From the NCBI RefSeq assembly GCF_028368935.1, contig NZ_JAQNDK010000004.1, forward strand, positions 248,001 to 312,000: a stretch of 64,000 bases of DNA, written 5' to 3'. Position 1 is the first letter of the stretch, and each line of letters opens with the position of its first letter. Below the pieces are notes generated by a model that saw only the letters and a program-made list of their open reading frames with translations, searched no databases and was not told where the DNA came from. Below, in pieces: positions 1 through 64,000 of this stretch. Both the position numbers and the translations under genes were made by a program. Source of the DNA: Sorangium aterium. GTDB lineage: Bacteria > Myxococcota_A > Polyangia > Polyangiales > Polyangiaceae.

Positions 1-1130
1 ACCTGAAAAAGGGACTCGTGCGCGTGTGGCTCACGTTGCCCGACAACGTGGACCTGATAGACGATGATGGCGACGTGATCACCCCCAGCGATCGCAAGCT
101 CTTCGTGTGGCGGGGGGTGCCCTCCATCGCTGACTCCGCGTTGACTGCGCCTTTCCAACTGGATGGACGCGTGGAGACGCTCGAAGATCAAGCCCAGGGA
201 GCCATCACCGGGCACAGCGAGAGCGGTAAAGCTCCCCGGGGCGGGCTCGAGCGCATCGCCGCGTTCGAGCGCGATGTCTTCTCCTCGGACCGGGCGCGCA
301 GCGTCGCGGAGTATCTCGCCGGCGGCGGCGACCCGGAGAGCGCGCCCGACGTGGAGGACGGGCTCGAGCTCACTCCGACGGAGGAGCGGGGACGAGAGGT
401 TTACAATGCCATATGCGCGGCATGCCATGGGGGCGGCAACCGGGCGACCATCGTGGATCGAGAGATTCACGATCTGGCCTTCCCGGCCATCAAGCCCGAC
501 GGAACCGTGCTTTATGAAGTGCCAGCTACAGATCCTCCGACCCCGGTGCTCGTCGCTCAACCCAGGAACGAATTTCTGAACATTGGGTCAGCATACGAAA
601 CATTCATGGGTCAGCTGGACCCTGATTCGCATGTCTTTACAAGGGATGTGAGCTTTCCACGTTACCGGTATCGCTTCTACACGGACGATTCTCGAAGAGA
701 GATCGCCGCGGACCTGCCTCCGGCTCCCCCGCCGGGCTTCGATGACGACCTGGACGGCGATGGCGGCCCCGCGGGCTTCAATGACGATCTGGACAGCGAC
801 GGCAACCCCGTCGCGGGGCCGAACTTCGGGCTACAACTCTTTTCTGCCGATCCGGGTCGATCCATGATCACCGGAAGCCCCAACGACTTTGAGGCGTTCG
901 ACGTACCGACACTGCGTGGAATAGGGAGAACGGCCCCCTACTTCCACAGCAATGCCGCGGACACCCTGGAAAGGGTTGTTGACGTCTACAGCGACCACCT
1001 GCTCTCCAGATTCCCATCTCTCACGCTACCTGGGGAGAAGGAGCCGGACGATGATGGTGATATCGGCCCTCCCGAGGCCATGACCGCCGATCAGAAGAGC
1101 GACCTGGTGGCCTTTCTGAAGCGGCTGTAA
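1..1130 (+). CDS. Cytochrome c peroxidase/MauG-like haem protein (5' partial)
   Basis: The reading frame is open to the first base of the window, so the gene begins upstream. The visible part has a Trp-Arg-Gly-x-Pro-Ser segment followed by a DGRVETLEDQAQGAI stretch, then one c-type haem site CAACH (about residue 133 counted from the GTG at 18), then VPTLRGIGRTAPYFH and an LxxVVDVYSDH segment. This order matches the C-terminal part of di-haem cytochrome c peroxidase/MauG proteins, which act in the periplasm on peroxide or a protein partner. A first haem site, if present, lies outside the window. Two Asp-rich DDDLDGDG/DDLDSDGN segments near residues 240-260 look like calcium-binding loops. The substrate cannot be told. 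Confidence 0.8.
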   Translation, partial: LKKGLVRVWLTLPDNVDLIDDDGDVITPSDRKLFVWRGVPSIADSALTAPFQLDGRVETLEDQAQGAITGHSESGKAPRGGLERIAAFERDVFSSDRARSVAEYLAGGGDPESAPDVEDGLELTPTEERGREVYNAICAACHGGGNRATIVDREIHDLAFPAIKPDGTVLYEVPATDPPTPVLVAQPRNEFLNIGSAYETFMGQLDPDSHVFTRDVSFPRYRYRFYTDDSRREIAADLPPAPPPGFDDDLDGDGGPAGFNDDLDSDGNPVAGPNFGLQLFSADPGRSMITGSPNDFEAFDVPTLRGIGRTAPYFHSNAADTLERVVDVYSDHLLSRFPSLTLPGEKEPDDDGDIGPPEAMTADQKSDLVAFLKRL

Positions 1131-1183
1131 GAGCGAGCCGACGCGAGCGGATCGTCAGACTGGCCGGATCCAGCCAGTTTCAG

Positions 1184-1711
1184 TCAAAACCGGCCACCGC
1201 CACCCGCCGACTGGCCGCCGCCACCCGCCGACTGGCCGCCGCCACCCTCCGACTGGCCGCCGCCACCCTCCGACTGGCCGCCGCCACCCTCCGACTGGCC
1301 GCCGCCACCCTCCGACTGGCCGCCGCCACCCTCCGACTGGCCACCACCGCCCTCCAACCGACCACCAGTGCCTTCCGACGGGCCACCACGGCCGCCACCA
1401 CCGCCCGCGATGTGGCAGCGAGCGGGCACTTTCGTGGAGATCACCTCATAGCAGCACGCGCCATCTCGCTGCTTCGCGTCGCTCTCTACCGACAGGATCA
1501 AGTCAGAGCAACGTTCCTTGATCAGGTTGAGCTCCTCCCGCGCCTGGTCGCGGTCCAGGCACGCCCCGAGCTCCTCGGGCCACTCGAAGCAGCGGATGTC
1601 GTTCCCGGCGCAGCCCGGCGCCGCGATGAGGGGCGCGGCTGCGGTTGACGGACCGGCGCTCAGCAGGAGACCGGCAAGGAGCGTTCGTCGAAAGGATCGG
1701 TCGAGCAGCAT
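1184..1711 (-). CDS. Secreted protein with C-terminal Gly-Gln-Ser heptad repeats
   Basis: Unrecognised 175-residue protein. The start at 1711 is chosen because GGAGG lies about eight bases upstream and a hydrophobic signal peptide follows (LLAGLLLSAGPSTAAA). The middle part has several cysteines (CFEWPEELGACLD, ERCSD, GACCYE), likely paired by disulfides after export. The last 55 or so residues are almost only glycine: five GGGGQSE units, two GGGGQSA units and a final GGGGRF. This tail is probably a flexible spacer or surface-contact segment. The gene is convergent with the cytochrome gene, 53 bases away. No function can be assigned. Confidence 0.65.
   Translation of the reverse strand: MLLDRSFRRTLLAGLLLSAGPSTAAAPLIAAPGCAGNDIRCFEWPEELGACLDRDQAREELNLIKERCSDLILSVESDAKQRDGACCYEVISTKVPARCHIAGGGGGRGGPSEGTGGRLEGGGGQSEGGGGQSEGGGGQSEGGGGQSEGGGGQSEGGGGQSAGGGGQSAGGGGRF
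1205..1351. repeat. 21-bp coding tandem repeat
   Basis: Seven head-to-tail 21-bp units inside the preceding gene, each coding for one heptad. Five units end in Glu and two in Ala. The near identity of the units suggests recent slippage expansion. Confidence 0.85.
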
Positions 1712-2049
1712 GAGGTGCACCTCCAGCCCATACCCCGCCGCCTCATCAGCACAGCGGCAAGCTCGAAACAGGGTGCCTCGTGCGGGCTGCCATCGCAACC
1801 ATGGATCACCCGCCGCGGCCGAGGGCCGCGGGACGTCTCGCCGGAGCTCCGCTGGCCCTCGGTATCGGGCGTGAGCGCGGCGCTCTGCTGCTCGCGCAGG
1901 TCTGAGCCGGCGAGATGGCCGGGCGCCGCCCATCGCCCCCGGCCTTGTCCGGCTGGAGCGCGCAGGGGGAGTCAAGCATGGAAGAGGACGCGCGCGCCGC
2001 TTGACGATCCACGCTCCGGATCGAATGGCAAGAGGGGAGGGGATCACCG
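1712..2049. other. Gene-poor spacer
   Basis: It lies between the divergent starts of the heptad-repeat gene and the VOC gene, so it must hold both promoters. No convincing promoter, RNA or coding fragment was recognised. Confidence 0.4.
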
Positions 2050-2415
2050 ATGTCGATCGAGCTCAACCACACCATCGTCCCCGCGCACGACAAGGAGGCT
2101 GCCGCGCAGTTCTTCGCGCGCATGTTCGGACTCGCGGTGGACACCCCGTTCGGGCCGTTCTCCCCCGTGCGCATCAACGGCGGGCTCACGCTCGACTTCG
2201 CCGACCGGGAGACGTTCGAGCCGCACCACTACGCGTTCTTCGTGGACGACGCGGAGTTCGACCGGATCTTCGAGCGCGTCCAGCGCGCCGGCATCCCCTT
2301 CAGCGCCGATCCGCACGCGAAGGAGATGGGCCGGATCAACCACCGGAAGGGCGGCCGCGGCTTCTACTTCCGCGATCTCGACGGGCACATCCTCGAGGTG
2401 CTGACGCGCGCGTGA
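2050..2415 (+). CDS. VOC (glyoxalase/bleomycin resistance/dioxygenase fold) protein
   Basis: A 121-residue single-domain protein, the usual length of one VOC module pair. It opens with LNHTIVPAHDKEAAAQFFA, has a central HHYAFFVDD and closes with GFYFRDLDGHILEVLT, the typical VOC ending. Probable metal ligands are His7, His59 or His60 and Glu116. GAGGGGAT stands just before the ATG. The substrate is unknown; members may be lyases, dioxygenases or drug-binding proteins. The last 26 bases of the gene are duplicated downstream of the neighbouring monooxygenase gene. Confidence 0.85.
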   Translation: MSIELNHTIVPAHDKEAAAQFFARMFGLAVDTPFGPFSPVRINGGLTLDFADRETFEPHHYAFFVDDAEFDRIFERVQRAGIPFSADPHAKEMGRINHRKGGRGFYFRDLDGHILEVLTRA

Positions 2416-2416
2416 G
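2390..2416. repeat. 27-bp direct repeat, left copy (end of VOC gene)
   Basis: Identical to 4790-4816. This copy codes for the last residues (LEVLTRA) and stop of the VOC protein. The two copies bracket the regulator/monooxygenase pair. Confidence 0.9.
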
Positions 2417-2440
2417 CTCGGCTTCGCGTCGCGGGCCCGC

Positions 2441-3400
2441 TCATTCGCGCGGCCGCAGCGTCTTCATGAGGCCGTCGATCATCGGCTGGAGGCCGAACTC
2501 GAACACGCGATCGAGGTTGAAATCGTACCCGCCCGAGAGCTCGTTCAGCAGCCTTGCGAAGCTCGGATACGGCCCCGACGTCGCGATCGCCAGGAACGCG
2601 GCCCCCTGCGATTCGTTCCACTGCGCTTCGGTCATCCCCGTGGTCGCCTCGGCCTCGCGCTCCGACTCTAGGTTCACGGCGACGCCGCGAACGTAGCTGT
2701 AGAGCGTCATGTGCGCCTCGATCCGGGTCACCGCGTCGAGCCCGGGGGCTTCCATGGCTCGCAGGATCCACTCGGCGTGCGCGATCACGTTGCGCAGCGC
2801 GACCGGCCGCGCGAGCGGCATCACGTGCGCGAGCCACCCGTGCCGCCGGTACAGCGCCCACTGCGCGCGGGCCGCGCGGATCAGGGCCTCGCGCAGATCG
2901 CGAGGAGGCGATCTCGGCAGCGGGTGTTCGCCGAACACCTCATCGATCATGAGGAGCACGAGCGCGTCTTTCCCCTCCACATACCGGTAGAGCGACATCG
3001 TCGGCACGCCGAGCTTCGCGGCGACACCGCGCATGGAGAGGGCGTCGAGCCCCTCGTCGTCGGCGAGCAGGATGGCGATCTGCACGATCCGCTCGCGCGT
3101 CAGGGCGCCGCCTCGTTCGGACGGCTCGCGTGCCGCGCGATCGCCCTCGGCCACCACGTGGCCCGAGCGCGGGATCGATCGGATGAGCCCCTCGTGGCGC
3201 AGGGTCGACAGCGCCTTGGTGGCGGTGGCGTGCGCGACGCCGAAGGAGCGGACGATCTGGCGCGTCGATGGGATGCGATCGCCCGCACGGAGGCGCCCGG
3301 ACGCGATGCGCGCGCGCAATTCGTTCACGATCTGCACGTAGGGCGGTCCGTCGCCCGACTTGCGACGGTTCGTCGACGCACCGCGCTTCACCGGAGGCAT
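2441..3400 (-). CDS. GntR-TetR type fusion transcriptional regulator
   Basis: A 319-residue cytoplasmic regulator with two DNA-binding regions. Residues about 17-82 form a GntR winged helix (YVQIVNELRARIASGRL, IPSTRQIVRSFGV, LRHEGLIR). A Pro/Arg linker leads to a TetR helix-turn-helix at about 100-150 (RIVQIAILLADDEG, LSMRGVAAKLGVPTMSLYRYV), followed by a TetR C-terminal ligand-binding domain. The frame stays open for 33 further codons upstream, but the ATG at 3400 is preferred because the GntR domain follows it closely. It is divergent from the FAD monooxygenase; two identical palindromes lie between them. By analogy with such pairs it is probably a repressor released by a small aromatic or drug-like ligand. 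Confidence 0.85.
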   Translation of the reverse strand: MPPVKRGASTNRRKSGDGPPYVQIVNELRARIASGRLRAGDRIPSTRQIVRSFGVAHATATKALSTLRHEGLIRSIPRSGHVVAEGDRAAREPSERGGALTRERIVQIAILLADDEGLDALSMRGVAAKLGVPTMSLYRYVEGKDALVLLMIDEVFGEHPLPRSPPRDLREALIRAARAQWALYRRHGWLAHVMPLARPVALRNVIAHAEWILRAMEAPGLDAVTRIEAHMTLYSYVRGVAVNLESEREAEATTGMTEAQWNESQGAAFLAIATSGPYPSFARLLNELSGGYDFNLDRVFEFGLQPMIDGLMKTLRPRE

Positions 3401-3546
3401 GGTGACTGTACTAGCACAGATGTTCCGTTGAAAGAGCGCGCGATGGCGCCGGGATAGAGCGCGCAGCCGCAGCTGTTCTAGCCTAGAATCTTCGGCCATG
3501 GCGCCCTAGGGGGGGTGCCGGGCGCCGCCGTCGTCGCCATGCTCGT

Positions 3547-3586
3547 GCGTACGTCGTACGCGACAGGTTGCGTACGTCGTACGCAA
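3547..3586. promoter_or_regulatory. Twin palindromic operators of the GntR/TetR-type regulator
   Basis: Two copies of the perfect 15-bp dyad GCGTACGTCGTACGC lie at 3547-3561 and 3570-3584, with centres 23 bp apart. The right copy extends to the 19-bp palindrome TTGCGTACGTCGTACGCAA (3568-3586). They sit 20-60 bp before the monooxygenase start, where a bound repressor would block its promoter. Confidence 0.8.
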
Positions 3587-3605
3587 CCTTCCCCCCGAGG
3601 TCCCC

Positions 3606-4787
3606 ATGTCGAACGGCACCGTCCTCGTCTCCGGCGCAGGCATCGCAGGCCCCGCGCTCGCCTACTGGCTCTCGCGTCGCGGGTTCACCCCCACCGTGGT
3701 GGAGCGCGCCCCCGCCCTGCGGGCAGGAGGCAACGCCGTGGACTTCCGCGGGCCGACGCACCTGCGCGTCCTCGGCGAGATGGGGGTGCTCGACGCGATT
3801 CGACAGCATCAGACCCACATGCGGGATCTCGCCATGGTGGACGAGGCCGGCCGGCGAATCGTCACGCTCCCCGCGGCGTTCGCGAGCGGCGACGTCGAGA
3901 TCGAGCGCGGCGATCTCAGCCGCATCCTCCACGACGCCGCGAAGGACGCGGCCGAGTTCGTGTTCGACGACAGCATCGCCTCGCTCACCGAGACGCCCGG
4001 CGGCGTCGACGTCACGTTCGAGCGCGGCCGGCCGCGGCGCTTCGACCTGGTCGTGGGCGCCGACGGGCTGCACTCCCGCGTGCGCGCGCTCGCGTTCGGC
4101 GACGAGTCGAGGTTCCTGCGCTTCCACGGCCATTACGTGGCGACGTTCGCCGCGCCGAACCACCTCGGCCTCGATCACCAGGGCCTCATCTTCAGCGAGC
4201 CGGGGCGGGCCGCCAGCATCACGAGCGCCCGCCGCCCCGACGAGGCAACGGCGCTCCTGATGTTCGCCTCCAGGCCGCTCGACCACGATCCGCGCGAGGT
4301 CGCGCAGCACAAGGCGATCCTGGCCGAGCGGTTTGCGGGGATGGGGTGGGAGGTGCCGCGTCTGCTCGAGGCGATGAGGCAGAGTCCGAGTCTGTATTTC
4401 GACGCCGTGGGGCGGATCGACATGGATAGCTATTCCCGCGGTCGCGTCGTGCTCCTGGGCGACGCCGGCTACGGCGGCACCCTCGGCGGACAGGGGACCG
4501 GCCTCGCCGTGGTCTGCGCGTACGTGCTCGCGGGTGAGCTCGCCGTCGCGAAGGGAGATCATCGCGCCGCGTTCCAGCGCTACGAGGCGCGGATCCGTCG
4601 GTATGCCCGGCGCTGCCAGCAGGGGGCGAAGCACGTCGGCTCGTTCTACGCACCGCCGACCCGCGTGCAGCTCGCGCTGCGCAACACGATGTACCGGGCG
4701 CTCACCTCGCGCCCGCTCTCCCGCTGGTTCGAGAAGATGGTCACGAGCGCCGCCAGCGACCTCGTGCTCCCCGCGTACCCGGCGTGA
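3606..4787 (+). CDS. FAD-dependent monooxygenase (TetX/aromatic hydroxylase type)
   Basis: A 393-residue flavoprotein of the p-hydroxybenzoate hydroxylase group. It shows the FAD-binding GAGIAG loop (residues 10-15) with the downstream VVER acidic end, the GADGLHSRVR motif that touches both FAD and NAD(P)H (151-160), and VVLLGDAGYGG (281-291), which binds the FAD ribose. Such enzymes hydroxylate aromatic compounds or inactivate antibiotics such as tetracyclines or rifamycins; the substrate here is not readable. CGAGG precedes the ATG. Expression is probably controlled by the divergent GntR/TetR protein through the twin palindromes upstream. Confidence 0.9.
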   Translation: MSNGTVLVSGAGIAGPALAYWLSRRGFTPTVVERAPALRAGGNAVDFRGPTHLRVLGEMGVLDAIRQHQTHMRDLAMVDEAGRRIVTLPAAFASGDVEIERGDLSRILHDAAKDAAEFVFDDSIASLTETPGGVDVTFERGRPRRFDLVVGADGLHSRVRALAFGDESRFLRFHGHYVATFAAPNHLGLDHQGLIFSEPGRAASITSARRPDEATALLMFASRPLDHDPREVAQHKAILAERFAGMGWEVPRLLEAMRQSPSLYFDAVGRIDMDSYSRGRVVLLGDAGYGGTLGGQGTGLAVVCAYVLAGELAVAKGDHRAAFQRYEARIRRYARRCQQGAKHVGSFYAPPTRVQLALRNTMYRALTSRPLSRWFEKMVTSAASDLVLPAYPA

Positions 4788-4789
4788 CC

Positions 4790-4816
4790 TCCTCGAGGTG
4801 CTGACGCGCGCGTGAG
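4790..4816. repeat. 27-bp direct repeat, right copy
   Basis: An exact copy of 2390-2416, including the VOC stop codon, but with no VOC gene attached. It begins two bases after the monooxygenase stop codon. Confidence 0.9.
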
Positions 4817-4867
4817 ACACCTCGGCGTGGACGCGCTCACCGCAGCACTTCCCCCGAGGGCCGCCGC

Positions 4868-5200
4868 TCAGCGCGCGTCGATGACGTCGAGGCCGCCTGG
4901 GAGGACGACGAAAAAGACGCTCTCCTCCTCGGCGTATCCGTCGTGGCGCTCGCCCGGCGCGGTCCATAGGTAGTCGCCTGGCGAGAGCACCCGCTCGCCG
5001 ATCCGAAGCCTCCCCGAGACGAGGTACGTCTCTTCGCCGCCGGGGTGGTCGTGGCGCCGCGCGTGCGCCCCCTTCTCCATGCGAACGAGCACCGTGAGCC
5101 CGTTGCCGCCGTCGTGGCGGCGCAGGAAGCTGAACTGGATGCCGGGCGCGACGGTCTCGAAGGACTGATCTTGCTGAGGGCGGAAGGTCGTCGTGTTCAT
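4868..5200 (-). CDS. Small cupin-domain protein
   Basis: A 110-residue single cupin barrel. Metal-site motif 1 is visible as GAHARRHDHPGGEETYLVSGRLRIG and motif 2 as LSPGDYLWTAPGERHDGY; the His-x-His, Glu and the later His are the expected ligands. Small cupins of this size act as metal-dependent enzymes or as sensors. It is divergent from a LysR regulator only 69 bases away, so it is probably that regulator's target. A role in handling a reactive or aromatic compound is possible but not shown. Confidence 0.8.
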   Translation of the reverse strand: MNTTTFRPQQDQSFETVAPGIQFSFLRRHDGGNGLTVLVRMEKGAHARRHDHPGGEETYLVSGRLRIGERVLSPGDYLWTAPGERHDGYAEEESVFFVVLPGGLDVIDAR

Positions 5201-5225
5201 GAATCCACTATGATCGTCGTCTCGG

Positions 5226-5270
5226 CATGTGAGAAACTCATGTTTCGCATGGCTTCATGAGGGCAGCTCA
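5226..5270. promoter_or_regulatory. Inverted repeats between cupin and LysR genes
   Basis: The short divergent spacer holds TGAG-AAA-CTCA and, at 5255-5269, the perfect ATGAG-GGCAG-CTCAT, which overlaps the ribosome-binding site and start of the LysR gene. CTCATG recurs twice. These are plausible LysR boxes for control of both genes and for autoregulation. Confidence 0.5.
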
Positions 5271-6205
5271 TGTCCCAGATGCTCGAGATCCGCCACCTCC
5301 GCCTCGTCCGCGCCATCGCCGAAGAGGGCGGGCCCACGCGCGCCGCGGCGCGCCTTCACCTGACGCAGTCCGCCGTGAGCCATCAGCTCGCCGAGCTCGA
5401 AGGCCGCCTCGGGGTCGTCCTGTTCACGCGCGTCCGGCGCCAGCTCAAGCTCACCCCGGCCGGCGCGCGGCTGCTCGACGCCGCGCGCACGATGCTCGTC
5501 GATCTGGCGCGTATCGAGCGGGACCTGCAGTACGCCGGATCGCGCAGGCACGAGGTATTCCGCATCGCCGTCGAGTGCTTCACCACGTACTACTGGCTCC
5601 CGCCGGTCCTCTCGGCGCTCGCGAAGGACCATCCGCACGTCGACGTGCGCATCGTGCTCGAGGCGCGGCGCGAGCCCGTCGCCGCGCTCCTCCGCGGCGA
5701 GATCGAGCTCGCCGTCGTGAGCTCGCCGGTGCGTGATCGCGCGCTCGTCGTCGAGCCGCTCTTCGAGGACGAGTGGACGGTCATCGTCTCACCGTCGCAC
5801 CCGCTCGCCGCGCGTCCGTACGTCACCGCGATCGAGCTCGGTCAGGAGAAGCTCCTCACCCACGACGCCCCGCGGAGCGACGTCGAGCGACTTCGCGAGC
5901 TCATCGCCAGCGAGCGCGCGCCGATGCCGCTCGCCGCGCGCATCCCGCTCACCGACGCGCTCGTGGATCTGGTCAAGGCCGGCCTCGGCGTCGGGCTCGT
6001 CTCCCGGTGGGCCGTCGCGCCGGACATCGCGCGCGGCGAGGTCGCTGCGCGCCGCCTCACCCGCGAGGGCCTCCCGGAGCAGTGGGCGGCCGTCTACAGG
6101 CGCGACGCGGCTGCGCGCTTTCCGCTCGCGCGCTTCGTCGAGCTCCTTCGCGCGCCGTCTTCCCTCATCACCCCTTCACGCGCGCGCCGGCGACGGTCCC
6201 GTTGA
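5270..6205 (+). CDS. LysR-family transcriptional regulator
   Basis: A 311-residue regulator of normal LysR length. The N-terminal winged helix spans about residues 6-65 (LRLVRAIAEEGGPTRAAARLHLTQSAVSHQLAELE, shown here only as a pattern of the usual TQSAVSHQL recognition helix). A type 2 periplasmic-binding-like effector domain follows. GAGGGCAGCTC before the ATG gives the start. The divergent cupin gene is the likely target. The last 15 or so residues are Arg/Ser-rich and probably disordered. Confidence 0.9.
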   Translation: MSQMLEIRHLRLVRAIAEEGGPTRAAARLHLTQSAVSHQLAELEGRLGVVLFTRVRRQLKLTPAGARLLDAARTMLVDLARIERDLQYAGSRRHEVFRIAVECFTTYYWLPPVLSALAKDHPHVDVRIVLEARREPVAALLRGEIELAVVSSPVRDRALVVEPLFEDEWTVIVSPSHPLAARPYVTAIELGQEKLLTHDAPRSDVERLRELIASERAPMPLAARIPLTDALVDLVKAGLGVGLVSRWAVAPDIARGEVAARRLTREGLPEQWAAVYRRDAAARFPLARFVELLRAPSSLITPSRARRRRSR

Positions 6206-6251
6206 CGATGGCCTGTCTTTCCCAAGGGGCGTCAGGCCGTCGACGAGGACT

Positions 6252-6355
6252 GAGCCGGCGCGCCCACCGATGTTCCAGCGTGCTCACCCACCCGAGGGCC
6301 GCCGCGCTGGAAGAGCACCGGTCCTGCGCCGCAAGGCGCTCGGGACGCTGCATAG
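6252..6355 (+). pseudogene. Transposase C-terminal remnant, copy 1 (IS91-like pattern)
   Basis: Three-frame reading gives TDVPACSPTRGPPRWKST, then after a frame change PVLRRKALG. The fragment at 35038-35209 reads the same way (TDVPARSPS, GPPYWKST, VRRKALGD). The pattern, preceded in the other copy by a Cys/Gly zinc-type motif, looks like the extreme C-terminus of an IS91-type transposase. The family name is inference; the homology between the two fragments is seen. It fills the gap between two convergent genes. Confidence 0.55.
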
Positions 6356-6369
6356 CCGCGCGGGCTGAC

Positions 6370-6918
6370 TCAACCCTCGCGCGCCGCGCGGATCGCCTCC
6401 GCGAGGCCGGCGGCGGTGAGCTCGGGGTCCTTCAGGAGCGTCGCCGCCCAGGTCGCGAGCTCGCCGGTCGTCCGGAAGACGTTCGGCGCCCGCCCCGTGG
6501 TCAGCGCCATCATGATGGAGCGGACCGAGGAGGCGATGAACCCCTCCGACTCGACGAGCGTGGCCGTGCCCCTGAGGTTCCGGGAAGGGGAGCTCGCCGC
6601 CCGCCGCATCGCGGCCCGGCTCGCCTCGTCCGGCGGTAGGGTGTGCTGAAGGGGGAGGACGACGACGAAGACCGCGCCGCCCGGCTGGCTCGCCGACCAG
6701 CGAGCGAAGAGCTCCCGCGAGCGATCGATCCCGGCCGCGCTGGCATTGCCCCGCCAGACCAGCAGCATGAGCCGCCGCCACACCGCCACCACGTACCCGT
6801 CCGTGCGTTCGAGCAGCTCGGCCGTCATCGGAGGCAGCTCGGCCGTCATCGGAGGAGGACGGGCCGTTATCATCGTGGAGGATTGTCCTTCCGCCGGGGG
6901 GATGGTCGTCAAGCCCAT
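6370..6918 (-). CDS. Conserved-looking hypothetical protein
   Basis: Up to 182 residues, not recognised. The core reads as a compact mixed fold with YVVAVWRRLMLLVWRG, a strand-like AVFVVVLPLQHTLPPDEA, and a C-terminal helical part (ATWAATLLKDPELTAAGLAEAIRAAREG). The N-terminus has PPMTAEL twice in a row, from a 21-bp duplication, so the true start could be 6918, 6873 or one of the ATGs inside the repeat. No signal peptide or membrane segment is seen. It is convergent with the LysR gene. Confidence 0.6.
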   Translation of the reverse strand: MGLTTIPPAEGQSSTMITARPPPMTAELPPMTAELLERTDGYVVAVWRRLMLLVWRGNASAAGIDRSRELFARWSASQPGGAVFVVVLPLQHTLPPDEASRAAMRRAASSPSRNLRGTATLVESEGFIASSVRSIMMALTTGRAPNVFRTTGELATWAATLLKDPELTAAGLAEAIRAAREG

Positions 6919-6930
6919 GCCGCTACTCCG

Positions 6931-7008
6931 ACGCTCGCGATCCCGCCGCTTCGGTTCGCCGCGTCACACTTTCTCGCGCAGCGATCCGGCTTCTTTTTCC
7001 TGCGCGCT
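6931..7008 (+). repeat. 78-bp dispersed coding-like fragment, copy 1
   Basis: Matches 39054-39131 base for base without gaps. Both read TLA[I/V]PP[L/V]RFAA in one plus-strand frame and go on to RSGFF. Eight of the 16 differences are third-position and all eight are silent, so this was once protein-coding. The parent gene is not recognised. Confidence 0.6.
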
Positions 7009-7119
7009 CCAGGGGATCGAGGGGAAGCTGCGCGACGACCAGAAGCTTCTCCCCGGGGGCCGCCGGTGCCGAGAAGGAATAAGAATATGCAGAAGGTCGA
7101 GCAGGCGTCATGATCCGTC

Positions 7120-8121
7120 TCACCCCTTGTTTCCCGCTCGCCGCTCGAACCGCAGCCTGAGCACCTCGTCCTCGAGCTCGTTCGCGATCGCCATCGCCCG
7201 CCGCCTCGCCTCCGCGCCCTCCTCGCCGGCCACGATTCGCGCCAGCATGTTCAGCGCCATCGCGCGCATCCGCATGAGCCCGCCGTCCCCCGCGTGCCGG
7301 CACGCCTCGCGCGCGAGCTCCGCGCCTTCCTCGGGGAAACCCTGCTTCCACCGCGCATACGCCAGCCCGTTCGCCCGCCGCGCCCGCGCGAAGGCCGGAC
7401 CGTCCTCCGGGATGCGCCGGTAAAGCGCCTCGGCAGCCGCCGGATCCGGCTGCTTGCCGCCCCAGGAGCGGTTCCGCTCGAAGGCGCGTTGATCGATCCA
7501 CCGGGCGAACAGGCAGGCTCGGTCGTGGGCGGGCATCGGCAGCTCGAAGAGCGGCTCGATCTCGTCGAGCAGGCCGGCCACGCGCGCGACGTCATCACGG
7601 CTCGCCAGGAAGGCCTCCGTGAGCAGAGCCTCCACCCGCGCCTCGGGCGGGGCCTTTCCGAGCAGCGGCCGGATGCGGGCGAGGTGCGCCTTTCCGGCCT
7701 CGCGGTCGTCGCCGCGCAGCGCGCAGGTGGCGTGGGTGAGGGCGAGGAAGACGTGGGAGGTCGGATCCTCGCTCACCGGCGGTCGATCCCAGAGGCGCAA
7801 GAGGTCCTGGGCGAGGGGCAGGGGCAGGTCGGTGAACCGCGAGTGATAGGCGCCCATCCAGCGGGCGCGCTCGGTGAGCGCGTCCGGCAAGCCGAAGGCC
7901 GCGAGCGCGCGCGCCCCCCACGTCCCGCCGTCCCGCTGGCCACGCGTCCGCAGCCGGCGCAGGGCGCGCTCGATCGAGGTGACGTCGTCCTCGTAGCCAC
8001 GCAGGGAGGAGAGCCGCTCGGCGACCGCGGTCAACGAGCCGTGCTGCGCGACGAGCCAGGCGACGTAATCCTCCCAGGAAAAGCCTGCGGGAGCGGCCTG
8101 TCCGGTTTCGTGTCCGGGCAT
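7120..8121 (-). CDS. Helical-repeat (TPR-like) hypothetical protein
   Basis: Using the ATG at 8121 gives 333 residues. The frame is open 32 codons further upstream but runs through the divergent spacer, so the shorter form is preferred. The N-terminal part (WEDYVAWLVAQHGSLTAVAERL, then RALRRLRTRGQ) looks like a helical DNA-binding or adaptor region. The rest is a run of helix pairs with spacing like tetratricopeptide repeats (AEALYRRIPEDGPAFARARR, EEGAELAREACRHAGD). No signal peptide is seen. It is probably cytoplasmic; the function is unknown. The start is 47 bases from the divergent exonuclease. Confidence 0.7.
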   Translation of the reverse strand: MPGHETGQAAPAGFSWEDYVAWLVAQHGSLTAVAERLSSLRGYEDDVTSIERALRRLRTRGQRDGGTWGARALAAFGLPDALTERARWMGAYHSRFTDLPLPLAQDLLRLWDRPPVSEDPTSHVFLALTHATCALRGDDREAGKAHLARIRPLLGKAPPEARVEALLTEAFLASRDDVARVAGLLDEIEPLFELPMPAHDRACLFARWIDQRAFERNRSWGGKQPDPAAAEALYRRIPEDGPAFARARRANGLAYARWKQGFPEEGAELAREACRHAGDGGLMRMRAMALNMLARIVAGEEGAEARRRAMAIANELEDEVLRLRFERRAGNKG

Positions 8122-8168
8122 TTTCTGAGGGCGGATCGTATCAAGGTTCAGCAGAAAGGAGGACGGAC

Positions 8169-8744
8169 ATGGGAAAGGATCCTGCATTTTTCCTGGTGAT
8201 CGATCTGGAGGCGACATGTGACGAGGAGGGCCGCATCCCCGAGCGCATCATGGAGATCATCGAGATCGGCGCGGTCCTCGTGGACGGCGCGACGCTCGAG
8301 CCCGTGAGCGAGCTCGCCACCTTCGTGCGCCCGGTCATCCGGCCGAAGCTCACCGAGTTCTGCACGAAGCTCACCACGATCACGCAAGCAGACGTCGATT
8401 CCGCGCCCACGTTCCCCGAAGCCATCGCGGCGCTCGGGCGCTTCGTCGGCCAGCGAGAGGCGCTCTTCTGCTCGTGGGGCGATTACGACCGCAAGCAGTT
8501 CGAGATCGACGCGGCCCGCTGGGGCGTGCCCCTGCCGCTGCAGGGGCACATGAACATCAAGAAGCGCTTCTCCGCGGCGCTCGGGGTGACCCAGCGCTAC
8601 GGCATGGCGAGCGCGCTCGAGCGGCTCGGACTCCCGCTCCACGGGACACACCACCGCGGGATCGACGACGCCCGCAACATCGCACGAATCCTGCCTTACG
8701 CGATCGGCCGCGCGCCCATCCCGGCGGCGGGGCCCGCGGGGTGA
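8169..8744 (+). CDS. DEDDh 3'-5' exonuclease (ERI1/KapD-like)
   Basis: A 191-residue exonuclease domain with nothing added. The four catalytic motifs of the DEDDh class are visible: FLVIDLEATC (Asp12, Glu14), CSWGDYDRKQ (Asp105) and HHRGIDDARN (His162, Asp167). The spacing resembles ERI1/KapD-type enzymes that trim 3' ends of RNA or DNA with two metal ions. AAAGGAGG lies eight bases before the ATG, one of the strongest ribosome-binding sites in the window. It is divergent from the TPR-like gene. The substrate is not known. Confidence 0.9.
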   Translation: MGKDPAFFLVIDLEATCDEEGRIPERIMEIIEIGAVLVDGATLEPVSELATFVRPVIRPKLTEFCTKLTTITQADVDSAPTFPEAIAALGRFVGQREALFCSWGDYDRKQFEIDAARWGVPLPLQGHMNIKKRFSAALGVTQRYGMASALERLGLPLHGTHHRGIDDARNIARILPYAIGRAPIPAAGPAG

Positions 8745-8864
8745 GCGCCTATCCCGATGCACATGCGTGAGTTGCTCCACGACGAAGCGGGCGCGGTCGA
8801 AGGCCTCGAGGAGGTCGGCGCGCTCGATCCAAACGACGGAGTCGCGTGAAGCGCTGAAGCGGTT

Positions 8865-9560
8865 CTACGCGGCTTTCGCCGGCTTCGGGTTCAGCTCGAG
8901 GAAGCGGCGCTGGTAGGCGTACGAGCGAAAGCGAATCTTCAGCGGCGGCTTGTTGTTGCTCTCGATCTCGACCTTCGCGCCATCGTCGTGCTCGGCGCAG
9001 TGCGGGATGCGCAGCGTGTAGGTCGTGCCGCCGCCGGTGCGCACAGCGATGCTCCCGAGCGCGAGCCCGGCCGCGGCGACGGCCGCGTTGGTCCCTGTCT
9101 CACCGTCATGCGCCTTCGCCTCGATGCCGCGGGTCGCCGGCTTCGCGCACACGCAGCAGCCTTCCGGCCAGCGGATCGTCTCGCTCGTCACCGGCACTGG
9201 AAAGCCCGGCTCCGGATGGACGTAGTCGTCGGCGAGCACGGTGAGGACGCGCTTGTCGACGAGGTACGCGGCCTGGCACTTGTCGCAGAACGCCGGGTCG
9301 TCGGTATGGTTGAGCTCGATCTCCGTGAGCGTCGCCTGGCAGCGCGGGCACGTCGCCGTGCCGGCCAGGTCCTTGGCGGCCAGGAGCGACCCGAGCGCGA
9401 ACACCGCGAGCCCGAGGCCGCCGACGAGACAGAGCAGCCACAGCGGACCGGAGCGGCCGATCATCGCGTTGAAACAGAGGAACGAGAGGCCGGCGAGCAC
9501 CGCCGTGATGACGGCGTACTTGACGGTGGAGCCGGTGTTGCGGGTCACGGTGGACGTCAT
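8865..9560 (-). CDS. Two-helix membrane protein with zinc ribbon
   Basis: A 231-residue protein with two transmembrane helices (about 14-34 and 38-61). A rubredoxin-like zinc ribbon follows, with CPRC at 71-74 and CDKC at 92-95. A second cysteine cluster, GCCVCAKP (135-138), and a hydrophobic stretch near 160-175 come later. The C-terminal part (LRIPHCAEHDDGAKVEIE, then KIRFRSYAYQRRFLELN) looks like a small beta domain. It is probably anchored in the inner membrane with the metal site in the cytoplasm. The family is not recognised. Confidence 0.75.
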   Translation of the reverse strand: MTSTVTRNTGSTVKYAVITAVLAGLSFLCFNAMIGRSGPLWLLCLVGGLGLAVFALGSLLAAKDLAGTATCPRCQATLTEIELNHTDDPAFCDKCQAAYLVDKRVLTVLADDYVHPEPGFPVPVTSETIRWPEGCCVCAKPATRGIEAKAHDGETGTNAAVAAAGLALGSIAVRTGGGTTYTLRIPHCAEHDDGAKVEIESNNKPPLKIRFRSYAYQRRFLELNPKPAKAA

Positions 9561-10018
9561 GAGCGCGACCTTAGCGCCGGTCGACCCTCGAGCGCGCGCC
9601 GAACGCTGTCGGGGAAAGAGGGTAGAGGGTAGGAGGGTAGCGCGTCAAAACGCCCTTCGGCGGTCCAGTACCATCCTGCCCCACGTGCCCGTGGACGTGA
9701 TGCCCGGACCGCGACTCCGTCGGGTACTTCATCCGGTAGGCCACCTCACAGCTCCGCAGCGTGCAGGCGATCTCAGCAAAGCCCGGGCGCCGGCGGACGG
9801 CCCGAGGCGCCCGTCCCCGGCCGCGGTGGCCGATGAGCGTGGGAGACGTGCGAGACGTGGGAGACGTGCGAGACGAACGATGTGCGATGAGCTGCGCCCG
9901 GCACCCAACACCCAGCCGCACGCGAGATGTGAGATCAAGAGCCGCACAAAAAGCTCACGCCGCAAAAAAAGGATCTAGACAGGCGACGCGAAGACTCGTT
10001 ATCTTGAAAAATGGTCCC

Positions 10019-10078
10019 GTGCGCATTCTGCATCAAATCTCGTCAGGCACTCCCGCGTACCTGATCCGATCCTGTTCA
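10019..10078. repeat. 60-bp imperfect repeat, copy 1
   Basis: Aligned without gaps to 10425-10484. The strongest identity is in the right half, with PAYLIRS as the shared peptide. Confidence 0.5.
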
Positions 10079-10424
10079 TCCCTCGGCCCCTGCGAAGGGT
10101 CGGAGAGGGCCGCTGGGGCCGCTGGGCGTCGTGGCGCGCCACCGCCGAACGCGCGGCGCGAGGCACGCGAGAATCCGCGGACCGCGCGCCGCGCACTGGC
10201 CATCGAACTCGACGCGACATCGACGCGGCAGACCGCGCTCTTCTCTGCGTTCCTCCCCACGGGGCGCGAGAAGACGCGAGACGACGCGCGACGACGTGAG
10301 ACGCCGAAAAACGTCACCGCACGACCCAAAATTGTCACTTCGCAACTCGATGCATTTTTCTCGTCCGCCTTCAAAAAGATCTGGACATCTTCATCTCTGA
10401 GTTGCTAACTTAAACACTGTCACC

Positions 10425-10484
10425 TTGCGCATCCGCTCTCCGATCGAAGCAAAAGCACCCGCGTACTTGATCCGATCCTGATCA
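10425..10484. repeat. 60-bp imperfect repeat, copy 2
   Basis: Second copy of the segment at 10019-10078, ending 126 bases before the start of the Cys-rich protein gene. It could be a gene remnant or a duplicated upstream control element. Confidence 0.5.
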
Positions 10485-10610
10485 GCCTGCGGGGGCTCAT
10501 TCCGACCGGAGCCCGCGAAACCGACCTCGCCTGACCCGTGTGTCATGGTGCCTGCTATTCGGATGACGCTCCAGCAATGGTTCACCCGTGAGGACCTCAA
10601 GGAGCTACCA

Positions 10611-12872
10611 ATGAAGCAGATCGTAATCGCATCTTCTGCCGCGCTCGCCACGCTGTTCATCACCGCCACCAGCCTCGCCAACACCACCGCTCCGTCTCCC
10701 ACGTGCACCGTGATCAAGCGGGGTGTCCTGGGTGACATCTACAACGCGGAGATCTGGAGCCTCGCCCCGAGCTACCACGTCCCGTCCCCCTTCGAGGTCA
10801 ACACCGGGTACTCCAGCTCGGTCGGAGAGAAGCGCGCCCTGTTCCGCTTCGATCTGAGCCCCATCCCCGCCGGCTCTCTCGTCACGTCGGCCAAATTTTA
10901 CGCCCTGTCGTACACGAGCACCGCGAAGACCGTGTACGTCCACCAGGTGCTCGCCCCCTGGAGCGAGGCGCTCGTCACGTGGAACAACTTCGGCGGCATG
11001 GATCCCGCCGCGTTCACCTCGTTCGTGCCCAACGTCACGGGGTGGACCACCGTCGACCTCACCGGGATGGTGCAGAGCTGGGTGAGCGGGACGGCGCCGA
11101 GCTACGGGATCCTCCTCGAGGAGGGCGCCAGCGGGAAGACGTCGTACAAGGGCAGCGCCCACACCGACCTGAGTTACCGGCCTCTCCTCGAGGTCTGTTA
11201 CACGGTGCCGAAGGGCTCGATCGGCGACAAGGTGTGGTTCGACGCGAACGCGGACGGCATCGAGGACGCCTCCGAGCTCGGCATCTCCGGCGTCGTCGTC
11301 GACCTCTTCGGCGACACGAACTGCGACGGTGTCGCCGAGGGCGCCGCGCTCCAGACGACCGTGACCGGCGCAAACGGCATCTACCGGTTCTCCGAGCTCA
11401 ACGCGGGCTGTTACGTCGTCGACGTCGACGACACGACGCTCCCGCTCGGCCACCTCCTGACGAGCGACGACGAGCCGATCGGCGTGTCCCTCGGCGTGGG
11501 TGAGAACGTCGCCGACGCCGACTTCGGCTACGTGACCTACTCGTCGATCGGCGACACGGTCTGGCTCGACAGCGACGCCGACGGGCTCTACGAGCCGGAG
11601 ACCGGCGAGCTCGGCGTCAACGGCGTCCGTGTCGAGCTGTTCCAGGGGACCCAGCTGATCGACTTCACCATCACCGGCACCAGCCCCTACACCGGCCAGC
11701 CCGGCTTCTACCTCTTCGACACGCTCCCGGCGGGCACCTACTCGGTGGTCATCACGCCCGACAACTTCATGGCGAGCGGCCCGCTCGCCGGACAGGAGCC
11801 GACGGCCGACCCCGACGGCGGGCTCGACAACGTGGGTGTCGTCTCGCTCGGCTGGGCACAAGACCTCCTCGACGCGGACTTCGGCTACCAGCTCTCCTGC
11901 GGCAACGGCGTCTGCGGCGGCGACGAGAGCTGTTCCACCTGTGCCGTCGACTGCGGCGTCTGCCCGCCCCAGTGCGGCAACGGCACCTGCGAAGCCGGCG
12001 AGGACTGCGGCAGCTGCAGCGCCGACTGCGACGTGTGCCCGCCCGCCTGCGGCGACGGCACCTGCAACGGCAGCGAGAGCTGCAGCACCTGCGCGGCCGA
12101 CTGCGGCACCTGCCCGCCGGTCTGCGGCAACGGCACCTGCGAGGCCGGCGAGGACTGCGGCAGCTGCTCGGACGACTGCGGCGCCTGCCCCGCGGTCTGC
12201 GGCAACAACGTCTGCGAGAACGGCGAGGACTGCGCGACCTGCACCGGCGACTGCGGCGCTTGCCCCGCGGTCCCCGGCAACGGCGTCTGCGAGGCTGGCG
12301 AGAACTGCTTCGAGGTCCCGAGCGACTGCGGCATCTGCCCGCCGGTCTGCGGCGATAAGGTCTGCGCGGTGGGTGAGACCTGCTCGAGCTGCGCGGCCGA
12401 CTGCGGCGAGTGCCCGCCGGTCTGCGGCGATGGCGTCTGCAAGGCCGGCTCCGAGGACTGCTCGAGCTGCGCGGCCGACTGCGGCGTCTGCCAGAGCGCC
12501 TCTCCCGGCACGGGCACCCCCGGTTACTGGAAGAACCACGAGAGCGCGTGGAAGGTCTCGCAGCTGACCATCGGCGGCAAGACGTACACGAAGGCCCAGC
12601 TCCTCGACATCATCAGCCGTCCGACGAAGGGCGACGTCACCTACATCATCGCGAAGCACCTCATCGTCGCCAAGCTCAACGTCGGTATCGGCAACCAGTC
12701 GAGCTGCATCGAGGACACCATCGCCGCGGCCGACGCCTGGCTCAAGAAGAACCCGCTCGGCAGCAACGTGAAGGAGGGAGGCAAGAACTCGCCCTGGTCG
12801 GTCGGCGAGCCGCTCGCCACGAAGCTCGACGACTACAACAACGGCCTCCTCTGCGCGCCGCACCGTGACTGA
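10611..12872 (+). CDS. Large secreted DNRLRE/SdrD/Cys-rich repeat protein
   Basis: A 753-residue exported protein. The start at 10611 follows AAGGAGCTACCA and opens a clear signal peptide (residues 1-26). Domains in order: a DNRLRE carbohydrate-binding-like domain (about 30-195, with RALFRFDLSPIP and LVTWNNFGG), then two SdrD B-like domains (about 200-310 and 310-425, each with IGDxVWxDxxADG and ending DADFGY). Next come eight Cys-rich units of about 25 residues (428-627, pattern CGNGxCxxGExCxxCxxDCGxCPP). The C-terminal domain begins GTPGYWKNHESAW (about 635-753), as seen at the end of many bacterial surface proteins. It is probably a cell-surface or matrix adhesin. Unit six has lost several cysteines. 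Confidence 0.85.
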   Translation: MKQIVIASSAALATLFITATSLANTTAPSPTCTVIKRGVLGDIYNAEIWSLAPSYHVPSPFEVNTGYSSSVGEKRALFRFDLSPIPAGSLVTSAKFYALSYTSTAKTVYVHQVLAPWSEALVTWNNFGGMDPAAFTSFVPNVTGWTTVDLTGMVQSWVSGTAPSYGILLEEGASGKTSYKGSAHTDLSYRPLLEVCYTVPKGSIGDKVWFDANADGIEDASELGISGVVVDLFGDTNCDGVAEGAALQTTVTGANGIYRFSELNAGCYVVDVDDTTLPLGHLLTSDDEPIGVSLGVGENVADADFGYVTYSSIGDTVWLDSDADGLYEPETGELGVNGVRVELFQGTQLIDFTITGTSPYTGQPGFYLFDTLPAGTYSVVITPDNFMASGPLAGQEPTADPDGGLDNVGVVSLGWAQDLLDADFGYQLSCGNGVCGGDESCSTCAVDCGVCPPQCGNGTCEAGEDCGSCSADCDVCPPACGDGTCNGSESCSTCAADCGTCPPVCGNGTCEAGEDCGSCSDDCGACPAVCGNNVCENGEDCATCTGDCGACPAVPGNGVCEAGENCFEVPSDCGICPPVCGDKVCAVGETCSSCAADCGECPPVCGDGVCKAGSEDCSSCAADCGVCQSASPGTGTPGYWKNHESAWKVSQLTIGGKTYTKAQLLDIISRPTKGDVTYIIAKHLIVAKLNVGIGNQSSCIEDTIAAADAWLKKNPLGSNVKEGGKNSPWSVGEPLATKLDDYNNGLLCAPHRD

Positions 12873-12881
12873 CCGATGATC

Positions 12882-12903
12882 GGCCGATAACCGGTAATCG
12901 GCC
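12882..12903 (+). terminator. Hairpin after the Cys-rich protein gene
   Basis: GGCCGAT and ATCGGCC pair around an eight-base loop, 10 bases after the stop codon. No T-tract follows, so it is only a candidate terminator. Confidence 0.4.
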
Positions 12904-13369
12904 AGCGAGACGAGAGCTCCCCGAGGCCAGCGCCCGCCCAGAGCGAACCGCCTCAAGCGCGACCTGCGCTGGCCCCTCCCCCCTCTCCAGGCTCGCCTCG
13001 ATCCCCAGGGCCGTTCTGGCCGTTCCGTGGTCAACCCCCTCTACAGCCAACAGTGCGCAGGCGGATCGCCGCCCTGGACGCGCGATGCCCGACGGCTCCC
13101 GCTGCGCGTGGAACGACGCCGCGCGCGGCTCCGAACGTCAATCTCCTCGTCGTTGCCGTCCACCGTACAGCCATGCTGGACGCGCTGGTTGAGCCGGAGA
13201 ACCCTGCGCGATCTGCATCCCTCCCGGAAAAGTGACGCTGTATCCGCAACTTATCCGTGCATCGGGGGCAACGTTCACTCCACGGCCTGCGGGGCGAGCG
13301 CCGCGCTGCAACGGAGAGTCTTCGCCTGCGCCACCGTTCTGTCACGAGCGCGGGGCACGCTGCAGGAAC
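12904..13369. other. Gene-poor spacer
   Basis: Several overlapping open frames exist but none has a credible start, composition or motif. Nothing further is recognised. Confidence 0.35.
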
Positions 13370-13726
13370 ATGCTGATCGATCCACCAGCCACAGTGGGAC
13401 GACACACCGTGACCCTGTACCTCGGGCCCGCGGAGGACGAAGGCCCCGAGGCCAGCGAGTCGCTTGGCGAAGCCATCTGGTTCGACCGCCGGGATCCACG
13501 ATCCATTCGCCGCGCTCAGGAGATCATCCAGGATCGGCTGGGACTCTCGGCCGCGCCGACGCTGTGCGACGAGCCTTCACCCGGACTCGGGGCAGCGCTG
13601 GGCCGGATCCACGCGGCCCTCGTCAGCGTGATCGAGCGCTGGCATCGGCGCAACGCCGGCGAGAATCATCTTGAGCTCGAGCCTCGAAGGACGGGATCCA
13701 GCCGCAAGGCATCCCCGTCCTGTTAG
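13370..13726 (+). CDS. Small hypothetical protein
   Basis: 118 residues from the ATG at 13370, which follows GCAGGAAC. The sequence (RHTVTLYLGPAEDEGPEA, AIWFDRRDPRSIRRAQEII, LGAALGRIHAALVSVIERWH) looks protein-like, with amphipathic helices and an acidic patch, but no family is recognised. It has no signal peptide. The frame is open 46 codons upstream. It stands alone between the Cys-rich protein gene and the protease gene on the other strand. It could be spurious. Confidence 0.4.
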   Translation: MLIDPPATVGRHTVTLYLGPAEDEGPEASESLGEAIWFDRRDPRSIRRAQEIIQDRLGLSAAPTLCDEPSPGLGAALGRIHAALVSVIERWHRRNAGENHLELEPRRTGSSRKASPSC

Positions 13727-13902
13727 GGCGTTTCGGCAAACGCGCGCAACCCAGGCGGACAGCTGTCGAATTGACCATGGACAGGTAGTCTCGGGATCGC
13801 TACGGCGATGGTGGCGTATTCATGCCTCGCGCGGCCGGCGCGGGGACGATTCGGCGCTCGGCTCGCGGCGCGAGGAGCGCTGGCCGCGCCGCGCGCTCGC
13901 TC

Positions 13903-15198
13903 CTACAAGCGCTCGATGAGGAAGCTCCGGGTCTGGTTGTCGAAGTTCTGGGGGGCGAGGTTCGCGTCTGCCGTGAGGACGCGCCACTCGGCCGAGTAGC
14001 GCCAGAGCCCGTTGTAGAGCGTCAGCCTGAAGCCCGAGGGGACGCGGACGGAGCTGGCCCTCTGGTCCCATGGGGTGCTGTAAAAGAGGGAGGAGCCGAC
14101 GCCGTACACGACCGAGGCGCCCGAGAAATTGGCGTTCTCGTAGAAGGTGACCACGTCCGGCTGCGGGTCCGAGGCGTGCGCGACGACGATGCTCGAGATG
14201 GTGTTGTCGAAGCCCGCGGCCACGAGATTTGTGTCCGAGGTGAAGACGCGCGCCTCGCCCCCGAAGTCGCCGTGCATGAAGGCCGTGACCCGGAGCCCGG
14301 CGGGGACCCTGATGGCGCTCACGCGGTTGTCTCCGATGATCGTCATGTTCGGCAGGTCGTAGCGACCGATCCCGAAGCCCTGCGAGACGCCGGAGAAGTT
14401 CGAGAGATCGTGGAGCACCACCTGGCCGCTGGGGTGGACGGTGGGGCCGCCGGCGATCGTGGCGTCGATCCAAGCGCGGTGGCGCGCGACGTCGACGCCG
14501 AGCTGCCTCGCGTGCAGGTTCGTGCCGTCCTGCCCGTTCGAGGCCGTGAACACGGCGACCTGACGTCCGTCGACGAACCATGGGCCACCGGAGTCGCCGC
14601 TCCAGCCCGCGCCCGTCACGCCCGTCGCAATGAGCTCCTCGGCGGAGTACCAGCCGTCGATGTGGATGGTCGCCTTCTTGAGCGACGGCGCCATCACCAG
14701 CGGCGTGCCCTCGCTCCCCCAGCCGTAGGCCGTGGCGTCCCTGCCGGTCGCGACCGACGTCGCCTGGGCCAGCTGGACGAACGGTCCATCGGCGTTCTCG
14801 GTCAGGTGGAGCAGCGCGATGTCGGCGTCGGCCGAGTGCACCTCGACGGCGTCGACAGCGATGCGCCGGCCCTCGCGGTACGTGTTGCTGCCGACGCGCA
14901 CCGCCGACGTCTCGCCCTCGTCCGCGATGCAGTGCTGCGCGGTGAGCACCCAGCGCGCCGCGACGAGGGTGCCGGTGCACTGGTAGAAGTCGCCGGTGCT
15001 CCCGCGCACGTCGAAGACCTGGACGGCCCAGGGGCTCGCCTCGGCGACCTGGCCGCCGATGATCGCGGACGAATGCGACTCGAACGCCTCGAGCGGCTCG
15101 TCTGACGCGCCTTCAATCGAGCAGCCCGTGGAGAGGCCGAGCGCGGCGCCCGCGCACACCGCGAGACCAAGCTTATGACCAAGTTCTCTCTTCTTCAT
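13903..15198 (-). CDS. Trypsin-like serine protease with crystallin-like C-terminus
   Basis: A 431-residue exported protein. GTGGAGGCAGA precedes the ATG; a lipoprotein signal ends at LSTGC (Cys26). A short propeptide leads to the activation site IIGG (46-49), where cleavage would free the new N-terminus of an S1 peptidase. Catalytic residues are His89 (TAQHC), Asp125 (DADIALL) and Ser202 (GWSGDSGGP). The position six before the Ser is not Asp, so trypsin-like specificity is not assured. After about residue 255 come repeated FSGVSQGFGIG, DNRVSAIRVPAG and NFSGASVVYG segments typical of beta/gamma-crystallin-like folds, which often bind calcium and could anchor the enzyme on a surface. It likely acts in extracellular predation or matrix turnover. 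Confidence 0.9.
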   Translation of the reverse strand: MKKRELGHKLGLAVCAGAALGLSTGCSIEGASDEPLEAFESHSSAIIGGQVAEASPWAVQVFDVRGSTGDFYQCTGTLVAARWVLTAQHCIADEGETSAVRVGSNTYREGRRIAVDAVEVHSADADIALLHLTENADGPFVQLAQATSVATGRDATAYGWGSEGTPLVMAPSLKKATIHIDGWYSAEELIATGVTGAGWSGDSGGPWFVDGRQVAVFTASNGQDGTNLHARQLGVDVARHRAWIDATIAGGPTVHPSGQVVLHDLSNFSGVSQGFGIGRYDLPNMTIIGDNRVSAIRVPAGLRVTAFMHGDFGGEARVFTSDTNLVAAGFDNTISSIVVAHASDPQPDVVTFYENANFSGASVVYGVGSSLFYSTPWDQRASSVRVPSGFRLTLYNGLWRYSAEWRVLTADANLAPQNFDNQTRSFLIERL

Positions 15199-15825
15199 TC
15201 TGCCTCCACATCATGATTCTGTTCAGACGATCGTTCGCGCCGACGGAGTCCGCCTCCGCCAGGAGCCAGCGTTCGTCAGCAATCAACGTGACGGGGCCTG
15301 TGATTGCGGCGCGCCAGGCTCGGCGACGGCGTCTCCGAGCAGACCCATGGGGCACCTGGCTGAAACCGGTGAAGGGACGGCCGGAGCGGCAGGCCCGAAG
15401 GCGGGCGTACGAAATCCGCCCGCGACGGCTCAAAAATCACGTCCAGAGTATGCTGCGCTACTCCGAGCGGCGCCAGGCGACGATCTGGAACAGCCGCGTT
15501 CGAGGCGTGGAACGAGGCGGCATCCCGCTGTTCGCGCCGAATTGCATTTTTATGCTGGGCGCGCCGACTCGGTCAGCGCCGTCCACGGCCGATGGGGATC
15601 CCCTTTCACGTCGCCTCAAGGCGCCGGGCGTTGATGAATTCGATCGACGCCGCCCTCGATACGCGGCACGTTCACCGACCGTCGTTTCGGCCCGTCCTCC
15701 GGATCCCATGACCCCGAAAACGAGTGGCTTATGAGGCTGAGGACCGGCGTGCAGCAGGCCGTAGACTGCTCGGCTGCAACTCCGATCACGAGCGACGCGA
15801 CGTCCCCGAAAGCGAAGGAGATCTC
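15199..15825. other. Divergent spacer without a gene
   Basis: It lies between the protease start and the beta-helix lipoprotein start. The left end is A/T-richer (around 15199-15240 and 15535-15560), fitting two divergent promoters. No conserved motif or remnant was recognised. Confidence 0.4.
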
Positions 15826-16944
15826 ATGAAGAGAGCGACCAATCGTCCTGCAGCGGGCCTCGGACCGAGCTTGCCGGGGGTGGTCTTGCTGTGCGCCCTC
15901 CTCGCAGGGTGCGGTGACGACGAGATGAAGTCGAGCTCCTCATCCATGTCTTCAGGCACCGGAGGCAGCGGCGGCGGAGGCACGAGCGGCGGAAGCGGTG
16001 GCGGAGCAGGAGGCGGCGACGCGCCAAGCGCCAAGGGCTACCCCGATCGCTTCACCGTCGGCGCGCCCGGCGTGGGCACCTACGCCCAATCCGATCCCCA
16101 GCTCCCGGTGCCGCCCGGGTACACGGAAGTGTGGCCCAGCGACGACCAGAGCAAAGAGTGGGATCTGTACGATTGCGACGGCACTGTCAATCTGGACCAC
16201 ATGTATTTCCACGCGTTCATTTACATCGGCACCGGCTGCCACGGCACGGTCAACATCACCAACTCGATCATCGCGCCGCCGCCCGGCTCCACGAACCGCA
16301 GCATCCTGGTCAACGCCGACGAGTCCGCGCCGCTCACCTTGAACATCAGCGATACGACCATTCGCCCCGAGCCGGTCGGCCTCGGAGGTACGAACGCCGC
16401 CCTCACCGAGCATGCCGTGAACGCCTGCGCGACGTGCACCATCCGCTTGACCCGGGTGGACGTGGCCAATACCGGCGGCATGTGCCTTTGCAGCCAGAAC
16501 ACGATCGTCGAGCAGAGCTGGTTGCACGACAACTACATCGCGCACCTGGCGGATCCCTCTCTCGCGCATACGGGCGGTATCTTCCCGTACGGGGGCAGCG
16601 GGCCGCTCGAGATCAGCCACAACCGACTCGAGCCCGGCGTCGACGCCGCCACTGGCAACGAAGTGCCGAACTATTGGCAAGCCATCACGGCCGTGCTCTT
16701 CACCCAGGGCGTCGATGGCTCGACGCTGCAGAACTACGAGGTCCACGACAACTTCGTCTCGCTCGGCGCCTACGACTTCTACCCCGAGAACGGCAAGGAC
16801 ATGATCCTGCGCAACAACGTCTTCGGCCCGAGCCACTGGGGCTACACGACGTCGTGCGCGACGTGTACGTACGCTGATTGGTCCAACAACGTGGTCGGTG
16901 ACATCGACGGCAACCCCACCAACGAGGTCGTCCCCCAGCCTTGA
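15826..16944 (+). CDS. Beta-helix lipoprotein (pectate-lyase-like fold)
   Basis: A 372-residue lipoprotein. The frame is open from 15724, but the ATG at 15826 has AAGGAGATCTC before it and opens a signal ending LLCALLAGC. A Ser/Gly linker (about 30-65) is followed by repeated short strands with Asn/Ser turns (GTVNLDHMYFHAFIYIG, TVNITNSIIAPP, TLNISDTTIRP, LRNNVFGPSHWG), the signature of a right-handed parallel beta helix. Such proteins are polysaccharide lyases, hydrolases or inactive binders. No clear lyase catalytic Asp/Arg set can be assigned. Cys pairs (CATC, CLC, CATC) suggest disulfides. A plant polymer is the likely target given the genes nearby. Confidence 0.75.
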   Translation: MKRATNRPAAGLGPSLPGVVLLCALLAGCGDDEMKSSSSSMSSGTGGSGGGGTSGGSGGGAGGGDAPSAKGYPDRFTVGAPGVGTYAQSDPQLPVPPGYTEVWPSDDQSKEWDLYDCDGTVNLDHMYFHAFIYIGTGCHGTVNITNSIIAPPPGSTNRSILVNADESAPLTLNISDTTIRPEPVGLGGTNAALTEHAVNACATCTIRLTRVDVANTGGMCLCSQNTIVEQSWLHDNYIAHLADPSLAHTGGIFPYGGSGPLEISHNRLEPGVDAATGNEVPNYWQAITAVLFTQGVDGSTLQNYEVHDNFVSLGAYDFYPENGKDMILRNNVFGPSHWGYTTSCATCTYADWSNNVVGDIDGNPTNEVVPQP

Positions 16945-17064
16945 CCTCAGGGCTGCCTCATCGTCGATGTATGGATAATTGATGACGCGCGGGAGTCCGG
17001 CGCAGGGCGGGGGAGCCGAAATGCGATCCTCGCACGACTCACCCCTGCGCTCGGCTGCGCGGTG

Positions 17065-20058
17065 CTACTGGAAGGTCACCGAGAGCGTCGGACGCCTCGC
17101 GGCATTGGCCACCTCGCTCGAGCAGATGCGCAGATCCTTGCCGGTCGCGGCGTTGGCGAGCACGAGGCCTTGATTGGCGGCGCTGCTCCGGACCCACCTC
17201 TGCACGCTGCCGGGGTCGAGCGCGATCGATTTGCGCTGATAGCCGCTGGCGTCGATGTTCAGGAACTGAAAGGTCGGCCCCTGCACGTCTCCCGAGCCGA
17301 TGCCCGGCGCGGTCCAGTTGCTGCCCGCGCCCCCGCTGGTGAAGCCGAGCGTCGCGGAGCTGTAGCTCCACGGCGTCTTCATGAAGTTGCCGTTCAGGGC
17401 TTGCGGCCCGACCCAGCTCTCGAAGGTCACGTCGAGCGTGGCGGCCGTCACCGTGGCGGTTGTGGGGATCTGCGAGACGTCGAAGCGAATGAGCGCCTTG
17501 GTGGTGTAGCTGCGCGTGTCGGCGAGGAGCACGTCGTTGGTCTTGTAGAGCGTGCCGACAGGGTTGCTGGACGAGTAATTCAAACTGGAGATGCTCAGAT
17601 CTTGCACGCCGGTGTAGCCATTGACGCCCTGCGTGAAGGTCAACGTCTGCGCTGTACCGCTGGGCGTCGTCGGCTGCGTCGGCTCGGTCGGCGTCGACGG
17701 CGTCGGCGGCGTCGGCTCGGTGGGCGGCGGCGGTGTGGTCGGCGTCGACGTCGGAGGCGTCGAGGAGCCCGCCGTGACAGCGCCGGTGGCGCTGACCTTG
17801 AAGCTCAAGGTCTTGCTGGCGCCCGACACCTGCAGCGCGCCGCCCGCGCTCACGCGGATGCGCCATTTTCCGCCGGAGGCGACGGCCGTGACCGCATATC
17901 CGGAGCTGGAGGGCGCAACGTCGACCAGCACGTGCTCGGCTGCCGTTTGCGAGACCAGGTACTCCGCGCTCGACACGGCGCCGGTCGCGGCCTGATCGGC
18001 CGAGAACAGCACGACCTGATTCTGCGGCGCCGAGAGCTCGACGCCCACCACGTTGCCGGCGATGACGTTGCCGTCCGCGGACGACAGCCGCGTTTGCTCG
18101 CCGAGCGCCGCGCCCGCCGAGACGACGGTCAGCCACTGCTGCGCCGCCGCGCGCACCGGAGCGTGCACCTCGAGCCGCGCCGTCGAAGCCGGCAGAGTCG
18201 TCGTCGTCGTGCTCGCGCTCCTCGGCAGCAGCGTGCGCACGCTTCCGACCAGCGTCGCACCCACCACGACGTCGAAGCGCTTCTGTGTCGCATCGGCGGT
18301 GGTCACCTGACGCGGCGCTACGGGCGTGTGAAAGCTCATCCACTGGTCGGCGCTGGCCTTCGCCACCGTCGTGCGGTCGAACAGCACGAAGCTGCCTGGA
18401 CGGAAGAACACCACGTCGCGCGTGAACTGCGAGACCGGCTTGACCGTGGCGCTGCCATACTGGTCTCCGAGGCCCGTGGCGCGCGCGCGCACGAACGCGC
18501 CGCGGTCCTCGTACCGCTCTACATGGGCGTTCGAATCGACCGGTGAGAGCGAATTTTGTCCGGGGTTGTACCGGTTCGTGGCGTCGTCGACGAAGAAGGT
18601 GTTGTGCAGCCGGCGCTGGCTCGTGCCGTAGCTGTCGTCGTTCACCAGGTTCTCGCAGGCGTTGCCGCAGTTTTGGGGCAACCAGCCGGTCGCGTTCATC
18701 AGTACCGGCTGATCGCCGACCACCACGCTCAGACCGCCGGCGTTGAACATCTGCTCACCGGAGTAGGCGGCGTTGATGTACGCGCCGCCGGACAGCGCCC
18801 CCCACACGGCCGTCTTGTCCCAGGACGAGCGCATGCCGACGTGGCCAGGGCCGGCCGCGAAGTGCGACAAGGCGCTCGACTGGTACCCGCTCCTGGCGGC
18901 GCCCGTATCGCCATACAAGAACTTGGACCACGGCGCCGAGTCGTCGCCTGCCGCCGCGATCACGTCGGCGGCGAAGCCGCGCGCGACGGCCGCCGAGGTG
19001 TCACCCTGCTGCTCGAGCATGGTCGCCAGACCGAGGAACAGCGCCGCAGAAGGACGCATGTCGATGCCCGCGCGAATCGTGCCCTGGTCGTCCATGTGCT
19101 TGAGCGAGGGCCACGTGAAGTACCGGGCATAGGTCGCCTCCTCGCGGGCCAGCGGCAGCTCCTTCCACCAGTCGAGGCCGGTCGCCGTCTTGGTCGCCCA
19201 CAGCGCCTCGACCATGTACAAGACGGCCCTGCTGCCGTAGCCCCAGCCCTCCGGCCAGCCTCCGCCGCCCATCATGCTCGTGAACTTCGGCTTCACGAGC
19301 TGTCCCCACATGCGCGTTGCGACGTCGCTCCAGTACACGCTGGCCTTGGCGTTCTCGCCCTCGGTCGCCAGCGCCGCCGCGGTCTTGGCCAGGTAGTAGC
19401 CGGCGAAGTAGTTGCCGATCGGGTCGTTCTTGATCAACCCGCTCTCGTCGTACCAATCGATCCACGCGTTCATCGAAGCGACCAGGCGCGTCTTGGTCGC
19501 GGCCGGCAGCGCCGGGTAGAGCCAGTCGTAGCCGAACGCCATACCGACCACGTAGTTTCGGATGCCGTAACCCTGGTCCGTCGACGGCTTCTGCCCCCCG
19601 GACGCGACCGGGGTGCTCATGGCCTCCAGCAGGCGAACGCCGGCCTCGCCGTAGCGAGCCTGCGCGGCCGTGTCGGTCGTCACGCGATAGCAGATGCCCA
19701 GCGCGCGCACGACCGGCGGATACTCGTCACCTTGATAGCCTTGCCCGACGTTCGGGTAGCCCGGGTAGGTACTGCCGCTCGGCGGGTGCATCGTGCCGGT
19801 CGTGTAATCGTCGCAGCGCTTCTTCAACGCCGTCCAAGCGGCGTCGCCAGCCGCGGCGCGCGCCTTCAGGCGCGCGATGACGGGGTCGGTCAAGATGAGC
19901 CGCGCGGCGGGGCGCGCTACCAGCATTTCCTCGCTCGCGCCCACGTCTTCTTCGGCCAGTTCAGCCGGTTCGTCCGAATCGGGGCCGCCCAGGCAGCCGA
20001 GCACGCCGGAGATTCCGGCCAAGAAGGTCAAGGCAAGGAAGCGGCTGATTTTACGCAT
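17065..20058 (-). CDS. Heparinase II/III-like lipoprotein with DNRLRE domain
   Basis: A 997-residue exported protein. The ATG at 20058 follows AAAGGAGACTCA and a signal ending GVLGC. Residues about 55-390 are an alpha/alpha toroid as in polysaccharide lyases (GYGIRNYVVGMAFGYDWLYP, GWPEGWGYGSRAVLYMVEALW). Residues about 400-650 form the heparinase-type beta sandwich (HVGMRSSWDKTAVWGALSGG, LHNTFFVDDATNRY, FVRARATG). A Thr/Pro linker (about 760-805) leads to a C-terminal DNRLRE domain (TKALIRFDVSQIP, VQRWVRSSAANQG). It probably cleaves an acidic polysaccharide. It is a different protein from the partial gene at 62971, which has a related N-terminal part. Confidence 0.8.
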   Translation of the reverse strand: MRKISRFLALTFLAGISGVLGCLGGPDSDEPAELAEEDVGASEEMLVARPAARLILTDPVIARLKARAAAGDAAWTALKKRCDDYTTGTMHPPSGSTYPGYPNVGQGYQGDEYPPVVRALGICYRVTTDTAAQARYGEAGVRLLEAMSTPVASGGQKPSTDQGYGIRNYVVGMAFGYDWLYPALPAATKTRLVASMNAWIDWYDESGLIKNDPIGNYFAGYYLAKTAAALATEGENAKASVYWSDVATRMWGQLVKPKFTSMMGGGGWPEGWGYGSRAVLYMVEALWATKTATGLDWWKELPLAREEATYARYFTWPSLKHMDDQGTIRAGIDMRPSAALFLGLATMLEQQGDTSAAVARGFAADVIAAAGDDSAPWSKFLYGDTGAARSGYQSSALSHFAAGPGHVGMRSSWDKTAVWGALSGGAYINAAYSGEQMFNAGGLSVVVGDQPVLMNATGWLPQNCGNACENLVNDDSYGTSQRRLHNTFFVDDATNRYNPGQNSLSPVDSNAHVERYEDRGAFVRARATGLGDQYGSATVKPVSQFTRDVVFFRPGSFVLFDRTTVAKASADQWMSFHTPVAPRQVTTADATQKRFDVVVGATLVGSVRTLLPRSASTTTTTLPASTARLEVHAPVRAAAQQWLTVVSAGAALGEQTRLSSADGNVIAGNVVGVELSAPQNQVVLFSADQAATGAVSSAEYLVSQTAAEHVLVDVAPSSSGYAVTAVASGGKWRIRVSAGGALQVSGASKTLSFKVSATGAVTAGSSTPPTSTPTTPPPPTEPTPPTPSTPTEPTQPTTPSGTAQTLTFTQGVNGYTGVQDLSISSLNYSSSNPVGTLYKTNDVLLADTRSYTTKALIRFDVSQIPTTATVTAATLDVTFESWVGPQALNGNFMKTPWSYSSATLGFTSGGAGSNWTAPGIGSGDVQGPTFQFLNIDASGYQRKSIALDPGSVQRWVRSSAANQGLVLANAATGKDLRICSSEVANAARRPTLSVTFQ

Positions 20059-21109
20059 TGAGTCTCCTTTGACTGAAGGCACACACGTGCCCCGTCGCAG
20101 ACTTGCTTCGTCTGTGGGGTTACCCGTTCAGCGACTGACTTCGAATCGGGGCCTGGGCGGCCCCTCCGCAGTCACGTCCTTATCGAGCGGCGCTCGACGA
20201 TCGACATCGCCACGAGCGCGGCGATGAGCTTCCCGGCGGCAAACGACCGCGACCCGAAGCCTCGAGAAATCGAATGCATGGCTTTTTCTCCCCCGGCGTC
20301 GTCGAACCGCTGTGGTGGACAGGACCGTGACGGGCGAAGGCACCAGGGGGCAGAAGAGGAGCCTCCCGCTGCATGCCTTCGCGCCGCGAACCATCGGTGC
20401 AGACCATCCAGCACCAGAGGGTGCGGATACCGGCGCTCTCGTACAACGACTTATTCTCGGATCGATACGTCCGGTCAAGACGAAACACTTTCGAAGATCA
20501 AACGACCGCCCAATTAGGTCGCATACTTCGGTCGTTCTTCACATCAAGGTTGCAAATTTCGATGCAGAGCTGACGTGATCAGCTCGCCCGCCGATGTGAA
20601 GTAAGGTGTAGAGAAGCGGTCGTTCGCTCGCTTGGATGTATGGATGTAGACGAAATCCGCAGAAATGTTGGTGAGCACCCAGCGTGACTTGGTTATCCAT
20701 GCCAGCGAACGATCTTTATTGGCCTGACCCCGCATTGGCTGGCTGGGCGGCGGCTCCCGCGACGCGATGGAAGTCGCGCGCTACGTTGGCGGCACCGCTA
20801 CGCCGCAAGCAAGGAGCCGCTCGCAGTCCTGATCGAGCGCTGCGCCGAGGGGTAGCTACCCGGGTCGCGGCTGGCCAGGGCCGCTGGAGCGCCGCTCGCC
20901 GTGACCTTCGTCGGTGGGCTGCTCGGTCTGGCGCCAGCACCGGAGGGGAGAGAGAGGTCGCGGCCGGCGTTCACTCCATGAAGCGCACCGATGCCCAACG
21001 GCGCCGGTCTCCGCCGGGCGGTCTCTGCTGGCGCAAGGGCATGGCTTCGGCATTCCAGCGACGCGCTCCTGACCTCGCGACAGCCTTCCGAGGAGCGAGC
21101 GCCTATCGG
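20059..21109. other. 1-kb spacer upstream of the heparinase-like gene
   Basis: No gene recognised. The segment 20440-20670 is clearly A/T-richer than its surroundings and is probably the promoter region of the heparinase-like gene. The right part (20700-21109) is high-GC with long open frames in several phases but no motif. Confidence 0.4.
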
Positions 21110-21302
21110 CTACAGGCTGCGTCGTGTGACGTCCTGCGCCGGAGGGACGCTCAGCCCTTCCCGCTCGTCGTCCCAGGCAACCGCGCTGATCTTCCAGCCG
21201 GCGGGCGTCTTGACCAGCTGCATGGACTTCGTGCCCCTCGCCTCGAAGCGCTGCCCTGAGAGCAGCCCGGACTTCCGGGGTGGGCCCCGGAGGACGCACC
21301 CG
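21110..21302 (-). pseudogene. NTF2/SnoaL-like (DUF4440 type) C-terminal remnant
   Basis: The minus strand, out of phase with the acylase, reads GQRFEARGTKSMQLVKTP, then AGWKISAVAWDDEREGL, then a stop at 21110. This is the typical last beta strand pair of small NTF2-like proteins (ARGTKxxQLVxTPxGWKISAxAWDDER). There is no start: the upstream sequence runs directly into the stop codon of the acylase gene. The rest of the gene was lost, probably when the acylase gene was joined here. Confidence 0.7.
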
Positions 21303-24284
21303 CTACGGCGCCTCGACCACCGTGCGCGACTCCTTCGCCTGGATCACGTCGGGGAGCAGGAACGGCACCAGGTGCGTCTGGTTCTTTCGCCAGAGCTCCG
21401 CCTGATCGCGGAAATGTGGGCTCTCGGCGTCCCATACATTGCCTCCGGGAATGGCGTTCCACGCCTTCGGCCCCGCCGGGTCGAGCTCCACGACGAGCCG
21501 TTGCGACGGGCCGTGGACGTACCGGAAATCCGGTGACTCGTCGAGCGCCCACGAGAGGCGGTAATCCGAGGAGTCCACCGCGAACTCGTCGCCGCCGCGC
21601 GGAAAGCCGCCGCTCCAGAGGGGATCGCTCGGCGGAGGGATGCTGAGGCTGCTGAAGAAGGGCACGAGCGCGTCGAGGGTGACCGTGTGAAAGGCGCCCC
21701 AGCGGGGCGCCGCAGCCCCGGAGCCGCCCTGTCGATCGAGCCAGGCGAGGGCGTCGAGCAGGGCGCGCAGCACGCGCTCATCCCTGGACTCGACCGCTGG
21801 CGTGCCCATGTCGTCCCACAGCGCGCTGTCCTGCACGGCCGGATCGAAGGTGGCGAGCTGCTCCCGATCGGCGGAGAACAGGTGGAGGAGCGCCTTCGCC
21901 GAGAGCTCCCGGGAGAACGACGAGAAGCCCATCTGGCCGAGCTCGTCGCCCAGCACCCGGCGCACCACCCGGACGAGCCAGAGGTTGAAGACCAAGGTCG
22001 CCTCCGAGGCGCGGGCGTCGAGCGCGCCGGGGCCATCGCCCTCGTCCACGAGCGGCATGGCGGTGTCGAGATCGATGCCGGCGGCCGCCTTGTAGTCCGC
22101 CTCCTTGCCCCAGCCGTCGAGGAGCGCCCGCAGGGCGGCGAGGCGCTGCGGGCCGTATGCGGCGTCCGCGACGATCGCGCTCAGATCGGGGTGAGTACCG
22201 GGCGTCGCGCGCTCCTCCTCGGCGCGGTCCATGGCGCGGAGCAGGTGAGGCACGAGCCTCGCGCCGAGCGCCGACTTGATGTCGCCCTGGATCGCCGCGC
22301 AATCCTCCGGCGACAGAGGTCCCTCGTGGGCGTCGATCCGCTCCTGGATGCGGCCCTCGCGAAACCCGATGTCGAAGCTGCAACCCAGGTACATGGGGGT
22401 ACCGTCGGGGAGCGCGCCGTTCGATGGATCGTTGTCCAGGGAGTCCCCGATGGGGTCGTTGTTCGCCGTGGCGATGTATCCCGCCGGCGGGTTCTTTGCC
22501 CGGGGGATGAGGTGCTCGGGGAGCGTCCCGGTCCACTCCGCGGTCCCGTCGCCGGGGAGCACCATGCAGGGGAGGACGCCCGTATAGGTGGCCGCGTCCC
22601 AGGCGAACGCCTCAGGAGACCGCGTCGGGATCGCCGCGTGCGTCGTCCAGAGGATGTCGCCCGCTGTGTCGCCCATCACCCAGTTCTGCGCGCCGACGCT
22701 GAATTTCGAGAGCGACTCCTGCGCGTCATCGACCGAGCGAGCGCGCAGCAGGCCGAAGATGGCCTCCAGCTCCTTCGTCGGCCCGAGCCCCGTCCAGCGG
22801 ACGCTGAGCGCCCCCACGGCCGGGTCCGGATCCACCACCGCGTGGTCGACGATGGTCGGCAGGAGCGGGCCGTGATGGGGCACGATCGGGACACGGTAGG
22901 TATAGGGCTCCCTGCCAGCGATCGCGATGACCTCCTCGACCGTCTGGAGGGGCACTGGATTGCCCTTGAAGAGCACGGCCTTGCCGTCGGGCGTGAGCTT
23001 CTCGGCATAGACATCGGTGACATCGTACATCGCGACCGTCGCTCCCCACCCGACGTGCTCGTTGTGGCCCAGGATGATCCCCGGAATCCCGGGGAAGGTG
23101 ACGCCCCCGACGTGAACATCGCGGCTCGCGTCCTTGCCCTCGGGCGCGGTGACATGGATCGAGACGGCATACCAGACGGCCGGCGCGCTCAGCGACAGGT
23201 GGGGATCGCTGGCCACGAGCGCGTGCCCCGTCGCGCTCCGGCTCGCGTGGATGGCCCAGTTGTTCGAGCCGAAGCCCTCCGGGGCGACCTTGCTCCTGGC
23301 GCGCTGGACCGCGCTCAGGTAGCCGGTCAGCGACGAAATGAGCTTCGCGCGGCCCGGCGCGGCGCGGCCCGGTCGTCGCGCGCGAGGCGCTCTCTTCGCC
23401 GCCTTGTCCTCCGCCTTCTGCGCCTTCTCCCGCGCCGGGGAGGCGGGGTAGCCGCTGCTGGTCACCGCGGGCTCGGAGGGGGCGAACCTCAAAAAGTCCC
23501 GCTCGAAGCCGGCGCGCTTCTGCGCGAGCGGATCGGCGCTGCTCGACGCGAACGTCGTCCGGGCGGCGTCGAAGAGCTGTTGCATGGTGATGTCCAGCTC
23601 GGCGTCGAACGACAGGAGGTAGCTCTGGAAGCGGCTGATCACGAGCGAGTCGACGCCGCTCCAGTCGGTGAACGCCTTGGCGGGTATCCCCGTCGCGCCT
23701 TCGGGGAGGCGGATGTCCCCGGAGCGGATCTTCCTGAACACCTGGGTCACCCCGTCCGCGTACGCGTCGAGCATCTGGCGGAGCTCCCCCTCGGGGAGCG
23801 CGTCGTACTGGGCCCTGGCGATCCGACCGAGCCCGACATGGCGGAGAGCGATGTCCTGATCGATGGTGGTTGGATCGAGGTCGCCGAAGAGCTCTGCGAG
23901 CCTCCCCTCGGCGGTGCGCCGCAAGATCTCGAGCTGAAGCGCGCGGTCGCGCGCCGTCAGATACCCTTCGACGCGCATCGCGTCCACGAGGTTTTCGGCA
24001 TAGATATGGGGCCTACCGTCCCTGTCCTGGACGACATCGACCGCAGAGAGCAGGCCGTCGATGGTGAGCCGCCCGTCGACGGGCAGATCCGGCCGATCGC
24101 CGAGTGGACCGAACGTCGCGGAGGGGGGCGGGCTGCCGTCGGGCGCGCCCGCGTCGGGCTCGCTGGGCGCGCCCGTGTCGGGCGCGCTGCTGCCGGGACC
24201 AGGGTCGTCCGAGCACCCGAGCATGCCCGTGAGCCCGGTGACCAAGGCGAGGACGCAGTGTGCCGAAGAGAATGACAGTCGCAT
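21303..24284 (-). CDS. Penicillin acylase family lipoprotein
   Basis: A 993-residue N-terminal-nucleophile amidohydrolase precursor. The ATG at 24284 follows AAGGAGCGTTC and opens a signal ending TGMLGC. The alpha-chain motif YLTARDRALQLEILRRTAEG is present. The new N-terminus of the beta chain would be Ser340 in FGSNNWAI, followed by GHALVASDPHLSLSAPAVWY with the conserved Asp-Pro-His-Leu. The GHNEHVGWGATV segment and the later FATANNDP-like Asn also fit. Such enzymes cleave amide bonds in beta-lactams, acyl-homoserine lactones or lipopeptides. In a predatory bacterium quorum quenching or antibiotic removal is plausible, but the substrate is not readable. The stop codon abuts an NTF2-like remnant. 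Confidence 0.9.
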   Translation of the reverse strand: MRLSFSSAHCVLALVTGLTGMLGCSDDPGPGSSAPDTGAPSEPDAGAPDGSPPPSATFGPLGDRPDLPVDGRLTIDGLLSAVDVVQDRDGRPHIYAENLVDAMRVEGYLTARDRALQLEILRRTAEGRLAELFGDLDPTTIDQDIALRHVGLGRIARAQYDALPEGELRQMLDAYADGVTQVFRKIRSGDIRLPEGATGIPAKAFTDWSGVDSLVISRFQSYLLSFDAELDITMQQLFDAARTTFASSSADPLAQKRAGFERDFLRFAPSEPAVTSSGYPASPAREKAQKAEDKAAKRAPRARRPGRAAPGRAKLISSLTGYLSAVQRARSKVAPEGFGSNNWAIHASRSATGHALVASDPHLSLSAPAVWYAVSIHVTAPEGKDASRDVHVGGVTFPGIPGIILGHNEHVGWGATVAMYDVTDVYAEKLTPDGKAVLFKGNPVPLQTVEEVIAIAGREPYTYRVPIVPHHGPLLPTIVDHAVVDPDPAVGALSVRWTGLGPTKELEAIFGLLRARSVDDAQESLSKFSVGAQNWVMGDTAGDILWTTHAAIPTRSPEAFAWDAATYTGVLPCMVLPGDGTAEWTGTLPEHLIPRAKNPPAGYIATANNDPIGDSLDNDPSNGALPDGTPMYLGCSFDIGFREGRIQERIDAHEGPLSPEDCAAIQGDIKSALGARLVPHLLRAMDRAEEERATPGTHPDLSAIVADAAYGPQRLAALRALLDGWGKEADYKAAAGIDLDTAMPLVDEGDGPGALDARASEATLVFNLWLVRVVRRVLGDELGQMGFSSFSRELSAKALLHLFSADREQLATFDPAVQDSALWDDMGTPAVESRDERVLRALLDALAWLDRQGGSGAAAPRWGAFHTVTLDALVPFFSSLSIPPPSDPLWSGGFPRGGDEFAVDSSDYRLSWALDESPDFRYVHGPSQRLVVELDPAGPKAWNAIPGGNVWDAESPHFRDQAELWRKNQTHLVPFLLPDVIQAKESRTVVEAP

Positions 24285-24541
24285 GAACGCTCCTTGATAG
24301 GATGGAAGCGAGCCACCCCGGCGGTGTCGTCGCGCGACGCGGTGGCCGGAACAGCACGTCGTCAAGCGAGGTAGGGTTCGTAGCTCCTTTCGCGGCAGCA
24401 TGGGCCAGGGCACGACCGGCAAGAGGGAGCGTGCCTTGGCGCCGTGTCTGGGCCAGCATGACACGCAGACGCCACCGCGGCCCGCGCCGGACCGCCCCCG
24501 CGCCGAGCTGTCTGAATCTTACCTTGGTCCCCCGGGTCGCC

Positions 24542-24775
24542 GAGGAGGCCAGCCGGCCCGAAGCGCTCGATCCCCACCAGCAGCGGAAAGAGGGCTCGAT
24601 CCAGGGAGATGCCCGCCTCCGCGAGCAGCGCCTGATCGCGCTGCGGCTGATTCACGAGCGCGATCAGGTCGCCCGCGGCTCCGTGGAGCACGCGGAGCTT
24701 CTCTTTTGTGATCCGTGTATTTTGCACAAATTTCCTTGACGCTTCGGAGAAGGCGATTATATGCATGTTACACAT
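24542..24775 (-). pseudogene. MarR-family regulator, N-terminal remnant
   Basis: Starting at the ATG at 24766 or 24775 the minus strand reads RITKEKLRVLHGAAGDLIAL, then LAEAGISLDRALFPLLVGIE, then RFGPAGLL. This matches the dimerisation and first helices of MarR proteins, but the winged helix that should follow (ELADxxGRDxTTVSRQ type) is absent. After about 24542 the frame continues as unrelated Gly/Arg-rich sequence to a stop at 24362. The fragment is therefore a truncated gene. Confidence 0.65.
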
Positions 24776-24777
24776 AT
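24759..24777. promoter_or_regulatory. Possible MarR operator
   Basis: ATATG and CATAT arms nine bases apart overlap the start of the MarR remnant, in an A/T-rich patch 85-100 bases before the haem/copper protein gene. If the fragment was autoregulated, this would be the site. Confidence 0.35.
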
Positions 24778-24861
24778 CTGAAACGCCGTCGAACAAAACG
24801 TGACTCCTTGCCAAGCGCCCGGACCCTCCGCTCGTGAAGGATCCGGCTGCCCGGAGGTCTC

Positions 24862-26337
24862 ATGCCTGCTTCAATACGTTCGCGCTCCGTCGCCCGAGCC
24901 TCGCTGTGCGCCCTCGCCCTCACCCTGCCAGGCGTCGCCTCGTTCACCGGCTGCTCCGGGGGCGACGAGCCCACGGAGCCCCAGGTTACCGGGAGCAGCC
25001 CCACCTTCCACAAAGACGTCGAGCCCATCCTGCAGAGGAGCTGCATGGGCTGCCACTCCGCGGGCAATATCGCGCCCTTCAGCCTTACCGCGTACGACGA
25101 CGCCAGGGCTGTCGCGGCGCTCATGGTCCAGACGACCAAGGCGGGCACGATGCCGCCCTTCGCCGTGCGTGACACGGACGAGTGCTCGACCCGTCACGCG
25201 TGGAAGGGCGACATCCGCCTCTCCGACGAGGAGATCAGCACGCTGGAGGCCTGGAGCAAGGCCGGCACCCCCAAGGGTGATCCGAAGGACGCGCCCGCCG
25301 CGTTCGCGCCGAAGAGCCCCGGCCTGCCGGGCATGACCCTCGAGGTTCATCCGAACGAGCCCTACGTCACCTCCGGTGAGCAGGACGAGTTCCGCTGCTT
25401 CATGATCGATCCCGGGCTCACCGAGGACCAGTACCTCAATGGTTTACAAATGGTGCCCGGCAACCACAAGGTCGTTCACCATGGGATAATCTCCATCGAT
25501 CCGGAGGGGAAGTCTGCGAGCCTGGCGGGCCCCGACGGAAGCTTTCCGTGTGGCGCCGGCGAGGTCCCGAATGGCGTGGAGATTGGATCGCTCCAGATGC
25601 TCACAGCCTGGGCTCCCGGCGCCGACCCGGTCGATCTGCCCGAGGGGGTGGGTCAGCTGATCCCGAAGGGGTCGCTCCTCATGATGCAGATCCACTACCA
25701 CCCCGCCGGCACGACGGCCGACCCGGACCTGACGCGCATCCAGCTCAGGCTCACCAAGGAGAAGCCGAAGTACGGCTTCCTGTACCACCTGATCGGCAAC
25801 TTCGATGATCCGGTCGGCCAGCTTGGCTTCGGGCTGCTGCCGGGTCCGGGCGACAAGAACGGCGTCGAGTTCCTGATCCCCGCGGACAGCAAGAGCCACG
25901 TCGAGACGGAGCAGCTCACGATCCCGGCCCCGGACTCGCCCGCAGCGCAAGAGATGCCGTTCCCGCCGGGCACGCGCATCTATGGCGACTTTCTGCACAT
26001 GCACTACCTGGGCTTCGACGAGAAGGTGACGGTCACGCGGGCGAACGGCTCACCCGATCAACCCAAGGAGGAGTGCCTGGCGCACGCGCCGAAGTGGGAG
26101 TTCTCCTGGCAGCGCTCGTATTCCTACGACGCGCCCATCGAGATGCTCCCGACGCTCGAGCCGGGCGATGTGCTCCAGATCCGGTGCACGTACAATAACT
26201 CGACGGAGAACCCGTACGTGGTCAAGGCGCTCAAGGAGGCGAATATGATCTCGACGATCGACGTGGCCTACGGCGAGGGGAGTACGTTCGACGAGATGTG
26301 CGTCGCCGGGCTCTCGCTCGTGTACCCGATGCCCTGA
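24862..26337 (+). CDS. Haem/copper type II monooxygenase-like lipoprotein
   Basis: A 491-residue exported protein. CGGAGGTCTC precedes the ATG; the lipobox Cys is residue 31 (SFTGC). Residues 45-140 look like a c-type cytochrome: FHKDVEPILQRSCMGCH with the haem site C61-x-x-C64-H65 and MPPF as candidate axial Met. The rest resembles the copper type II ascorbate-dependent monooxygenase fold (PHM/DBM): GNHKVVHHGI, LLMMQIHYHPAG and the HMHYLG pair supply the His ligands, and a C-terminal STFDEMCVAG gives the Met ligand. A haem domain fused to this fold suggests electron delivery by the cytochrome instead of ascorbate. The substrate is unknown. Confidence 0.85.
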   Translation: MPASIRSRSVARASLCALALTLPGVASFTGCSGGDEPTEPQVTGSSPTFHKDVEPILQRSCMGCHSAGNIAPFSLTAYDDARAVAALMVQTTKAGTMPPFAVRDTDECSTRHAWKGDIRLSDEEISTLEAWSKAGTPKGDPKDAPAAFAPKSPGLPGMTLEVHPNEPYVTSGEQDEFRCFMIDPGLTEDQYLNGLQMVPGNHKVVHHGIISIDPEGKSASLAGPDGSFPCGAGEVPNGVEIGSLQMLTAWAPGADPVDLPEGVGQLIPKGSLLMMQIHYHPAGTTADPDLTRIQLRLTKEKPKYGFLYHLIGNFDDPVGQLGFGLLPGPGDKNGVEFLIPADSKSHVETEQLTIPAPDSPAAQEMPFPPGTRIYGDFLHMHYLGFDEKVTVTRANGSPDQPKEECLAHAPKWEFSWQRSYSYDAPIEMLPTLEPGDVLQIRCTYNNSTENPYVVKALKEANMISTIDVAYGEGSTFDEMCVAGLSLVYPMP

Positions 26338-26372
26338 GTCGTCGCTGGCCATGGGGCGGCCCCGATCGCGGA

Positions 26373-27464
26373 TCAGGCGACGGAGGACGCCGGCCGGCGG
26401 CCGGGCGCATTCCCGGGTGTGGCGCCGAAGCGCGTCGCCACCAGGTAGTCGCACCAGCGCTCCACGCTGGTGTGGATCGGCGGCATCACCAGACCGACCG
26501 CGCGGGCGTGGGCGTCGGCCGCGCTCGTGTCATACGCATCTTCGGCGAGGAACGACAGGCTCTCTCGCGTCACCCCGGTGAGCGCCTCCGGCAACAGGCG
26601 CACCAGGCCGAGGGGCAGCACCCACGCCGGGGGGCTGCGCCTCATGTGGGCGGCGATGCCGCGGACCAGCGCGGGCAGCCGCGGAGTCGCCTGGTCGAGG
26701 ACGCAGAGGTCCTGTTCCGCGGTCTCCGGGCGCTCGGGCACGCTCGCCAGGAAGCGCGCCAGGTAGTCGACCGTCACCAGCGGCAGGAAGGTGCGCTCGC
26801 TGCCGACCAGGGCCGGCAGGCGGCCCCGCCAGAGCTGCTCGACCATCTCGCCGACGCCCGTGAGCTGCGTGGTCTCGCCGGTGCGCGAGTCGCCGATGAC
26901 GCTGCTCGGATGCACGGCCGTCCAGCGCAGCCCGCGCTCGGCCGCGAAGCGGCGCACGGCGAGGAACGACTCGTGCTTCGACCCCTCGTACGCGCCGTGC
27001 TGGCGGTAGAGCCGGTCCCACGCTCGCTGCGTCAGCACGCTCTCCGCGCCAGGCCGGGCGCTCGCGTGCATCATGCGGTAGCCGCCGAGGTAGACGAAGC
27101 GCCGCAGGTGGGGCCGCCCGAGCGCCCACTCGGCCGCGCGCAGCGAGCCCTCGACATTGCAGCGTCGCGCCTCCTGCACGCCGAGCCCGAAGGCGAAGCG
27201 CGCCGCCAGGTGATAGACGTCGCGCACCTGCTCGAAGCGCTCCGACAGACCGAGCGACGCCGCCTCGACGTCGCCCTCGACCACCAGGAGCCGCCGCGAA
27301 TCGCCGCCGTGCGCGTCGACGAACGCGGAAAGCTCGGCGGCCCGCTGCCGCGCCCGGCGCACCGGCGCTGCCACGGCCTTCGTCCGGGTCAGCTCGGCCA
27401 GCAGCCAGCGCCCGATGAATCCCGTACCCCCCGTCACCATGACCTCGGCGTCGCATGCTCTCAT
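26373..27464 (-). CDS. Extended SDR / NAD(P)-dependent epimerase-type protein
   Basis: 363 residues from the ATG at 27464 (MVTGG at 27440 is an alternative). The Rossmann motif TGGTGFIG is at residues 11-18, followed by VYHLAARFAFG, the strand FVYLGGYRM, and HGAYEGSKHE, which contains the Tyr-x-x-x-Lys catalytic pair. ERGLRWTAVHPSSVIGD is typical of the extended or fatty-acyl-reductase-like SDR group. It lacks a membrane segment. It is divergent from a LysR gene, with a 17-bp palindrome inside the start region of the latter, so it is the likely target. The last residues are Pro/Arg-rich. Confidence 0.85.
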   Translation of the reverse strand: MRACDAEVMVTGGTGFIGRWLLAELTRTKAVAAPVRRARQRAAELSAFVDAHGGDSRRLLVVEGDVEAASLGLSERFEQVRDVYHLAARFAFGLGVQEARRCNVEGSLRAAEWALGRPHLRRFVYLGGYRMMHASARPGAESVLTQRAWDRLYRQHGAYEGSKHESFLAVRRFAAERGLRWTAVHPSSVIGDSRTGETTQLTGVGEMVEQLWRGRLPALVGSERTFLPLVTVDYLARFLASVPERPETAEQDLCVLDQATPRLPALVRGIAAHMRRSPPAWVLPLGLVRLLPEALTGVTRESLSFLAEDAYDTSAADAHARAVGLVMPPIHTSVERWCDYLVATRFGATPGNAPGRRPASSVA

Positions 27465-27506
27465 AGGCCGCCCAGCATGCGTCGCTGGACCCATGAGGAA
27501 AATGGG

Positions 27507-28478
27507 ATGTATCTCATGCCAGGCATGAGCGAGATCGATATACGGAGCATCAACCTGAACCTCCTCCCCGCCCTCGATGCGCTGCTCGTCGAGGGCAGCG
27601 TCAGCGCCGCGGCGCGCCGCGCCCACGTCAGCCAGTCGGCGATGAGCCATTCCCTCGCGCGCCTGCGCGAGCTCTTCGGCGATCCCCTCCTCGTCCCCCT
27701 CGGCCGCGGTCTCACCCCCACGCCGCGCGCGCTCCAGCTCCGCGCGGCCCTGCCCGCCGCCTTCGAGCACCTCCGCCGCGCCCTCGCTTCCCCCGAGCCC
27801 TTCGATCCGCGCACCTCGGCGCGCACCTTCCGCGTCGCCACCGTCGACTACTTCGAGCTCACGACGCTGCCCGACGTGCTCGACCACCTGGGCGAACACG
27901 CCCCCTTCGTCCGCCTGGAGATCGAGCGCTTCTCCCCTGACGTCACCCCCGCGCTGGTCCGCGGCGACATCGATCTGGCCCTGTTCGGCGCCTCGCAGCC
28001 GGTGCCGGCCGCCGGCCTCCGCCGCGCCCCGCTCTACCAGGAACCCTTCGCCGTCATGGCCCGCAAAGGCCACCCGGCGATCAAGCGCCGCCTCGATCTC
28101 GACACCTATGTCGCCCTCGGCCACGTCCTCGTCAGCGTCGAGGGCCACCGCGACGGCGCCGTCGACCGCGCCCTGGCCCGCCTCGGCAAGACCAGGCGGG
28201 TGGCCCTGCGCCTGCCTCACTTCATGTCCGCGCCCCTCGCCGTGCGCAGCTCCGACCTCCTCTGCACGATCGCGAGCAGCGTCGCCCAGCGCGCCCGCGA
28301 GCTCTTCGGGCTTCGGGTGTTCGCGCCCCCCTTCGAGCTGCCCGCCGCCCAGGTCGTCGCCGTGTGGTCGCAGCGCCACGACGACGACCCGGCGCAGCGC
28401 TGGTTCCGCGACCTCTTCTTCTCGGGCCGCGCCCTCTCGCCGCGCCTGCGGGCGCTGGTCCGAAGGGGTGCGGCTTGA
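27507..28478 (+). CDS. LysR-family transcriptional regulator (NodD-like group)
   Basis: About 323 residues. The ATG at 27507 has GAGG eight bases upstream; MSEIDIRSINLNLL at 27525 is the more usual family start. The recognition region HVSQSAMSHSLARLRELFGD is of the NodD/NahR kind, with DPLLVPLGRGLTPTPRA after it. An effector domain follows (FRVATVDYFELTTLP). The divergent SDR gene is the likely target. A perfect palindrome covers the alternative start codons, so the protein probably represses its own synthesis. Confidence 0.9.
   Translation: MYLMPGMSEIDIRSINLNLLPALDALLVEGSVSAAARRAHVSQSAMSHSLARLRELFGDPLLVPLGRGLTPTPRALQLRAALPAAFEHLRRALASPEPFDPRTSARTFRVATVDYFELTTLPDVLDHLGEHAPFVRLEIERFSPDVTPALVRGDIDLALFGASQPVPAAGLRRAPLYQEPFAVMARKGHPAIKRRLDLDTYVALGHVLVSVEGHRDGAVDRALARLGKTRRVALRLPHFMSAPLAVRSSDLLCTIASSVAQRARELFGLRVFAPPFELPAAQVVAVWSQRHDDDPAQRWFRDLFFSGRALSPRLRALVRRGAA
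27513..27529. promoter_or_regulatory. 17-bp perfect palindrome over the LysR start
   Basis: CTCATGCCAGGCATGAG, eight-base arms around a single A. It contains two of the possible start codons and lies 49 bases from the SDR start. A further ATCTC/GAGAT pair surrounds it. Confidence 0.65.
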
Positions 28479-29071
28479 TCCGGGGATGTCCGGCGGTGTC
28501 CCCATGAGGCAGCCGCGCCGTGTCACCCAGGCAAGACGCGGCGCGACACCTCCGGCTGTGCGTCCGCCGCGCCCCTTTGGGCGCCCCCGACCGCCCGGGA
28601 AGGCGGCGACTGCCTCATCATGCCGGGATCACCGCCTGGGAGGCGGGCATTCCAGGCGCCGCGGTGGTCGCGCATCCGCGCACATGCGCGGCCCCGCAAG
28701 ACCGGCGAGGGGTCGACGCCCGTTGCCCGAGCATCTCGAGCCGGGGCTCCCCGCGCTCGAGGTCCAGGCGGTTGAAGATCGCGGGTCGAGAGGTTCGCCC
28801 TCGGAGTCGAATCAAGCACCTTCAGGCGGAGCGCGTGTCCCGCTCGGCGGCGCCGCCGCCCGCTCGAAATCGCTACTTTTCCTGGTCGTCGCTCGTCATC
28901 GACCGGAGCTTCTGTCAAGAGTTCCCCGCCAACGACCAGCAATCGACACAAACCACAAAAGTACGGATCCACCGATCCGCCTACAAAGACCAGCAGATCC
29001 AACGAGTTCACCGGGCTGTGTAGTATTGTCTGCGCCACGCTGGCATGTACGGTGCCTGAGACCGATCCATC
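28479..29071. other. Gene-poor spacer
   Basis: Long minus-strand open frames here lack family signs. One stretch (about 28740-28815, minus) reads RPAIFNRLDLERGEPRLEML and may be a gene fragment, but it is not recognised. The last 150 bases are A/T-richer and probably hold the promoter of the DUF4189 gene. Confidence 0.35.
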
Positions 29072-29512
29072 GTGCGCGTCATTCAACCCAGTGTTCACTT
29101 TCTCTGCACCACCGCGGTGATCCTCGCTGTCTGGCCCGCGGCCGCGGCAAACGACTCCTTCGGCGCCATCGCCTACTCCACGACCAGCAACCGCGCCGCC
29201 ACCGCCCAGTCCTGGAGGTCGAGCGATGAGGCCGGCCGGCTGGCCCTCGCCGATTGCAACCGCGGGTCGCCCGCGAAGGACTGCTTCATCGCAGCGGCCT
29301 TTCAGAACGCCTGCGGCGCGCTGGCCATCGACGACCATGGCACCTGGGGCGCCTGGTGGAAGAGCCAGAGCGAGCCCGGCGGCGCCGGTGTCTCCGCGGC
29401 GCTCGGGGTTGGTCGAAGCCGCGCGCGGGAGCAGTGCCGCCGCTACGCCGCGGGGCACGCCGCGGAATGCCGTGTGGTCGCCGAGCTCTGCGCCGTGGCC
29501 TTCCACCCCTGA
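29072..29512 (+). CDS. DUF4189 secreted protein
   Basis: 146 residues with a GTG start. A signal peptide ends near WPAAAAND. The mature part begins FGAIAYSTTSNRA and contains the paired Cys pattern of DUF4189 (LALADCNRG, DCFIAAAFQNACGALA, REQCRR, ECRVVAELC). Members are small secreted, disulfide-bonded proteins of unknown role. It lies 51 bases before a DUF1036 gene on the same strand, so the two probably form one transcript. Confidence 0.8.
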   Translation: MRVIQPSVHFLCTTAVILAVWPAAAANDSFGAIAYSTTSNRAATAQSWRSSDEAGRLALADCNRGSPAKDCFIAAAFQNACGALAIDDHGTWGAWWKSQSEPGGAGVSAALGVGRSRAREQCRRYAAGHAAECRVVAELCAVAFHP

Positions 29513-29563
29513 ACGGGGCGGCTTCGTGCCCATTCGGGACATCGACCCACGAGGAAGGACTCG

Positions 29564-30025
29564 ATGATCATGAAAAGGCTCTTCATCACTGCGGCGCTCA
29601 TCGGCCTCTCGACGGCGTACGCGTCGCCGGCGTTCGCCAACATCAAGTTCTGCAACCGCTCCGACCGGCCCGTCAATGCGGCGTTCGCCATGCGGATCAA
29701 CCTGAGCTCCGCCCCCAATCCGTGGGTGACGCGCGGGTGGTGGTCCATCGCGCCCGGGCAGTGCAAGGTCGTATCCAGCGAACAGCTCTACGCTTCCACG
29801 GACTACGGTTACTTCGCCGAGCGCGCGGATGGGACGAAGCACTGGCCTGCCACCGGCGGGGACTTCCAGGTCAACATGCGCGGCCTGTGCGTGCAGGCAG
29901 GCCGGTTCGTGATCGTCGATTACGAAAGGTGGCCGGAATGCAAAGAGCCCCCGAGACGGCAGGTGACCTTCAAGTTGTTCTCGGTCGGTGAGAACTGGGA
30001 GAACTACATCGTGAACTTCGATTGA
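29564..30025 (+). CDS. DUF1036 secreted protein
   Basis: 153 residues (MKRLF six bases later is the alternative start). GAGGAAGGACTCG precedes the ATG. A signal peptide ends ASPAFA. The mature protein begins NIKFCNRSDRPVNAAFA and has WVTRGWWSIAPGQCKVV, both typical of DUF1036, a small beta-sandwich found in secreted bacterial proteins. Four Cys probably pair. It is cotranscribed with the DUF4189 gene. The function is not known. Confidence 0.85.
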   Translation: MIMKRLFITAALIGLSTAYASPAFANIKFCNRSDRPVNAAFAMRINLSSAPNPWVTRGWWSIAPGQCKVVSSEQLYASTDYGYFAERADGTKHWPATGGDFQVNMRGLCVQAGRFVIVDYERWPECKEPPRRQVTFKLFSVGENWENYIVNFD

Positions 30026-30076
30026 CCGAATCGGTGTCCGCCGGACGAGCCGGCTCGGTCGGGCGCGGGGCGCGGA

Positions 30077-30101
30077 CAAAGAGCAACTTGGGGTTGCTTT
30101 G
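30077..30101 (+). terminator. Hairpin downstream of DUF1036 gene
   Basis: AGCAAC-TTGGG-GTTGCT, extended by flanking CAAA and TTTG, 52 bases after the stop codon. It is a plausible intrinsic terminator without a long T-tract. Confidence 0.45.
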
Positions 30102-30281
30102 TGATCGGGTCCTCGACCATTTCTAGAACAATGATCGCGTCGTTCGAGGCGTGGCGTGGCCACGAATCACGCGCGGGAGACGGCGCTGTGGCTGCGTCTC
30201 CTTATCCCTCGGCCCCCCGGACGCGCGTCGTCGCTCGCTCGCGGCATGAATGCGGCGTCTGCCTCGAGCATCAGAGGCGGC

Positions 30282-33200
30282 ATGGCAAGACCGTTCGAGT
30301 CCATCGGTTCGACTTCCGGGCTTCACCGGCGTGCCTCCGCCGCCCTGCTCCTCGCCGCCTTCGGCCCCACGAATGAATGCGGTCCGAGCGCGCCCGGCAG
30401 CAGCAGCAGCAGCGGCGGCGCCGCGGGCGCCGGCGGGTACAGCTCCGCAAGCACAGGAGGCGGCGGCGGCTCCGCAAGCCACGGCGGCGGCGGCTCCGCT
30501 GCCACGGGCAGCGGCGGCTCCGCAGGCCACGGCGGCTCCGCTGCCACGGGCAGCGGCGGCTCCGCAGGCCACGGCGGCGGCGGCTCCGCTGCCACGGGCA
30601 GCGGCGGCTCCGCAGGCCACGGCGGCGGCGACGAGAGCACCTCGACCGGGAGCGGCGGCTCGCCGGCAACATGCGTGCCGGGATCCATCGTCGCGTGCTA
30701 CTCCGGCCCCGAGGGGACCAACGGCGTCGGACGCTGTACGGCCGGGACGCAGACCTGTCGTCCTGACGGCTTCGGCTACGGGCCCTGCACGGGTGAGATC
30801 ACCCCTGCTGCGGAGGTCTGCGCCACGCCCCAGGACGAGAGCTGCGACGGCGACGCCCATTGCCCGCAACCGGCCGCCTGGGCGCGCGGGTTCGGCATCG
30901 AGCCCACCGATCCCACATCGACAATCGCCGTCGACGCCATGGGGAATTACTACATCCTCGGCGCCTTCGAAGGAACGGTCGACTTCGGCGCCGGCCCTCT
31001 GACCAGCGCCGGTGGCAGCGACATCTTCCTCCTCAAGCTCGACCCCTCGGGCGCGCCGCTCTGGAGCAAGCGCTTCGGCACCCCCTTGCGCGAGACAGGA
31101 GATGCCCTGGCCATCGACGGAAACGGCAACGTCCTGCTCGCCGGCAACTACGAGGACGACTTCTCTGGCATTGGCATGGACCTCGGCTTCGGCGGGTGCG
31201 CCCTGCCGGCTCCGCCCGATCGTTCCGCGCAATTCGTGGCCAAGCTCGACCCCGACGGCAATCACATCTGGAGCGATGGATTCAGCTTCTGGCCTTCGCA
31301 TCCTACCTGGGCGACGAAGGTGGCCATCGATGCTCTCGGCGACGCGTACCTCGCCATCGGGTTGGAGGACGCGACAGCGGTGGTGAAGCTGGACGCGATG
31401 GGCAATGTCCTCTGGAGGCGTAGCACTCCGGGCAGCCCGAGCTTCCACATGAACCTCGCGCTCGACAGCGCCGGCAACGTGGTGACAGTGAATGACGCAG
31501 GTATCGATGGCAACTACCTTGTCCTTTACACGTACGTCTCAAAGCTCTCTCCGGACGGAGATTTGCTCTGGTCCCGGAGATTGGACGACTACGACTTCCG
31601 TGGCAAGGTGGCGGTCAACTCGGCGGGCGAGATCCTCGTGTTGGCCGAGGGGGTTCTCATCAAGCTGGATCAGGACGGCGAGGAGGTGTTCACCCAGCCC
31701 GTCCGCCACACCGGCAACATCGCGATCGACCCCGCGGACAACATCTTCCTCGGCGGGGGTGGGCTCACGATGCTCGACCCGAGCGGCACCGAGCTCTGGA
31801 CGCGCGATTTCGCGGCCTCTGTAGCGAACATAGCCATCTCCCCGAACGGCGCGGTCGCCGTCACCGGCGTTGTGAGTGGCCCTGTGGACTTCGGGACCGG
31901 CCCGATCGAGTATACAGAAGGCTGGGATATCTATGTTGCCACATTCAATCCGCCGGCGAGCGGCGACAGCGGCGAGGGAGGAGGCAGCGACGGCGGCGGC
32001 GGAGACCCGTCCGAGACGTGCGCGCCGGGCTCGGTCATCGCGTGCTACTCCGGCCCTGCCGGGACCAGGGGCGTCGGACCCTGCGCTGCGGGGACGCAGA
32101 CCTGCCGGCCCAACGGCCTTGGCTTCGGCGCCTGCGTGGGCGAGGTGACGCCCGCCGAGGAGCTCTGCTCCACGCCGGAGGACGAGAACTGCGACGGCGA
32201 CCCCCATTGTCCCATGCTGTCGTGGGCGCGCGGGTTCGGCAGCACCGGCGCCGACCAGGGCCTGAACATCGCGAGCGATGCCGCAGGCAACTACTATGTC
32301 GCCGGCACCTTCACAGGAACCGTCGACTTCGGCGCGGGCCCTCTGACCTCCCCGCCCGGAAGCCACTTCCTGCTCAAGCTCGATCCATCGGGCGCGCCGC
32401 TCTGGAGTGAACGCCTGCCCAGCGGCCACCCGCTCGTCATGGCCGTCGATGGCGACGGCGACCTCCTGCTCGCCGGCACATACTCGGGTGGCGTCGCTAG
32501 GGTGTTGAACCAGTGCCTCCCCCCCTTCGAGCCGGACTACAATACCGTAGGCTTCGTGGCCAAGCTCGACCGCGATGGCAAGGCCATCTGGAGTCAAGCG
32601 CCCATCTACACGTCGGACGCGCTCGACAGCTACAGCGTTCCCGAGCGTATCGCCGTCGATGCGCTCGGCAACACCTACCTGGTCTACGCCGACCTTTGGG
32701 CGAACGGTGCCTATCTGTTAAAGCTGAGCCCTGGCGGCGATGTCCTCTGGAAACACAGGATCACGCCCCCTCCCGACGAGGAGCACTATTTCACTACCCT
32801 GGAATACCACGCCGATCTCGCGATCGACAGCGCGGGCAACGCGCTGACCGTGACCGCACCGCAGGCCGACGCAGGGTATCTCACGGTCAGCAAGTTCGAC
32901 CCGACCGGCGCCGTGCTCTGGAGCCGCCCGTTCGCGCCGGATCCGTCGATCCCCCCTGGCGGCGCGTGGAAGGCGGACTGGTCGGTGGCCGTCAATGCGG
33001 CTGACGAGGTCTTCGTGGCCGGCACCACGGACGGGACCGTCGATCTCGGCGGCGGCGTGCTGCCCGCCGGCCCCGTGCTCCTCAAGCTGGACGCCGCGGG
33101 TGCCCACGTGTTCAGCGACTCGATCCCCTTCGGCGACGCGCTCGCGCTCGACTCCGCTGGTAACATCGTCGTCGCCGGAGACGGGCTCGCCAAGCTCGAC

Positions 33201-33377
33201 CCGAGCGGCGCCGAGCTCTGGACCCTCGGCTTCGGCGCCAGCGCACATGGCATCACGATCTCGCCGAGCGGCGTGATCGCCCTCACAGGGGCTGCGAGCG
33301 CGGCGGTCGACTTCGGGACCGGCCCCATCCACCACGCCGGCGGCTCCGACATCTTCGTCGCGACGTTCAATCCCTGA
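30282..33377 (+). CDS. Tandem propeller protein with MopE-like Cys motifs
   Basis: 1031 residues from the ATG at 30282, which follows AGAGGCGG. The frame is open further upstream, but this start gives a signal-like segment (ALLLAAFGP). A long Ser/Gly/His linker follows (about 40-125). Then come two copies of one module, at about 130-560 and 570-1031. Each starts with a Cys motif (CVPGSIVACYSGPEG, GTQTCRPDG, CDGDAHCP; the second copy is near identical) as in MopE-like metal-binding motifs. Each goes on with SBBP-type beta-propeller repeats (AWARGFG, DAxGNYYxxGxFxGTVDFG, FLLKLDPSGAPLWS). It is a surface protein of unknown ligand. The two modules arose by internal duplication. Confidence 0.8.
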   Translation: MARPFESIGSTSGLHRRASAALLLAAFGPTNECGPSAPGSSSSSGGAAGAGGYSSASTGGGGGSASHGGGGSAATGSGGSAGHGGSAATGSGGSAGHGGGGSAATGSGGSAGHGGGDESTSTGSGGSPATCVPGSIVACYSGPEGTNGVGRCTAGTQTCRPDGFGYGPCTGEITPAAEVCATPQDESCDGDAHCPQPAAWARGFGIEPTDPTSTIAVDAMGNYYILGAFEGTVDFGAGPLTSAGGSDIFLLKLDPSGAPLWSKRFGTPLRETGDALAIDGNGNVLLAGNYEDDFSGIGMDLGFGGCALPAPPDRSAQFVAKLDPDGNHIWSDGFSFWPSHPTWATKVAIDALGDAYLAIGLEDATAVVKLDAMGNVLWRRSTPGSPSFHMNLALDSAGNVVTVNDAGIDGNYLVLYTYVSKLSPDGDLLWSRRLDDYDFRGKVAVNSAGEILVLAEGVLIKLDQDGEEVFTQPVRHTGNIAIDPADNIFLGGGGLTMLDPSGTELWTRDFAASVANIAISPNGAVAVTGVVSGPVDFGTGPIEYTEGWDIYVATFNPPASGDSGEGGGSDGGGGDPSETCAPGSVIACYSGPAGTRGVGPCAAGTQTCRPNGLGFGACVGEVTPAEELCSTPEDENCDGDPHCPMLSWARGFGSTGADQGLNIASDAAGNYYVAGTFTGTVDFGAGPLTSPPGSHFLLKLDPSGAPLWSERLPSGHPLVMAVDGDGDLLLAGTYSGGVARVLNQCLPPFEPDYNTVGFVAKLDRDGKAIWSQAPIYTSDALDSYSVPERIAVDALGNTYLVYADLWANGAYLLKLSPGGDVLWKHRITPPPDEEHYFTTLEYHADLAIDSAGNALTVTAPQADAGYLTVSKFDPTGAVLWSRPFAPDPSIPPGGAWKADWSVAVNAADEVFVAGTTDGTVDLGGGVLPAGPVLLKLDAAGAHVFSDSIPFGDALALDSAGNIVVAGDGLAKLDPSGAELWTLGFGASAHGITISPSGVIALTGAASAAVDFGTGPIHHAGGSDIFVATFNP

Positions 33378-33392
33378 AACCCAAGGGGGAAG

Positions 33393-33409
33393 GGCGCCAT
33401 GTCGGCGCC
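33393..33409. terminator. Hairpin between convergent genes
   Basis: Two GGCGCC boxes separated by five bases can pair. It lies between the propeller gene and the convergent esterase gene and could serve both. Confidence 0.3.
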
Positions 33410-33462
33410 GCGAGCGCGGCGCTACGCGCGGGCGAGGGTCCCGTCCGCGCCGAGGACGTCGG

Positions 33463-34575
33463 TCAGAACTGCTTGAAGAACTTCCACGACTCGATGGGAA
33501 TCCAGTTGGGATTGCCGTCGATGTTCGTGTGCCCGCCGCCGAAGGTGCACACCCGCGTCGGATGTTCCGGATCGCAATCCTGGAAATCGAAGCAGCTGTA
33601 CGCGCCGTTTGAAGTCGGGATGTTGTTCGGGATCGTGCAGCCGTTGTCTTCGGCTTTTTCGAGGGCGATGAACTTGGACCCTTTCTTTTGACCTTCGTTG
33701 TTCACCCAGGGGCAAGTCCCGTCGCTCATGCCCGTCGTGTGCATCCAAGCAATGGGCTTATGTGTCTTTTCAGGCAACCAGATGTTGTAGTTGGCCGGGG
33801 CGATGCCCACGGCCGCACGGATCTCCGCTTGATGGTTCGTCGACAGCGAATAGGTGATCATCCCTCCGAAGCTGAAGCCGGTCGCGAACACGCGCGTCGT
33901 GTCGTAGCAGACACTTTCATTCATGAGCGCCATGATGTCGTCGAACAGCGCGTGGTCCTTCTCTTGCCACGTTGCACCGTCCGAGGAGGGGGCCACGAAG
34001 ATGGCTTGCTCGCCGTCGGCCTCCAGCTGCGGTTTGAGAAAGTAGAAGTCTTGCCCCTTGACGTCTTGGTAGCGGCTGCCGATCCAATGCGAGGTGTAGA
34101 ACAGCCGGTAGGGCTTGTTCATGTCGTAGTTGCGGGGCATATCGACGTAGTACACGCGATTTTGGCCCGAACTCGAGATCGTATACTCCTTGCTCGTCAG
34201 CGTGGTTGCCTTGCCGCACCCCGCGCTCCGCACAGGCGCGTTCCCCAGGGGAATGGCTCCTTCGGGCCAGCCGCCCGTGCCGGTACCGCCGCTGCCGGTC
34301 GGCTCAGCCCCGCCACTCCCGCCGCTGTTGTCACCGCCAGTCCCGGCCGCGGTGGTGCCGCTGGAGGTCGCAACGCCGCTGCCGCTCGTGCTGCTGCTCG
34401 TGCTGCCGCTAGAGGTCGCAACGCCGCTGCCGCTCGTGCTACTGACGGAACCGGTCGCCGTCGCTCCGCCCCCTCCGTCGTTGTTCGAGTCGGACTCGGC
34501 GGGGGCGCACGAAATCGCGACCCAACTCGCAAGGGTGACACAAAAGGCGAGTCGGCTGAACGTTTGAACTTGCAT
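33463..34575 (-). CDS. CE1/LpqC-type feruloyl esterase lipoprotein
   Basis: A 370-residue exported esterase. TAGGAGACCTGTG precedes the ATG at 34575. The signal ends VAISC. A Ser/Thr/Gly linker with two GSGVATSSG-type repeats spans about 30-105. The alpha/beta-hydrolase domain shows YYVDMPRNYDMNKPYRLFY, the nucleophile Ser235 in TGFSFGGM, a probable Asp in TGMSDGTCPW and the His in FGGGHTN. This is the arrangement of CE1/PHB-depolymerase-like esterases that remove feruloyl or acetyl groups from xylan. A TGTGAACGCTCACA palindrome lies about 290 bases upstream. Confidence 0.85.
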   Translation of the reverse strand: MQVQTFSRLAFCVTLASWVAISCAPAESDSNNDGGGGATATGSVSSTSGSGVATSSGSTSSSTSGSGVATSSGTTAAGTGGDNSGGSGGAEPTGSGGTGTGGWPEGAIPLGNAPVRSAGCGKATTLTSKEYTISSSGQNRVYYVDMPRNYDMNKPYRLFYTSHWIGSRYQDVKGQDFYFLKPQLEADGEQAIFVAPSSDGATWQEKDHALFDDIMALMNESVCYDTTRVFATGFSFGGMITYSLSTNHQAEIRAAVGIAPANYNIWLPEKTHKPIAWMHTTGMSDGTCPWVNNEGQKKGSKFIALEKAEDNGCTIPNNIPTSNGAYSCFDFQDCDPEHPTRVCTFGGGHTNIDGNPNWIPIESWKFFKQF

Positions 34576-34723
34576 CACAGGTCTCCTACGTGCCGGAATC
34601 AGGTGAAAGGGAAACAAAACGTTTCGAGCGTACCAAGGGCGACTCGCCACACTCACCTCAGGTGACAGAGCGTTCCTTACGGGATCCGCCTCCCTGGATT
34701 GGATCGCTCTTGGCAAAACGTCG

Positions 34724-34989
34724 ATCACCATCGATCAGCAATCGCTTCCGCGACGACCCAGCGAACAGGATCGGTGTAAAAATCGATCAAATGGATCAGA
34801 TTGACGAAGAGCTCGGTACTCAGGAGGACCCGAGCAGACCGAAACAAAAGGATGACCCTCGACTGGAATGTGAACGCTCACATTGCCGGTGTCAATTCCA
34901 ATCGACCGGCCCTCGGGGATCTTCGGGCCCGTGGCAGGACATGGCTGGCAGGGCTCCTTCGGAGCGCCGCGTTAAGAGGGGTGGGCGCC
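34724..34989. repeat. ~265-bp dispersed element, copy A (uninterrupted)
   Basis: It aligns by eye along its whole length with 42051-42421. Landmarks in order: ATCGCTTCCGCGACGACC, GGTGTAAAAATCG, GACCCGAGCA, AATGTGAACG, GGAGCGCCGCG and GGGCGCC. It stands upstream of the esterase gene, as copy B stands upstream of the GH127 gene, in the same orientation. Confidence 0.8.
34869..34882. promoter_or_regulatory. LacI-type operator candidate 1
   Basis: TGTGAACGCTCACA, one mismatch from a perfect dyad, with the central CG usual for LacI-family sites. It lies inside copy A, upstream of the esterase gene. Confidence 0.6.
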
Positions 34990-35037
34990 GGACTGCCCGA
35001 CCACAATCGTACTGCCAGCGTGTCATGTTGCCGCGGC

Positions 35038-35209
35038 CGATGCGGAAACCGTGCCGCCATGGTCACTGAGCCCCGGAACATCGTCCGCTTCCTCTGCGCG
35101 CTCGGCGAGCCGACCGATGTTCCAGCACGCTCCCCCAGCGTCCACGCGGCGACCACCGTACTGGAAAAGCACCGTTGTGCGCCGCAAGGCGCTCGGTGAC
35201 GCCGTATAG
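35038..35209 (+). pseudogene. Transposase C-terminal remnant, copy 2 (IS91-like pattern)
   Basis: It reads RCGNRAAMVTEPRNIVRFL, then ALGEPTDVPARSPS, then after one frame change PPYWKSTVVRRKALGDAV and a stop. The Cys/Gly zinc-type motif, the VTEPxxIxxFLxxLGEP segment and the RGPPYWKS ending fit the last part of IS91-type transposases. Nothing of the rest of the element is visible nearby. Confidence 0.65.
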
Positions 35210-35391
35210 CGTCTCGCGACGCGCCTCCCGGGGCTCGCCCTACCACGGATCAGCCCGCCCTTGCGCTCCGAGGCGCCCGATGGTGCGGCGACCTTGCAGG
35301 AAAGCTCCAGTCTTACAGGGTGAGAGACGCTCGAATCTCCCGGTATCGGTTCCGCTCAGGGTTGCATCGGTACTGAATATTTCCTGCGTGA

Positions 35392-35700
35392 CTGCGTGCT
35401 TCTGCTGCGTTCGCCGTCCTCGCGGTCATCGGCTGCTCCACGCGGCCGCAAACCCTACGAGACGACGTCGCTTCGCTCACCTTGGCCCTCGACCCGCCGC
35501 GATTGGAGCCACGTGGCCGACGCCAACAGCTGCCTGTTCATGCAGGGCGGGGCCTACGACGAGGCGCACGATCGGGTGGTGGTGCTCAGCGGTCTCGCGG
35601 CCGACCACGTCGACGCCGACCGCTCGCGGAGCACGAGCACGCGTCGCCGTGGTCGTCGGGCGCCACGTACACGCTCGCGGGGGCGCGCGCGGGCCGCCGA
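35392..35700 (+). pseudogene. Kelch-like lipoprotein remnant
   Basis: One frame gives the end of a lipoprotein signal, AFAVLAVIGCSTRPQTLRDD. A second frame goes on with WSHVADANSCLFMQGG and AYDEAHDRVVVLSG, a kelch-type repeat, and a third gives SPWSSGATYTLAG. The signal has no start codon (an in-frame stop lies at 35389), and at least two frame changes are needed. Confidence 0.45.
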
Positions 35701-35895
35701 CGTCGTTGCCGCCGCCGCTGCCACGGTTGCCGGCGCCGCCGTTGCCCCACCATCCGATGCGAGACGGCACATCGATGCCTCGACAGCGCTACATGCAACT
35801 GCACCATGCCCCTGCTTCCTGGCGCGGCTCGCTACTGGCCACCGCCGGAGTGCGCCCATGCATGCAGGCAAGAATCTCAGTTCATAAGGCTTCAA

Positions 35896-36696
35896 TCATG
35901 GCCGCAACGTAAAGAACGTGTTCCCAGCCAACGTGCGAAATCTCGCGAATCTGGGCCCTGGACTTCCAGTCCCTGCGGCTCTCCACCCGAACAAGCCTGT
36001 TGAACTTGGGTCCCGGATGGCGACCCGCAACCGAGCCACATCAATTGCATTCTGTATAAAATTTCGAAAATCCGACTGCATTCGATCGTTGTCGTTGTTC
36101 GCGATATTGACCATCTGCTGCAGCCGACGACGAACCCCCTGATCGTGGTTCGGATAATCGGAGAACCCATCAAACTGATTGGCGGCGCGAATGATGTCGA
36201 TCAAATTTCTCGCCCCGGGCGCCCCGAACTGAGAAGGATCGCTCGCCAATCGATTCTCCAGAACCCGTTGCATCCACCCCATACTGTCCAATGTGTCTGC
36301 TGCCAGGTAGTCTGCGTGGGAAGGACCGCGGGCCTCCGACATCAACAGTCTGGCGACAGCTCCAGCTTCAGTGGCAGGATCCGGCAATTCTATCGCAACG
36401 TCGACCACAACCCTTAGTGTCGCCTGGATTCCGGACCGTGTCTCCGCAGTCACCGTTACAGGGCCGCTACCTGATGTTGTAGCAAGGGCTTTGAGGTAAA
36501 ACGAAAAATTGCCAACGGCGCGTATGCGAGGTGTGCCGTCGACGCTAATTACATCAGGATCACTGCTCGTTATTCTGGGAACACCATCCGGGCGTGGAAC
36601 ATCGGCGATCCCGAGGCTGGCCGAAGAGTTCCCTTCGGTGCTCGATATGTGAATCGTCACAGCCGTAACATCTGTTCCATGTCGCCGAAAACGCAT
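35896..36696 (-). CDS. Low-GC Ig-like plus hydrolase-like protein (foreign)
   Basis: 266 residues. Base and codon use are clearly A/T-richer than in all neighbours. Residues about 12-100 look like a bacterial Ig-like domain (ISSTEGNSSASLGIADVP, PVTVTAETRSGIQATLRVVVD). Residues about 108-266 begin AGAVARLLMSEARGPSHADY and continue with WMQRVLENRLASD, the pattern of SleB-type cell-wall hydrolases, where the Glu after MS (Glu121) is catalytic. No signal peptide is present, so it may be an exported effector or phage-derived lysin-like protein, or the start may be incorrect. It is flanked by remnants on both sides. Confidence 0.65.
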   Translation of the reverse strand: MRFRRHGTDVTAVTIHISSTEGNSSASLGIADVPRPDGVPRITSSDPDVISVDGTPRIRAVGNFSFYLKALATTSGSGPVTVTAETRSGIQATLRVVVDVAIELPDPATEAGAVARLLMSEARGPSHADYLAADTLDSMGWMQRVLENRLASDPSQFGAPGARNLIDIIRAANQFDGFSDYPNHDQGVRRRLQQMVNIANNDNDRMQSDFRNFIQNAIDVARLRVAIRDPSSTGLFGWRAAGTGSPGPRFARFRTLAGNTFFTLRP

Positions 36697-36894
36697 ATAT
36701 CACCTTCATATAGCGCAAGGCTCAAATCGACGCTTTGCGTCTGCATCACTCTCCAGACCTGTGCAAGGCCAGGGGCTCGCCGGAAACATGACCGTCCGTA
36801 GCGCAAGCGCCCGATCAACGCCAGCGTGATCGTCGGCGCAGCGCCGGTTCCCTCTCCCCCTTCGCGACGAAGGGGGGAAGCTCGAGCGCCGCGT

Positions 36895-37375
36895 CGGGAG
36901 GTGGACGAGCTCGCCCTCGAAGGAGGCGAACTCGTCGCTCCACAGCGCCCGGCGGCGGCGGAAGTCGACGCCGTGGTTAATCGCCTCGTCCTCGTTCCAG
37001 CCGACGCCGATGCCGAAGCCGAAGCGACCGCCCGAGACGAGATCGAGCGTGGCGACCTCCTTCGCCGTGACGATCGGGTCGCGCCGGGCGACGAGGCAGA
37101 TGCCGGTGCCGAGGCGGATGCGCGAGGTCACGGCGGCCGCCGCCGAGAGCGCGACGAAGGGATCGAGCGTGCGCCTGTAGTCGTCGGGGAGCTCGCCACC
37201 GGCGGTGAGGCGTGCGTCGGCTCACCGGGATGTGGGCGTGCTCGGGGAGGTAGAGCGAGTCGAAGCCGCGCGCCTCCAGGGCGCGCGCCAGCTCTACGAT
37301 GCCTATACCGCGATCGATGACGAAGTGGGTAATGCCGCAGCGGATAGGCTCTCTTGCCACGTCGCCGTAGCGCAC
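36895..37375 (-). pseudogene. LLM-class flavin-dependent oxidoreductase, frameshifted
   Basis: Three frames on the minus strand join into one family sequence: ITHFVIDRGIGIVELARALE with SLYLPEHAHIPVSRRTPH, then GELPDDYRRTLDPFVAL, then AVTSRIRLGTGICLVARRDP with FGFGIGVGWNEDEA. Two small deletions (around 37205 and 37150) separate the frames. The homology stops after FEGELVHLP, so the C-terminal two thirds are also gone. Family members are F420- or FMN-dependent. Confidence 0.75.
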
Positions 37376-37445
37376 AGCGCAGGAAGAGGACGCGGCGCTC
37401 CTACGGCGCTCGCCGAGGCGCTCCGCTTCAATCCTTCAGGGCGCT

Positions 37446-38078
37446 CTAAGCCCCAGGCATCTTGAGGCCGCGCTCGTCCATCACGGCTTTGTTGCGCGCC
37501 TCGCTCTTCGCGTACGCCGGGCGGGCTTTGACCCGCTCGGCGTATCCGGTGAAGCTCGGGCGCGGCTCGAGCATCTTGAAGTCGAGCATGTACGCGATGG
37601 TGCCGCCGAAGATGACGTCGGCCATCGAGAACTCCTTGCCGAGGACGAAGTCACGGCCAGCGATGGCCGATTCCATCGTCGCGAGCATGTCGTCGTAGTT
37701 GCCCCAACCGGCGGAGCCGGCGCGGAACTCCCAGTTGCCGGCCTTGGCCATCGAGCCGGGCTCGATGACCGAGGGGGCGAAGAGCGACCAGCGAAAATAA
37801 GCGCCGCGCGCCGCGTCGTCGAGCTTCGGCGCGAGGCGGCCCGGGGCATAGCGATCCGCGAGATAGAGGCCGATCGCCGCGGATTCGGTGACGACGGTGC
37901 CGCCGTCGACGAGCAAGGGCAGCTTGCCCATCGGATTGAGCTTCGTGACGTCCTCCTTCTTCTGGTCGCCGGCCATGATGTCGACGAACTTGAGCTCGTA
38001 CTCGACGCCGACTTCCTCGAGCATCCACACAGTGTTGGCGGCGCGCGAAAACGGGTGGTGGTAAAGAACGATGGCCAT
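37446..38078 (-). CDS. Glutathione S-transferase
   Basis: 210 residues, normal GST length. The thioredoxin-like N-terminal domain has YHHPFSRAANTVWMLEEVGVEYEL, with the Ser of the active-site region, and NPMGKLPLLVDGGTVVTESAAIGLYLADRY, with the cis-Pro and the Glu-Ser glutathione contact. The helical C-terminal domain has FVLGKEFSMADVIFGG, the N-capping box. The frame is open far upstream, but the ATG at 38078 gives the usual start. It conjugates or reduces electrophiles with glutathione. No partner gene is adjacent. Confidence 0.9.
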   Translation of the reverse strand: MAIVLYHHPFSRAANTVWMLEEVGVEYELKFVDIMAGDQKKEDVTKLNPMGKLPLLVDGGTVVTESAAIGLYLADRYAPGRLAPKLDDAARGAYFRWSLFAPSVIEPGSMAKAGNWEFRAGSAGWGNYDDMLATMESAIAGRDFVLGKEFSMADVIFGGTIAYMLDFKMLEPRPSFTGYAERVKARPAYAKSEARNKAVMDERGLKMPGA

Positions 38079-38640
38079 GGTGGTGTCTCTTTCTCCGTTC
38101 GTTTCCGCCGGTCGGTCGGCGGCGCGGCGGAGGCTACCAGAAGCCCACCCCGTTGGGCGCGGCGCCAGGTGCGGCAGATCTGAAATCCTCTGCCCGCCGC
38201 GTTCATGGCTCCCGCCTCGGCGCGTGGCGACCTCGACCGCTACCCGGCGATGATCACCGGCTCGATCCGCGGCCACACGGACGAGAGCGCGCAGGCGCCG
38301 CGTCGGCGCCTCCAAAGCTCGTCCAGCGGGCCGGGCACGCGGGCCTGCGCAAGCTCTGGGCTTGGGGAGCTCGCCGTGACCGAGCCGTCGCTTCGGGCGG
38401 CCGTGATCGCCTCGCTCGCCAGCACCCTGAGCCACGCCGTCGCCCTCGGGGATGAGGTGGCTGCCCGGATCGTTCACGAAGCGATCGGCCGGCTGCTCGG
38501 GCTGCCGGTGGCGCCGGAGGGGTGAGCAAGCTTGGGCCGAACGTCGAGCCCGCCGCTCGCGTCGACTCGCTGCCGGAGCCTTGCCGCTCGCCAGTGCCCG
38601 CAGGCTCTCCTGGGATCGCCCGCGCGCTGCGGTCGCGTGC
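38079..38640. other. Spacer with a possible coding fragment
   Basis: In the plus frame ending at 38525, the segment VTEPSLRAAVIASLASTLSH and DEVAARIVHEAIGRLLGLP looks like the helical end of a small protein, but there is no credible start. Otherwise nothing is recognised. Confidence 0.35.
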
Positions 38641-38780
38641 CGAGCTCATCCATGGTCCCGATGAGAGGCTTGACCATCACCTGCTCGGTGATCGGGATCA
38701 TCGGTGTGGACAGCTCCGCTAGCCGTCTGCTCCACCCGGATGATCTCCTCCTGCAACGCTGCGCGGCTCTGCGTTCTCGC
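38641..38780 (-). pseudogene. STAS-domain (RsbR-type) remnant
   Basis: The minus strand reads LQEEIIRVEQT in one frame. After a small deletion it reads RLAELSTPMIPITEQVMVKP and LIGTMDE in another. This is the linker and first strand of PAS-STAS/RsbR anti-anti-sigma regulators. The remainder of the STAS domain is missing; the frame continues as unrelated sequence. Confidence 0.7.
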
Positions 38781-39053
38781 GCGCCGACATATCGAGCGCG
38801 AGCCGGGTGCTCGGCGAGCGCCTCCGCCGCCGCGGCAGCGAGCGCCGCGGCCCGCCGCCCCCCGGCCCGCCGCTCCGCCATGGGCGATAGCCCGGCGGGT
38901 TGTCGAAATTCGCGGCGAAAACGCGCCCTCACCGCCTCCCGGGCCAGACCAACGCCCGGACGGACACGTGTGCGCACGGCACGCCGATGCGCCCCGTAGC
39001 GCGCTCGGCGCCGCCCGGACCACGCTCTTTCGACCCAGGACCGAGCCATCACG

Positions 39054-39131
39054 ACGCTCGCGGTCCCACCCGTTCGGTTTGCTGCGCGACACTTCTTCGC
39101 GCTGCGCTCCGGCTTCTTTTACCTAGGCGCC
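39054..39131 (+). repeat. 78-bp dispersed coding-like fragment, copy 2
   Basis: Second copy of 6931-7008, reading TLAVPPVRFAARHFFALRSG in the same frame. See that entry. Confidence 0.6.
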
Positions 39132-39218
39132 CACGAGGGACACGGACGACGGGACTGCCCCTCAGGCGCCCCAGGCCCCACATGCGGCTCTCGCCGCGGC
39201 GCGGCCAGATGTGGAGGC

Positions 39219-41597
39219 TTATCGCGCACCAGAGCTCCGCGACCCCTGCGGCGCCTCACGACGTCTCCCCCGGCGCCACGCGACCAGGCCAAGGCCGAGC
39301 AGCGCGGCGAAGTCCCAGCGTTCCGACGAATCACGACCGACACTGCAGGAACAACCCGAACTGCCCTGGTCCGTGGTGCCACCATCCGCGCCCCCCGATC
39401 CACCGGAGCTGCCCTCGGACGGGCCGCCAGTCGCACCGCTGCCGGTCGAGCCGCTGCCGGTCGAGCCGCTGCCGGTCGAGCTGCTGCCGGTCGAGCTGCT
39501 GGCGGTCGAGCTGCTGGCGGTCGAACCGCTGCCAGCCGATCCGACGCTATCCGAAGACGAGACGCTATCGCACAGCGTGCCAGCTCCAGGAGGGGGCGAG
39601 CATTCGCCGGTGTCCGGGATGTTTTGGCCCGCCGTCCCCGTGAGACGGAAGTAGATGCCGTACCTGTCTGCGTACCGCTGATAGTGCGGAGTGAACGTCA
39701 ACGTGCTATTGGAATCTGTGTTCCGCAGCGTGAATTCCGCCTTGCCCGGGGTTTGAACCAAGTTGTTCTCGATGTCGGCGATCCACTCGTTGATCGTGAT
39801 GCCGTTGTTGATGCCGATGGTGTCTTTGATGACGACACCAGCCGGAATGGTAGCCTTCTCGGATGCCCACTGGGGCTCCGACAGCATCCTCTCCGTCCCG
39901 AGGCCGGCGCTCAAGACGACCGGTCCGTAGACGAACGCCACCGCGTTGGGGTTGTCGGGGAGCCTCGACACCTTCACCTCCATTGGCAGCGTGAGCTCCA
40001 CCTTGTCTCCGGGCTTCCAGGTGCGACCTACCGTGAGGTAGCCGTTCGCCTCCGTCGCGTCGCATGCCTGACCGTTGACCGTGATCGTCACGGGCTGGCA
40101 CCGAGCAACCCAGGAGGGCTTTCTGAAGTTGATCGTGACCGCATCGGCCGGGGCAGCGGTAATCTCGAAAACCGCCTTGTCGGAGAGCGGGAAATTCGAG
40201 GTCTGTTTCAACGACAGACCCCGCGCGGACCAGGACAACGTCGAGCTGAGGAACATGTTGACGTACAGATCCGTGTCGTCATGGAAGTACAAGCTGTCAT
40301 TGAGCTTGGTGTAGTTCTCCATGCCGGTTCCGTTGCAGCACCAGAAAGTGTCCTCCGGTTTGCCGAACACCTTGAAGTACCCTGTTCCCATCGGCTTGAA
40401 GTAGGTCGTCATTCCGTTCGTCGGATTGACGGCAGACATGATTTCGTTGAGATGGGTCTGCTCGTAGTAGTCGGCGTACTTGACGTCCCCCGTGGCTTTG
40501 AAGAGCCCTCTCGAGAGCTTCAGCATGTTGTACGCGTTGCACGTCTCGTTGTTGACATTGTCCCGTTGCGCGTCCAGCTTCCCGGGCTCGTGAAAGTGCT
40601 CGAGCTGGCTATTCCCACCGGTGACATAGGTGTGATCCCTCAGCACGATGGTCCAGAACTTTTCTGCCGCGGAGTAGTAGAAGTTCTCCGCTTCGCCCAG
40701 CGTCCGATAGCGGTTCAGGGCGCCGATGAACTTGGGGATCTGCGTATTGGCGTGCTTGCCTGGCAGGATGTTGTTGCCTTGAGAAATCGGAGTGAAGAGC
40801 GAGTCCTCGTCGAAGATGTGGGCTGCCGCCAGGTGATTGGCTTTGTTCGTCAGCCTGTACAGATCGTACAGGCAGTCGTTCATGCCGCCGTACTCGACGC
40901 CCAGGACCTTCCTTCGAAGGTCCGCGTTCCAGGTTGAGCTGCGATTGTACGTCCAGTCCCCCAGCTTGCTCGCGATTTCGAGGGCTGTCGCATTTCCTTC
41001 GAACTTGTAGACGTCGATGAGGCCCGCGATGATCTTGTGCATCGTGTACCATGGCGCCCAGCTGGAGCCGCTGGCCTTCCCCTCGACGACGTCGAAGTGC
41101 GTCTCCGGCGACGCGAACAGGTATCCTTTGGGACTCGCGTCTTGAAATGATTTCAACTGGCTGATCGTGTAGTCGATCTTCTGCGCGATGGCGGCGCTTC
41201 GCTCCGCGTCGGAGCCGTTCAGCTGTTTGTACGCTTGCGCCATGGCGGACATGTAGTGGCCTATCGTGTGCCCGCGCAGAAGGCTCCAGCCACCCTCCCA
41301 CCCGCCGTAGAGAGTGAGGCCGGGCGAATTCCCAGGGTCCTTTCCTTGCGACACCGCCTTGAAGCCCGCCAGAAGTCGGTTGGGGTCGAGGCTCATGATG
41401 TACGCGATCTCTTTCGAAGAGATGTTCTGGTAGTACGCGTCGGTCACGCTCACCTCGTCCAGCTCGAACTCCTGCAGCTTCTCGACGGGGTCCGCGGCGG
41501 ACGCCACCCCTGGAGCGAGGGCTCCAAACAGGAGCGAAACAGTCAACGCGGTGACGCCCGAGAGCGAGCGCCGGTACTGCAGGATTCTCTTGCTCAT
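39219..41597 (-). CDS. GH127 beta-L-arabinofuranosidase-like exported enzyme, MYXO-CTERM anchored
   Basis: A 792-residue exported glycosidase (DUF1680/GH127). AAAGGATCTATC precedes the ATG; a Sec signal ends GVASAA. The toroid domain spans about 45-430. The zinc-cysteine active site is intact: Glu351 and Cys353 in NNETCNAYNMLKL, and the Cys420-Cys421 pair in FWCCNGTGMEN, one of which is the nucleophile in known GH127 enzymes. Beta-sandwich domains follow to about 680, then a Ser/Thr/Gly linker. The end is a MYXO-CTERM-like sequence: GCSCSVG, a hydrophobic helix (FAALLGLGLVAW) and RRGRRR. It removes L-arabinofuranose from arabinoxylan or arabinan at the cell surface. A LacI-type palindrome lies about 590 bases upstream. 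Confidence 0.9.
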   Translation of the reverse strand: MSKRILQYRRSLSGVTALTVSLLFGALAPGVASAADPVEKLQEFELDEVSVTDAYYQNISSKEIAYIMSLDPNRLLAGFKAVSQGKDPGNSPGLTLYGGWEGGWSLLRGHTIGHYMSAMAQAYKQLNGSDAERSAAIAQKIDYTISQLKSFQDASPKGYLFASPETHFDVVEGKASGSSWAPWYTMHKIIAGLIDVYKFEGNATALEIASKLGDWTYNRSSTWNADLRRKVLGVEYGGMNDCLYDLYRLTNKANHLAAAHIFDEDSLFTPISQGNNILPGKHANTQIPKFIGALNRYRTLGEAENFYYSAAEKFWTIVLRDHTYVTGGNSQLEHFHEPGKLDAQRDNVNNETCNAYNMLKLSRGLFKATGDVKYADYYEQTHLNEIMSAVNPTNGMTTYFKPMGTGYFKVFGKPEDTFWCCNGTGMENYTKLNDSLYFHDDTDLYVNMFLSSTLSWSARGLSLKQTSNFPLSDKAVFEITAAPADAVTINFRKPSWVARCQPVTITVNGQACDATEANGYLTVGRTWKPGDKVELTLPMEVKVSRLPDNPNAVAFVYGPVVLSAGLGTERMLSEPQWASEKATIPAGVVIKDTIGINNGITINEWIADIENNLVQTPGKAEFTLRNTDSNSTLTFTPHYQRYADRYGIYFRLTGTAGQNIPDTGECSPPPGAGTLCDSVSSSDSVGSAGSGSTASSSTASSSTGSSSTGSGSTGSGSTGSGATGGPSEGSSGGSGGADGGTTDQGSSGCSCSVGRDSSERWDFAALLGLGLVAWRRGRRREAPQGSRSSGAR

Positions 41598-41759
41598 GAT
41601 AGATCCTTTCAGATCTCGGATGCGTTGTATCCAGGAAGCTCAAAACGAGACCGCGCCGCGCCACACAGCGACGAGGTCTCCTCTTTGTCCACTCAGCAGC
41701 CGTCGCACCATCGCGATCAAGCGCTGCTCAGACCGCTCTTCGGAGTTGGTGAATCAACC

Positions 41760-41900
41760 ATGTGATCGATGCCGATGGGCTGCGTGCTGACGAGGAACGC
41801 CGCGCCGCGGGCGAAGAACGTGCCCGCGAGCGTCACCAGGAACGGGGGCAAAGGAAACCGATGGATCAGGTGCCCCGTCATCGCGCAGAACGAGACAGAC
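41760..41900 (-). pseudogene. Sugar ABC transporter permease remnant (YjfF/ribose type)
   Basis: The minus strand reads MTGHLIHRFPLPPFLVTLAG and TFFARGAAFLVSTQPIGID. This is the highly conserved (R)xPPFxVTLAGMFFARGxxFLxS segment of ribose/galactofuranose-type permeases (YjfF, YtfT). Neither flank continues the protein. A pentose or furanose importer here fits the GH127 gene just downstream. Confidence 0.75.
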
Positions 41901-42187
41901 ACCGCGAGGCGTCGTGATCCGGCCACGTCGCCAGCACAGCCGGATCTTTGAAGAATCATCTCCGGTGAACAGCACTCGAGATGTCACGACAGCCGCCGAA
42001 CAAGCGCGGTATGCCGTGTTCTCTGGTGGAGCCCCCTCGGCCCGATGCCAATCCCCATCGTTCAGCGATCGCTTCCGCGACGACCGAGCGAACAGAGCTG
42101 GTGCAAAAAATCGTTCAGACGACGAATGCCTCGGTACGCATGGCGACCCGAGCAAGTCGCAGCAACAGGGATACCCTTCGGCGGGAA

Positions 42188-42201
42188 TGTGAACGATCAC
42201 A
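42188..42201. promoter_or_regulatory. LacI-type operator candidate 2
   Basis: TGTGAACGATCACA at the same place in copy B as candidate 1 in copy A. The bases just left (GGAATG/GGGAATG) are also shared. Confidence 0.6.
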
Positions 42202-42296
42202 TGGCTACCGTCAATGCCAAACGACGGGTCTGTAAGTGCCTCGATCCCGAGGGATCAGGAGGCTGGCGGGCTCCTCCGGAGCGCCGCGGCTAGAGG

Positions 42297-42398
42297 CAAT
42301 GCCGGTCAGTTGAGCGCTTCGCGGACCGGTGGCGCCGAGTAATTTCGCGCACTTGCGCGGGCGCCGGCCGCCAGCGGCCGCCTTGACTGACCGGTATT
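42297..42398. mobile_element. 102-bp MITE with IS4-like ends
   Basis: The left end CAATGCCGGTCAGT is matched by the right end ACTGACCGGTATT (complement AATACCGGTCAGT, one mismatch). The 11-bp sequence GCGGCTAGAGG stands on both outer sides (42286-42296 and 42399-42409) as a target duplication. The ends resemble E. coli IS4 (TAATGCCGATCAGTT), whose insertions duplicate 11-13 bp. It has no coding capacity. Copy A of the host repeat provides the empty site. Confidence 0.8.
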
Positions 42399-42665
42399 GC
42401 GGCTAGAGGGGCGGGCGCCTTACCGAGATCATCGCCGGCCCCATCGACGAGCTCGAAGCCGATCGGCGCATCGGCGGCTGGCGCGCGGCGCGGCGCGTGG
42501 CGACCGCATCGCCAGCTCGAGGTCGCGCCGCCGCGCGCCGGTGTTGCGGCGCTGCGGCGCCTGCGTGACCGCGGCCCGATGCCCGTCCTTCTCGACGCGG
42601 CGCTCCGGGAGGAGACCTGTAGCCCTCGGAGCGCGAGGGCGGTCGTTTCGAATTGACGGTCGATT

Positions 42666-42679
42666 TGTGAACGTTCACA
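42666..42679. promoter_or_regulatory. LacI-type operator candidate 3
   Basis: TGTGAACGTTCACA, a perfect 14-bp dyad, 87 bases before the CE6 esterase remnant. It is outside the duplicated element, so the motif is not explained by that duplication. Confidence 0.65.
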
Positions 42680-42765
42680 TTTGTCTCCGAGGCGCTGCTT
42701 CGGCGCTGTCCAGGACCAGGTCGTCATGCTGAGGCAGGAGCAGCGGCGGAGGCCCGGCCGAGCCC

Positions 42766-43005
42766 GTGTTTCACGTCTTCCTCCTCGGGCGATCGAACAT
42801 GGCCGGGTACCCCAGAACCGCGAACGCGGACGAGACCGAGAGTTCCCGCATCAAGTTCCTCGGCTTCGATGATTGCGCGGGGACCGGGCGCGTCGAGGGC
42901 CAGCGGGGCATCGCCGCCCCGCCGCTCCACGAATGCTGGAACAGAGCGATCGGGCCCGGCGATGATTTCGCCAAGACGATCCGCTTCTGCGCAGCCCCGG
43001 TGCCG
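42766..43005 (+). pseudogene. CE6/sialate O-acetylesterase-type remnant
   Basis: From the GTG at 42766: FHVFLLGRSNMAGYPRTANA, then RIKFLGFDDCAGTGR, then AAPPLHECWNRAIGPGDDFA. This is the N-terminal block of SGNH-type carbohydrate acetylesterases (GQSNMAGY with the nucleophile Ser). Here the Gln before the Ser is Arg. There is no signal peptide. After about 43005 the sequence becomes a short Gly/Ala tandem repeat and the rest of the enzyme is absent. Confidence 0.75.
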
Positions 43006-43138
43006 CCTGGGGCCGCTGCGAGCGCGCCTGGGGCCGCTGCGAGCGCCTGGGGCCGCGGCGAGCGCCTGGGGCCGCTGCGAGCGCGCAATGGCGACGCAGC
43101 GCGGCTGAGGCGACGGGTGAGAGGAGCAGGCCGTTTTC

Positions 43139-44095
43139 CTAGAGGTCGATGACGACCTTGCCCTTCACGTGCCGGCCGGCCTGGAGCTCGACCGCGGCGC
43201 GGATTTGCTCGACCGGGAAGCTTGCGGCGATGGGTACCCGGAGTCGGCCGGTCGCAATCAGGCGAGCGAGCTTTTCCAGGGCGCCGGGGGCGGCGTTGGC
43301 GCCGTTGGTTGGTGTGATCCCGTCGACCTGGGCGGCGATGGTCGTGATGCGCGTGTCAGGGACGCCGAGTGCCCTTGCGGCGTGCGCCGTCTCCATTCCA
43401 TGAAGGTCGATCGCAGCGGTGATACCGCGGGGAGCGAGGGCACGGACCCGGTCCGCCAGGCCGTCGCCGTAGGCGACCGGCTCGGCTCCGAGAGCGCGCA
43501 GGAAATCGGCCGATGTCGCCGATCCCGTCCCGATCACGCGCGCCCCTGCGATCCGGGCCATCTGGACGACGAATACCCCGACTCCGCCCGCCGCGCCGCC
43601 GATCAACACGGTGTCGTCCGGCCCAAGCTCGACAACGGCCAGGGCGGCGGACGCCGTGCGTCCGGCGATCGTGAGGGTGGCGGCGGTGCGGTCGTCGACG
43701 CCGTCGGGGGTGTGATGGGCCTCGTTCGCCGCGATGCCCCCGGTCGGGTCGACCACCACGAAGTCGGCGACCGCGCGGGACAGGGCGCCGCCGAACACCC
43801 GGTCGCCAGGTGCGAAGCCGGTCACCCCGTCACCGACCTGGTCGACGACTCCCGCGTAGTCGGTCCCGAACCCGGCCGGCAGGCTCAAGCCGAACCGGAC
43901 GGCGGTGTCCGCATCAGCGGTCATGAACCAGTCCATCGGGTTCAGCCCGGCCGCGGTGACCCGAACACGGACCTGTCCCGGTCCGGCCTGCGGAGCTGGA
44001 ACCTCACAGATCTCCAGGACTTCGGGGCCGCCGAAGGAATCGAGCCGGACCGCCCGGCTCCCGCTCGTCGACAGCTGATCGCTCAGTTTCTGCAT
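43139..44095 (-). CDS. Zinc-type alcohol dehydrogenase/quinone oxidoreductase
   Basis: 318 residues from the ATG at 44095, which follows ACAGGAGAGC. The MDR fold is clear: an N-terminal GroES-like domain (AVRLDSFGGPEVLEICEVPAP, GLNPMDWF, GTDYAGVV, GDRVFGG) and a Rossmann domain with VLIGGAAGGVGVFVVQMARIAG. There are no zinc ligands, so it is of the NADPH:quinone reductase group. It ends with RHVKGKVVIDL, the usual family C-terminus. It is divergent from a TetR gene, with two palindromes between. It probably reduces quinones or enones and is induced by them. Confidence 0.9.
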   Translation of the reverse strand: MQKLSDQLSTSGSRAVRLDSFGGPEVLEICEVPAPQAGPGQVRVRVTAAGLNPMDWFMTADADTAVRFGLSLPAGFGTDYAGVVDQVGDGVTGFAPGDRVFGGALSRAVADFVVVDPTGGIAANEAHHTPDGVDDRTAATLTIAGRTASAALAVVELGPDDTVLIGGAAGGVGVFVVQMARIAGARVIGTGSATSADFLRALGAEPVAYGDGLADRVRALAPRGITAAIDLHGMETAHAARALGVPDTRITTIAAQVDGITPTNGANAAPGALEKLARLIATGRLRVPIAASFPVEQIRAAVELQAGRHVKGKVVIDL

Positions 44096-44136
44096 GCTCT
44101 CCTGTCCCCTGTCCCCTTGGAACGACGGAACGCACT

Positions 44137-44200
44137 GAAACGGACTATGCTCCGTTTCCATGGATGACCGCAACACAAAAAACGGAGCGCGCTCCGTTTT
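44137..44200. promoter_or_regulatory. Paired TetR operators
   Basis: A perfect 22-bp palindrome lies at 44179-44200 (half-site AAAACGGAGCG). A second site at 44137-44158 has arms GAAACGGA and TCCGTTTC around six bases. The centres are 42 bp apart, four helical turns. Both fit between the two genes if TetR translation starts at the TTG at 44199. Confidence 0.8.
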
Positions 44201-44795
44201 GACTGAGGCGGAGAGCCGCGCACCACGGGCGGACGCAACCCGTAACCGCGATCAGTTGCTCGCGGTGGCGACCCGCGTGTTCGCGTCGGCTGACACCGAG
44301 CCGTCGATGCGTGCGATCGCCCGCGAGGCCGGGGTCGGCATCGCCACGCTCTACCGGCACTTCCCCACCAGAGAGTCGCTGGTCGATGCGGTCTACCGGA
44401 GCCAGGTCGTGCGGCTGACGACCGGCGCCCGCGAGCTGCTCGACCGACTGCCGCCGGCCGCGGCGATGCGGCGCTGGATGGACCTGTTCGGCGACTGGAT
44501 CGCGACCAAGAACGGCATGCTCGACACGCTGCTGGCGATGATCGAGACAGGCGAGATCGCCCACGACCAGACCCGAATCGAGCTGCTCGCGGCCATCACC
44601 ACAATGCTCGACGCCGGCCGCGCGGTGGGTGACCTCCGCCGAGACGTCACCGCCGAAGACATCGCCGCGAGTCTCATCGGCATCTTCACGGTGGCCCCCA
44701 AGCCCCAGCGAGGAGCTCTTGCCAGTCGCCTGTTGGACCTCCTCATGGATGGACTGCGGCCTCCAGTGATCAGTCGCAGCCTCTTGGCCAGATAG
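44160..44795 (+). CDS. TetR-family transcriptional regulator
   Basis: 211 residues if it starts at the ATG at 44160, or 198 if it starts at the TTG at 44199. The TTG has GGAG 11 bases upstream and would leave the 22-bp operator outside the coding region. The helix-turn-helix is at about 35-75: RDQLLAVATRVFASADTEPS, MRAIAREAGVGIATLYRHFP. The C-terminal domain has ELLDRLPPAAAMRRWMDLFG and a helical ligand pocket. It most probably represses the divergent quinone-reductase-type gene and itself through the paired palindromes. Confidence 0.9.
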   Translation: MDDRNTKNGARSVLTEAESRAPRADATRNRDQLLAVATRVFASADTEPSMRAIAREAGVGIATLYRHFPTRESLVDAVYRSQVVRLTTGARELLDRLPPAAAMRRWMDLFGDWIATKNGMLDTLLAMIETGEIAHDQTRIELLAAITTMLDAGRAVGDLRRDVTAEDIAASLIGIFTVAPKPQRGALASRLLDLLMDGLRPPVISRSLLAR

Positions 44796-44866
44796 GGGTG
44801 AAAGCTAGTCGAGCCCGTAGGATCGCAATCAGCTGCGCGGACCGACGACGACGGCGTCCACGTCGG

Positions 44867-46513
44867 TCACGGGCCCGCCCACGGCTGGCGCCCACGCAGC
44901 TCGCGCGCGTCGAGCTCGCCGGCGTCGAGCAGGCCGGAGGCAGCGTCGTGGATCTGATACGCCATCTTCGCGCCGCCGAGCGGCTGGCTTTCGACGAATA
45001 TGCAGCGCAGCTCGCCTGGGGCGAAGCCGCACTGGTCCTGGATCGCGCGCAGCAAGCCATCGCGGTGCAGGTGGCCGTCGCCGAAGTTCCAGCCGAGCGC
45101 GAGGCCGCCGACGAGCTCGCCGTCGAGGTACTCGTACTCGTGGAGCGGGCCCTCGATCGCCTTCGGCAGCAGGACCGGCAGCGCGCGGCCCTGGAGGTGC
45201 ATGAGGCGGAACGCGAGCACCTTGCCGACGAGGCCGACCGACGTGGCGCGGTCGTAGAACCGGCCGAGCTGGTCGTAGATCCACGGCGCGGCCTTCACGA
45301 GCCGGTCGAGCTTGCGATAGCTGTCGCCGCGGAACAGCCACACGCTATAGGGCCAGTTTCCGGCGTAGTACCGCATCGCGAGCAGGAACGAGATCCGCCC
45401 TGGCGCGATGTTGCCGAGGAGCGGAACAGCGACGAGCATGATCGCGAGGAGCGCGCCGAGCAGCGGCGGGCCGACGTCGAACGGGTACGCGCCGGGGTGG
45501 GCCCAGAACAGCGCGAACACGCCGTAGACCACCATCAGGTTCCACTCGATCGGCGCGCCCATCGGCACATTGCTCGTAATGAAGGCGTGGAGCGCGAGCG
45601 CCATCGCGATGCCGACGGCGATCGTCGTCTGGCCGGTCGAGCGCGCGAGCACGATGGGCACGCCGAGCTCGAGCGCGGTGCCGGCGTGGCTCATCGCGAT
45701 CGCGAGCCGCGACGGGCGCAGGTCGTCCGGATAGCGGACGTACATGCGCCGCCGCAGCCACGCGAAGCGGGCTAACGGGCTATTGCTCGTCATCACGCAC
45801 ACGACGGTCGGGAAGTGGTGGTTGAGCTTCGAGACGCCGGCCCAGAGCCAGAGCGCGAGCTGGACCGCCTTTGCGCCGCCGATCCAGTCGGCGGTGGCCG
45901 CGAACACGACGACGGTGGTCCAGTAGTGTTCGGCGCGCAGCGCGAGGAAGATGGTGCGATCGGCGACGGCGAGGACCGGCACGAGCGCGGCGATCGGCAC
46001 GAGGTGCGAGGCGCCGAGCGCGGGGGCGAGCAGCGCGCGCACGAGCAGGGCGAGCAGCGCGAGGTAGAGCGCGACGTCGAGCGGGGTGCGCCGCGTGCCG
46101 CCGAGGAGCGGCGCGCGCGCGAACAGCGCGAGCTTCGTGGTGCCGGGGCGGAGGAAGTAGAGGGCGCCGCCGACGGGCGGGGCGTAGCGTCCGCTGAGCG
46201 GACCGAACCCGCAGCCGAGGCCCAGGCCCTCGAACAGCATGCTCCACAGGATCGCCTTCTGGAACGCGAGCGGGCGCAACCACCAGTCGCCGATCGTCGA
46301 GAGGCCGCCGAGGCTCGGCGAGGTGCTGCAGAACAGGACCCAGGCGCCGGCATAGAGGGCGAGCTTGACCGCGTGGAGCACGTAGACGGCGAGCGGCGCG
46401 CCGGAGCCCTGCAGCGCCCACGCCTCGCAGACCATGCGTGCGCGCTCGGGGAACGGCCGCTTCGCCCAGTCGAGCGGATCGTACGGCGGGGCGAGCGGAC
46501 GCAGCAGGGGCAC
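44867..46513 (-). CDS. DUF3556 multi-pass membrane protein
   Basis: 548 residues with a GTG start. About eight to ten transmembrane helices lie between residues 40 and 370 (for example LAVYVLHAVKLALYAGAWVL, LYLALLALLVRALLAPALG, IAVGIAMALALHAFITSNVP). The N-terminal YDPLDWAKRPFPERARMVCE and the C-terminal soluble part (RYYAGNWPYSVWLFRGDSY, GEL-CIFVESQPLGG) fit the DUF3556 family, known mainly from actinobacteria. The function is unknown; these genes often stand beside short-chain dehydrogenases, and a remnant of one lies just upstream here. Confidence 0.8.
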   Translation of the reverse strand: MPLLRPLAPPYDPLDWAKRPFPERARMVCEAWALQGSGAPLAVYVLHAVKLALYAGAWVLFCSTSPSLGGLSTIGDWWLRPLAFQKAILWSMLFEGLGLGCGFGPLSGRYAPPVGGALYFLRPGTTKLALFARAPLLGGTRRTPLDVALYLALLALLVRALLAPALGASHLVPIAALVPVLAVADRTIFLALRAEHYWTTVVVFAATADWIGGAKAVQLALWLWAGVSKLNHHFPTVVCVMTSNSPLARFAWLRRRMYVRYPDDLRPSRLAIAMSHAGTALELGVPIVLARSTGQTTIAVGIAMALALHAFITSNVPMGAPIEWNLMVVYGVFALFWAHPGAYPFDVGPPLLGALLAIMLVAVPLLGNIAPGRISFLLAMRYYAGNWPYSVWLFRGDSYRKLDRLVKAAPWIYDQLGRFYDRATSVGLVGKVLAFRLMHLQGRALPVLLPKAIEGPLHEYEYLDGELVGGLALGWNFGDGHLHRDGLLRAIQDQCGFAPGELRCIFVESQPLGGAKMAYQIHDAASGLLDAGELDARELRGRQPWAGP

Positions 46514-46523
46514 GGCCGCGATG

Positions 46524-46720
46524 CTACCCGAACGCCTCCCCCGGCTCAGGAAATCGACGCGCGGCGGGGCGCGCAGTCTCCTGGGATCCTCCGTCGTCGA
46601 GGTCGGCGAGGAGCAGCTTCGCGCGACGACTCGCGAGCTCGAGAGCGAGCGCTCGTCCGAGGCCCGAGGCCGCGCCGGTGTTGACGACGCGGGCGTGCTC
46701 GGGGAGGGGCGTGGTGAACC
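46524..46720 (-). pseudogene. Short-chain dehydrogenase N-terminal remnant
   Basis: The minus strand reads ARVVNTGAASGLGRALALEL, then ASRRAKLLLADLDDGGSQET, then a stop at 46524. This is the Rossmann strand and TGxxxGLG loop of a short-chain dehydrogenase with its acidic NAD contact, cut off after about 45 residues. Asn stands where Val is usual before the Thr-Gly. Confidence 0.65.
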
Positions 46721-47064
46721 CGCATATCACGGATGCTCTCCACTCCGCGAGGCGCACCGCCGTGTCGTGCAGCGAGGACATGATGAAGCCTGCTTGTCAG
46801 AGCGAAGCCTGCTCGTGACGCCCTCTTACCAAGGCACCGCGGCTCGCGCGCCGCCGGTGGTGCCGCGAGTCACCGCCGGCCGTGGAGGCGCGCCCCTCCA
46901 GCCCACGCCCCTCGCTCCGCGCCGCCGCCAGGATCTCGGCTGAAGCAGCCTCTCCCGCTCGATCCACCCGCCTCGTCGGCGCTGGTACGGCTCATGCGAG
47001 TGTCCGCCTGGTCTCGGCACGAAGGAAGCCGCGCGAGGCTCCCCACAACGTCCAAGGAGATACG

Positions 47065-47532
47065 ATGCTGCCCACGAACACGACCCGCTCCCTCGTCATG
47101 TCGATCACGATGGCCGCCGGCCTGGCCGTCACCGCGTTCACGTCCCCTGCGGCCGCCGGTCCGCTGCCGACGCTCTCCGGCTGGGGCGTGCGCGATTACG
47201 GCAGCTTCATGGGCTCGATCAGCCAGCAGGCCGACGGTTCGCTCAGGGGGCATTTCACGATCGTCATCCACAAGCCCGGTGAAGCCGCCGTCACCTGTCG
47301 CTACCTGCGCTTCCGCCCCAACGTCGTGAGCGGCGCGAGCTGGAGCTTCGACGGTTATGGCACGTGCTGGAGCTCGGGCGGCACGTTCGCCGCGGCGAAC
47401 CGCTTCGTGCTCGTCGACTACGGCAGCCCAGGCGCGGGCCTCGACTACGTCGACGTGAACTACTACGGCGCGGTCGGCGTCTCGATCCCGGGCGGCTTCT
47501 TCAACGACGGCGACATCGTCTACACGCCTTGA
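47065..47532 (+). CDS. Small secreted beta-rich hypothetical protein
   Basis: 155 residues. The ATG at 47065 follows CCAAGGAGATACG; a signal peptide ends SPAAA. The mature protein (SGWGVRDYGSFMGSISQQAD, GHFTIVIHKPGEAAVTCRYL, FVLVDYGSPGAGLDYVDVNY) is rich in Gly, Tyr and Val and looks like a small beta sandwich with one Cys pair. The family is not recognised. It is convergent with a DUF1330-type gene 20 bases away. Confidence 0.75.
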   Translation: MLPTNTTRSLVMSITMAAGLAVTAFTSPAAAGPLPTLSGWGVRDYGSFMGSISQQADGSLRGHFTIVIHKPGEAAVTCRYLRFRPNVVSGASWSFDGYGTCWSSGGTFAAANRFVLVDYGSPGAGLDYVDVNYYGAVGVSIPGGFFNDGDIVYTP

Positions 47533-47552
47533 GACCAGCCGCGATCGAGCGA

Positions 47553-47870
47553 TCACCCCGCCGTCGCTTCGAGCTCGCCGAGGACGAAGACCGCCGCGAC
47601 CGCCGGCTCGAAGAGCTCGGCGCGCACGGCGCGGTAGTGCGGGTCGGCGAAGAACCGCTCCTGCGCCGCGCGGTCGGGGAACAGGAGGGTGAAGACGCGG
47701 TTGATCCGCTCATCCCCCTTCAGCACGCGCGCCACGACGAAATCGTGGCCGAACGCGCCGCCGTGGGACAGCAGGATCGGCATCATGCCGGCGCGGTAGC
47801 GGGCGTAGGACGTCTCGTCCGCCAGCTGGAGCCCCATCAGGAGCACGTGCTGCCGGCCGTCAGCGCCCAT
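47553..47870 (-). CDS. DUF1330-like dimeric alpha/beta-barrel protein
   Basis: 105 residues from the ATG at 47870, which has GGAGG eight bases upstream; 47885 is the alternative. It reads HVLLMGLQLADETSYARYRA, GMMPILLSHGGAFGHDFVV, then FTLLFPDRAAQERFFADPHY, the ferredoxin-like pattern of DUF1330 and antibiotic-biosynthesis monooxygenase-like proteins. It overlaps the end of the SDR gene by 11 bases, so the two are translationally coupled in one operon. Confidence 0.8.
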   Translation of the reverse strand: MGADGRQHVLLMGLQLADETSYARYRAGMMPILLSHGGAFGHDFVVARVLKGDERINRVFTLLFPDRAAQERFFADPHYRAVRAELFEPAVAAVFVLGELEATAG

Positions 47871-48591
47871 GGGAATAGCCTCCATCGACGTCGAGCGTCG
47901 TGCCTGTCACGAAGCCGGCCCTGGCCAGGAACAGCGCCGCTTCCGTCGTATCCCGCACCTCGCCGACGCGCTGCAGCGGGTGGATCGAGGCCAGCGAGTC
48001 CGCGCCTTCGCCGATGAGCGGCGTGCGGATGACGCCGGGCGCCAGCGTGTTCACGCGGATGTTGTGGGCGGCGAGCTCGGCGGCCAGCGAGACGGTGAGC
48101 GCGTGGACGCCGCCCTTGCTGGCCATGGCGGCCGCGGCCGGCATCCGCGCCATGGCCTGCTGCACCAGCACCGTGCCGACATTGATGATCGAGCCCCCGC
48201 CGCCCTCGATCATCAGCGGCACCGCCGCCTGCGTCATCAGGAACGTCCCTTTCACGTTGGTGGTGAAGAACCGCTCCAGGTCCTCCTCCGTGCTCTCGAG
48301 GAACGGCTTCACGCCGAAGATCCCGGCGTTGTTGATCAGCACGTCGACGCCGCCGAACCGCTCGAGCGCGGCCGCGGCGACGGCCCGCGCCGTGGCGCGG
48401 TCACCGACGTGGCCCGGCACGGCGACGACGCGCGCGCCGCCGTCGAGGCTCCGCCGCGCCTGCTCGAGCTTCTCCGGGTCGCGGCCGTTCATGACGACGC
48501 TCGATCCCTCGGCCAGGAAGCGCCTTGCGAGGTCGAGACCGATACCGCTGCTGGCGCCCGTGATGATGACGCGATCGATTCTGGTGGACAT
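47860..48591 (-). CDS. Short-chain dehydrogenase/reductase
   Basis: 243 residues. AAAGGAG lies 12 bases before the ATG at 48591. Classical SDR: TGASSGIGLDLARRF (cofactor loop), a DVLINNAGIFG strand, Ser in GSIINVGTVL, and an ending GTTLDVDGGYSHGR. Where the catalytic Tyr-x-x-x-Lys is expected, the sequence reads AAAAMASKGGVHALTVS: Lys is present but the Tyr is Ala or Met. The enzyme may therefore be a non-standard or inactive member. It is divergent from a LysR gene and coupled to the DUF1330-like gene. Confidence 0.85.
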   Translation of the reverse strand: MSTRIDRVIITGASSGIGLDLARRFLAEGSSVVMNGRDPEKLEQARRSLDGGARVVAVPGHVGDRATARAVAAAALERFGGVDVLINNAGIFGVKPFLESTEEDLERFFTTNVKGTFLMTQAAVPLMIEGGGGSIINVGTVLVQQAMARMPAAAAMASKGGVHALTVSLAAELAAHNIRVNTLAPGVIRTPLIGEGADSLASIHPLQRVGEVRDTTEAALFLARAGFVTGTTLDVDGGYSHGR

Positions 48592-48657
48592 GGAGTGTCG
48601 CTCCTTTCGCACCGACAACCTAGGACCACCCCTCGAACCGAGAAAGTGGTATGTTTC

Positions 48658-48670
48658 TATCAACTCCATA
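48658..48670. promoter_or_regulatory. LysR box candidate (SDR/LysR spacer)
   Basis: TATCAACTCCATA, a T-N11-A site with TAT/ATA arms, 32 bases before the LysR start and 67 before the SDR start. Confidence 0.5.
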
Positions 48671-48701
48671 ACTCCAGGTTCTGATCCTGCGGGGCACCGC
48701 C

Positions 48702-49547
48702 ATGACCTACGATCAGCTCGTCGCCTTCCTCGCCGTCGCGGGCGAGGGCACGTTCAGCGCCGCGTCCGCGCGGCTGCACAAGTCTCAGCCGGCCGTGAGC
48801 AAGCTGGTGCGCAACCTCGAGCGCGAGCTGGGGGTCGAGCTGTTCGATCGCCGGGAGTACCGCGCCACGCTCACCGACGCCGGCCGCCTGTTCCATGAGC
48901 GCGCCGCGGCCGTCATCGAGGGCACCGAGGCGCTGCGCAGCTTCGGCATGCGCCTCTCGGGCAAGGCGGAGCCGATCGTGCGGCTCGCCGTCGAAGCGGT
49001 GACGCCGCTCGGCCCCATCATGGACATCTTCCGGGGGCTGCAAGCGCGTTATCCCCTGGTGCGCATCGAGCTCGGCACCGAGCGGCTGGCGGGCACCGCC
49101 GACGCGCTGCGCGAGGACCGCGCCGATCTCGCGGTCGCCACGAAGCTCGGGATCGACGGCTCAGCGGTGGAGACGGCGCGCTTCTGCGATGTGCGGGTGA
49201 TCCCTGTGGCGCGCTTCGATCACCCGTTGGCCACCTGCGGCGCGCCGATCCCGCCCGCGCTGCTGCGGGCGCACGCGCAGATCATCCTGCGCGACAGCGC
49301 GCGGGGGAGCGCCTCGCCGTCCCTGAACGTGCTGGAGGGCGGCCTGCGCTGGACGGTCACCGACGTCGGGGCGAAGAAGGAGGTCATCCTCGCGGGCATG
49401 GGCTGGGGCGGGCTGCCCGAGCACGTGGCCGCCGGCGCGCTGGCGGCGGGTGAGCTCGTGGCGCTGCAGGTCCCCGAGTTCGTGGCCGACACCATGGAGC
49501 TCTTCGTGATCCGCCGCCGTGATCGGCCGCACGGCGTCGTCGCGTAG
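48702..49547 (+). CDS. LysR-family transcriptional regulator
   Basis: 281 residues. The N-terminal winged helix reads YDQLVAFLAVAGEGTFSAAS, then KSQPAVSKLVRNLERELG, then LFDRREYRATLTDAG. The effector domain is a little shorter than usual. It is divergent from the SDR/DUF1330-like operon, its likely target. No strong ribosome-binding site is visible before the ATG. Confidence 0.9.
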   Translation: MTYDQLVAFLAVAGEGTFSAASARLHKSQPAVSKLVRNLERELGVELFDRREYRATLTDAGRLFHERAAAVIEGTEALRSFGMRLSGKAEPIVRLAVEAVTPLGPIMDIFRGLQARYPLVRIELGTERLAGTADALREDRADLAVATKLGIDGSAVETARFCDVRVIPVARFDHPLATCGAPIPPALLRAHAQIILRDSARGSASPSLNVLEGGLRWTVTDVGAKKEVILAGMGWGGLPEHVAAGALAAGELVALQVPEFVADTMELFVIRRRDRPHGVVA

Positions 49548-49734
49548 GCGCTCTGGGAGGAGCTCGGGCGCTGCGGCCACGGCGCCGGGGCGCCGGCGGC
49601 GGCCGGGAAGGCCCCGCGCCGCCGGAGGAGGGGTTGAGGGCCGCGCCGGCCGGAGCTGCGGCGGCGGAGCGCGCTCGCCAGGCTGGTCGGCGCCATGCCC
49701 GTGAGCGCCGGCCGACTGGCACGCTTCTCCTCGA

Positions 49735-50643
49735 TCACGCCTCTCCACGACAGATCGCTCGGAGGATCTCGCGCGTGTGTCCGCGCAGCCATGCATGCGC
49801 CTTGTCGCCCTCGCAGCGCTGGTGCCACAGCTGAACGATCCTGAGCTCCGGCGCGTCGAGCGGCAGCGGACGGGTGCCGAGGCCCAGCGCTCGCACGATG
49901 GGACCGCAGACGCGCGCCGGCAGCGCGACGACGAGATCGCTCTCGTGGGCGAAATGGATGGCCGCCGCGCACGTGGGAGCCGCCGCGACGACGCGCCGCC
50001 GCAGCCCCAGGGCCTCGAGCGCGTCGTCGATCGGATCGCGCAGGCGGCCACGGCGCGAGACGGTGACGTGGAGCGCCTCGGCGTAGCGCCTGGCGGTGAG
50101 CCGGCCGCGCGCGAGCGGGTGAGCCCGGCGGAGGGCGACGACGACGCGATCTTCGCCGACGAGCTCCCCGCGGATCTCGGGGAGCGCGGGCTCCGTCGAG
50201 CCGATCTCGAGATCCACGCGCCCTTGGCGCAGGTCGTCCGTATCTCCCGCGGGCTCGGCCAGGAGCCGGACCTTCACGAGAGGGGCCTGCTCCTGCGCCG
50301 CTCGCAAGAGCCGCGCGCCGAGCGCCGTCGTGAGGGCGTCGTGGCAGCGGACGGTGAAGGTCCGCTCGAGCCTCGCCAGGTCGAGCTCCCGCTCGGGCGC
50401 GAACACCGCGTGCGCTCGCTGGACGATGGCCTGGACCTCCTGTCGCAGGGCCAGCGCGCGGGGCGTGAGCGCCATCGTCCGGCCGGCGCGCACCAGGATC
50501 GGGTCCCCCGTGGCGTCCCGGATGCGCCCCAGCGTCCGGCTCATCGCGGGCTGGGACAGATGCAAGCGGGCCGCCGCGGCGCTGACGCTCCTCTCCTCGA
50601 GCAACGCGTCCAGCGCCGGCAACAGGTTCAGGTCGATATGCAT
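49735..50643 (-). CDS. LysR-family transcriptional regulator (NodD-like group)
   Basis: 302 residues. It begins MHIDLNLLPALDALLEERSV with HLSQPAMSRTLGRIRDATGD as recognition region, then an effector domain (FTVRCHDALTTALGARLL). It stands 130 bases from, and divergent to, the inositol-phosphatase-like gene, which with the following reductase-like gene is probably its target operon. ATGGAGGTAATTC on the plus strand is at its start, so no obvious ribosome-binding site can be named. Confidence 0.9.
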   Translation of the reverse strand: MHIDLNLLPALDALLEERSVSAAAARLHLSQPAMSRTLGRIRDATGDPILVRAGRTMALTPRALALRQEVQAIVQRAHAVFAPERELDLARLERTFTVRCHDALTTALGARLLRAAQEQAPLVKVRLLAEPAGDTDDLRQGRVDLEIGSTEPALPEIRGELVGEDRVVVALRRAHPLARGRLTARRYAEALHVTVSRRGRLRDPIDDALEALGLRRRVVAAAPTCAAAIHFAHESDLVVALPARVCGPIVRALGLGTRPLPLDAPELRIVQLWHQRCEGDKAHAWLRGHTREILRAICRGEA

Positions 50644-50659
50644 GGAGGTAATTCTTCCT

Positions 50660-50672
50660 CATATCAACTATG
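50660..50672. promoter_or_regulatory. LysR box candidate (LysR/IMPase spacer)
   Basis: CATATCAACTATG, with CATA/TATG arms around five bases, 17 bases upstream of the LysR start. It shares ATATCAACT/CTATCAACT with the site at 48658. Confidence 0.5.
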
Positions 50673-50773
50673 CATTGGACGGCATGAGTCGTCCAGGGTT
50701 TATTCCTCCGCGCGGTGGTTCAGCGGTTCAGCGGCTCACGAGCACGCGCGAGCCGCTCGCCCGAGGAGGATTC

Positions 50774-51637
50774 ATGTCGATTCATTCGGATCATTCCGAG
50801 CAGAGGAACAACGATGCGATGTCGCGAGGCCGAGGCGCGGGCCGCGCGGAGGACGAGTCCCTGCTGCCCGCGGTCGTCGCGGCGCTCTCCGCGGCAGGCG
50901 AGCGGCTCGTCGGTCGCTTCTCGACAGAGCCGCGCCCGAGGAGCCGAGAGGACATCTTCGCCGCGCTCGGCGCCAACGATGCGGTCTCCCTCGATGCGCT
51001 TCGCGAGCCGTTGTCGCGCGCTCGCCCGGAGGCCCGGTGGGTCGAGGACGAGCTCGAGTGCGGGCCCCTCCCGCCAGGGGAGTGGTGGGTCACCGACACC
51101 GTCGAGGGGAACATCAACCACGTTCACGGGATGGCGGACTGGTGTGTCACGGCGACCCTCGTCCGCGACAACGAGCCGGTCCTGACAGCGGTGCACCTGC
51201 CCTTGACCGGCGACACGTACACCGCCCGGAAGGGCGCCGGCGCGACCCTGGGGACCAGGAGAATTCGAGCGTCGGCGAAGACGGAGCTCGGCGCTGCCTT
51301 CGTCGGGACCGGCCAGGCGAGGCCGGGCGAGGACGAGGAGACGTACCGGCGGATGGGCATGTCCGTCACCGCGATGCTCCGGAGCGCGCTCGTCCTGCGC
51401 GTCTCGGTCCCGGCCACCCTCCAGCTCATTCAGGTCGCGGCCGGCCGGATGGACGTCTTCTGGCAGTACAGCCAGATCCGCTCCGGGCTCCTCGCGGGGG
51501 CGCTGCTCGTCGAGGAGGCCGGGGGCGTGGTCACGGACACACGCGGGGAGCGCTGGAGCCTGGCCAGCGAGGACTTCCTGGCCGCGGCGCCCGGGCTCCA
51601 CGCCGGCGCGGCCTTCGTCCTGTCGACCATCCGATGA
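50774..51637 (+). CDS. Inositol monophosphatase-like protein with altered active site
   Basis: 287 residues. GAGGAGGATTC precedes the ATG. The overall pattern of the IMPase/bisphosphatase fold is visible: WVEDELE for the first acidic cluster, and WWVTDTVEGNINHVHGMADW where the family normally has D-P-I-D-G-T-x-N-F. Here the first Asp (108) is kept but the second Asp is Glu and Pro is Thr. The later WDxAAG motif is replaced by FWQYSQIRSGLLAGALLVEE. Metal binding may be changed or lost. It forms a two-gene operon (16-base gap) with the reductase-like gene. Confidence 0.75.
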   Translation: MSIHSDHSEQRNNDAMSRGRGAGRAEDESLLPAVVAALSAAGERLVGRFSTEPRPRSREDIFAALGANDAVSLDALREPLSRARPEARWVEDELECGPLPPGEWWVTDTVEGNINHVHGMADWCVTATLVRDNEPVLTAVHLPLTGDTYTARKGAGATLGTRRIRASAKTELGAAFVGTGQARPGEDEETYRRMGMSVTAMLRSALVLRVSVPATLQLIQVAAGRMDVFWQYSQIRSGLLAGALLVEEAGGVVTDTRGERWSLASEDFLAAAPGLHAGAAFVLSTIR

Positions 51638-51653
51638 GGGGAGGGGGCTGAAC

Positions 51654-52304
51654 ATGGATCACGTCATGGGAAACATTGGAATCCTCGGCTCGGGCCGCGT
51701 CGCCACCGTCCTCGCGAACAAGCTCGCTGGCGCCGGGCACGCCGTCACGATCGGCGCCAGAGACCCGGCGCAAGCCGCTGTGAAATGGTCGGGGGCGCGC
51801 GTCGAGCTCAGGGATCACGCGGAGACCGCGCGCCTGGCCTCGATCGTCATCAACGCCACCCCGGGGGACACGAGCGTGGAGCGGCTCGGCGCCCTCCGTG
51901 ACGCGCTGAAGGGAAAGATCCTCGTCGACGTCTCCAACGCGACGCTGCGCGGCCGAGACGGCCTTCCGGGCAGCCTGCTTTACCCGAACGGCAGCGTCGC
52001 CGAGCGCCTGCAGGCTGCGCTGCCCGAGACGGCCGTGGTCAAGACGCTGAACACCATGCTGTTCACCGTCATGGCGGATCCCACGAGCCTGCGCGCCGCC
52101 CCGACCGCGTTCCTCTCCGGCAACGACGAGGGCGCGAAGGCGGTCGTCGGACGGTTGCTCGGCGATCTGGGCTGGCCGTCCGACTGGATCGAAGATCTCG
52201 GAGACATCGAGACCGCTCGCGGCCCCGAGGCGGTCGCCTTGCTCGTCCCCTCCGTGCTGCGAAGGCGAGGGCTCGCGCCGTTCGCCATCGCGCTCGCCCG
52301 GTAA
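51654..52304 (+). CDS. NADP-binding F420-dependent oxidoreductase-like protein
   Basis: 216 residues. The Rossmann entry MGNIGILGSGRVATVLANKL with IGARDP at the end of strand two points to NADP. KILVDVSNATLRG and the segment VVKTLNTM are typical of the F420/NADP oxidoreductase group of small dinucleotide-binding proteins. GGGGAGGGGGCTGAAC precedes the ATG. It is the second gene of the operon with the IMPase-like gene. Its 3' third is overlapped on the other strand by the read-through end of the lipoprotein gene. Confidence 0.85.
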   Translation: MDHVMGNIGILGSGRVATVLANKLAGAGHAVTIGARDPAQAAVKWSGARVELRDHAETARLASIVINATPGDTSVERLGALRDALKGKILVDVSNATLRGRDGLPGSLLYPNGSVAERLQAALPETAVVKTLNTMLFTVMADPTSLRAAPTAFLSGNDEGAKAVVGRLLGDLGWPSDWIEDLGDIETARGPEAVALLVPSVLRRRGLAPFAIALAR

Positions 52305-55300
52305 AGGGCGACGGGATGGCAATGCGGCTCTCGTACCTGTTCTGGGGCACGATGCCCGACGAGCAGCTGCGCGCGGCCGCGCAGGCGGGGGAGGACCACC
52401 TGGCGCCGCGGCGTCGCGTGATGAGGGCGAGGCCGAGCAGGGCGACGATGAGCTCGAGGTACGCGGACCTGCCGCCAGCGCGGTGAAAGCTGCATTGTGC
52501 GTCGCTGCTTGTGTCGTCGGTCCCGTCATTTCTGCTGCTGTCGGCGGCAACGCTGGAGGTGCCGCCGCCCCCGCCGTTCGCTGCTCGGCCACCCGCGCCC
52601 GGCTCTGCGCCGCCGTTTCCGCCCGCGCCCGGCTCCGGGCCGCCGTTTGCGTCCACCCCCGGATCCATACCGCCATTTCCGCCCGCGCCCGGCTCCACAC
52701 TGCCGCCTCCGCCCGTACCGAGCCCGGCGCCGCCGCTTCCACCCGCGCCGCCGCCGCCTGCGCCGGGTCCGGGCGAGGGCTCCCAGCTGAGCAGCCGCGA
52801 GACGACGCGCCGCGTGCGCGCAGCAGGGCCGAGCTTGTAATAGCTCAGGAGGAACCGGCCATCCTCGCCGCGGGCCAGCATCGGCGCATTGCAATCGTCA
52901 TCGACGAGCAGCGCCTCCACGCCGAGCGTCCCATCGGGGGCCACGGCGCGGATCCGGAGCCGGTGCGTCTCCGCCTCTTCCCACACCACCTCGTAGCTCG
53001 CGCCGTCCCAGGCCACGGCCGCCGCGTCACCAGCGCTGGTCGGCGAGATCAGGAACGCTTCGCCCCGCCAGCCGCCCGTGCCGTAGATTCGACCGTGCAC
53101 CGGCCCGTCACCGCCCTCCGGCCAGCCATCGGCGGACTCCGTCCAGACAACGAGCGTGTCCGTGCCGTCCGTCGCCCCGGCGATGGCGGCCGATGCGCTC
53201 GACAGCAGGAAGCTCTCCCCGACGTCTCCCTTGCGGCTCACGGGGACGAGGCGCAGGCCCGCATTCCAGCAGGCCACCAGGTAGTCCTGCCCGGCGTGGA
53301 GCGGCATCGCGCGTGACTCCGCCCCGACCGAGGGCACGATGGGGAACACCGGGCCAGCGCTCCCCGAAGCGTCGAGCAGACGGCCCGACGCGGTGTACAC
53401 GAAGGGCTCCTCCGCGGTCCTCTCCACGAAGGTCACCAGATAACCGTCGCCGTTGCCGGCGACCGACGGTGTCGCCGACAGGTGGAGCGACGAGATATCG
53501 ATGCTCTCCCCGAGCGCGCCGTCGCCCGACACCCGCCGCAGGTGATCCCCGCCGGCGCCGATCGCGCTCCAGGTGAGCTCCGACGCGCCCTCGCCGTTCG
53601 AGGCCAGGTCGATCGCGAAGGCGCTGCTCGCGAGCTCGATCCCGATCGGGGTGACAACCTCGCCCGCCGCGCTCACGCGCACCGCGCGCGCGGTCGTCCG
53701 CTCCCCGTCCAGGTCCGGCTCGTCGGTCCAGGCGACGAGGTAGCTCTCGCCGGTCCAGACCACGCGCGGGGTGCCTTGCCTGCTCGGTAGGGGGCTGAGC
53801 CCGAGCCGGCCCGCGGCCAGCGCGAGATCCGGGCCGATCAGGCTGCCCTCGATGCCCTGGCCGTGGAACGCGAGCAGGAAGCGCGAGCCGTTCCACGCGA
53901 GCGAGCTCCGGTCGGAATCCCAGACGGAGCCAGGCGACCCGTCCGCGAGCCTCACGTCGTCGGTCCCCTGCACGACGCCGTCGGCCGAGACGCGGGCCCC
54001 GTACATCGCGCGACCGTCCCGCTCGTCGGCCCACGCCACGAGATAGCTGCTGCCGTCGAACGCCGCGGCGGGGGCCCCGGTGCCCGGGCTCGGCCGCGAG
54101 ACCGGGAAGTCCCTTGCCGTGATCGTGCCGTCTGCGCGCAGCACCGCGCCCCGGATCGTGCTCGTGGGATCGTCCCGGACCCACGTGGCCAGGAAGCTCG
54201 TCCCGCCGGACGCGAGCGCGACCAGCCGCGCGTTGTTCGGGCCCTCCGAGATCGGAACGCCGCCGGCGTCGAGCGCCGTCCCGTCGCTGGCCACCCGCGC
54301 CGCGCGGATGGCGCGCGCGCCGCCGCCGGCGACGTCCTCGTCCCAGGCCACGACGGAGACGTCCGCGCCGGCGCCGACCGCCGGGCGCGATGCGCGGCCG
54401 CTCGTGGAGAGGACGCGCTCGGCGCCGGGAACGGCGCTGCCGCTCGGGTCGATCAGGGTCGCGCGGACGTCGTCGGCCCCATCGTCGGCGAGGCTGAGCC
54501 AGGCGGCCACGAAGCGCTCCCCGTTCCATTCGACCGAGGGATACACGCCCTCGTCCGCCGTCGAGATCGCGAAGCTCGCCGACCCTTCGAGCGCGCCGTC
54601 GGGTCGCATCACGCGGCCGCGGATGGTGATCCGGTCGTCGTCGCCGTACTGGCTCCAGGTGACGAGGTAGCGGCCTCCTCCGTACGCCACGCTGGGCAGG
54701 TACTGCCCGGCGGACGCCTCGCCCAGATCCAGCCAGTCGAGATCGAGCACGTCCCCGTGCGCGCCGACGCGGACCGCGCGGATGCGCGACAGATCCTCGA
54801 AGACGACGACGTAGCTCGTCCCGTCGGTCGCGATCTCCGGATTGACCCCGACGTCTTGCTGGACGGACACGGGCGGCTCCGTCCCGATCTCCGGGCCCAC
54901 CTCTGGATCGAGCAGCGCCGGATAGCCGCTCTCCTCGACGACCGAGGCGGGCACGCGCAGCTCGATGTGGCCGTCCGCCCAGCGGGCGGGCACCGGCGCG
55001 CGGCGGCCCGACGCGTCGATCCACGCGCCGTGGCCGTACACGAACCGCTGCCCCGGCGCGTCGCCGAGGACGAGGCCGCGGGCGTCGCTCGCGACCGACG
55101 GCGCGGCGTCCGCGGCGCCGAGCCGGGCGCTCACGCGCACGACGAGATCGCCGCGCCCCCCGGGCCGCTCGGGGAACCGGAACGCCTGCTCGGCGTTCGC
55201 CTCGTGGTTCTTCCATAGCTCGCTGCAGGTCGCGAACGCGCGCTCCGCGCCGCCGTCCGCCGCGATGCGCGCGCGGCCCTCGCCGTCCACGCACTCGTAG

Positions 55301-55755
55301 CCGGCGCGGGCGATCGATCGCGTCGTCAGCGTGAGCGCGCCTCCTGGCCGGAGCTCGCCGGGCGCGCCCTCGAGGGGAGGCCCGCGGAGCGCGCGGCGGC
55401 GCGCCGAAAGCTCGGCGGCGGAGCGCGCCTCGACGAGCGCCTGGAGCTGCCTCGCTCGCCCCCTGCGTGCCGCCCTCGCCGAGGGCTTCGCGCGGATCCG
55501 CGCCGCGCCGCCCTCGACGTCGATCCGATGGGCGGCGCCCTCGGCGGAGAGCCCTCGTCGCGTGGATCGAAACCTCGCCCGCGCCCTGCTCACGATCCGC
55601 TCCAGCTCGACCGGCGCCGCGCCGCTCGGCCGGAGCGCGCGCGCCGCGGGCCGCTCGGCACGACCATTCCCCGCCGCCTGCGGTCCAGGCGCGCTGCAGG
55701 CCGAGGCGCACCCCGCCATCAACAACAACAATGCTCGACTCGAAGCCAGCGTCAT
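52069..55755 (-). CDS. Large propeller-like lipoprotein with read-through C-terminus
   Basis: 1228 residues from the ATG at 55755, which follows AGGAGGTGCCTT. The signal ends LLMAGCASAC. Residues about 60-290 are an Arg/Ala-rich region plus a beta domain. Residues about 300-990 hold some twelve repeats of the kind SYLVAWADERDG/YLVTWSQYGDDD with ARVSADGxV, a beta-propeller of the myxobacterial surface-protein type. A Gly/Pro linker (about 1000-1075) leads to an anchor-like end: QCSFHRAG, a hydrophobic helix (LELIVALLGLALI) and TRRRGAR. The protein should stop there, but the frame continues for about 110 more residues with Arg/Ser-rich junk sequence antisense to the neighbouring gene. Confidence 0.75.
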   Translation of the reverse strand: MTLASSRALLLLMAGCASACSAPGPQAAGNGRAERPAARALRPSGAAPVELERIVSRARARFRSTRRGLSAEGAAHRIDVEGGAARIRAKPSARAARRGRARQLQALVEARSAAELSARRRALRGPPLEGAPGELRPGGALTLTTRSIARAGYECVDGEGRARIAADGGAERAFATCSELWKNHEANAEQAFRFPERPGGRGDLVVRVSARLGAADAAPSVASDARGLVLGDAPGQRFVYGHGAWIDASGRRAPVPARWADGHIELRVPASVVEESGYPALLDPEVGPEIGTEPPVSVQQDVGVNPEIATDGTSYVVVFEDLSRIRAVRVGAHGDVLDLDWLDLGEASAGQYLPSVAYGGGRYLVTWSQYGDDDRITIRGRVMRPDGALEGSASFAISTADEGVYPSVEWNGERFVAAWLSLADDGADDVRATLIDPSGSAVPGAERVLSTSGRASRPAVGAGADVSVVAWDEDVAGGGARAIRAARVASDGTALDAGGVPISEGPNNARLVALASGGTSFLATWVRDDPTSTIRGAVLRADGTITARDFPVSRPSPGTGAPAAAFDGSSYLVAWADERDGRAMYGARVSADGVVQGTDDVRLADGSPGSVWDSDRSSLAWNGSRFLLAFHGQGIEGSLIGPDLALAAGRLGLSPLPSRQGTPRVVWTGESYLVAWTDEPDLDGERTTARAVRVSAAGEVVTPIGIELASSAFAIDLASNGEGASELTWSAIGAGGDHLRRVSGDGALGESIDISSLHLSATPSVAGNGDGYLVTFVERTAEEPFVYTASGRLLDASGSAGPVFPIVPSVGAESRAMPLHAGQDYLVACWNAGLRLVPVSRKGDVGESFLLSSASAAIAGATDGTDTLVVWTESADGWPEGGDGPVHGRIYGTGGWRGEAFLISPTSAGDAAAVAWDGASYEVVWEEAETHRLRIRAVAPDGTLGVEALLVDDDCNAPMLARGEDGRFLLSYYKLGPAARTRRVVSRLLSWEPSPGPGAGGGGAGGSGGAGLGTGGGGSVEPGAGGNGGMDPGVDANGGPEPGAGGNGGAEPGAGGRAANGGGGGTSSVAADSSRNDGTDDTSSDAQCSFHRAGGRSAYLELIVALLGLALITRRRGARWSSPACAAARSCSSGIVPQNRYESRIAIPSPFTGRARWRTARALAFAARRGRARRPPRGRERSRCLRDLRSSRTASPDRRATVRRPPSRPRRCRRGTRSGRRAGSWDPP
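52316..52395 (+). pseudogene. DUF1592-type (planctomycete cytochrome-like) remnant
   Basis: A 26-residue stretch MAMRLSYLFWGTMPDEQLRA, then AAQAGED, matches the highly conserved (S)RLSYFLWGSMPDDxLxxAAxAGEL segment of DUF1592 proteins. It begins 11 bases after the reductase-like gene and stops where the lipoprotein gene joins from the other side. Confidence 0.6.
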
Positions 55756-55906
55756 AAGGCACCTCCTGACAGCCTTGGCAGCCAACGCGCATCGCGCCGT
55801 TCTCTGATGGATGAGCCAGCGGGACGGTAACAGCGCGCGTGCGCTCACGTCGATCGCCGACCACGACGAGGTCATGCGATGACTCCGATATTACGACCGG
55901 ACTACA

Positions 55907-56028
55907 GCGGGGTGCAGGTTCGTGCGCTAAGGGCTCAGCCGCGTCGTTCGGCTCGCTGCGGCGTACCGTCGTACGCCTCACTCGCCTGCCTGGCGTCTGA
56001 GCCCTTATCACACGAACCTGCACCCCGC
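55907..56028. repeat. Long imperfect inverted repeat with inner hairpin
   Basis: Arms of 32 bp at 55907-55938 and 55997-56028 match at 30 positions. The 58-base loop contains a perfect seven-base hairpin, GGCGTAC-CGTC-GTACGCC (55960-55977). It stands between the 3' end of the GH67 gene and the start of the lipoprotein gene. It could be a strong terminator, a REP-like element or a small non-autonomous mobile element. Confidence 0.75.
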
Positions 56029-56147
56029 TTCCGATCGCGGAGCCAGCGAGATCCGGAGGATGCTGTGCGCTCGACAGGGGCAGGGGCGTGAAGATCGCTG
56101 GCAGGCGGCGGGCCAGATCGAGCCGGCCCGCCGCGCTCACTGCGCTC

Positions 56148-58601
56148 TCACTGGAGAATGGCCGGGGACGGATTCCCGGTATAGACCTGCGAGCAGCGGG
56201 GCTTCTTGACGTCGGAGGGGCAGCGGAGCCCCTGGTAGAAGCTCAGCGTGTTCGCCAGGGGAGCGTAGCCGCTCGGGACCTGGAGCTTCGACACCGAGCC
56301 GAAGTAGGCGAGGCACGCGTCGCGCCACCAGCGCGCCTCGTAGTGCTGGATCTGGAGGAAGTCGCTCACGTCACCGAAGCGCTTGCCATCGATACGGCCC
56401 TCGACGGACTTCCATGTCTCTCGCATCACCCCCACCTCATCGACGCCCTGGCTGTAACGATGGACGAGCTCCTCCCAGACCGTCCTCCCCGACTTCGCCT
56501 TGTCTTGCCAGCCGACGCGGTGGAAGAAGAGCAGGAGATCGTCCGGCACCGTGTCCCGGCTCCCGAACTTCTGTCCTACCTGCGCAGCGTACTGGGCGAC
56601 AGCGTTGCTGCCCGACGAGGTGCGGTTGAAGCCGATGCTGTTCGCGTCCGCCTTGTGATAGTAGACCGGGTTCCACTCGGCGCGGCTCAGGCTGTTCAGC
56701 CACGGCCCCGGCCCGTAGTGATGGTCGTTGCCCATGATGTGGACGAGGCCGAGGGGCGTCATGTAGTCGACGAGCGCCTTGCGGGACTCCATCATGATCT
56801 GAACGACCGGCTCGACGACGACGGGGTCGTTCGAGAAGGTCTGCCGGACCCACTCCTCTGCGATGGCCTCCGAGGAGAGGTCCGGGTTCCACGCCAGGCG
56901 CCCGAACACGTACCAGTTCGCCTGGTTCATCTGCGATCCAGTCCAGTTCGCGTCGTCACCCACGTTGGCGACGCCCGAGATCGCGGTGGTCGTATACTTG
57001 TGGAGGGTGCCGTCGATGACCCGCGCCACGGTCGAGCCCTCGCCCGCCGCGTAGGTGTCCGCCTTGAGGACCTCCTCGTAGAGCGGACCGAGGTAGGCGA
57101 GGTGCGTGTCCTCGCCGAGGTACTCCTTCGTGATCTGGAGCTCGAGGGCGAGGGGCGTCTTCGGCATGGCCCCGAACAGCGGATGGAACGGCTCCCGGGG
57201 CTGGAAATCGAGCGGGCCGTTCTTGGCCTGCACGAGGACGTTGCTCTTGAATTTGCCGTCCAGAGGCTTGAACTCCTCGTAGGCCTGCTTGATGCGGTCC
57301 GGAGGGCTGGTGTCCGAGTAGACGAAGGCGCGCCATATCACGATGCCGTCATGCGGCGCGAGGGCGTCGGCGAGCATGTTGGCGCCGTCGGCGTGGGTCC
57401 GACCGTAATCTTGCGGCCCCGGCTGCCCCTCGGAGTTGGCCTTCACAAGGAAACCCCCGAAGTCGGGGATCTGCTGGTAGATCTCGTTGACCTTGTTCGT
57501 CCACCATTGCTTGACGCTGGAGTTGGTCGGATCGGCCGTGCTCAGGTTGCCGATCTCGACCGGCGCGCTGAAGCGGGCCGTGAGGTAGACCTTGATGCCA
57601 TAAGGGCGGAAGACGTCGGCGAGCGCCTTGACCTTCGTGAGGTACGAGGGCGTCAGGACCTGCGCGTTGGCGTTCACGTTCGTCAGCACCGTCCCGTTGA
57701 TGCCGATGGAGGCGTTGGCCCTCGCGTAGTCCTTGTAACGGGGGGAGATCGTGCCGGGCAGCGCGCTCCAGTCCCAGATGGATCGGCCCGCGTAGCCGCG
57801 CTCCACGCTGCGATCAAGGTTGTCCCAGTGGTTCAGGATGCGGTGGCCGATCTTCGGAGAGCCGGTGAGCGACAGCTTGTCGAGGGAGCTGTGGCTCTGG
57901 ACGTGCCGGAGGAGCGCGAAGGTGCCATAGAGCACGCCCACCTCGGTGTTGCCTGCCACGGCGATCACCGGCTGGCCCCCGACGTCGGCGGCCTCGACGA
58001 GGTAGCCCTCGGGGCCCAGGGCTCCGAGGCGCGATGCGAGCGGCAGGCCCTTGATGGCGTCCGAGGTGGCCGTCCCGATCACCACGGCGCCCGGTCCCTC
58101 GACGGCCGCGCCGGTCTCGACGGCTCCGCCCGTCAATCCGCTCAGCCCTTTGACGAGCTCGGCCTGGGCGACGTCGAGGCTCGCGCCGGTCCCCGACTTG
58201 ACCACGCGCTTGAAGGCCGCCTGATACTCCGCGAGGCGCCCCGGAATCGGCACCTTCGGGTACCTGAGCCAGAGGTCTGCGCCCGTCTCGTCCGGAAGGG
58301 CGTTCGGCACGGGGTACTCCTCGTCGGAGCCCGGCATTCCGCCCGTGCTCCCGGTCGATGCGCCCGTGTCCACGCCACCCTGGCCGACCGAGGCGCCGCC
58401 GCCCGTACCGCTGTTCGCGCTGCCGTTCGCGCCGCTGCTTGCGCCGCCCGTGCCGGTGGCCCCGCTGGGGCTCCCCGACGAGCTGGAGCCGCCGCTGCCG
58501 GTCACCTCGTTCGGCTCATCGGTGCCGCTCGAGGAGCAGGCGCCCGCGAGCGCCGCGCTCAAGAGCCCGACGACGAGGAGCGGTACCCTCAGCATCTTCA
58601 T
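56148..58601 (-). CDS. GH67 alpha-glucuronidase lipoprotein
   Basis: An 817-residue exported enzyme. The ATG at 58601 gives the signal ending ALAGAC; a Ser/Gly linker spans about 25-95. Then come the GH67 N-terminal domain (ADLWLRYPKVP, GYLVEAADVGGQPVIAVAGN, GVLYGTFALLRHVQ) and the barrel (HRILNHWDNLDRSVERGYAG, GINGTVLTNVNANA, DFGGFLVKANSEGQPGPQDY, GIVIWRAFVY, LALELQITKEYLG). The C-terminal domain has MGNDHHYGPGPW and WDELVHRYxxGV-like WEELVHRYSQGVDEV. It removes 4-O-methyl-glucuronic acid from the ends of xylo-oligosaccharides. Being a lipoprotein it works at the cell surface or periplasm, unlike many intracellular GH67 enzymes. Confidence 0.95.
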   Translation of the reverse strand: MKMLRVPLLVVGLLSAALAGACSSSGTDEPNEVTGSGGSSSSGSPSGATGTGGASSGANGSANSGTGGGASVGQGGVDTGASTGSTGGMPGSDEEYPVPNALPDETGADLWLRYPKVPIPGRLAEYQAAFKRVVKSGTGASLDVAQAELVKGLSGLTGGAVETGAAVEGPGAVVIGTATSDAIKGLPLASRLGALGPEGYLVEAADVGGQPVIAVAGNTEVGVLYGTFALLRHVQSHSSLDKLSLTGSPKIGHRILNHWDNLDRSVERGYAGRSIWDWSALPGTISPRYKDYARANASIGINGTVLTNVNANAQVLTPSYLTKVKALADVFRPYGIKVYLTARFSAPVEIGNLSTADPTNSSVKQWWTNKVNEIYQQIPDFGGFLVKANSEGQPGPQDYGRTHADGANMLADALAPHDGIVIWRAFVYSDTSPPDRIKQAYEEFKPLDGKFKSNVLVQAKNGPLDFQPREPFHPLFGAMPKTPLALELQITKEYLGEDTHLAYLGPLYEEVLKADTYAAGEGSTVARVIDGTLHKYTTTAISGVANVGDDANWTGSQMNQANWYVFGRLAWNPDLSSEAIAEEWVRQTFSNDPVVVEPVVQIMMESRKALVDYMTPLGLVHIMGNDHHYGPGPWLNSLSRAEWNPVYYHKADANSIGFNRTSSGSNAVAQYAAQVGQKFGSRDTVPDDLLLFFHRVGWQDKAKSGRTVWEELVHRYSQGVDEVGVMRETWKSVEGRIDGKRFGDVSDFLQIQHYEARWWRDACLAYFGSVSKLQVPSGYAPLANTLSFYQGLRCPSDVKKPRCSQVYTGNPSPAILQ

Positions 58602-58713
58602 CGAATGCGGCCGTCTGGTGGGCGGTCGACCCGCGCAACGTGACATCTTGTTTTCCGAAGGAGGCGCCATCTGAATCAGCCTTTCCATGGAAGGTGGCTT
58701 GGGAAATAGAGTG

Positions 58714-58729
58714 AGCAAACCGGTTCACC
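58714..58729. promoter_or_regulatory. LacI-like palindrome upstream of GH67
   Basis: AGCAAACCGGTTCACC contains AACCGGTT with a central CG, about 115 bases before the GH67 start. It resembles PtxS-type LacI sites (TGAAACCGGTTTCA) but only the core is symmetrical. Confidence 0.3.
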
Positions 58730-58763
58730 GATCTCGAGGGTGAATCTCGACGCCCGTCAAGGG

Positions 58764-58833
58764 CTAAACGCGCCGGGCTCGCCTCCAGAGGCCCGGCGCT
58801 AAACGCGCCGGGCTCGCCTCCAGAGGGCCGGCG
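58764..58833. repeat. 35-bp tandem duplication with hairpins
   Basis: Two 35-bp units differ at one base. In unit one CGCCGGGC and GCCCGGCG pair around a 12-base loop. It lies in the divergent spacer between the GH67 and methyltransferase genes. Confidence 0.75.
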
Positions 58834-58885
58834 TGGCGCCGCATCGTGGATCGGCGCCGGGGCCGCGCGGTGGCCGTGTTATGCC

Positions 58886-59854
58886 GTGGTGGTGTCCAGC
58901 GCCGCTGATCCCTCGGCTCCTCCGCCGCCGGCCTTCGAGGCCAGCGACTACAGCTGGCTCGTCGGCTTCGAGGGCGACTGGCGCGACACCTGGTGGAACC
59001 GCGATTTCGTCGAGCTCATCGCCCGCCGGCTCCGGCTCGACGAGGTGCGCGCGGCGGTCGACGTCGGCTGCGGCGTCGGGCACTGGGGTCGAACCCTCCT
59101 GCCCGTGCTGCACGGCGATGCCACCCTGGTGGGCGTCGATCGTGAACCGTCGTTCGTCGCGCGCGCCGCCGCCGAGGCCGAGGCGTGCGGGGTCGCGGCG
59201 CGCACGTCGTACCGGGAGGGCCTCGCCGAGGCCCTCCCGCTGCCCGACGCGAGCGTCGACCTCGCCACGTGCCAGACCGTCCTGATGCACGTCGCCGACC
59301 CGCTGCGGGTGCTGCGCGAGATGCGCCGCGTCCTGCGCCCCGGCGGCCTCCTGCTGGCGGTCGAGCCGAACAACTTCGCCGAGAAGGCCACCGCCCTGGT
59401 CACCGCGCCCGGCCTGTCGCGCGCCGACCGGCTCGCGCTGCTCGAGCTCGAGGCCATCTGCCAGGACGGCAAGCGCGCGCTGGGACAGGGGGACAGCTCC
59501 GTGGGCGAGCGGCTGCCAGGGCTGCTCCGCGAGGCAGGGCTCGGCGATCTCCACGTGTGCCAGTCGGACAAGTGCGCCGCGCTGATCCCGCCGTACGATA
59601 CGCCCGCGGAGCGCGAGGAGCTGCGCCAGGTGCTGGCGTGGATCGACGGCGGCATCTGGCTCGGAACGGGCGGCACCCGCGATCAAACCCACGCCTGGTA
59701 TCTGGCCGGCGGCGGCGATCCGGCGCAGTTCGAGCGGCTGTGGGCGATCGCCATGCAGGAGGCGCGCGCGGGGAAGCAGGCCGCGCTCGCGCGCACGCTC
59801 GACGGGGCGCGCGGGGTGACGTTCTATCTGGTGTCGGGGCGCAAGCCGGCGTGA
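58886..59854 (+). CDS. Class I SAM-dependent methyltransferase
   Basis: 322 residues, starting in a run of three GTG codons at 58886-58894. Motif I is AVDVGCGVGHWGRTLLP (about 57-73), with the acidic ribose contact VGVDRE, motif II-like DLATCQTVLMHVADPLRVLR and the post-motif RRVLRPGGLLLAVEPNN. This is a complete class I fold with an extra C-terminal region (about 200-322) containing WIDGGIWLGTGGTRDQTHAW. The substrate is unknown. It has no signal peptide and is divergent from the exported GH67 gene, so the two need not be related. Confidence 0.9.
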   Translation: MVVSSAADPSAPPPPAFEASDYSWLVGFEGDWRDTWWNRDFVELIARRLRLDEVRAAVDVGCGVGHWGRTLLPVLHGDATLVGVDREPSFVARAAAEAEACGVAARTSYREGLAEALPLPDASVDLATCQTVLMHVADPLRVLREMRRVLRPGGLLLAVEPNNFAEKATALVTAPGLSRADRLALLELEAICQDGKRALGQGDSSVGERLPGLLREAGLGDLHVCQSDKCAALIPPYDTPAEREELRQVLAWIDGGIWLGTGGTRDQTHAWYLAGGGDPAQFERLWAIAMQEARAGKQAALARTLDGARGVTFYLVSGRKPA

Positions 59855-60237
59855 CGCCCGGCCTCGCAACGGCCTAGTTCGACGATGGCGCGCGCCCAGG
59901 CAGCCTGAGCGACGACGGCACGATCCGGAGGACCGCCTCGGGGGGAGATCGCTGCCCGGAGCGCTCGCTCCTTGCAGCTGCGTTTCCGAGTCGCTCTTGC
60001 TTTCTCATGGTGCCCCGCCCCACCGCGGGGTATCCGCATGTGAGTAGCTGTCCGACGAACACCGTGGTTGCCATGCATGGGATCGGCAAGGTCCGCTAGG
60101 CGTTCATGATCAGGCGCACGCTGGCCGGGAATATTGAGCTCTACCAATAGAACGAGGGTTCGCAGGCGTCTCGCCGGTGCATGTATCCACCTTGAGCAGA
60201 AGCCCGCGACTCAGCTTTTTCGATCACGGAGAACCTT
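59855..60237. other. Spacer upstream of the CE15 gene
   Basis: It contains a small hairpin (CCCCG-N-CGGGG near 60015-60035) and an A/T-richer patch around 60130-60150 that probably belongs to the CE15 promoter. No gene and no copy of the LacI-type motif is seen. Confidence 0.4.
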
Positions 60238-62091
60238 ATGCGTACCACTCACTTGCTTGGCTACATCTCGGCTGCGTTCGCGTTCGGTCTGCTTGCGTGT
60301 GCCGTCGAGCCCATCGACGAAGAGGAGCTCGACACGCTGGACGGCGCACTGGACAGCGCCGACGGCTCGATGTCGGCGGATATCGCGATTCAGTCGGACT
60401 GGGGGAGCGGCTACTGCGCGAACGTGACGGTGAAGAACAAGTCCCGCTCCCCGGCCACCACCGGCTGGAACGTGGGCGTCAGGCTCAACGGCGCGACCCT
60501 GGCCAATTCGTGGAATGTGAACGTCACGCAGTCGAGCGGGCAGTTCACCGCCACGAACGTGAGCCACAACGGAGCGATCGCGCAGAACGGCTCGACGGCG
60601 TGGGGGTTCTGCGCAAACGGCAGCGGGCGGCCCGCTGTCGCGTCGGTCACCGGCAGCGGAGGCACGGTCGTCGGTACGGGCGCGTCCTCCTCGTCGAGCA
60701 GCAGCGCGAGCGCGTCGTCGAGCAGTAGCTCGTCGTCGAGCAGCAGCGCGAGCTCGTCGTCGAGCAGCAGCTCGTCGTCGAGCAGCAGCTCGTCGTCGAG
60801 CAGCAGCTCGTCGTCGAGCAGCAGCTCGGGGGCAGGCGGCTCGGGCGGGGCAGGGGGCTCCGGCGGTGCGGGCGGCTCCGGTGCGGGCGGCTCCGGCGGC
60901 TCGGGCGGCTCAGGCGGTGCCGGAGGGAGCACCGGCGCGGTCGAAGACAGCGGCGCGAGCTGCCCCAAGCCGACGTTGCCTGCCGCCTCGTCTCTCCCGG
61001 TGTTCGACACGCATCACGATCCGTTCCTGAGCTTGAGCGGCTCACGCATCACGAAGAAGTCGGAGTGGGCGTGCCGGCGCGCGGAGATCAAGTCGCAGGT
61101 CGAGACGTATGAGTCCGGATCGAAGCCCGTGGTGTCCAAGGACAATGTCACGGGGCAGTTCTCGGCGAACAAGCTGACGGTCAACGTCAACGACGCAGGG
61201 AAGAGCGCCTCCTTCTCCATCAACATCAGCCGGCCTGCCGGGGCGCCTGCCGGTGCGATCCCGCTCGTCATCGGCATCGGCGGTTCGAATCTGGACAACA
61301 CCGTGTTCAGCCAGAACGGCGTCGCGATGGCGACCTTCGACAACAACGCGATGGGCGCCCAGAGCGGCGCCGGCTCGCGCGGGACGGGTACGTTCTATAA
61401 CCTCTACGGCAGCAACCACTCGGCCAGCTCGATGATCGCGTGGGCCTGGGGCGTGAGCCGGATCATCGACGCTCTGGAGAAGACCCCGGGCGCCAACATC
61501 GACCCGAAGCGCATCGCCGTGACGGGTTGCTCGCGCAACGGCAAGGGGGCCCTCACGGTGGGCGCGTTCGACGAGCGCATCGTGCTGACGATCCCCCAGG
61601 AGTCGGGCGCCGGGGGCTCGGCGAGCTGGCGCGTCTCGCAGGCGGGCGCGAGCGCCGGGGAGAACGTGCAGACGCTGTCCAACGCGGCCAACGAGCAGCC
61701 GTGGTTCCGCGCGAACTTCGGCTCGACCTTCGGCAACCGGGTGACGTCGTTGCCGTTCGATCATCACATGGTCATGGGGCTCGTCGCGCCGCGCGCCCTG
61801 CTCGTCATCGACAACAGGATCGACTGGCTCGGCATCAACAGCACCTTCACGGCGGGGTCCATCGCCCAGCAGATCTGGAAGGGGCTCGGGGTGCAGGACA
61901 AGATGGGCTACTGGCAGACCACCGGCCATTCCCACTGCGCGTTCCCCTCCTCGCAGAGGGCGGCCCTCGAGGCGTACGTGAAGAAGTTCCTCGTCGGCGG
62001 CGGCACCGCGGACACCAACCTGCTCAAGGGCGACGGGGCGACGGCCGATCTGGCCAAGTGGATGAAGTGGACCGCGCCGACCCTCCAGTAA
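60238..62091 (+). CDS. CBM2-CE15 glucuronoyl esterase lipoprotein
   Basis: A 617-residue exported enzyme. GGAGAACCTT precedes the ATG; the signal ends FGLLAC. Residues about 45-140 form a CBM2-like cellulose/xylan-binding domain (DIAIQSDWGSGYCANVTVKN, NGSTAWGFC). A poly-Ser and Gly/Ser linker follows (about 150-235), then a CE15 catalytic domain (about 240-617). The nucleophile is Ser432 in TGCSRNGKGA, the acid Glu455 in PQESGAGG, and the His is in GHSHCAFP (564 or 566). CE15 enzymes cut the ester between xylan glucuronic acid and lignin alcohols. It complements the GH67 gene 1.6 kb away. Confidence 0.95.
   Translation: MRTTHLLGYISAAFAFGLLACAVEPIDEEELDTLDGALDSADGSMSADIAIQSDWGSGYCANVTVKNKSRSPATTGWNVGVRLNGATLANSWNVNVTQSSGQFTATNVSHNGAIAQNGSTAWGFCANGSGRPAVASVTGSGGTVVGTGASSSSSSSASASSSSSSSSSSSASSSSSSSSSSSSSSSSSSSSSSSSSSGAGGSGGAGGSGGAGGSGAGGSGGSGGSGGAGGSTGAVEDSGASCPKPTLPAASSLPVFDTHHDPFLSLSGSRITKKSEWACRRAEIKSQVETYESGSKPVVSKDNVTGQFSANKLTVNVNDAGKSASFSINISRPAGAPAGAIPLVIGIGGSNLDNTVFSQNGVAMATFDNNAMGAQSGAGSRGTGTFYNLYGSNHSASSMIAWAWGVSRIIDALEKTPGANIDPKRIAVTGCSRNGKGALTVGAFDERIVLTIPQESGAGGSASWRVSQAGASAGENVQTLSNAANEQPWFRANFGSTFGNRVTSLPFDHHMVMGLVAPRALLVIDNRIDWLGINSTFTAGSIAQQIWKGLGVQDKMGYWQTTGHSHCAFPSSQRAALEAYVKKFLVGGGTADTNLLKGDGATADLAKWMKWTAPTLQ
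60685..60830. repeat. Poly-serine coding repeat
   Basis: Tandem TCGTCGAGCAGCAGC-type units code for about 48 Ser with a few Ala. The unit structure implies slippage, so linker length may vary between strains. Confidence 0.75.
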
Positions 62092-62120
62092 CCGCGCAGG
62101 CCGAAGGGGCGGCGTCGGTA

Positions 62121-62438
62121 CTACGCGCTCGCGCGGGCCCCTCCTTGGCCCTGGCGCCCGCCGCTCAGCCGCTGTCCGAGGAGCTGCTTCGCGCGCTCCG
62201 CGAGCCGCAGCTCCTCCTGCCGGACCTCGCTGAAGAAGGAGGCGAGCTCTTGATCACCCTGCTTCTTCGCATCCTGGATGTACTGTGAGTGGGTCTCCGC
62301 GCCCTTGAGCACATGGTAGAGCACGCTGACCAGGTTGTAGTCCTTGTCGGGGACCACGCTGCTCTCGCTGCGGCCCTCCTGTAGGCCGGCGCCCTGCTGC
62401 CCCTGCGCGCCCGGTCCCTGCTTCTGCTCGGTCGCCAT
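62121..62438 (-). CDS. Small ferritin-like helical protein
   Basis: 105 residues. The core reads DKDYNLVSVLYHVLKGAETH, SQYIQDAKKQGDQELASFFS, EVRQEELRLAERAKQLL: a helix pair in which Glu, His and Gln are spaced as in small ferritin-like or DUF2383-type proteins. The N-terminus (MATEQKQGPGAQGQQGAG) and the C-terminus are Gly/Gln-rich and disordered. It has no signal peptide. It may respond to stress, but its role is unknown. Convergent with the CE15 gene. Confidence 0.75.
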   Translation of the reverse strand: MATEQKQGPGAQGQQGAGLQEGRSESSVVPDKDYNLVSVLYHVLKGAETHSQYIQDAKKQGDQELASFFSEVRQEELRLAERAKQLLGQRLSGGRQGQGGARASA

Positions 62439-62970
62439 ATCGAACCTCCTCGACTCCCCCCACCGGGGCCGGGCAATGCAAGCGGGAGACCGCGCAGCGG
62501 GAAGCCTTCGTGTCGAGGGCTCTGCGCGAGCGGCGCGGTCGCTCCGCCCCGCCCGTCGCGTTCCGCGACAGCAGCCAGACGTTCGCGCAGGATCGCACCA
62601 CCCTGCGCGCGCACCCCCTCACGCGGAGATGGCCGCGGGCGCGCTCGACGCAGCCCGCGCCAGGCCACCGCAACAGGCGCTGCTCAGCTCGCAGGACACG
62701 CTCCCTGTGGCGCCTGCGGCGCTGACCAGGCGGCCTCACAGAAGGCTCCTCCTCTCCCGCATTGTTGTCGCGATCGCTTGTCGCCAGGGTTGTTCTCTCC
62801 GCTGTGGTCGGATCCTCCGGTGTGTCGTCGGCTGCCGAGACTGCCCATCGCGGGCACGTGGTGATCGCCCCCACGGCAGCAAGAACTCGGGCGGCTCGAG
62901 GCCGTGATGAGCTGATACGCTGCGCCTCAAGCACCAGCTCGTCCCTCCGAGCCCTCGCCCCCATCCTTCC
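62439..62970. other. Gene-poor divergent spacer
   Basis: It lies between the divergent starts of the helical protein and the heparinase-like gene. No gene, remnant or clear promoter is recognised. Confidence 0.35.
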
Positions 62971-64000
62971 ATGAAATCACGTTCTCGCGGCTTTCCTCTC
63001 TCTCTTCACACCCTCGCTCCGGCGCTCGCGTGCGTCGCGCTCGCCGTCGCGGCGTGCGGCACGGACACCCCCGGGCCGAGCGAGCCGCGGGACACCGGCG
63101 TCCATCCTCGGCTCCTCGCGCGCCCGGAGCACCGCGATCTCCTGCGCTCGCGGGTCGATCGCGAGCCCTACGCCTCGATCCTCGCCACCCTGAAGCGCCG
63201 CGCCGACCGCCCCTACGAGGAGGAGCCGGACCCCGCTTCATGGGACTACAAGACGAACGGCAACAACGCCTCGACGGCGCAGGCCAATGCCCTCCTCGCC
63301 TGGGCGTTCGAGGACCGGGCGGCGGCCGACAAGGCGCGCGAGTTCCTGCGCCGCCTGGAGACCAACTGGGACACGAACACGGTCCTCGACATGAACATCC
63401 GGATGGCGAAGGTCCTCATGGGGTACACGAACGCGTGGGATCTCCTGAGCGCCACGCCGTGGTTCCCCGCCGAGGAGTCCGCCCAGGCCGAGAGTAAGAT
63501 CACCGACATCACCGGTCAGTTTTTCGCCAAATACCTGGAGCAGGATTTCTATCGAGATCTCCTGCTGCGCCCGGCGCAGAACAACCATCCGATCCGGACC
63601 GCCGACGCGATCGGTTATGTGGCGCTCGCGTTCCCCGAGCACCCGGCGGCCTCGACCTGGTGGAACTGGTCGATCTCGGAGCTCGACTACCTCTGGGGCC
63701 CGGAGGGCCAGTACGTGCAGCCCGACGGCGGGGCGTCCGAAGGCCCGTATTACTCCGGCTTCGCCTGGGGGCCCACGGCGGCGTTCTTCATCGCCCTCGA
63801 CAACGCGCTCGAGGGCGAAGTCGCCTTCACGCGCGACTGCCGCACCCGCTCCGACCAGGACCCGTGGGCCGGACATGACTGCGTCGAGGGCGAGCAGGGC
63901 GCGCTGGAGGTCCCGCTGCGCGGCGGGCTCTTCACGAAGGCCGTCGACTGGTCGCTCTCGCTGCGCCTCCCCTGGGGCACCCGGCCCCCGGTCGACGACG
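62971..64000 (+). CDS. Heparinase/alginate-lyase-like lipoprotein (3' partial)
   Basis: The frame runs from the ATG at 62971 off the end of the window, giving 343 residues. The signal ends ALAVAAC. The mature part begins TGVHPRLLARPEHRDLLRSR and continues as a helical toroid (NNASTAQANALLAWAFEDRA, WDTNTVLDMNIRMAKVLMGY, NNHPIRTADAIGYVALAFPE, SEGPYYSGFAWGPTAAFFIA), the N-terminal domain of heparinase II/III and alginate-lyase-type polysaccharide lyases. The Asn-x-x-x-Arg and Tyr-Tyr positions may be catalytic. No strong ribosome-binding site is seen. The start of the protein resembles that of the gene at 17065. Confidence 0.8.
   Translation, partial: MKSRSRGFPLSLHTLAPALACVALAVAACGTDTPGPSEPRDTGVHPRLLARPEHRDLLRSRVDREPYASILATLKRRADRPYEEEPDPASWDYKTNGNNASTAQANALLAWAFEDRAAADKAREFLRRLETNWDTNTVLDMNIRMAKVLMGYTNAWDLLSATPWFPAEESAQAESKITDITGQFFAKYLEQDFYRDLLLRPAQNNHPIRTADAIGYVALAFPEHPAASTWWNWSISELDYLWGPEGQYVQPDGGASEGPYYSGFAWGPTAAFFIALDNALEGEVAFTRDCRTRSDQDPWAGHDCVEGEQGALEVPLRGGLFTKAVDWSLSLRLPWGTRPPVDD

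Follow-up and report, generated by a model that had tools for sequence, protein, structure and literature searches.

The gene for a GntR–TetR double-headed regulator and the divergent gene for an FAD monooxygenase form, in Sorangium aterium and in other members of its family, a conserved, self-contained unit, and the 27 bp direct repeat by which the two genes are bracketed in the S. aterium genome is no part of that unit. The genes lie in a stretch of 64,000 nucleotides (contig NZ_JAQNDK010000004.1 of assembly GCF_028368935.1, positions 248,001 to 312,000), which is referred to here as the window; the features discussed are collected in Table 1. Our best reading of the whole, to which we assign a probability of about 0.5, is that of a conserved self-regulated pair together with a one-off illegitimate recombination that left the 27 bp behind as a scar. 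It is the regulatory architecture of the pair, more interesting than the repeat, that is the part worth following.

Table 1. Positions in the window of the two genes, of the repeat copies around them, of the intergenic palindromes and of the flanking genes
Feature	Position	Strand	Remarks
VOC-superfamily protein, 121 aa, ChaP/All3014-like	2050..2415	+	Pfam PF00903, 4e-7
Left 27 bp copy	2390..2416	+	VOC 3' end, native; end conserved in genome G148
GntR–TetR double-headed regulator	2441..3400	-	Proposed start ATG at 3400; longest ORF extends to 3499
Palindrome P1, CTGTACTAGCACAG	3406..3419		5 bp from the proposed regulator start; likely operator (predicted)
Palindrome TTCTAGCCTAGAA	3476..3488		Possible weaker third site
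Palindrome P2, first copy, GCGTACGTCGTACGC	3547..3561		
Perfect 12+1+12 palindrome containing the second copy of P2 (3570-3584)	3565..3589		Likely operator (predicted)
FAD monooxygenase, related to tetracycline destructases	3606..4787	+	Pfam PF01494
Right 27 bp copy	4790..4816	+	Derived
Cupin protein	4868..5200	-	Right flank, outside the unit
LysR regulator	5270..6205	+	Right flank, outside the unit

The stretch between the two repeat copies measures 2373 bp and, when the regulator is read from its proposed start, the two genes fill all but 231 bp of it. That start was preferred because palindrome P1 would otherwise be coding. The genes diverge from an intergenic region of 205 bp, and the distance between the edge of the unit and the stop codon is 24 bp for the regulator and 2 bp for the monooxygenase. 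Fifteen further ORFs of at least 60 aa overlap the stretch in other frames, and the ten of these that were scanned gave no Pfam match. In a search in which up to 19 candidates were scored per genome, relatives of the GntR–TetR regulator at E≤1e-50 were found at no fewer than eight places in at least seven of the 108 family genomes, the window's own genome included. At five of the seven other places (G013, G006, G175, G165 and one of two in G148) a relative of the monooxygenase lies divergently beside the regulator, and at the remaining two (G159 and the second in G148) none was found in the stretch fetched. No VOC relative was found in the 6–14 kb fetched around any of the seven. Since five other family genomes carry the pair with no VOC gene nearby, the unit is independent of the 27 bp and separable from its surroundings, and in this respect the sequence-only reading is supported.

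Loci holding a related monooxygenase were also compared (30 of the 31 returned, the So0008-312 record being left out). A TetR-type relative of the regulator stands beside the enzyme at seven of the 30, and at two, both from Dactylosporangium, a VOC protein 48–49 % identical to that of the window is also encoded directly after the monooxygenase, in convergent orientation. The presence of a VOC protein of the same subfamily beside the enzyme in two phyla raises the possibility of a joint function of the three genes. It also suggests that the VOC gene was more than a chance target of joining and perhaps belongs with the pair.

The predicted regulator begins with a GntR winged helix (PF00392, 2.8e-16) and also contains TetR_N (7.3e-7) and TetR_C_1 (4e-18), the two domains expected of SimR/ActR-like TetR_C_1 repressors. 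Among solved structures, SimR is closest to the TetR part (E 6.6e-31) and ActR also matches it (E 1.5e-12), and residues of both helix-turn-helix regions are conserved across eight aligned proteins. SimR is described as a repressor which binds two operators between the divergent simR and simX genes and is released by its antibiotic ligand (PMC5812520). The GntR–TetR protein probably binds the intergenic palindromes and represses both genes; a small aromatic ligand, perhaps polyketide-like, would enter the SimR/ActR-like TetR domain and cause derepression, and the monooxygenase would then oxidize the ligand of the regulator. No paper describing a GntR–TetR double-headed regulator was found among the matches listed by title and start of abstract, a set in which subscription journals are thinly covered and which is therefore weak evidence of absence.

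The intergenic region of the window joins a divergent enzyme gene to palindromes of predicted operator function, the divergent enzyme recurring at the five other loci named above. The perfect 25 bp palindrome that holds the second copy of P2 ends 16 bp before the monooxygenase start. Within two mismatches, P1 is present at six of the eight regulator loci, with degenerate forms at the two G148 loci, and P2 at seven of the eight, the window included, with a degenerate form in G165. Among 183 genomes of the order, five contain the exact P1 sequence, CTGTACTAGYACAG, each of them once and every time just upstream of a GntR–TetR regulator gene. The reversed-letter control is present in a larger number of genomes than CTGTACTAGYACAG, whose rarity is therefore partly compositional, and it is the placement, five out of five, that constitutes the evidence. 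The exact P2 palindrome, TGCGTACN3GTACGCA, is found in five of the 108 family genomes, two of the five places being at a regulator–monooxygenase pair; no relative of any window protein was found within 1.5 kb of the other three, and matches with two mismatches also occur elsewhere in the scanned loci. These occurrences away from the pair weaken P2 as a pair-specific marker.

Comparison of the two palindromes at seven actinobacterial loci, where the relative of the regulator matches the TetR part only, bears on which head may read which site. P1 is absent from all seven, the best site in each having seven mismatches and being no better than those in shuffled sequences. A P2-like site before the monooxygenase is close at two (L066 with two mismatches and L067 with three), in each case matched by none of 300 shuffles; it is marginal in L086, and none was found at the remaining four. 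A third pattern in this comparison was written after the stretches had been seen and is no independent test. The distribution of sites leans towards a pairing of the GntR head with P1 and of the TetR head with P2. We tentatively propose a double-headed repressor in which CTGTACTAGYACAG, at the regulator's own promoter, would be read by the GntR head and GCGTACGNCGTACGC, at the promoter of the monooxygenase gene, by the TetR head, the protein bridging the region and one ligand releasing both. The results from the TetR-only loci raised our estimate for this arrangement slightly, to a level that still falls somewhat short of an even chance.

Against solved structures, the monooxygenase aligns with Tet(56) over residues 3–340 (E 9.5e-71), and its closest entries are type 2 tetracycline destructases and 6-hydroxynicotinate 3-monooxygenases. 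It scores 265.8 bits against the NCBIfam destructase model NF033476, for which the curated cut-off is 550, and does better against NF005761 (337.3 bits, cut-off 454); two general FAD-binding NCBIfam models outscore NF033476, below their cut-offs. On these scores the enzyme appears to be a relative, not a member, of the tetracycline destructases; an aromatic substrate seems probable. Such destructase outliers are reported to have mostly conferred no resistance in E. coli (PMC10944477). A defence-system reading was also considered and set aside, a single weak PADLOC match (a desaturase-like model on the monooxygenase) being all that spoke for it.

The repeat is a real duplication. The two copies of TCCTCGAGGTGCTGACGCGCGCGTGAG are identical at 27 of 27 bp (29 of 30 when extended three bases upstream), and the left one takes in the closing codons of the VOC ORF together with its stop, the identity ceasing 1 bp past that stop. 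With up to three mismatches allowed, the 26 bp core is found at these two places only in the whole 13.47-Mb genome (seven contigs). In four order-5 Markov controls, each 1.2 Mb long, the longest exact repeats at a spacing of 300–6000 bp measured 18–20 bp; this maximum and the genome-wide search together rule out a chance repeat. Isolated repeats of such kind are nevertheless neither unique nor a rarity in the S. aterium genome: 1.2 Mb of the real contig holds 23 groups of exact repeats of at least 24 bp at the same spacing and, among the 18 groups whose flanks were compared, 11 have flank identity of 50 % or more on at least one side, as expected of duplicated genes, and five, including the 27 bp repeat, have 40 % or less on both sides. 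One of the four other isolated groups is of low complexity and another (872606/878007) shows, by eye, more similarity past the exact repeat.

With regard to which copy is the original, the VOC protein resembles All3014 (E 3e-47) and ChaP-type entries among solved structures, and its nearest relative, encoded in G148, is 66 % identical over the full length and matches at the 3' end, having GTCCTCGAAGTGCTGACGCGCGC at the position equivalent to the repeat and then five extra residues. As this end is nearly the same, the left copy is the native end of the VOC gene and the right copy derived. Both the enclosure of the regulator and monooxygenase genes by identical 27 bp repeats and the identification of the left repeat with the VOC 3' end had been claimed from the sequence alone, and both have stood. 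In the 12.5 kb fetched around the G148 VOC gene, none of the other seven window proteins has a relative. VOC relatives at a greater distance (about 50 % identity) continue at their ends with PYGSG or similar and differ from the 27 bp, a comparison that covers the loci matched on the plus strand.

We suggest that one illegitimate recombination, located at the VOC stop codon and proceeding by end joining or by template switching at short homology, joined the pair to the VOC end and thereby placed it between the VOC gene and the cupin and LysR genes, if the event ran in the direction that we suppose. The 27 bp direct repeat would then be the duplication left by that recombination, a scar and not a recombination site in use. 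The nearness of the unit's edges to the stop codons and the end of identity 1 bp past the VOC stop fit a break at this stop, and the presence of a Ku homologue in all six genus genomes makes end joining possible. Against the scar it counts that an empty VOC–cupin site was not seen in any relative found: searches of genus, family and order returned no locus with a VOC gene beside cupin–LysR, that is, no orthologous junction lacking the pair. A duplication of 27 bp, moreover, exceeds what is commonly left by simple end joining, and the VOC gene after the enzyme in Dactylosporangium and the two regulator loci without a monooxygenase also weigh on that side.

In Sorangium cellulosum So0008-312 (G005) a copy of the monooxygenase gene is located elsewhere, on a 6569-bp contig (NZ_JEMA01000624.1); it is 5'-truncated, being kept from about residue 141 on, has 95 % DNA identity over positions 4018–4798 of the window and adjoins, on its far side, the end of a roughly 176 bp dispersed element, of which two 92 % copies are present on contig 7 of the S. 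aterium genome. The cupin–LysR pair (91 % DNA identity) is on another contig, near an ORF called transposase-like by eye. From these locations it follows that the genes have undergone rearrangement between strains, with no dedicated mechanism visible. The bases past the monooxygenase stop in So0008-312, TCATCGAGG, have about 10 bp in common with the beginning of the right copy, TCCTCGAGG, a resemblance that would fit an older right copy and short-homology joining alike. We considered whether the So0008-312 flank shares a junction with the window, with TCGAGG as the common end, and rejected this, since TCGAGG is the edge of the dispersed element; the flank does not locate the ancestral end.

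The main rival to the scar is that the right copy is the remnant of a second VOC gene, a tandem duplication or single-crossover integration having given the order VOC–regulator–monooxygenase–VOC, from which a deletion would afterwards have spared just the last 27 bp of the second VOC gene. Products of homologous recombination of such shape are common, and the 10 bp or so common to the So0008-312 copy and the right copy may mean that the latter predates the split of the strains. An intact second VOC gene after the monooxygenase in relatives had been named beforehand as the mark of simple gene decay, and the two Dactylosporangium species agree with this in part: a VOC gene of the same subfamily does follow the enzyme there, but its convergent orientation is opposite to that of the right copy, and the lost gene itself is not directly shown. 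Moreover, in the stretches fetched around the five other pairs of the family no VOC relative is present, and a duplicate ending 1 bp past the VOC stop demands a second coincidence. We consider this history a possible one, if on balance doubtful.

It is improbable that the pair is a mobile cassette that entered at a gene 3' end, one of the two origins offered by the sequence-only reading. The 27 bp would have to be the attachment core of a site-specific mobile cassette whose recombinase came from elsewhere, and the direct repeat at a gene 3' end, with the gene kept intact, has the appropriate form; the pair is also an accessory unit with a neighbourhood that differs between strains. However, in agreement with the earlier remark that no integrase lies inside, Pfam searches of the two genes and of ten of the 15 other ORFs found no recombinase, integrase or transposase within the repeat-bound stretch, and the search for other cassettes ending in the same 27 bp, in the S. 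aterium genome and in 108 family genomes, yielded none. The sole extra near-match of the core in the family genomes, with three mismatches in G167, lies in a 2.9 kb locus containing no relative of the eight window proteins, and viral contigs contain no exact match to the 26 bp core. Three short pieces of the repeat are likewise absent from the approximately 120 bp after the monooxygenase at four related pairs (at a fifth, L107, the check covered mostly the monooxygenase gene itself). These pattern searches reject an att-like core used elsewhere. A transposon with a target-site duplication was also rejected, there being no transposase found inside and, among the 25 longest of 120 inverted repeats, none that pairs the two ends. 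Finally, an independent origin, with the right copy unrelated or the end of a separately acquired VOC gene and alike through codon bias, could appeal to the GC-rich, genome-like composition of the repeated codons, yet is already contradicted by an identity of 27 bp against a Markov maximum of 18–20 bp, by the differing ends of those genus VOC paralogues readable on the plus strand and by the lack of preceding VOC sequence at the right copy.

A gene-end repeat around two genes thus need not mean a cassette, and as a mobile-element finding the present one carries little weight. Islands and cassettes that integrate at gene 3' ends likewise produce a direct repeat which keeps the gene end intact; unlike them, the arrangement described here has no integrase that we could find, no second example and no empty site seen. 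The VOC protein has full-length similarity to solved structures of the ChaP-type VOC dioxygenases and All3014. The monooxygenase belongs to the same flavin monooxygenase family as the type 2 tetracycline destructases Tet(50)–Tet(56), from which it appears to differ in scoring below the curated cut-off and in matching 6-hydroxynicotinate 3-monooxygenase entries too. What the locus does offer is a testable case of one protein with two unlike DNA-binding domains, two unlike conserved palindromes and an adjoining enzyme of a drug-modifying type. Should the proposed match of heads to palindromes hold, the locus would show how two regulator families can be coupled within a single bacterial polypeptide. 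The closest known parallel is with the ActR-type repressors and the simocyclinone system SimR/SimX, with which the regulator shares its TetR domain type; the divergent genes with two predicted operators between them also resemble simR–simX as described (PMC5812520). Unlike SimR/SimX, the pair described here has a regulator with an extra N-terminal GntR domain, a partner that is a monooxygenase and not an exporter, and an intergenic region with two unlike palindromes.

The divergent genes for the GntR-TetR regulator and the FAD monooxygenase are separated by an intergenic region (3401-3605) that holds two conserved palindromes, dissimilar to each other. The first of these, CTGTACTAGYACAG, was present in five of the 183 genomes of the order that were searched, at a single place in each, and all five places lie upstream of a GntR-TetR gene. 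On the side of the VOC gene, a minus-strand ORF (1184-2047) contains a 21-bp tandem repeat of seven units (1201-1347) and would encode a repeat tail of Gly, Gln, Ser and Glu; a 51-bp stretch to the left of the VOC gene (1926-1976) has 94% copies at two further places in the same genome.

To the right of the LysR gene lie two dispersed repeat segments (6256-6356 and 6929-7008), copies of which occur in all six genomes of the genus searched; they flank an ORF (6370-6918) in the window and stand about 130 bp apart at several other places. The stretch at 7124-8750 is 97% identical in DNA to both genomes G001 and G005 (So0008-312), and in the matching loci (18.0 and 10.7 kb fetched) the other window proteins tested had no close relative.

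A dispersed element about 176 bp long cuts off, with its end, the monooxygenase copy of So0008-312. In the window's own genome (contig 7), a frame next to this element resembles the beginning of a tyrosine recombinase gene, a candidate picked out by eye.

Features at the fetched loci
Feature	Locus	Position	Remark
Dispersed-element end, ~176 bp	L178 (G000, the window's own genome, contig 7)	1501-1675	
Dispersed-element end, ~176 bp	L034 (So0008-312)	about 2368-2543	
Transposase-like ORF	L035 (So0008-312)	9038-9754	candidate by eye; near displaced cupin-LysR pair

At two loci from Dactylosporangium species (L062 and L064, about 5200-7700), a TetR-type regulator, a monooxygenase and a ChaP-like VOC gene follow in succession, a row that may represent a three-gene functional unit.
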